DNA from: a virus
DNA length: 20,069 nucleotides
Strand: one strand, 5' to 3'
Virus record (IMG/VR): IMGVR_UViG_3300025652_000734
Span: 1-20,069 of that record
In this document: positions 1-20,069 of the stretch, in pieces
Layout: each line of letters opens with the position of its first letter
How positions within the stretch are numbered: position 1 is the first letter of the stretch
Position numbers and translations under genes: made by a program
Notes under the pieces: model-generated
What the model saw: the letters and a program-made list of their open reading frames with translations, nothing else
Told to the model about the DNA's origin: nothing
The model's database searches: none

Positions 1-974
1 GGCAATGGTACACCTGCATCCACCATCTGTGTTACACCTGTCCTACGTAAGTCCATAAGACGTAACTCTTCGGGTAGTTTAGCTAGACGCATTACCCTTC
101 TACCCACTTTGGATAGTCTCTCCATAGCATAAGGGTTATACATACCATCCGTAGGTCTAGGGTGTGGGGCAACGTAGTTTTGAAAACCAAAGTCGTTGCG
201 CTGTTCATTCAACATGTGTAACAAATCCTCTGATATTGGTAGCTCTACGTCTGCCCTACGTTTACTCTGTTCCAGAGTTAGCTTTTGAGTACGGAAGTCA
301 ACGTTATCCCACGTCAACATACGCATGTCACCTAAACGTTGGCACCACTCGTATGCCATCTGTACAATTAGGCCAATGTTACGATACTCAAAGTCACTGT
401 ATGCCACATCAAGAAACTTGATAACATCAGCATGTGTCCACACCACCTTACGCTGCACAACAGACTTACGTTTGATGTTTGCCCAAGGATTGTATGTAGT
501 GTGCTCCATCTGTATCGCATAGTTATATACCCTACTGGCACATGTTGCCGCATGATTAGCAAAACTGATGCCACGTTTAACCCATTCTTCATATGCTTGC
601 TTTGCAACCTTAGATGTAACGTGCTCATACTTACGCCACCCCATAGTCTGGTGCAGCACAGTTAGAAAATACCTATAGTCAACCTTAGTTGAATGACGTA
701 ATGCATTGAAATCATTAGACATATAATAGTAGTTAATAAGATCAGTTACCTTGCTGCTAGACTTTATTCGTACAACCTGTGCTTGTTCTTCACGCCACGT
801 ATCAATTGCCTTATTGTGATCACGAACAATCTTGCGTACCTGTTTTAAGTCTGTACCATATTCCTCACGTTTAACCACACCTTCATCGACAAGGTTCTGT
901 GGTGGGTTAAAGCGGTATGAGATGTCACCCGTAGGTGACACTCGTTCTTGTACATAGCGTGGTAGTTTAGGCAT
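1..974 (-). CDS. int: Tyrosine recombinase / phage integrase (3' end cut by window edge)
   Basis: This frame is open from ATG at 974 leftward to base 1 and gives about 324 residues without a stop. It should catalyse site-specific integration and excision of the phage genome. Residues about 75-175 look like the SAM-like core-binding domain, and the catalytic domain begins near 180. Visible active-site elements are the first Arg in CQRLGDMRMLTW (R213), the beta-hairpin Lys in QSKRRADVELP (K238) and box II in LMDLRRTGVTQMVDAG (R310). The usual HxxR histidine position holds Met (M307). The last His/Trp and the Tyr nucleophile lie outside the window. A GGAGG sequence 11 bases upstream, inside the end of the DUF932 gene, supports the start. 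It is the most distal gene visible in the leftward operon. No attachment site is visible. Confidence 0.9.
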   Translation of the reverse strand, partial: MPKLPRYVQERVSPTGDISYRFNPPQNLVDEGVVKREEYGTDLKQVRKIVRDHNKAIDTWREEQAQVVRIKSSSKVTDLINYYYMSNDFNALRHSTKVDYRYFLTVLHQTMGWRKYEHVTSKVAKQAYEEWVKRGISFANHAATCASRVYNYAIQMEHTTYNPWANIKRKSVVQRKVVWTHADVIKFLDVAYSDFEYRNIGLIVQMAYEWCQRLGDMRMLTWDNVDFRTQKLTLEQSKRRADVELPISEDLLHMLNEQRNDFGFQNYVAPHPRPTDGMYNPYAMERLSKVGRRVMRLAKLPEELRLMDLRRTGVTQMVDAGVPL

Positions 975-977
975 ATG

Positions 978-1826
978 TTATGCAGCCTCCAAAGTAATAA
1001 ACTTATCATCAGATACCCACTTAGATACCTCTTGCTCTCGTGACCACATGCTTACAGCCTGTGTGTCGTTGCCAGTGTTACGCAGGTTAAAACCATTACG
1101 CTCATCAGCATACGATGCATAGTTAGTGAAGGCAGAATACAATGCCCACTTATTGTGCCCACGTTGTGAAGCCTCTTGCATGTACAAACTGTACATCTTT
1201 TCAGACTTACGCTTAGATGCAATCATGCTGTCAAGCAGGGAGCTTACATCTACATACTTCAGGTCAGTCTGTGCCCACACTTGCATCTTGCTGGCTTCCT
1301 CATAGAAGTCCTTACGTGCTCGTGTCAGTTCATAGATAAAACTTTCCATAGTAAAGTTAGATGTATTCTTCTTACGCACCTTGTCGTACTCGCCACGTAT
1401 CATGCCGTTGGTACAGAAGAAATCAATGGCACCAAAATAAACTTGGTTGCTGCATGACCCGTCAATACCATGTAATGATATAATACGATTGCCAATCTCA
1501 GTGCTATGTTTGTCAGTCTCAACGACTGTCTTCATGTTGGGCAGGGTAATGTCAAGCATAGCCCATGCACCATTACGTGCAGTACGCCAGTGCATCTTGG
1601 CGTCTTCAACCTCATGGCTGGTTAGTTCCTCAGTCACAGTGTCAAGGACACCACGATAGAAGTCACCGTGTGAGGCACAAGTAAATGTGCTGCCCACTAC
1701 ACCAAGGTATTCACCTGATGTAGCATTGATGACATACTTCTTGTCCTTTACTTTAGTGGGTTCAAACTCCACTGCAAAGTCCATGTACTCAGGTACGATG
1801 TCGTTATTATTAAGATCAAAAGCCAT
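978..1826 (-). CDS. DUF932 family protein
   Basis: This is a 282-residue protein. The central pattern with FFCTNGM at residues 136-142, the preceding ARNGAW segment (83-88) and the overall length resemble DUF932 proteins (phage/plasmid-like family TIGR03299), which are common on phages and plasmids. I know of no settled biochemical role and do not assign one. The start is well supported by AAGGAG placed 8 bases before the ATG. It ends three bases before the integrase ATG, so the two are probably co-transcribed, and its last codons carry the integrase ribosome-binding site. An 81-base gap separates it from the upstream hydrolase gene. That gap contains a 5-bp-stem inverted repeat (1853-1866) and a TATACT hexamer that might be a weak promoter. 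Confidence 0.75.
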   Translation of the reverse strand: MAFDLNNNDIVPEYMDFAVEFEPTKVKDKKYVINATSGEYLGVVGSTFTCASHGDFYRGVLDTVTEELTSHEVEDAKMHWRTARNGAWAMLDITLPNMKTVVETDKHSTEIGNRIISLHGIDGSCSNQVYFGAIDFFCTNGMIRGEYDKVRKKNTSNFTMESFIYELTRARKDFYEEASKMQVWAQTDLKYVDVSSLLDSMIASKRKSEKMYSLYMQEASQRGHNKWALYSAFTNYASYADERNGFNLRNTGNDTQAVSMWSREQEVSKWVSDDKFITLEAA

Positions 1827-1907
1827 ACTATTTTCTCCTTATGATAAGTATGTGGCAACTGTGCCATAGTTATGTAAAGTATACAATGCCCTACTAATTG
1901 GTGTTAG

Positions 1908-2294
1908 CTATTTGTAGAACAGGTGTGACCCATAAGTCACAGTGTACTCTAGTTTGTCAGCCCAATATGGGCGTACATAGTTTGCATGGTAGTGTGTAGC
2001 GCCATCTGTTATATCAATGTACTCGCCACGCATTACATCTGCTGCCACCATCTGGGCATAGGCCCATGAATAAGGCTCTCGTGGCCTATCAGATTTGCCA
2101 TCACAGTACCAGCTAAACTGGCAGGTGCCGTTGCTACGTGACTGCTTAACCACAGAACACACGTCATCAGGAAACTTGTCGTGTTGTACACGATTGATGA
2201 CCACCTGTGCTACGGCATACTGCCCTGTCATGGTATCACTACGTGCCTCAAAGTATACGTTCAGTGCAAGGCACATCAATGCTGCTTCAATCAT
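1908..2294 (-). CDS. SleB-like cell wall hydrolase (Hydrolase_2 family endolysin)
   Basis: This 128-residue protein should cleave peptidoglycan. It has the signature of the SleB/CwlJ lytic-transglycosylase-type fold: LNVYFEARSD with the predicted catalytic Glu16, GQYAVAQVVINRV (24-36), FPDDVCSVVKQ, CQFSW (58-62), ATHYHANYVRPYW (99-111) and GSHLFY near the C-terminus. The length equals the bare catalytic domain. No clear signal peptide is present, although the first 11 residues are fairly hydrophobic, so export would need a holin. AAGAGGAATGATAA precedes the ATG. It overlaps a likely 39-residue gene by 4 bases (ATGA). It lies in the leftward early/lysogeny module, far from the holin and M15 peptidase on the other strand. 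It could be the endolysin, a virion-entry enzyme or a redundant lysin. Confidence 0.85.
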   Translation of the reverse strand: MIEAALMCLALNVYFEARSDTMTGQYAVAQVVINRVQHDKFPDDVCSVVKQSRSNGTCQFSWYCDGKSDRPREPYSWAYAQMVAADVMRGEYIDITDGATHYHANYVRPYWADKLEYTVTYGSHLFYK

Positions 2295-2410
2295 TTATCA
2301 TTCCTCTTAGGTAAAGGTGTGTCCGACCAGTCATCACAAGGATCATCAATCGGCACTGGTTTCTTCTCCAGATGTGTATACGGATATAAATATACGTGTG
2401 CCATCGCCAT
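2291..2410 (-). CDS. Candidate 39-residue acidic small protein
   Basis: This short frame starts at ATG 2410 (or 2404) inside the end of the preceding gene. It runs on as LEKKPVPIDDPCDDWSD and TPLPKRNDK and stops with TGA overlapping the hydrolase ATG by 4 bases (ATGA). Three things favour it being real: exact ATGA coupling to the next gene, the same junction style seen elsewhere in this operon, and protein-like composition (acidic middle, basic tail). The ribosome-binding site is weak. It also fills what would otherwise be a gap between its neighbours. I do not recognise a family. The 65-base overlap with the upstream gene is long, so it may be an artefact. Confidence 0.45.
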   Translation of the reverse strand: MAMAHVYLYPYTHLEKKPVPIDDPCDDWSDTPLPKRNDK

Positions 2411-2732
2411 CGCTTTCGCTATCTGATATCAGGCGTACTTCGTTACCTGCATCTGCATATTGCTTCAGCTTCTGTATACTGATGCGTCTATCGCCACGTT
2501 TAGCACTGCGATAGAATTTAATATTAGCTTCTTCACCGTCAATGTATTCACCTGTGACAGTAAAACTGTTACGCATAGTCCTTTCTTTTTCTGTGTCGTA
2601 CCATTCTTCTGTGAAAAACTTGTCACTATAGTCCATACCAAAGTCCTCAAACAAAAACGTTTGCACAGATTTGTTAGCATCAATGATGCTTTTATCCATC
2701 ATAGTTTTTGTCAGTTTAATTTTAGCTGCCAT
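2346..2732 (-). CDS. Hypothetical protein, 128 residues
   Basis: I do not recognise this family with confidence. The protein opens with a Lys-rich segment (KIKLTKTMMDKSIIDANKSVQ), has a central acidic part, then a basic strand-like section (FYRSAKRGDRRISIQKLKQYADAG, residues about 76-99), and ends in an acidic tail. The mix of predicted strands and a basic patch could suit a small nucleic-acid-associated or effector protein, but this is only an impression. TAGGAGAAAACA before the ATG is a strong ribosome-binding site. It sits 9 bases downstream of the preceding gene's stop and overlaps the candidate 39-residue gene at its 3' end. Confidence 0.7.
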   Translation of the reverse strand: MAAKIKLTKTMMDKSIIDANKSVQTFLFEDFGMDYSDKFFTEEWYDTEKERTMRNSFTVTGEYIDGEEANIKFYRSAKRGDRRISIQKLKQYADAGNEVRLISDSESDGDGTRIFISVYTSGEETSAD

Positions 2733-2741
2733 TGTTTTCTC

Positions 2742-2981
2742 CTATTGTAATACTACTGGTGCATCATATACATAACCTATGTCTGCATATTCTTCTGCTT
2801 CGTACTCTGCACATGATACGAACTCTACTTCTTTATCAGGGTGAATGTGCTTCGCCATCAAGACTGCCATACTGCAAGCACTTGCCCATCCACTGATGGC
2901 AGGAAAGGTATCATCAAGTGTGATACAACTCTCCTGTCCATCAATTTCTAAGACAATTTCGTATGCCTTAATCGTCTGCAT
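2742..2981 (-). CDS. Hypothetical acidic protein, about 79 residues (start uncertain)
   Basis: The product is an acidic protein with ISGWASACSMAVLMAKHIHP in the middle and an EYEAEEYADIGY tail; the family is not recognised. I chose the ATG at 2981 (MQTIKAYEIVLEIDG) because it gives a 14-base overlap with the upstream gene. A longer form from ATG 3047 (101 residues) would overlap that gene by 80 bases, yet it has a better ribosome-binding site (GCGAGGAAT), which happens to encode EEY of the upstream protein. Both remain possible. The MQTIKAYEI start reads like a natural N-terminus followed by a beta strand. Confidence 0.6.
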   Translation of the reverse strand: MQTIKAYEIVLEIDGQESCITLDDTFPAISGWASACSMAVLMAKHIHPDKEVEFVSCAEYEAEEYADIGYVYDAPVVLQ

Positions 2982-3258
2982 TGTAATACCATGCACGATC
3001 ATCATTAGGCAGAACACACGGCTTATAGTGGCATGGTCTGTCTCCATATTCCTCGCTCTTTTGTGACTTAAAGTTAAACGTTTGCTTTAACACATACGCT
3101 TTGTGTCGCAAGTCAGCTAATGTGCTCAAGTTTACGTCAAACATTTCTGCTGCATCGTCTAGCATACTATCTAACGCATTGTACAACGCAAGTATTTCTA
3201 ATGCTTTGTCCTCTTGTAGTAGGTATGTTACTGGCTCTTGTGTTTTTTTCTTAGTCAT
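2968..3258 (-). CDS. Hypothetical protein, 96 residues
   Basis: The family is not recognised. Residues about 15-60 look helical (ALEILALYNALDSMLDDAAEMF, then LADLRHKAYVLKQTF), and the tail is polar and Tyr/Cys-containing (CHYKPCVLPNDDRAWYY). AAGGAGTACAAT before the ATG is a near-ideal ribosome-binding site. It overlaps the upstream gene by 8 bases in the ATGACTAA form, a junction that recurs in this genome. It belongs to the leftward operon and probably depends on coupled translation. Confidence 0.7.
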   Translation of the reverse strand: MTKKKTQEPVTYLLQEDKALEILALYNALDSMLDDAAEMFDVNLSTLADLRHKAYVLKQTFNFKSQKSEEYGDRPCHYKPCVLPNDDRAWYYNADD

Positions 3259-3619
3259 ATTGTACTCCTTCTGCTTGTATTGTTGGTATCTTGTCGGTCA
3301 CAGTTAGCCATGCCCGACTTGCATTGTATACAGGTTCTTCTGTCTGCTTGTCAACAAAAGATGCATACTTGTATGGGTTGTAAGTTAAAGTGTCCAATGT
3401 TGGATGGTACATTAAATTGAAAAATGTAACGTCACCACGCACAAATGCATGGACATTCTTCTTGCCTTCACGCAGTACACGTTCACGCCCCGCCTTACGC
3501 ACTACAAACTCAGGGTTTGCAATGTGTACTTTGTCAGTGTGATGTATCACTCTGCCTGTTCTACATGAACGAACAGAGAATGTTTTCTTATGTAGATTGA
3601 AATAAACTTCAACTCTCAT
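3251..3619 (-). CDS. Hypothetical phage protein, 122 residues, carrying one palindrome copy
   Basis: This protein starts MRVEVYFNLHKKTFSVR and has basic segments TGRVIHHTDKVHI and RKAGRERVLREGKKNVHAFVRG (about 41-62). It resembles conserved uncharacterised phage proteins I have seen, but I cannot name a function. The basic, strand-rich layout would fit nucleic-acid binding; this is inference. AAAGGT precedes the ATG at good spacing. It overlaps its upstream neighbour by 11 bases and its downstream neighbour by 8. Codons 71-76 (HPTLDT) are formed by a slightly degenerate copy of the GTCCAANNTTGGAC repeat (3392-3405). Confidence 0.75.
   Translation of the reverse strand: MRVEVYFNLHKKTFSVRSCRTGRVIHHTDKVHIANPEFVVRKAGRERVLREGKKNVHAFVRGDVTFFNLMYHPTLDTLTYNPYKYASFVDKQTEEPVYNASRAWLTVTDKIPTIQAEGVQYD
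3392..3405. repeat. Palindromic repeat copy 1 (one mismatch), intragenic
   Basis: GTCCAATGTTGGAT has a final T in place of C. The flanks AAAGT and GGT match the other copies. It lies inside the 122-residue gene and is the leftmost copy. Confidence 0.8.
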
Positions 3620-3794
3620 CTGACTTACCTTTCAGTCTTGTTATCACAAATAAGTATACGTATATCTGCATGTGTATACACCAGATAGTGAAGGTGTCCA
3701 CACCCTTTACATCATAGCCTACAGTGTACATGATCACAACTGTGAGCAGCATAGCAAAGTAACCTACAAAGGGTGTGAACAATAAGTAGAGCAT
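3609..3794 (-). CDS. Small two-helix membrane protein
   Basis: This 61-residue protein has two predicted membrane segments (about 4-26 and 34-53), a short polar hairpin (DVKGVD) between them and a basic/polar C-terminus (RLKGKSDES). The layout suits a small inner-membrane protein. A holin, superinfection-exclusion or lysis-regulator role is possible but not shown. The ATG shares one base with the stop of the upstream helix-turn-helix gene (TAATG), so it is probably translated by re-initiation. No family recognised. Confidence 0.65.
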   Translation of the reverse strand: MLYLLFTPFVGYFAMLLTVVIMYTVGYDVKGVDTFTIWCIHMQIYVYLFVITRLKGKSDES

Positions 3795-4132
3795 TAGCTT
3801 ACCTTTGCAAGCTCTGCATCAATCTCTTTCAGCCATGTAGCCGCCTCTTTACGCTGCCGCATAAGGCTGGCACGTTCCATGTTGTACTTGTTTTTAATTA
3901 CACCAAGCTCTTTAAGTATTCTCACACGATATTTGATACGGTTGGGGTACTCGTTTAACGCTTCTGCAATCTCTGCCACAGTCATTTCGCCCCAAAGTTC
4001 ACGAATAACTTCGTCAATTACCACGTAGTTATAGGTATAACATACGGCTTTCTTCATGTGATAAGTATGCTCTGCATACAACTCAGGGTGTGAAGTTTTT
4101 ACTACGGGTGCATTTACGGTTGAGTTTGTCAT
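3794..4132 (-). CDS. Helix-turn-helix protein, candidate DNA-binding regulator
   Basis: In this 112-residue protein, residues about 51-79 (TVAEIAEALNEYPNRIKYRV then RILKELGVI) fit a winged-helix or MarR/ArsR-like helix-turn-helix. A following helical stretch (84-110, rich in Arg, Lys, Glu and Ala) could be a coiled coil for dimerisation. The N-terminal 40 residues are not recognised. TAGGAGCTAACACA before the ATG is a good ribosome-binding site. It is the clearest DNA-binding candidate in the leftward module and lies in the zone holding the seven GTCCAANNTTGGAC palindromes, so it is a plausible binder of them. That link is inferred from proximity only. The exact HTH family is uncertain. Confidence 0.65.
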   Translation of the reverse strand: MTNSTVNAPVVKTSHPELYAEHTYHMKKAVCYTYNYVVIDEVIRELWGEMTVAEIAEALNEYPNRIKYRVRILKELGVIKNKYNMERASLMRQRKEAATWLKEIDAELAKVS

Positions 4133-4143
4133 TGTGTTAGCTC

Positions 4144-4257
4144 CTATGCTACTTTTTTACGAAGGTTAAGTTTAGTTTGACGTGCTACTTTACGATCACG
4201 TTTCCAATCGTCGTTACGTTTAGACTGTCCAACATTGGACAGTTTTCGTTTAGTCAT
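4144..4257 (-). CDS. Very small basic protein, 37 residues, with a palindrome copy
   Basis: The product is Lys/Arg-rich with the core KRKLSNVGQSKRND and a KKVA end. I chose ATG 4257 because it overlaps the upstream gene by 8 bases (ATGACTAA), the junction type used repeatedly here. A longer form from 4326 would overlap by 77 bases. Residues 7-11 (SNVGQ) are produced by the most symmetrical palindrome copy (4224-4243). The high charge suggests nucleic-acid or ribosome contact, but no function is assigned. The short length makes it less certain. Confidence 0.5.
   Translation of the reverse strand: MTKRKLSNVGQSKRNDDWKRDRKVARQTKLNLRKKVA
4227..4240. repeat. Palindromic repeat copy 2 (GTCCAACATTGGAC), intragenic
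   Basis: Symmetry extends to 20 bases (4224-4243, ACT...AGT) apart from the central CA, which makes this the most symmetrical copy. It lies inside the 37-residue basic gene. Confidence 0.9.
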
Positions 4258-4420
4258 CTTGATAAAGTTTTGCATCTCGCATCGCATTGAGATTGTCCTT
4301 TCTTCGGTTACGTTTGGCCTTGCCACCTTTCTTAGGCGGCACGACCTGTGGGGATTTACGCTCCTGTAACATAGCCTTTGCCACAGGGTTTCGGTATGTT
4401 ACAGAAGTTTTCTTAGCCAT
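4250..4420 (-). CDS. Small basic protein with NPVAK motif, 56 residues
   Basis: The sequence starts MAKKTSVTYRNPVAKAM and continues with QVVPPKKGGKAKRNRRKD. It resembles the very short basic phage proteins that carry an N-P-V-A-K-x-(L/M) motif followed by V-V-x-x-K-K; this is recognition from memory, and their function is unknown to me. ATG 4420 gives an 8-base ATGGCTAA overlap with the upstream gene and was chosen over ATG 4432 for that reason. It overlaps the next gene by 8 bases. It is probably translationally coupled at both ends. Confidence 0.65.
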   Translation of the reverse strand: MAKKTSVTYRNPVAKAMLQERKSPQVVPPKKGGKAKRNRRKDNLNAMRDAKLYQDD

Positions 4421-5042
4421 GTTCAAATCCATATGTTACACATTCTACATGATACCTAGACACAACGTCACCAGTATCAAGAGCGCGGTTGGCACGATTG
4501 CCAGCCACATATTCACACCATGTGTTCCACCAGTATTCACTACCCTCGACTTGGGTTAGTTCAACATACTGTTCAACCTTCTTGCGAACTGTAGCGGGTT
4601 TCATACCTGATGGTGGCGTTTTGACAAGGTTAGGTGATATACCCAACCGCTTGATATTGTGGCTGTCAATACATGCCACATTGAAGCCTAAGCATTGTGC
4701 AAGGAATGCAGCTTTGACCATGCCAAGGTTGGGTACAGCCATGAACAGTTGTATGACATCGGCACAAGCCTCAACACTTTCATAACCTTTGGTATCGGCA
4801 ATGTGATACAGCTTGCCATATAGGAAATCACGGTTCCTGCTTAGGTATTCGTAGCCATCAGCTTTTTTACCCCATAGGCAATCGGCATTGTAGCCATCAC
4901 GTTCAACCTTGAACATGCTACCACGTACTGTGGACAAGCCAGCTTGTATTGTAAGCAGTACAAACAGGCCAGTGTTTACCAAAGCATCAGAGCCACGCCA
5001 TTTTACAAAAGCTTTGATTTCATTTACATCACGTTGATACAT
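4413..5042 (-). CDS. HhH-GPD-like protein, possible DNA glycosylase relative
   Basis: This is a 209-residue protein. Residues about 103-134 (VPNLGMVKAAFLAQCLGFNV then ACIDSHNIKRLG) match the helix-hairpin-helix plus catalytic-Asp pattern of HhH-GPD base-excision glycosylases of the endonuclease III type. The glycosylase lysine would be K110 and the Asp D126. No C-terminal four-cysteine iron-sulfur motif is seen, and the rest of the fold is not obvious, so it may be a divergent or repurposed member. It could act in phage DNA repair or base modification. AAAGGACG lies 8 bases before the ATG. A palindrome copy (5062-5075) and a sigma70-like promoter lie directly upstream, so the gene probably has its own controlled promoter. 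Confidence 0.5.
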   Translation of the reverse strand: MYQRDVNEIKAFVKWRGSDALVNTGLFVLLTIQAGLSTVRGSMFKVERDGYNADCLWGKKADGYEYLSRNRDFLYGKLYHIADTKGYESVEACADVIQLFMAVPNLGMVKAAFLAQCLGFNVACIDSHNIKRLGISPNLVKTPPSGMKPATVRKKVEQYVELTQVEGSEYWWNTWCEYVAGNRANRALDTGDVVSRYHVECVTYGFEHG

Positions 5043-5163
5043 TGTATCGTCCTTTTAAAGTGTCCAACATTGGACGGTTTCAATTTGGTAGTTAGTATAT
5101 GTATACGTTATATATACTTTCACTAAAGTATCAAGTATATATAACTTATACTATACATAAAGG
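5043..5163 (-). promoter_or_regulatory. Control region A: leftward promoter plus operator-like palindrome
   Basis: Read on the minus strand, TTGATA (5134-5129) and TATAAC (5112-5107) are separated by 16 bases and form a good sigma70-like promoter. The spacer contains an inverted repeat, ACTTTAGTGAAAGT. The palindrome copy at 5062-5075 lies roughly 25-37 bases after the expected start and just before the ribosome-binding site. The same parts, with the same 54-base offset, recur in control region B (5368-5481). Confidence 0.6.
5062..5075. repeat. Palindromic repeat copy 3 (GTCCAACATTGGAC)
   Basis: This exact copy lies in a 29-base stretch (5054-5082) identical to 5379-5407. It sits between the promoter and ribosome-binding site of the HhH-GPD-like gene, the position expected of an operator. 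Confidence 0.9.
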
Positions 5164-5367
5164 TTATGCATCATCCCCAAATAGCTCGTTCCATTCGGCA
5201 GGTGTGATACCCGTCATCAGAAACTCACGTTCATCAGCAGATAGGTGAGGCAATGCATCTTGGATGCACTTACCACTATGGGCATAGTGAGCAAGTTGCT
5301 GCTCTGTGACGTTGATTGTCATAGTGTTTACACTGCCAGTTGCAGCGGATGCCATAGTAATTTCCAT
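5164..5367 (-). CDS. Small acidic phage protein, 67 residues
   Basis: The C-terminal half (QDALPHLSADEREFLMTGIT then PAEWNELFG) resembles a recurrent module in small phage proteins, where L-S-x-D-E-R-E-F-L is followed by G-I-T-P-x-E-W. I know no function for it. The N-terminus is Thr/Ala-rich. CGGAG before the ATG is a good ribosome-binding site, and control region B lies directly upstream. It is flanked on both sides by the duplicated promoter/palindrome regions, so it is probably a separately regulated single gene. Confidence 0.7.
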   Translation of the reverse strand: MEITMASAATGSVNTMTINVTEQQLAHYAHSGKCIQDALPHLSADEREFLMTGITPAEWNELFGDDA

Positions 5368-5481
5368 AATAAACTCCGTTTAAAGTGTCCAACATTGGAC
5401 GGTTTCAGTTATCTTTAGTATTATACATATGTTATATAACACTTTCACTAAAGTATCAAGTGTTTATATAACTATGTAATA
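5368..5481 (-). promoter_or_regulatory. Control region B: leftward promoter plus operator-like palindrome
   Basis: On the minus strand, TTGATA (5459-5454) and TATAAC (5436-5431) are 17 bases apart. The spacer holds the same ACTTTAGTGAAAGT inverted repeat as region A within a 21-base identical stretch (5441-5461). The palindrome copy at 5387-5400 precedes the ribosome-binding site of the 67-residue gene. The distance between the 21-base block and the palindrome is 54 bases in both regions, which indicates duplication or strong selection on spacing. Confidence 0.6.
5387..5400. repeat. Palindromic repeat copy 4 (GTCCAACATTGGAC)
   Basis: This exact copy has the same 29-base surroundings as copy 3. 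It is placed between the promoter and ribosome-binding site of the 67-residue gene. Confidence 0.9.
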
Positions 5482-5652
5482 CTACTTGTCAAGAGGACGT
5501 TCACAAATTGTAATAAACCCCAACATTGCAACGGGAACTGCAATGCCAATTAGGATATGTATATGCCCATTGATGGATGCAACTGCAATAATCAAGTAGG
5601 AAAGCAATACAAGTATTGCAATCCATGCTACAGCGAGAATGATTTTAATCAT
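5482..5652 (-). CDS. Small two-helix membrane protein, 56 residues
   Basis: Two long hydrophobic stretches (about 3-25 and 30-50) are joined by a short INGHIHI turn, and the tail is polar (CERPLDK). I chose ATG 5652 (MIKIILAV) because it overlaps the upstream stop by four bases (ATGA) and has GGAAAG upstream. ATG 5667 would add five residues. The function is unknown; small holin-like or membrane-regulator roles are possible. Confidence 0.65.
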   Translation of the reverse strand: MIKIILAVAWIAILVLLSYLIIAVASINGHIHILIGIAVPVAMLGFITICERPLDK

Positions 5653-5879
5653 GATACATCTTTCCATCCACTATCGTAGATAAGCGTTGGTTCGTGTTCT
5701 TTTAACTCTTTTGGAGTTAATGTGTTAGCAATCAAAGTGTCCAATGTTGGACGGTTTGCTTCTTGTGCTTGTGACAATTCAATGAATTGTGCCATAGCTG
5801 CATCCAACATGTACTGCTGGATGCTTGCTTGTGTTTTCGGTAATAAATACCGAATTGATGTTTTATCTCTACGGCTCAT
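5649..5879 (-). CDS. Hypothetical protein, 76 residues, with a palindrome copy
   Basis: This is a mostly helical, Gln/Ala-rich small protein (QASIQQYMLDAAMAQFIELS) with a basic N-terminus (MSRRDK). It overlaps both neighbours by four bases (ATGA at each end), a strong sign of coupled translation. Codons 43-48 (RPTLDT) derive from palindrome copy 5. The family is not recognised. Confidence 0.7.
   Translation of the reverse strand: MSRRDKTSIRYLLPKTQASIQQYMLDAAMAQFIELSQAQEANRPTLDTLIANTLTPKELKEHEPTLIYDSGWKDVS
5739..5752. repeat. Palindromic repeat copy 5 (GTCCAATGTTGGAC), intragenic
   Basis: This exact copy lies inside the 76-residue gene. It is read in the same frame as copy 1, so both encode a PTLDT peptide. 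Confidence 0.9.
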
Positions 5880-6448
5880 GCAGCTACTTTCTTTGAAGGA
5901 ATAGCTGCCATCAGATCTTCAATGATCTTTTCAAGATCCAAACCATTGAGTTCAGCTTGAGCAATTATGGTATTTACCATAACCTTGTGAGATATCTTCA
6001 CTGGTGCTTTCTCTGCTTTAGCAGGAGCTTCCTCAGACTGTCCAACATTGGACGGTTCTGCTTTAGCAGGTTGATCTTCATCACTGCCCTTGGCAGCTTT
6101 ACGCATTGCAGCTTGTAAAGCTGTAAGAGATGAACCTGTATATTTGTTATCTACGATAAACTGGCGACATTCCTTTTCGTTTTCAACGAACCAAAGAGCT
6201 TCTGCTCTACGACGACGATCAATTTGCTGAATACCATGTGTTCGAAGAACATGTGTTGGTATTTGACCAGCATCTGTGGTTGCATTTGCTTTCAATTGCT
6301 GAAGCAATTTGCCCAACCTTGTATCGAAACCATTCTCTTTGATGGTTTGCTTTAGGCTGTTCACTTGACGCCAAATTGATCCAAGGGCTTTGCCCTCTTT
6401 TACCAAAGCATCGATTGAAGTACCAGTTGTTGCTGTTGAGTTTGCCAT
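5876..6448 (-). CDS. Hypothetical protein, 190 residues, first gene of leftward operon
   Basis: Translation from ATG 6448 (MANSTATTGTS) is supported by TAGGAAAACGAAA upstream. The frame stays open upstream to 6643, but that extension runs through a long hairpin and reads unnaturally. Residues 10-110 are helical and basic (GKALGSIWRQVNSLKQTIKE; DRRRRAEALWFVENEKECRQ). A linker rich in Ala, Glu, Pro and Lys (about 120-150) holds palindrome copy 6 as PSNVGQ, and a final helical domain follows (VNTIIAQAELNGLDLEKIIE). As the promoter-proximal gene it may be regulatory or replicative; I cannot assign a family. It overlaps the next gene by four bases. Confidence 0.7.
   Translation of the reverse strand: MANSTATTGTSIDALVKEGKALGSIWRQVNSLKQTIKENGFDTRLGKLLQQLKANATTDAGQIPTHVLRTHGIQQIDRRRRAEALWFVENEKECRQFIVDNKYTGSSLTALQAAMRKAAKGSDEDQPAKAEPSNVGQSEEAPAKAEKAPVKISHKVMVNTIIAQAELNGLDLEKIIEDLMAAIPSKKVAA
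6040..6053. repeat. Palindromic repeat copy 6 (GTCCAACATTGGAC), intragenic
   Basis: This exact copy lies in the linker of the 190-residue protein. The reading frame matches that of copy 2, so both encode SNVGQ. Confidence 0.9.
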
Positions 6449-6462
6449 TTTCGTTTTCCTAT

Positions 6463-6544
6463 CTATCTTCTGTTTTATAAAAGAGAACTTATATCTCTCA
6501 CAAGAAGTGAGATATAATTCTCTTATAAAACTATTAGAAGATAG
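6463..6544 (-). other. Long imperfect hairpin in leader of leftward operon
   Basis: Two arms of about 38 bases flank an AAGAA loop. The outer CTATCTTCT/AGAAGATAG, then GTTTTATAA/TTATAAAAC, GAGAA/TTCTC and ATATCTC/GAGATAT segments pair, with four short bulges and about 34 paired bases in total. It lies just upstream of the ribosome-binding site of the 190-residue gene. TATACT on the minus strand (6548-6543) overlaps its distal end and could be a -10 box. Possible roles are an RNA processing site, attenuator, mRNA-stabilising structure or operator. Confidence 0.75.
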
Positions 6545-6718
6545 TATAGAGTTTGTCCAGAGAAAATTTGCCTCGTGATCCTCTGCGCCTGTCGTTTCAC
6601 GCACCACTGCAAAAATATATTTCATATATATTTTGAAGTACATGCGCTAAACTCATGAGCCAAGATTGGGTTGGGCCACCAAAACTGTTGCTTAATTGCC
6701 ACAGTATAACTGTGAAGT

Positions 6719-6732
6719 GTCCAATGTTGGAC
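6719..6732. repeat. Palindromic repeat copy 7 (GTCCAATGTTGGAC), intergenic
   Basis: This exact copy with flanks AAGT and GGTT lies in the divergent intergenic region. Its right half can also pair with CATTGG at 6744-6749, nested around GGTT/AACC. It is the rightmost copy; I found none in the late module. Confidence 0.9.
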
Positions 6733-7186
6733 GGTTGGTGAACCATTGGCAGAGCTGCACATGGCTTGTAGGATCATGTGATTGATCAATGGTATTGATA
6801 AAGGGGGGTATGGTTCTGTACAGCAAAGCTGTAGATATATCTATCAGCATAGCTGATGTAGTGGGATAATGTGCATCGGCACTGCTACACATCTTCGATG
6901 TGAAAATCCCCTGTGTTTCTTCACTCTAAAGAGTGGCAACTGATTGCATAACAGTTGTCGTAGACAAGTAACCTGTTGATATCATTCATATCTTTGATAT
7001 GGTGGTGAATGATGTGGCATTGTTTGCTTTCAACACAGGTCATGACGCTGCATCATACATGCAATTGTGTGTTGAGAGGGGTAGGCAGGGGCCATGGGGG
7101 GCCGTAGCGTTATATATGCATGAACTCCTACACAGATCAGGAAAATGGGGTGTTAACCACATTACACATATAGTGGTTTACAGTAT

Positions 7187-7200
7187 TTTGTGATCACAAA
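7187..7200. repeat. Perfect 14-bp palindrome TTTGTGATCACAAA
   Basis: This self-complementary 14-mer marks the boundary between the hairpin-rich and AT-rich parts of the divergent region. It may be an operator. The half-site resembles TGTGA/TCACA of CRP-type sites, but the six-base spacer is missing. Confidence 0.6.
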
Positions 7201-7267
7201 TATAGTGTGATATATGTGCAACACAGCAACAGTAATAAATATAATTATAACAATGTACGATTTACTA

Positions 7268-7295
7268 TTGACATGGTATTAATAATGTGTAAAAC
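7268..7295 (+). promoter_or_regulatory. Candidate rightward sigma70-like promoter
   Basis: TTGACA (7268-7273, perfect -35) is followed after 16 bases by TAAAAC (7290-7295, 4 of 6 matches to the -10 consensus). It would transcribe the rightward module through about 215 bases of repeat-rich leader. The -10 is weak, so this is only moderately supported. Confidence 0.4.
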
Positions 7296-7323
7296 TATAT
7301 ATGTTAGTTAGGGTAGGGTCACT

Positions 7324-7429
7324 ATAAGTGATACATGTACAGTGATACACTTAAATATACACATACATAACTAAAATAACATATATCTATAAAAACATAT
7401 AAGTATACACGTACAGTGATATACTTTAA
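7324..7429 (+). repeat. Pair of 30-base direct repeats with GTGATAYAY motifs
   Basis: The blocks at 7324-7353 and 7399-7429 share the pattern ATAAGT, ATACAYGTACAGTGATA and ACTT with few changes, 75 bases apart. The submotif GTGATAYAY occurs at 7207, 7328, 7342 and 7416 on the plus strand. Such iteron-like repeats upstream of the late module could bind a transcription activator or replication initiator. Confidence 0.6.
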
Positions 7430-7448
7430 GTAAGGATACATGTAGCTA

Positions 7449-7498
7449 TATATGTAAATAATCGCTATTAAGCGAGAATTATTTGTATATGTAAATAA
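7449..7498 (+). repeat. 13-base direct repeats flanking a hairpin upstream of the first rightward gene
   Basis: TATATGTAAATAA occurs at 7449-7461 and 7486-7498. Between them a hairpin forms with TCGCT (7462-7466) and AGCGA (7471-7475), extended by AATAA/TTATT across a three-base bulge. It lies in the leader of the first rightward gene and may be an attenuator or protein-binding element. Confidence 0.55.
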
Positions 7499-7510
7499 AA
7501 AGTATTGACA

Positions 7511-7723
7511 ATGGCAAAGAAATCAGTAAAACTAAAGACAGACAATGTTCTTGAAGAATTTTATAACCATGTATTACGTGGTAATCTTGAGGACTTACAC
7601 ATTCCCCATAGTGATGTATTCTATGTACGTGAAGCAGTGCAGAACCATTATGGTAAACCCTTTACTCTGGAACATGTAGAGTGGGCTATGCGTGAAGAAG
7701 GTTGGACTGATGGCAATTCCTGA
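7511..7723 (+). CDS. Hypothetical protein, 70 residues, first rightward gene
   Basis: ATG 7511 starts MAKKSVKLKTDNVLEEFYNH. A TTG six bases upstream is in frame but less likely. The protein is small and helical, with an acidic C-terminus (EHVEWAMREEGWTDGNS); I do not recognise a family. The ribosome-binding site is weak (AAAAAG). It follows directly on the repeat/hairpin leader and overlaps the next gene by 14 bases. Confidence 0.6.
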   Translation: MAKKSVKLKTDNVLEEFYNHVLRGNLEDLHIPHSDVFYVREAVQNHYGKPFTLEHVEWAMREEGWTDGNS

Positions 7724-8003
7724 AAGAGTTAAAACTAAAATGAAGGCAGAGGGTCTGTCTGGTGTAAACAAACCTAAGCGTACACCTAAGCACCCTAAGA
7801 AGTCACACTGCGTAATGGCTAAAGAAGGTGACACTTATAAATTTATTAGGTTTGGACAGCAAGGCGTAAGTGGTGCTGGCAAAAATCCTTCAACTGCTAA
7901 AGACAAAGCTCGTAAGAAGAGCTATTATGCAAGACACAATGCACAAGACTCTAAGCCTAGTAAGCTCAGTGCTCGTTATTGGTCACACAAAGTAAAATGG
8001 TAA
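7710..8003 (+). CDS. Conserved basic phage protein, 97 residues
   Basis: ATG 7710 (MAIPERVKTKMKAEGLSGVN) is favoured, with AAGG upstream. An in-frame GTG at 7692 is possible. The pattern KPKRTPKHPKKSHCVMAKEG, then FIRFGQQGVSGAG, ARKKSYYARH and ending YWSHKVKW matches, from memory, a widely distributed uncharacterised phage family near head and packaging genes. The strongly basic composition suggests nucleic-acid or capsid contact. The function is unknown. Confidence 0.75.
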   Translation: MAIPERVKTKMKAEGLSGVNKPKRTPKHPKKSHCVMAKEGDTYKFIRFGQQGVSGAGKNPSTAKDKARKKSYYARHNAQDSKPSKLSARYWSHKVKW

Positions 8004-8016
8004 GAGGAATAAACTA

Positions 8017-8487
8017 ATGGCAGGAGCAACTAGATCAACTACAAAAGCTATTGAACAAGCAGCTACAGGAAAACGTATTAATCGTACAGGTGGACGTACC
8101 TCACTAGTATCTCAATTATCAGGTAAAACTGAAGAAGAGTTACAAACTATTATTCGTAATCTTGAAAAGAAAACAGATAAAAATGCTACAGACAAAGCAT
8201 CTTTAAAAGCCGCTGAAGCTAAATTAAGATTACTACGCGCTAAAGAAAATGCAGAATTAGGTAGAAGCACACGTAAAATGGAACAAGGTTTAGCAGATAA
8301 AAAAGCTAAACCTGTAACATTGCCGCCTACTCCTTTCAACAAAGGTGGACTTACACAACCTTCTGCTTCACAAAAAGGTTTAAAGAAACTACCTACTACT
8401 GTACGTAACAAGATGGGTTACATGAACCGTGGTGGCACAGTTAAATCAGGAAGCACAGACATGCGTAAAGGTGGCATGTTTTATTAA
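8017..8487 (+). CDS. Hypothetical basic protein with coiled coil and C-terminal Gly-Gly motifs
   Basis: In this 156-residue protein, residues about 36-90 form a charged helix or coiled coil (KTEEELQTIIRNLEKKTDKN). The C-terminal third is low-complexity, with FNKGGL, MNRGGTV and RKGGMFY. Similar Lys/Gly-Gly motifs recur in several other late proteins here. AAGAGGAATAAACTA precedes the ATG. The stop shares a base with the next ATG (TAATG). It could be a virion or assembly protein; the family is not named. Confidence 0.65.
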   Translation: MAGATRSTTKAIEQAATGKRINRTGGRTSLVSQLSGKTEEELQTIIRNLEKKTDKNATDKASLKAAEAKLRLLRAKENAELGRSTRKMEQGLADKKAKPVTLPPTPFNKGGLTQPSASQKGLKKLPTTVRNKMGYMNRGGTVKSGSTDMRKGGMFY

Positions 8488-8729
8488 TGTCTCTTATTTC
8501 TCATCTGCCATTGCCTAGTATGCCATTCCAAACACATGTAAATATAGTGTTTGAGAATGGTGTAGGTGAGCCTGTGAGAAAAGATGTAAATACAAAAGAG
8601 CCTACAAGAGTAACTCCTGATACACCTGTAGAAGACTTAAAGCTAGTTAATCAGATGTATGCATATAATCCAAACCCAAATAAACTACGTACACCTGACG
8701 GACAAATAGTAGACTTTATTATAGCATGA
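8487..8729 (+). CDS. Hypothetical protein, 80 residues
   Basis: A Pro-rich N-terminus (ISHLPLPSMPFQTH) leads into a strand-rich middle (VNIVFENGVGEPVRK) and a C-terminus ending PDGQIVDFIIA. It is coupled to the preceding gene by a one-base overlap and to the next by four bases (ATGA). Its position suggests a small structural or assembly protein. No family recognised. Confidence 0.65.
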   Translation: MSLISHLPLPSMPFQTHVNIVFENGVGEPVRKDVNTKEPTRVTPDTPVEDLKLVNQMYAYNPNPNKLRTPDGQIVDFIIA

Positions 8730-9028
8730 CTAAAAAGAAACCAGACCCCAAAGTAGGTACAGGTAAAAAACCTAAAGGGTCTGGTCGCAGATTATATACA
8801 GATGAGAACCCTAAAGATACTGTACCTATTAAGTTTGCAACTGTAGCTGATGCAAAAGCTACAATAGCTAAAGTTAAACGGATAAAGAAACCTTACGCAA
8901 GAAAGATTCAGATATTGACGGTAGCTGAACAACGTGCTAAAGTTATGAAGAAGACAACCATATCGGAACTCTTCAAATCAGCTAAAGCAGACTTGCGAAG
9001 GAAACACAATGCCGTATCTACAAAGTAG
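8726..9028 (+). CDS. Conserved basic phage protein, 100 residues
   Basis: The sequence has DPKVGTGKKPKGSGRRLYTD followed by ENPKDTVPIKF and KIQILTVAEQRAKVM. It resembles a small uncharacterised protein conserved among marine phages; this is recognition from memory without a named function. It is very basic, with a folded middle of alternating strands and helices. It is coupled to the upstream gene by ATGA and overlaps the next gene by 20 bases. Confidence 0.7.
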   Translation: MTKKKPDPKVGTGKKPKGSGRRLYTDENPKDTVPIKFATVADAKATIAKVKRIKKPYARKIQILTVAEQRAKVMKKTTISELFKSAKADLRRKHNAVSTK

Positions 9029-9686
9029 CATACCACATTTTAAAGCATGGGTACGCCGTGAATATACTAAGAACATGGAAGAGTATCACGGAGAATTTTT
9101 ACATTGCATGGTAGTTGCAGTAACAACTATGCCAAATAGAACACTTAGTTTTCAGGTTATATTTACTGGATGTGAGTCAGATGATACAGACGAAGAGAAT
9201 GTACATGGCGGTGCTATGTGGGCAAGAATGCCTTTGACTGCACTTGTAGCAGATACAGCATATGAACAATGGCCTAGTGCTTTACCTACGTATTTAGCCC
9301 AGCCTTGGGATTGTATGTCACACACACATAGTGTTTATAAGATAGAACGTGCAAGCCCTGCCCCTTGGATAGCTAAAGTAGATGGAGAGTTTTATCCAGC
9401 TAAATATTACTTCACAGTTGACTACACAGATAGTGAAGTAGCAGATGACCCTGCTCAACATAAACAATCTCATGTATTAGAATTATTAGATGCAGGAGAT
9501 TATACAGGTAACATGGTTGCGTTACCCAATAATAGAGTGAGAGTAACTCACCCAGCTTGGTTTGAGACAGGACAAGGTGCTCCTGACTTTAGACCTAATC
9601 AGCATATATTTCACTCAAAGGAAGATGTAGAGTACATCTGGGATACGCAACGAGTGTTTAACAATTTATATCAGGAGAAAGAATAA
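9009..9686 (+). CDS. Hypothetical protein, 225 residues
   Basis: This acidic protein has several Trp and His residues and mixed strands (HGEFLHCMVVAVTTMPNRTL; LSFQVIFTG). Conspicuous Pro/Trp motifs occur at about 90-100 (QWPSALPTYLAQPWD) and 118-130. No signal peptide or membrane segment is visible. GAAGGAAACACA precedes the ATG, which lies in the end of the previous gene. The next gene starts on its stop (TAATG). It may be a virion-associated or assembly protein by position; I do not recognise the family. Confidence 0.7.
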   Translation: MPYLQSSIPHFKAWVRREYTKNMEEYHGEFLHCMVVAVTTMPNRTLSFQVIFTGCESDDTDEENVHGGAMWARMPLTALVADTAYEQWPSALPTYLAQPWDCMSHTHSVYKIERASPAPWIAKVDGEFYPAKYYFTVDYTDSEVADDPAQHKQSHVLELLDAGDYTGNMVALPNNRVRVTHPAWFETGQGAPDFRPNQHIFHSKEDVEYIWDTQRVFNNLYQEKE

Positions 9687-9937
9687 TGACTAAACCTACA
9701 GGTGATCCAGCATGGCTAAAGTCCATGAAGAAAGAAGCAGACAAACTAGGTATACCATTACGTGAGCTACTTACACGTTCTACTAAACCAGCAAAAAAAC
9801 CTAAAGCTAAAGCTAAAACAATGGCAGCGGCTCGTGGTGGAGCCATGATGAAGAAAAAAGGTATGGCTAAAGGTGGCATGAAGAAAAAAGGCTATGCTAA
9901 AGGCGGTGCTACTAGACGAGTTATGAAGAAGAAATAA
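9686..9937 (+). CDS. Extremely basic protein with tandem decapeptide repeat, 83 residues
   Basis: The N-terminal 35 residues look folded (DPAWLKSMKKEADKLGIPLR). The rest is Lys/Ala/Gly low complexity, with two 10-residue repeats (KKKGMAKGGM and KKKGYAKGGA) and a VMKKK end. The composition is histone-like and could condense or contact DNA, or serve as a capsid-interaction tail. It is translationally coupled to the upstream gene by TAATG. It is the last gene before a 66-base gap with a hairpin and a strong ribosome-binding site. Confidence 0.7.
   Translation: MTKPTGDPAWLKSMKKEADKLGIPLRELLTRSTKPAKKPKAKAKTMAAARGGAMMKKKGMAKGGMKKKGYAKGGATRRVMKKK
9851..9910 (+). repeat. Tandem 30-base repeat, two units, inside a coding region
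   Basis: The units at 9851-9880 and 9881-9910 differ at a few bases and encode KKKGMAKGGM and KKKGYAKGGA. Slippage could change the copy number. Confidence 0.8.
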
Positions 9938-9975
9938 AAAATTATAAGTGGTCAACCCACACTATGCCAAGCAAC

Positions 9976-9988
9976 GTGGTAACACCAC
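9976..9988 (+). promoter_or_regulatory. Small hairpin next to a very strong ribosome-binding site
   Basis: GTGGT-AAC-ACCAC is followed directly by AGGAGG (9989-9994), nine bases before ATG 10004. The hairpin could keep the ribosome-binding site accessible or protect the mRNA 5' end. The strong site suggests high expression of the following gene. Confidence 0.45.
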
Positions 9989-10003
9989 AGGAGGATTTTT
10001 AAA

Positions 10004-10585
10004 ATGGCAACAACAACTTTTACAAAAGGTATTGAGGCTTACGAAGATAACGTAACCTTTGGTACAGGAATAACAGGCACAGGTCTGTTACATTCATTCG
10101 GCACACGTAAAATACAAACGTTTGTAGGATCACTAGCAGATACAGATACAGCTTCAGCATATGCAGACGGAGACTGTCTTGTAGAGCTAGGAACATTAGA
10201 TACTAATACTCCATCGGGTATTGTAACACCTACTAAGTTTTTTATCCATCGTGCATTAGTATTTATTACTACTGTCGCAGGACCAACACTTGTAGGTGGT
10301 CTAGCACTTAATCCTACTTCTGGCATTGCTACTAATGCTGCTGTAGTATCTTCAGGTACAGAGATTGTAGGTGCAGGAGTGGCGTCTTTTAATCCACGTA
10401 TTTCTGCTACTGACTCAGTAACTGAAATTGATTTAGATCTGGATGCAGCAGGGTATCATATATTTGATCCCCTAGTACAAGCACCTATTGCAAATACACA
10501 CTTGTACGTGTTTGCTACTACTACTCTTAACGGTGATGCATCTGCAGGTAGATTTACTGTTGAACTAGAATACTCAGTACATTAA
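10004..10585 (+). CDS. Probable virion structural protein, 193 residues
   Basis: This Thr/Ala/Gly-rich protein has alternating beta strands and very few charged residues (TFGTGITGTGLLHSFGTRKI; VFITTVAGPTLVGGLALNPT), like head-decoration or fibre-type beta proteins. AGGAGG upstream predicts high output. The length and composition fit a decoration or minor capsid protein, but no sequence family is recognised. The true major capsid gene is probably right of the window, beyond the portal. It is paired with a smaller beta-rich gene downstream and followed by a terminator-like hairpin, so the two may form an expression unit. Confidence 0.6.
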   Translation: MATTTFTKGIEAYEDNVTFGTGITGTGLLHSFGTRKIQTFVGSLADTDTASAYADGDCLVELGTLDTNTPSGIVTPTKFFIHRALVFITTVAGPTLVGGLALNPTSGIATNAAVVSSGTEIVGAGVASFNPRISATDSVTEIDLDLDAAGYHIFDPLVQAPIANTHLYVFATTTLNGDASAGRFTVELEYSVH

Positions 10586-10599
10586 AGGGGGAATGATAA

Positions 10600-10911
10600 A
10601 TGTCAACTTCCGTAGGCACATTCCAACCTAATACGTTACAATGGAGTGTACAAACAAAAGCAACCATAGATAATACTGCAGCTAATACTTCACATTTTAC
10701 CTGCACTGGCTTTAAAGTTGTACATCTTCACGCTGATCAAGAGTTTTTAATTAACTTTGGTCCTGCAGAGGCAAACTGTGGTGCTAATGATTTAGAACTA
10801 GAGGCAGGTAATTATACTCTTGCAATACCTGATGCTGTTGGTGATGCTGTTATAATGAACATCTTAGCAGCTACTAGTGACAACGTAACTATTAAAGTAG
10901 TATTATCATAA
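10600..10911 (+). CDS. Probable small virion protein, 103 residues, beta-rich
   Basis: Thr/Asn/Ala-rich strands (WSVQTKATIDNTAANTSHFT; LELEAGNYTLAIPDAVGDAV) suggest a single beta-sandwich domain. AAGGGGG precedes the ATG. It lies directly after the 193-residue beta-rich protein and before a terminator-like hairpin. A capsid or tail accessory role is likely but unproven; the family is not recognised. Confidence 0.6.
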   Translation: MSTSVGTFQPNTLQWSVQTKATIDNTAANTSHFTCTGFKVVHLHADQEFLINFGPAEANCGANDLELEAGNYTLAIPDAVGDAVIMNILAATSDNVTIKVVLS

Positions 10912-10918
10912 AAAAAGT

Positions 10919-10950
10919 GTAACCCTAATATAAATGCATATCGGGGTTGC
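10919..10950. terminator. Terminator-like hairpin after the structural pair
   Basis: GTAACCC (10919-10925) pairs with GGGTTGC (10944-10950) with one wobble, and an inner ATAT/ATAT pairs around AAATGC. On the plus strand the tail is only moderately T-rich (ATTATTAT). On the minus strand a run of seven T follows. It could be a bidirectional terminator, weak in the rightward direction. Confidence 0.5.
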
Positions 10951-10992
10951 ATTATTATCTGTAGTATGATATACCTAACTGTAGTATAACTA

Positions 10993-11023
10993 CCTTGGAT
11001 AACAAATGTTATCGTTAACAAGG
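10993..11023 (+). promoter_or_regulatory. Hairpin that can sequester the ribosome-binding site of the DUF1127 gene
   Basis: CCTTG (10993-10997) pairs with CAAGG (11019-11023), and inside it GATAAC (10998-11003) pairs with GTTATC (11008-11013). The outer stem covers part of the Shine-Dalgarno AAGGAG (11020-11025). A second small hairpin, GTAGT-ATA-ACTAC (10981-10993), abuts it. This could be translational control or an RNA-protein site. Confidence 0.5.
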
Positions 11024-11031
11024 AGAAAGTT

Positions 11032-11265
11032 ATGAACTACATTATACAATACCTACGTAGACTATTAAAAATAATACAAGACAATCAACAACGTAGGGCT
11101 GACTATTGGCTATTAATGAATATGACCAATAAAGAACTTCAAGATATAGGAATTAGTCGTGGCGAAATCAACAAAGTCATCTACCAAGACGAAAACCAAA
11201 AAGAAGAGTACCGTCAACAAAGCAGGGAATTATACAAAACCCGAATTACGCAAGCGACTATTTAA
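11032..11265 (+). CDS. DUF1127 (YjiS-like) small protein
   Basis: This is a 77-residue protein. Residues about 21-47 (RRADYWLLMNMTNKELQDIG then ISRGEI) match the DUF1127 signature of an aromatic segment followed by L-x-D-I-G-(I/L)-S-R-x-(D/E)-I. Some alphaproteobacterial DUF1127 proteins are reported to bind RNA and affect RNA turnover. The N-terminal helix is basic. The C-terminal tail (about residues 43-77) overlaps the next gene by 107 bases in another frame. It has its own structured leader and a strong AAGGAG site. It may modulate host or phage RNA, by family inference. Confidence 0.75.
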   Translation: MNYIIQYLRRLLKIIQDNQQRRADYWLLMNMTNKELQDIGISRGEINKVIYQDENQKEEYRQQSRELYKTRITQATI

Positions 11266-11374
11266 TAGAATTAAAGCGGGTACTAAAGGTGGAAGTGCAG
11301 GTCAATGGTCTGCACGTAAAGCCCAAATGTTAGCCAAAGCATATAAAGCTGCTGGTGGGGGATATAGAAGCTAA
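11159..11374 (+). CDS. Conserved basic phage protein, 71 residues, GTG start
   Basis: The C-terminal part (NYTKPELRKRLFNRIKAGTK then GGSAGQWSARKAQMLAK and GGGYRS) closely resembles, from memory, a small protein very common in phage structural modules; its function is unknown to me. The N-terminal 22 residues are Ser/Thr/Lys repeats. GTG 11159 has AGGAATTAGTC upstream, and no later in-frame start would keep the basic N-terminus. The GTG start puts 107 bases of overlap with the DUF1127 gene. Its stop shares a base with the following small gene (TAATG). Confidence 0.75.
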   Translation: MAKSTKSSTKTKTKKKSTVNKAGNYTKPELRKRLFNRIKAGTKGGSAGQWSARKAQMLAKAYKAAGGGYRS

Positions 11375-11457
11375 TGAAAAAAATAGTAAAATATTTTAAG
11401 AGACTATGGTGTGCGCTCCTTAATAAGAAGTGTCACGAAGACTGCGATTGCTGTTGA
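11374..11457 (+). CDS. Candidate 27-residue Cys-rich small protein
   Basis: The frame starts on the stop of the previous gene (TAATG). It encodes a basic/aromatic N-terminus (MKKIVKYFKRLW) and a Cys-rich tail (CALLNKKCHEDCDCC) with five cysteines and a histidine, which could bind zinc or form disulfides. The precise coupling and non-random Cys spacing argue for a real gene. It overlaps the next gene by 47 bases if that gene starts at GTG 11411. No family can be named. Confidence 0.5.
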   Translation: MKKIVKYFKRLWCALLNKKCHEDCDCC

Positions 11458-11722
11458 CGTGGCAAAAGCTAAGTCTCAACAAAGTCTAACTGATTGGACT
11501 AAACAAAAATGGCGAACTAAAAGTGGCAAGCCTAGTGCTAAAACTGGTGAACGTTATTTACCTTCTAAGGCTATTGAGTCTCTTAGCAGCAGTGAATATG
11601 CCGCTACAACTAGAGCTAAACGAAAAGGCAAGGCGGCAGGTAAGCAGCATGTGGCTCAACCTAAAAACATTGCAAAGAAAACCAGACGATTTAGAGCCGC
11701 TAAGGGTGGTATGGTAGGGTAA
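11411..11722 (+). CDS. Conserved basic phage protein, 103 residues
   Basis: The central portion (SLTDWTKQKWRTKSGKPSAK then TGERYLPSKAIESLSSSEYA and TRAKRKGKAAGKQ) resembles, from memory, an uncharacterised family found in phages and also reported in some large viruses (I think DUF5872, which I could not check). Basic residues dominate, and it ends AAKGGMVG, one of the recurring Lys/Gly-Gly motifs. GTG 11411 is the first in-frame start and has a poor ribosome-binding site, so it may be expressed through coupling to the preceding small frame. Confidence 0.7.
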   Translation: MRSLIRSVTKTAIAVDVAKAKSQQSLTDWTKQKWRTKSGKPSAKTGERYLPSKAIESLSSSEYAATTRAKRKGKAAGKQHVAQPKNIAKKTRRFRAAKGGMVG

Positions 11723-11725
11723 AAT

Positions 11726-11947
11726 ATGGCACACACTATTATTGATGATTATAAAATATTTCCACGACTAATGATGCTAATAGTTACTATATTAACCTAT
11801 CAGTCTGTACATTGGTACATGTCTTTACCTGATCCAACTACAGGACAAGCAGGACTTGTATCTGTATGTATGGGTGCTTTAACAGGTTGTTTTGGTATCT
11901 GGATGAATAAAGAAGCTAAAACAGACAGGTCTATGAGTGGAAAGTAA
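11726..11947 (+). CDS. Two-helix membrane protein, holin-like candidate
   Basis: This 73-residue protein has membrane segments at about 13-33 and 41-60, separated by LPDPTTGQ, with a charged tail (NKEAKTDRSMSGK). Similar small membrane proteins lie next to lysis genes in marine phages. Size and location directly upstream of a 3TM holin and an M15 peptidase suggest a holin, antiholin or pinholin-type role. AGGGTAAAAT precedes the ATG. The assignment rests on topology and context only. Confidence 0.65.
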   Translation: MAHTIIDDYKIFPRLMMLIVTILTYQSVHWYMSLPDPTTGQAGLVSVCMGALTGCFGIWMNKEAKTDRSMSGK

Positions 11948-11956
11948 GAAAGTAAT

Positions 11957-12166
11957 ATGTATGTTATAGTACTCATATTAATTCAAATGGGGCAGCATAA
12001 AATAGCCTCAGATCAAATACTGTATCCTTCAATGGAAAGATGTGAAATAGCAAGAAGTATTTTAATTAAAAAGTTAGAAGATAGTAAACCGTCAAAAGAG
12101 TCTTTCTCTTTTTCTAAATGTACAAAGATTTCTTTTGAAGAAGATAAAACAAAGGTAACACTATGA
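11957..12166 (+). CDS. Small secreted or membrane-anchored protein in lysis cluster, 69 residues
   Basis: A short hydrophobic start (MYVIVLILIQMG) is followed by a polar body with two cysteines (ERCEIARS and SKCTKIS) that could form a disulfide in the periplasm. The hydrophobic stretch is short for a signal anchor. It is coupled to the following holin by ATGA. It might be a spanin component or lysis regulator by position. No family recognised. Confidence 0.55.
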   Translation: MYVIVLILIQMGQHKIASDQILYPSMERCEIARSILIKKLEDSKPSKESFSFSKCTKISFEEDKTKVTL

Positions 12167-12621
12167 TTACATTACTTGGTAGCTTACTAGGATTTGGTAC
12201 TTCTTTTTTACCTGAAGTATTAAACTACTTTAAAGCAGGACAAGAGCATAAACATAATCTTGAGCGTATGTCGCTTGAGATGGATATGATGGCAAAGCGT
12301 AATGAGCTAAAGCTAAACATAATAGATAAACAAGCAGAGATAAAAGAAACAGAAGGACTGTATAAACATGATAGTATGGACGCAGGAGGTTTTATCAACG
12401 CACTACGAGGCAGTGTACGTCCTGTCATTACTTATGTTTTCTTTGGCCTTTTTGTTGCCATTAAAGTAACAGCATTAATATCTCTTATGGATGCGGGTAA
12501 TGATCTTGGTAGGTCACTATCTTTAATCTGGGATGATGCTACAAGCGGATTATTTGCAGCTATAATTAGTTTTTGGTTTGGTGGCAGAGCAGTATCCAAG
12601 TATGTAAAAACACCAATGTAA
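12163..12621 (+). CDS. Three-TM holin (GTA-holin 3TM type)
   Basis: This is a 152-residue protein. Membrane segments lie at about 3-20, 87-108 and 126-141, with a charged coiled coil (about 25-65) between the first two. The RPVITYVFFGLFVAIKV segment and C-terminal FWFGGR match the 'holin of 3TMs' family known from gene transfer agents and alphaproteobacterial phages (Pfam PF11351 as I recall it). Such proteins permeabilise the inner membrane so lytic enzymes can reach the wall. It directly precedes the M15 peptidase. Confidence 0.8.
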   Translation: MITLLGSLLGFGTSFLPEVLNYFKAGQEHKHNLERMSLEMDMMAKRNELKLNIIDKQAEIKETEGLYKHDSMDAGGFINALRGSVRPVITYVFFGLFVAIKVTALISLMDAGNDLGRSLSLIWDDATSGLFAAIISFWFGGRAVSKYVKTPM

Positions 12622-12630
12622 GGAAATAGT

Positions 12631-13083
12631 ATGGGATTTAAACTAAGCGCAAGAAGTATAAGTAAGTTAGAAGGTGTAGAGAAAGACCTTGTAGCTGTAG
12701 TTATGGAAGCCATTAATTTAACTAAAGTAGATTTTGGTGTTACATATGGTATGCGTACTTTAGAAGAGCAACAGAAACTATACGACTCAGGTAGATCACA
12801 AACTATGAAAAGCAAACACTTAGATGGTAGGGCTGTAGATCTTGTTGCATACTTTGGTTCAGATATATCTTGGGAGCTAAACGTATATGATGATATATGT
12901 GATGCAATGGCAGAAGCAGCTAGACGTAATAGTGTAGCTATTAAGTGGGGAGCCGCTTGGTCTGAAGGAGATATAAGAATGTATCAAGGTACAGCAGAAG
13001 ATTCTATGAATGCTTACATAGACCTGCGTAGATCAGAAGGGCGTAGACCATTTATTGATGCCCCACATTTTGAGATGATATAA
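12631..13083 (+). CDS. M15-family peptidase endolysin
   Basis: This 150-residue protein should cut a peptide bond of the peptidoglycan stem, as a D-Ala-D-Ala carboxypeptidase or L-Ala-D-Glu endopeptidase-like zinc enzyme. SKHLDGRAVDLVAY gives zinc ligands H63 and D70. APHFEM gives the third ligand H146, with the probable catalytic Asp D143 three residues before it, the same spacing as in T5-type endopeptidase. The length is that of a single catalytic domain without a wall-binding domain. AAGGAAATAGT precedes the ATG. It sits 9 bases after the holin, forming a standard lysis pair. Confidence 0.88.
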   Translation: MGFKLSARSISKLEGVEKDLVAVVMEAINLTKVDFGVTYGMRTLEEQQKLYDSGRSQTMKSKHLDGRAVDLVAYFGSDISWELNVYDDICDAMAEAARRNSVAIKWGAAWSEGDIRMYQGTAEDSMNAYIDLRRSEGRRPFIDAPHFEMI

Positions 13084-13095
13084 GGAAAAAATACA

Positions 13096-13575
13096 ATGGC
13101 AATACAGTTCGCACCTATAATAGCTTTTCTTGCTAAGAAAGGTATACAAGCAGCAATTAAAAAGTTTGGTAAAAAAGCTGTGCAAGAAGCACGTAAACAT
13201 GCAAAAGATATGACTACTAAACCAACTACAGGGCAATCTCAAACTAAAGCAGGTGTTAGGGGTATGCGTAATGCTCGTCAACTAGGCCGACAATCTGCAG
13301 TTGTAGGTGCTGGAATAGGTGCTGCTGGTACAGCAAAAGTTATGAGCGATAAGATTAAAGCTCAAAAACAAGCACAGGCAGCTAAATTAGCAGAAATGCG
13401 TAAGAAACTTAAAGCTGAAACTGATGCTAAAAAACGAGCACAGTTACAAGCTCGTATTGAAAAAGAAGTAGCAAAAGCTAAACAGTTTAATTCTACAAAT
13501 ATTACTAATAAACGCCCACCTAAGAAACCTGCAGTACCAGGATCTATACGCCCTAAAGCAAGACCAAAGACATAA
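13096..13575 (+). CDS. Basic, Ala/Lys-rich protein with coiled coil, 159 residues
   Basis: An amphipathic hydrophobic/basic N-terminus (MAIQFAPIIAFLAKKGIQAA) is followed by a Gly/Ala stretch (SAVVGAGIGAAGTAKVM, about 75-91) that could insert in a membrane. A long charged coiled coil (about 93-135) and a Pro/Arg tail ending GSIRPKARPKT complete it. The final peptide is encoded by a 31-base stretch identical to one in the 660-aa gene at the right edge. The features would suit a virion-ejected or internal protein. No family recognised. It lies between the lysis and packaging genes. Confidence 0.6.
   Translation: MAIQFAPIIAFLAKKGIQAAIKKFGKKAVQEARKHAKDMTTKPTTGQSQTKAGVRGMRNARQLGRQSAVVGAGIGAAGTAKVMSDKIKAQKQAQAAKLAEMRKKLKAETDAKKRAQLQARIEKEVAKAKQFNSTNITNKRPPKKPAVPGSIRPKARPKT
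13538..13568 (+). repeat. 31-base exact repeat, copy 1 (encodes GSIRPKARP)
   Basis: This stretch is identical base for base with 19109-19139 and is read in the same frame in both genes. It lies at the 3' end of the 159-residue gene. Confidence 0.9.
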
Positions 13576-13576
13576 T

Positions 13577-13951
13577 ATGGCTAGAGAATTAACAGAACGT
13601 CAACAAAAATTTCTTAATGTCCTTATGGATGAAGCTGGTGGTAATATTACTGAAGCTAAAAAACTTGCAGGGTATTCACCTAATACACCTAACCGTGAAA
13701 TTACTACTAGTTTAAAAGAAGAAATAATTGATGTAACACATAACTACTTAGCACGTAATGTGCCAAAGGCAGCTATGGCTATGGTCAGTGCTTTGAACGA
13801 TCCTACTGAGCTAGGTATACGTGACAAGATGGCAGCAGCTAAAGAACTACTAGATCGTACAGGTCTTGTAAAAACAGAGAAGATGCAAGTAGAAGCAAAG
13901 GGTGGTGTTATGTTAATGCCAGCTAAACAAGCACAGGATGAAGATGACTAA
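13577..13951 (+). CDS. terS: Terminase small subunit-like protein
   Basis: This is a 124-residue protein. The N-terminal pattern LTERQQKFLNVLMDEAGGNI then TEAKKLAGYSPNTPNREIT is typical of phage TerS-type helix-turn-helix domains, where a search helix precedes A-x-x-A-G-Y-S. The middle is helical (oligomerisation), and the acidic end (QDEDD) may contact the large subunit. It would recognise the packaging start and recruit TerL. It lies two genes upstream of TerL and ends in an 8-base ATGACTAA overlap with the next gene. Local homology to the Terminase_2 family is inferred from the motif. Confidence 0.7.
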   Translation: MARELTERQQKFLNVLMDEAGGNITEAKKLAGYSPNTPNREITTSLKEEIIDVTHNYLARNVPKAAMAMVSALNDPTELGIRDKMAAAKELLDRTGLVKTEKMQVEAKGGVMLMPAKQAQDEDD

Positions 13952-14366
13952 ATCCGTAGGTCAATGGAAACTCCCTCAACCAACCGACATTAAAGAAAAC
14001 AACGAATGGGTTCCTATACCACGTATATCAAGAACAGTACCCTATGGCTATGAGTTAGATCCTAATGATAGTTTTATTCTCTTGCCAATAGCTATAGAAC
14101 TTGATATGCTTGAAAAAGCAAAGAAGTATTTAAAACAATACTCATATCGTGAAGTAGCTAACTGGCTGACCACAAATACAGGCAGAGAAATATCTCACGT
14201 AGGATTAAAGAAACGGTTGGATAATGAGCGAAGACGCAAAAACAAAGCTGGAAGCCTACGCAAATGGGCAGACTATGCGAAAAAGGCAATCGCCAAAGCG
14301 GAAGAAATCGAACGCACAAGGCTTGGCGCAACAGAAAACAAAAACACGCAAGAAAACGCAGCCTAA
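13944..14366 (+). CDS. HTH protein resembling a recombinase-like DNA-binding domain
   Basis: This is a 140-residue protein. Residues about 25-90 (SRTVPYGYELDPNDSFILLP, then YSYREVANWLTTNTGREISH and VGLKKRL) resemble the DNA-binding module of serine recombinases, with PYGY followed by a helix-turn-helix. No catalytic resolvase domain is present, so it is not an active recombinase. The tail is a basic coiled coil (RKWADYAKKAIAKAEEIERT). ATG 13944 was chosen for its 8-base junction with terS and AGGATGAAG upstream. Next to both terminase genes, it may assist packaging-site recognition. It overlaps terL by up to 143 bases. Confidence 0.65.
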   Translation: MTKSVGQWKLPQPTDIKENNEWVPIPRISRTVPYGYELDPNDSFILLPIAIELDMLEKAKKYLKQYSYREVANWLTTNTGREISHVGLKKRLDNERRRKNKAGSLRKWADYAKKAIAKAEEIERTRLGATENKNTQENAA

Positions 14367-15804
14367 CATAGAACCTACTATTGCGTATACTGCACCAGTT
14401 GAAGAGCAACACAATGTTATCTTTAAACCTAATGCTGGCCCACAGACAGACTTTCTAGCTGCAGGTGAACGTGAGGTACTATTTGGGGGCAGTGCAGGTG
14501 GTGGTAAGAGTTACGCAATGCTCGCTGACCCATTACGTTTTATGGGGCATCCAGCCTTCTCAGGATTGCTCCTACGGCATACTACGGAAGAACTAAGGGA
14601 ACTTATCTTTAAGTCACAAGAAATGTACCCTAAGATATGGCCTGGAATTAAATGGTCAGAACGTAAGATGCAGTGGACTGCGCCCTCTGGTGCGAGGTTG
14701 TGGATGTCCTACCTAGACAGGGAAGATGATGTCCTGCGCTACCAAGGTCTAGCGTTTAGTTGGATAGGCTTTGACGAGTTAACTCAATGGCCCACACCTT
14801 TTGCGTGGAACTATATGAGATCACGTCTACGGTCCACTGCACCCGACTTGCCTGTGTATATGAGAGCTACTACTAACCCAGGAGGTAGAGGTCATCATTG
14901 GGTTAAAAAAATGTTTATTGACCCTGCTGCGTATGGAGTAGCTTTTGAAGCAACAGATATTGAAACAAGTGAAGTATTACGCTATCCTGCTGGACACGCA
15001 AAAGCTGGTAAATCTTTATTCAAACGTAGGTTTATACCTGCCCGTCTTTCCGATAATCCTTACCTAGCTGAACAGGGTGACTATGAAGCAATGCTTTTGT
15101 CACTACCTGAACAACAAAGAAGGCAGTTACTAGATGGTGATTGGGATATTAAAGAAGGTGCAGCCTTTACTGAGTTTGATAGAAAGGTACATGTAATTGA
15201 ACCTTTTGATATACCTAATAATTGGGTAAAGTTTAGAGCTTGCGATTACGGGTATGGAAGTAAGTCTGGTGTAATTTGGTTTGCTGTATCGCCTGATGAA
15301 AAATTAATTGTATACAGAGAATTATATGTAGGTAAAGTTCTTGCAACAGACTTAGCTGACATGATACTAGAGCTAGAGATGGGTGACGGTAACATTAAGT
15401 ATGGTGTACTAGATTCTAGTTTGTGGCATAAACGAGGGGATACTGGTCCTAGCCTAGCAGAGCAAATGATTATGAGAGGTTGTAGGTGGCGACCATCAGA
15501 TAGATCAAAAGGATCGCGGGTATCTGGAAAGAATGAAGTTCACAGACGTTTACAAATAGATGAATTTACAGAAGAACCCAGACTAGTATTTTTTGAAAAC
15601 TGTACAAATTTAATTGCACAGCTACCTGCACTACCTATTGATAAAAGAAATCCAGAAGATATAGATACTACATCAGAAGACCACTTGTACGATGCTTTAC
15701 GGTATGGTATCATGTCAAGGCCAAGGTTTAGTATATTTGACTACGATCCTATGGGTCCACCTAAAAGAAGTATGAAAGTTGCAGACTCAACGTTTGGCTA
15801 TTAA
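14224..15804 (+). CDS. terL: Terminase large subunit (ATPase-nuclease)
   Basis: This 526-residue protein packages DNA by ATP hydrolysis and cuts concatemers. The Walker A motif is GGSAGGGKS (88-96). FSWIGFDEL holds the Walker B acid pair (D184/E185). ATTNPGG (215-221) is the coupling motif. The RNase H-like nuclease has acidic residues in RACDYG (D341), VLDSS (D397) and DHLYDALRY (D486 or D490). Every possible start lies inside the preceding gene (ATG 14224, ATG 14275, TTG 14323), because no start codon lies between 14366 and the Walker A. The overlap is therefore unavoidable. I chose 14224 as the longest; the first 50 residues are Lys/Gln-rich and poorly ordered. Confidence 0.93.
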   Translation: MSEDAKTKLEAYANGQTMRKRQSPKRKKSNAQGLAQQKTKTRKKTQPNIEPTIAYTAPVEEQHNVIFKPNAGPQTDFLAAGEREVLFGGSAGGGKSYAMLADPLRFMGHPAFSGLLLRHTTEELRELIFKSQEMYPKIWPGIKWSERKMQWTAPSGARLWMSYLDREDDVLRYQGLAFSWIGFDELTQWPTPFAWNYMRSRLRSTAPDLPVYMRATTNPGGRGHHWVKKMFIDPAAYGVAFEATDIETSEVLRYPAGHAKAGKSLFKRRFIPARLSDNPYLAEQGDYEAMLLSLPEQQRRQLLDGDWDIKEGAAFTEFDRKVHVIEPFDIPNNWVKFRACDYGYGSKSGVIWFAVSPDEKLIVYRELYVGKVLATDLADMILELEMGDGNIKYGVLDSSLWHKRGDTGPSLAEQMIMRGCRWRPSDRSKGSRVSGKNEVHRRLQIDEFTEEPRLVFFENCTNLIAQLPALPIDKRNPEDIDTTSEDHLYDALRYGIMSRPRFSIFDYDPMGPPKRSMKVADSTFGY

Positions 15805-15814
15805 GGAAAAATAA

Positions 15815-17953
15815 ATGGCAGAAGATAACGAAGGTTTTATTGAAGATGATTCTATTGTCTTAGAAGATAGTGATAACTCTGAAGTAGAAGACGTAAATAC
15901 ATCAAAAATTATTCCATTTATTATGGATAGATATAGTCGTGCAGAAGATCATAGACAACAAGATGAACAAAGGTGGCTACGTTCCTACAGAAACTATCGT
16001 GGTTTGTATGGACCTGATGTGCAGTTTACAGAGGCTGAAAAGTCAAGAGTATTTATTAAAGTAACTAAAACAAAAACACTTGCTGCTTATGGGCAGATTG
16101 TTGATGTATTATTTGCTAGTCAAAAGTTTCCGCTAACAGTAGACCCAACAGAATTACCTGACGGTGTAGTTGCAGATGTACACTTTGATCCTAAAGAACC
16201 AGAGCAACTAAAAGACTCTGGTATGGATGAAGAAATAAATCCGTATGGTTTTAAAGGTGACGGTAAAGAATTACCTAAAGGTGCTACAGCAGCAACATTA
16301 GCAGATAGCCTTGGCCCACTATCAGAAAAATTAAGTGATGTAGATAGCCTACGTCAAGGTGTAGGTAAGACACCTACTGCAATTACATTTAGCCCTGCTA
16401 TGGTAGCTGCTAAAACAATGCAAAAGAAAATACACGATCAACTAGAAGAATCTAGTGCAAGTAAACATTTACGCAGTACGGCTTTTGAGATGGCGTTATT
16501 TGGTACTGGTGTAATGAAAGGTCCGTTTGCTGTAGATAAAGAGTATCCTAATTGGGGAGAAGATGGTGAGTATAACCCTGTTATAAAAACAATACCACAA
16601 GTATCCCATGTATCTGTGTGGAATTTTTATCCTGATCCAGATGCAACTAATATGGATGAAGCTCAGTTTGTTATTGAAAGACACAAGATGTCACGTACAC
16701 AGTTACGTGCATTAAAACGTAGACCATACTTTCGTCCTACTGTAATCGAAGAAGCTGTACAGTTAGGTGAGAATTACAATAAAGAATATTGGGAAGATGA
16801 CCTAGCTGACTATGTACCTGACTATGGTGTAAATCGTTATGAAGTCCTAGAGTATTGGGGCATGTGCGATACAGAAATGTTAATAGAACAAGGTGTAGAC
16901 ATTCCTAAAGAATTATCTAATGTAGACGAACTACAAGCAAACATATGGATATGTAATGGTAAATTATTGCGTATGGTTCTTAATCCGTTTAAACCTGCTA
17001 CTATACCTTACATGGCTGCACCATACGAATTAAACCCTTACTCATTCTTTGGAGTAGGTATTGCAGAGAATATGGATGACACACAAACTCTTATGAATGG
17101 TTTTATGAGAATGGCTGTTGACAATGCTGTATTATCTGGTAATCTTCTTATTGAGGTAGATGAAACTAACTTAGTTCCAGGCCAAGACTTATCAGTATAC
17201 CCAGGCAAGGTATTCCGTAGACAAGGTGGAGCACCTGGACAAGCTATCTTTGGCACTAAATTTCCTAATGTGTCACAAGAAAACTTACAGTTATTTGATA
17301 AGGCAAGGGTATTAGCAGATGAGTCAACTGGATTTCCATCTTTCGCACATGGTCAAACGGGCGTATCTGGGGTGGGTCGTACTGCTTCTGGTATTAGTAT
17401 GCTTATGGGTGCCGCACAAGGTAGTATAAAAAGCGTTATTAAAAATGTAGATGATTATTTACTTAGACCACTAGGTGAAGGTTTGTTTAGATTTAATATG
17501 CAGTTTGATTTTGATCCAAACATTAAAGGTGACTTAGAAGTTAAAGCTCGTGGCACAGAAAGTCTAATGGCTAATGAGGTACGTAGTCAAAGACTAATGC
17601 AGTTTATGCAAATTGCATCTAGCCCTGCACTTGCACCCTTTGCTAAGTTTCAATATGTTATTCGTGAGATTGCAAAGTCTCTTGATCTTGACCCAGATAA
17701 AGTAACTAACAATATGGATGAGGCTGCTTTACAGGCAGAACTTATGAAAGGTTTCCAACAACCAGCACCTGAAGGACAACCACCAGCAGGTGCAAACCCA
17801 GCAGACCCTACAGGCGCAGGTGGTGGCACTATAGGTACAGGACAAGTTCCAGTACCACAAGAACAAGGATTTAGTGGTAATGAAGGACAAGGAGCACCTC
17901 AACAAGCTCAAGGGGCTGGTCAGCAACCACCAGCAGTGGGACCAGTTCAGTAG
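15815..17953 (+). CDS. Portal protein, P22-like size
   Basis: A 712-residue protein directly after terL should form the dodecameric DNA gateway. Its length is close to that of P22 gp1. An acidic N-terminus is followed by conserved-looking segments: DRYSRAEDHRQQDEQRWLRS, HVSVWNFYPDPDATNMDEAQ, KMSRTQLRALKRRPYF and FFGVGIAENMDDTQTLMNG. The last about 70 residues are Gln/Pro/Gly/Ala-rich and probably disordered. They overlap the next gene by 74 bases. AAGGAAAAATAA precedes the ATG. The assignment rests on order, size and pattern; podovirus-type portals of this length have long barrels. Confidence 0.85.
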   Translation: MAEDNEGFIEDDSIVLEDSDNSEVEDVNTSKIIPFIMDRYSRAEDHRQQDEQRWLRSYRNYRGLYGPDVQFTEAEKSRVFIKVTKTKTLAAYGQIVDVLFASQKFPLTVDPTELPDGVVADVHFDPKEPEQLKDSGMDEEINPYGFKGDGKELPKGATAATLADSLGPLSEKLSDVDSLRQGVGKTPTAITFSPAMVAAKTMQKKIHDQLEESSASKHLRSTAFEMALFGTGVMKGPFAVDKEYPNWGEDGEYNPVIKTIPQVSHVSVWNFYPDPDATNMDEAQFVIERHKMSRTQLRALKRRPYFRPTVIEEAVQLGENYNKEYWEDDLADYVPDYGVNRYEVLEYWGMCDTEMLIEQGVDIPKELSNVDELQANIWICNGKLLRMVLNPFKPATIPYMAAPYELNPYSFFGVGIAENMDDTQTLMNGFMRMAVDNAVLSGNLLIEVDETNLVPGQDLSVYPGKVFRRQGGAPGQAIFGTKFPNVSQENLQLFDKARVLADESTGFPSFAHGQTGVSGVGRTASGISMLMGAAQGSIKSVIKNVDDYLLRPLGEGLFRFNMQFDFDPNIKGDLEVKARGTESLMANEVRSQRLMQFMQIASSPALAPFAKFQYVIREIAKSLDLDPDKVTNNMDEAALQAELMKGFQQPAPEGQPPAGANPADPTGAGGGTIGTGQVPVPQEQGFSGNEGQGAPQQAQGAGQQPPAVGPVQ

Positions 17954-18095
17954 TTATTTAAATACTATTATAGAACAGCAGCATCGTTCTATGGAACAAG
18001 CAGACAACACTATGACAATACATAGAGCACAAGGTGCAATATATCAGTTACGTAGATTACAGTTACTACGAGATGAGGTACTAAAAAATGGATAA
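17880..18095 (+). CDS. Small helical phage protein, 71 residues, overlapping the portal
   Basis: The helical, charged sequence (HLNKLKGLVSNHQQWDQFSS; AQGAIYQLRRLQLLRDEVLK) resembles a small uncharacterised protein found after portal genes in podovirus-like phages; this is recognition from memory. ATG 17880 is favoured over GTG 17874. The frame overlaps the disordered portal C-terminus by 74 bases and ends in an 8-base ATGGATAA overlap with the next gene. Because the C-terminal half lies outside the overlap and still reads as a coherent helix, the gene is credible. Confidence 0.7.
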   Translation: MKDKEHLNKLKGLVSNHQQWDQFSSYLNTIIEQQHRSMEQADNTMTIHRAQGAIYQLRRLQLLRDEVLKNG

Positions 18096-20069
18096 CATGC
18101 AACGTCAAATGGATATGTTTGAAGAAGGCGGCTTACGTGATGAAGGTGGTATGGTAGATGAAGAATCAGGTAACGAAGTTCCCATTGGTAGTACTCGTAA
18201 AGAAGTTAGAGATGATATACCTGCACAGGTAAGTGAAGGTGAGTTTGTATTTCCTGCTGATGTAGTTAGGTTCCTTGGCCTTGAAAAACTTATGGAGATG
18301 CGGCAAGCTGCTAAGATGGGCCTCAAGCAAATGGAAGCTATGGGTCAAATGGGTAATAGTGATGAAGCTACAATACCTGATGATATGCCATTTGGTATGG
18401 CTGATCTAGTTGTTATTGGTGGGCCAGATGAAGATGATGAACCACAGAAGAAAGCACAGGGTGGTTTAGCATTTGCAAGTGGTGGTATAAGTATGCCCGA
18501 CTTTGATTTTAGTAATCAAGATGTTCGTATATATGTAAAAAAAGGTTCACCAGATAGACGTATACCTTTCTTTAATGGTGAGCCAGTTATACCTATTCCA
18601 GCAGGTTATGTACTAAAAGGTTCTGCACCTGTAGAAGAAGAAACAGAAACAGAAAAAGCTATACCTACAGGCGGCGATGACGATGATCGACCTCCAGTAA
18701 AACAATCAGAATTTCAAGAAGCTGGTGGTTGGGATATGGATTTTGGTAATCCACCTGATGCTTCTAAAGTTGACTTATGGATTAAAGAAGCAGAAAAAAC
18801 TGTTGGGTATGGGCCTACAATTGCTACAGGTGTAGCTGCTGCGTTTGGTGGACCTTTAGCTGCTTTTGTGCATCTTGGTAATAAAATGAATGCTAAAGGT
18901 AGAGATGCTGGATTTGCAAAAGCATTAGCTGCAGCAAAGAAAACAGCTACCCCAGGACAGGTTGCTAAACTTAATGCTATAAGTAAAACTATTGATGAAG
19001 GTGCTGATAAAAGTATACTTGAAAAAGGCTTAGATGCTATTTCTAAAGCACTTGGATTTAATCAAAAACAAAAAGATACAGCTACAAAAGTTTCAGGTAC
19101 TGCTATTTCAGGATCTATACGCCCTAAAGCAAGACCAAATTTAGAAGAAGAAGAAAATAAAAACAAAAATCAAATAGATGAAAAAGACCTAGAAGCAATG
19201 CAAGCTGTTATAGATCAAAAAGGTGATACAGATGGCCCAGAATCAGATGAAATAGAAAATATAGAAAATGCAATTGCTGCTGCAAGTAAAGAGTTAGGTT
19301 TAAATACAAATAGAGAAGATATACCTGATAGTGTATACAATGTAGGTCCAGAAACTCAAGGCTTTACTTTATCATCTTCATCAGGAGTATCTCCAGATTA
19401 CGGTATAACTAAAGAAGTCTCTGGAGATATAGTTGGGGCTAGAGTAGGTGATCCTATAAATACTGGTAGAAGAACTAAAACGGTGGTTGCGCCTGATCAA
19501 GAAGCAGAGACATTTGCAAACTTGAGGGATAATCAAAATTATAAAACAGTACTTGAAGATACTATTGGACAATTTAATAATACGTATGATCAACTAGTAG
19601 AGGATATTAGGTATTCTTCTAGTAAAGCAACATCTATGAAAGGCAAAACAGTATTAAGAAATCAATTAAATGAGCAAGCGGAAAGTTATTTTGATAAATT
19701 AAAACAAGGATTAGGATTTGAAGGCCCACCAGAAGTAAATGAAAAAATACGTGATGATGGAAGTACTGAGCCATTTACACCTAAAGTTGATAAACCCGAT
19801 TCTGACGATCCACCACCATCTACTGTGCCTACACCAAGTGGCGGGGGTGATAATAATAATGATGATGATGGGCCTGGATTTGCACCAGTAGCTACACAAG
19901 AACAAATATCACAGGCGCAAGAACAAGCAACAAGTTCTGCAATAGCAAGTGGAGCTACACAAGAAGAAGCAGAGCAAGCAGGTGCAATTGCAGGTGGTCA
20001 AATGGGAGGTAAAGGATATGTAGGAGGCTATGGATTTAAAAAAGGTGGACTAGCCTCTCGTAGAAAATA
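18088..20069 (+). CDS. Large phage structural protein, about 660 residues, reaching the window edge
   Basis: The frame is open from ATG 18088 to the edge. The last two bases are TA, so a stop is likely one base outside. The N-terminus (MDNMQRQMDMFEEGGLRDEG; NEVPIGSTRKEVRDDIPAQV; SEGEFVFPADVVRFLGLEKL) resembles a recurrent protein downstream of portals in marine phages, likely a virion or assembly component. Residues about 243-262 (PTIATGVAAAFGGPLAAFV) are a hydrophobic Gly/Ala stretch that might enter a membrane. A GSIRPKARP motif follows, then an acidic coiled region, a Pro/Asp/Asn-rich linker and a Lys-Gly-Gly end (FKKGGLASRRK). The role is not certain; a DNA-ejection protein is one option. 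Confidence 0.7.
   Translation, partial: MDNMQRQMDMFEEGGLRDEGGMVDEESGNEVPIGSTRKEVRDDIPAQVSEGEFVFPADVVRFLGLEKLMEMRQAAKMGLKQMEAMGQMGNSDEATIPDDMPFGMADLVVIGGPDEDDEPQKKAQGGLAFASGGISMPDFDFSNQDVRIYVKKGSPDRRIPFFNGEPVIPIPAGYVLKGSAPVEEETETEKAIPTGGDDDDRPPVKQSEFQEAGGWDMDFGNPPDASKVDLWIKEAEKTVGYGPTIATGVAAAFGGPLAAFVHLGNKMNAKGRDAGFAKALAAAKKTATPGQVAKLNAISKTIDEGADKSILEKGLDAISKALGFNQKQKDTATKVSGTAISGSIRPKARPNLEEEENKNKNQIDEKDLEAMQAVIDQKGDTDGPESDEIENIENAIAAASKELGLNTNREDIPDSVYNVGPETQGFTLSSSSGVSPDYGITKEVSGDIVGARVGDPINTGRRTKTVVAPDQEAETFANLRDNQNYKTVLEDTIGQFNNTYDQLVEDIRYSSSKATSMKGKTVLRNQLNEQAESYFDKLKQGLGFEGPPEVNEKIRDDGSTEPFTPKVDKPDSDDPPPSTVPTPSGGGDNNNDDDGPGFAPVATQEQISQAQEQATSSAIASGATQEEAEQAGAIAGGQMGGKGYVGGYGFKKGGLASRRK
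19109..19139 (+). repeat. 31-base exact repeat, copy 2 (encodes GSIRPKARP)
   Basis: This stretch is identical to 13538-13568, including wobble bases, and is read in the same frame inside the 660-residue gene. Confidence 0.9.

Follow-up and report, generated by a model that had tools for sequence, protein, structure and literature searches.

A conserved hairpin-bearing element at the divergent early/late junction of HMO-2011-type marine phages: a possible replication origin and gene switch

The promoters recognised by the virion RNA polymerase of phage N4 are hairpins with stems of 5-7 bp and loops of 3 nt, and the stoperators of mycobacteriophage L5 are operators dispersed through the early region. 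Phage and plasmid replication origins with iterons offer another kind of layout, in which boxes at fixed spacing, hairpins, an AT-rich flank with repeats and a skew minimum come together. The GOLLD, ROOL and OLE RNAs, in turn, are long non-coding molecules with many covarying hairpins, and both GOLLD and ROOL are encoded by phages (PMC12286853). The locus considered here belongs to the HMO-2011-type phages, a marine viral group that PMC9038755 describes as dominant and widespread.

The window, that is, the whole stretch of 20,069 bases that was analysed, is part of the genome of a marine podovirus of the HMO-2011 type, and its large terminase shares 84-87% identity with the terminases of Puniceispirillum phage HMO-2011 and Roseobacter phages CRP-345 and CRP-1. 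Leftward genes start at about 6.45 kb and rightward ones at 7.5 kb, and an array of short hairpins, initially noticed in a sequence-only reading, lies at this divergent early/late junction. These hairpins are part of a conserved non-coding element that spans approximately positions 6575-7182. Term searches of PMC9038755 and of PMC6918029, a paper on phages of the Roseobacter RCA lineage, turned up nothing on a promoter, control element or non-coding RNA at the junction. The features of the region are the following (strand is given where one is assigned):

5876-6448, minus strand: first gene (gene 1) of the early operon read leftward; its 190-aa product is predicted to be all-helical and has no family match
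6463-6544: long stepped hairpin directly before gene 1, with arms CTATCTTCT... and ...AGAAGATAG, read directly
6575-6660: block A, GTGATCCTCTGCGCCTGTCGTTTC - hairpin - GAAGT..TGCGCTAAACTC, exact motif in 82 viral contigs
6612-6634: apical hairpin of block A, AAAATATAT-TTCAT-ATATATTTT, 9-bp stem, perfect in 62 of 64 relatives
6700-6714: hairpin CACAGT-ATA-ACTGTG, in the shuffle-tested count
6719-6732: GTCCAAYRTTGGAC palindrome, operator-like, one of seven dispersed sites, a number that no shuffle reached
6785-6799: hairpin ATCAAT-GGT-ATTGAT, in the shuffle-tested count
6819-6833: hairpin TACAGC-AAA-GCTGTA, in the shuffle-tested count
6843-6857: hairpin ATCAGC-ATA-GCTGAT, with other hairpins at the same place in relatives (e.g. 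ACCCC..GGGGT)
6873-6880: conserved GCATCGGC box, from comparison with relatives
6888-6902: hairpin CACATC-TTC-GATGTG, which covaries (helix 1 of the alignment)
6922-6935: hairpin CACTC-TAAA-GAGTG before box C (helix 2 of the alignment), in 55 of 61 relatives
6935-6956: block C, GGCAACTGATNNNATAACAGTT, near-invariant imperfect palindrome, in more than 100 viral contigs and three isolates
6987-7001: hairpin CATATC-TTT-GATATG, from the shuffle-tested count and relatives
7079-7125: G-rich tract, then alternating GTTATATATGCAT, from comparison with relatives
7130-7161: block D, ACACAGATCAGGAAAA....GTGTTAACCACA, at least 145 distinct copies among the matches listed
7151-7182: inverted repeat TGTtAACCAC..GTGGTTtACA, from sequence comparison
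7268-7295, plus strand: promoter-like site ahead of the late genes, TTGACA-16-TAAAAC here and TTGACA-17-TATAAT in relatives
7319-7430: AT-rich leader in which CACTTAAAGTG-like repeats number 16.7 per kb, compared with 2.6 per kb in DNA further along

The shared boxes were first recognised by eye, by comparing the window with HMO-2011, and pattern scans found the element in more than 100 viral contigs. The scan for CCTCTGCGCNTGNCGTTTC returned 82 viral contigs, nearly all genuine (the match in L128 is a chance hit), while those for box C (GGCAACTGATNNNATAACAGTT) and box D (ACACAGATYAGGNAAAW) gave at least 120 matches each. Three isolates, HMO-2011, CRP-1 and CRP-345, carry the element, and a covariance model of block C from whose building they had been left out recovered all three at 59-60 bits; the same model found no match in the examined parts of CRP-603, CRP-207, CRP-2, CRP-3 and HTVC033P. 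A search for the first motif across 84,980 species genomes of bacteria and archaea gave 38 matches, compared with about 30 estimated to arise by chance, and none was accompanied by the other boxes. In CRP-345 and CRP-1 some of the element hairpins are replaced by TTGTGATCACAA palindromes (L004 241-330, L005 245-330).

The sequence-only reading had counted at least ten stem-loops in about 570 bases and had proposed shuffled sequence as a control. Counting perfect stems against 300 dinucleotide-preserving shuffles bore the claim out, since the counts for 6612-7178 exceeded those of all 300: 11 stems of at least 5 bp with loops of 3-8 nt (3.5 ± 1.8 in shuffles), 7 of at least 6 bp (1.0 in shuffles) and 7 of at least 6 bp with loops of 3-5 nt (0.6 in shuffles). 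The four hairpins that it had named, with 6-bp stems and 3-nt loops, are all present (6819-6833, 6843-6857, 6888-6902 and 6987-7001), and two more share this design (6700-6714 and 6785-6799). Its statement that the density is unlike that of the neighbouring coding DNA holds on the right but not on the left: the 567-bp stretches from 5.1 to 7.4 kb, leftward genes included, contain 5-7 such hairpins each, whereas the rightward late genes contain 0-3. In the complete HMO-2011 genome the only hairpin hot spot is at the same junction, with 7, 4, 8 and 2 per 500 bp versus mostly 0-2 elsewhere. The long stepped hairpin upstream of gene 1 also has equivalents, of other sequence, at the same place in HMO-2011, CRP-345 and CRP-1.

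Comparison with relatives revealed that pairing is retained at these places while the sequence changes. Of 64 distinct relatives, 62 form the apical hairpin of block A without mismatch over 5 bp or more, using 27 different sequences, compared with 3% of shuffled segments, and two pairs beneath it (columns 39/87 and 40/86) are maintained in 58 of 58 sequences through switches between A-T and G-C and between C-G and T-A. The hairpin before box C has a perfect 5-bp stem in 55 of 61 relatives, built from at least 10 different stems, and its loops occur in both orientations (TTTA/TAAA, CAAG/CTTG), inverted loops being present in the comparison of the block A apical hairpin as well. In five relatives (L092, L105, L150, L162 and L212) the second G-run of the G-rich tract is found as a C-run in the block D region, which may be another sign of hairpin-loop inversion. 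In an alignment of 24 sequences, 94% of the cells pair in the named structure, 43 cells carry two-sided changes (12.7 when shuffled) and the covariation score is 0.285, compared to 0.091 for shuffled alignments and at most 0.063 with partners slid; helix 3 is invariant and hence silent on pairing either way. The conserved pairing in relatives on which the sequence-only reading had made its array depend was thus found. Since the hairpins keep their places while the letters change, the element very probably works as a control element. Helices conserved in position, with changes that compensate each other, are the generic mark of a structured RNA and are present here, and a DNA hairpin would show the same.

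The geometry of the element is also constrained. Among the matches listed, 113 of 119 distinct sequences place box D 194-201 bp after box C, and the other six do so at 184-186 bp; the latter class, about one helical turn shorter, could be a single lineage. Between the two boxes the mean identity is approximately 51% in the equal-length set. Block A is placed less strictly, its separation from box C ranging over 175-355. Among the matches listed, 130 of 145 distinct copies of box D have GTTAACCAC after them, at 22 or 23 bp in 113 measured sequences. Further downstream, no more than 450 bp from box D, 130 of 138 relatives among the matches listed have a predicted rightward sigma-70-type promoter (9 of 486 shuffles), and therefore the element lies upstream of the late promoter. 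The CACTTAAAGTG-like repeats, enriched in CRP-345 and CRP-1 too, occupy the interval between this promoter and the first late gene. With a GC content of 0.31-0.33 at 7.0-7.75 kb of the window and these repeats, AT-rich, repeat-bearing DNA adjoins the conserved boxes, as looked for in an origin. The cumulative GC skew, a further check named in the sequence-only reading, reaches its minimum at the junction in the complete genomes of HMO-2011 (54,248) and CRP-345 (54,301); because transcription changes direction at the same place, this minimum is consistent with an origin and not decisive.

The position-conserved hairpins with two-sided changes, the fixed spacing, the skew minimum, the AT-rich flank, the repeats and the promoter together favour a cis-acting DNA control region, most likely a replication origin combined with an early/late switch, to which we would assign a little less than an even chance. 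It is the role proposed in the sequence-only reading that fits best, although unproven, and it builds on observed features: the fixed boxes A, C and D, the hairpins conserved in position and not in letters, the near-constant 196-bp spacing between C and D, the flank and the promoter-like site. In this account the boxes would be bound by phage proteins that fix their relative arrangement, and supercoiling or unwinding of the DNA would let the small palindromes extrude as cruciforms or single-strand hairpins, offering entry points to the phage primase, helicase and polymerase; the identity of the box-binding protein and a replication start at the element are both matters that we purely infer. 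A primase, a helicase and a PolA-type polymerase are indeed encoded by HMO-2011-type phages, which counts for an origin. So does an exact TGTTTCACGTGAAACA palindrome, which we take to be the bacterial chromosomal parS site, in the slot of the hairpin before box C in L217 (9168-9183), an argument weakened by its occurrence in a single relative; repeated AACGAAAC units stand just upstream of it. Against an origin, gene 1 lacks a fold match: this gene has homologs in 117 loci and an AlphaFold model with pLDDT 78, and searches gave no Pfam or PHROG match for it and no PDB fold match at E <= 0.001 for its predicted structure. We know of no initiator protein for these phages. RNA folding mildly better than shuffled on both strands also speaks against an origin, and a fixed length with local hairpins is found in compact RNAs as well.

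These last points lead to the alternative that the element specifies a large structured non-coding RNA of 450-650 nt which, in the manner of GOLLD and ROOL, would act in trans during infection, a reading that we consider rather unlikely. Several covarying hairpins alternate with invariant segments, as such an RNA would have it, the element is probably not protein-coding, its box-to-box lengths varying by non-multiples of three, and folding energies in 18 relatives are below those of shuffles (mean z -2.16 on the plus strand and -1.61 on the minus strand). The plus-strand preference in raw folding energy (37/42) was discounted as largely due to composition, the difference against shuffles being small, but some helix-extending outer pairs are G-T on the plus strand only (27/0, 38/0 and 23/0), and the element triloops are biased (TTC 21:2). 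For block A, a plus-strand RNA containing a GCGC/GYGY helix had at first been considered, but was abandoned because CRP-345 and CRP-1 have GCCC there. However, Rfam covariance models, GOLLD, ROOL and OLE included, yielded no match at gathering score in the window and seven relatives, and the evalue mode produced chance-level matches only. Moreover, in the covarying stem before box C only 2 G-T and 4 A-C cells were seen among 144 (three covarying pairs in 48 ungapped sequences), and this near-absence of wobble on either strand is expected if both DNA strands must pair, just as loops in both orientations are what DNA hairpin inversions leave. At the edges of the element hairpins, wobble favours no strand (60 G-T vs 52 A-C). 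A search of the element for a long-range helix with clear two-sided changes found none, nor was a clear promoter found for an RNA spanning it, and box D precedes the late-gene promoter. The multi-hairpin RNA suggested in the sequence-only reading thus retains real covariation, with no strand clearly favoured and no Rfam family matched. Wobble-poor covariation, loops in both orientations and the lack of a favoured strand lead us to prefer, tentatively, a DNA origin or control region, and DNA is weighted above RNA for this element.

Hairpins run on from the element into the leftward early genes, where perfect 7-bp hairpins are seven-fold over-represented (123 vs 17). Here G-U extension prefers the mRNA strand (93 to 43), on which the triloops are GAA or GGA (on the plus strand, TTC 34:7 and TCC 29:2). 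These hairpins look like mRNA structure, a phenomenon separate from the conserved element, and the array of the sequence-only reading is the meeting place of both. In L010, about 30 perfect hairpins of 6-8 bp occur within 1.4 kb (2390-3770), also inside a leftward 205-aa gene (2757-3374). That the element is itself a long 5' leader of the early transcript, whose hairpins regulate translation or stability of early mRNA, would agree with this continuity, with the shared TTC loop bias and with the perfect hairpins whose loops hold a GGA(G) ribosome-binding site directly ahead of early start codons (L010 2687-2703 and 3378-3392; HMO-2011 record 452-466 and 54828-54842). Nevertheless, the balance of wobble inside the element shows no such bias, and a promoter-like sequence and the long hairpin separate gene 1 from the element, which need not be in its mRNA, so that we regard a leader as improbable. 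More improbable still is that the palindromes are mainly a mutational by-product of template switching at stalled forks, which perfects short inverted repeats, the region being a hot spot. The large excess of perfect over one-mismatch stems and the inverted loops would suit such a process, but hairpins at fixed positions beside invariant boxes, within a fixed overall length and in divergent phages, need selection, and the wobble and loop biases of the early genes are strand-specific. A packaging (pac) site recognised by terminase, also suggested in the sequence-only reading, has nothing specific in its favour and is very unlikely: the terminase genes are at 13.6-15.8 kb, more than 6 kb away, the element does not adjoin the small-terminase-like gene (13,577-13,951), and in relatives it is tied to the junction before the late promoter. 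An attachment site was rejected on the grounds that the relative CRP-3 integrates at a tRNA-Met gene, as reported in PMC6918029.

Seven copies of the GTCCAAYRTTGGAC palindrome, six of them exact, are spread across the leftward early genes (3392-3405, 4227-4240, 5062-5075, 5387-5400, 5739-5752, 6040-6053 and 6719-6732), with similar flanks and in one orientation (AAGTGTCCAAyrTTGGACGGTT). Because HMO-2011 repeats a different palindrome (TAGTCCG-acag-CGGACTA), these sites look like putative phage-specific operators. They resemble the L5 stoperators in being dispersed palindromes of the early region, one of them inside the element, a likeness that covers these sites and not the hairpin array. Twice in the window a ACTTTCACTAAAGTATCAAGT unit stands about 53 bp from a GTCCAACATTGGAC site (5114-5143 and 5441-5468), and the ATACTTT-AGTG-AAAGTAT unit is present in HMO-2011 also. 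The N4 promoters are similar to the element hairpins in their 5-7 bp stems, 3-nt loops and some GNA loops on one strand; in contrast, the element has many unrelated stems, and its purine-centred loops are on the wrong strand for the leftward early genes. No virion RNA polymerase was matched in Pfam or PHROGs among the large unassigned proteins scanned, where a very divergent one could escape, and CRP-345 gp40 had no RNA polymerase match in PDB. Hairpin promoters of the N4 type were therefore rejected, on loop orientation and the lack of a recognised RNA polymerase.

Phage and plasmid origins are alike in junction location, skew minimum, AT-rich repeat flank, fixed box spacing and hairpins, but the element shows no recognised initiator or DnaA-type iteron array and its hairpins vary freely in sequence. 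With the RNAs of PMC12286853 it shares length, many covarying hairpins, non-coding nature and, for GOLLD and ROOL, carriage by phages, and it differs from them in being wobble-poor, without a covariance-model match, and placed before a promoter and not close to tRNA islands. The element thus matches no Rfam family and resembles origins in layout and GOLLD and ROOL in length, phage carriage and hairpin richness, membership of either being unproven. It is possible, at somewhat less than even chances, that variable-sequence hairpins, fixed in position around a pair of boxes some 196 bp from each other, act by shape and not by sequence, be it in a large ornate RNA or, at an origin, in DNA that forms cruciforms or single-strand hairpins, and they would then represent a new class of phage control element common to a dominant ocean phage group. 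The element offers a natural case of structure kept by covariation almost without wobble and, being common to HMO-2011, CRP-1 and CRP-345, a concrete target for the study of replication start and gene switching in these phages.
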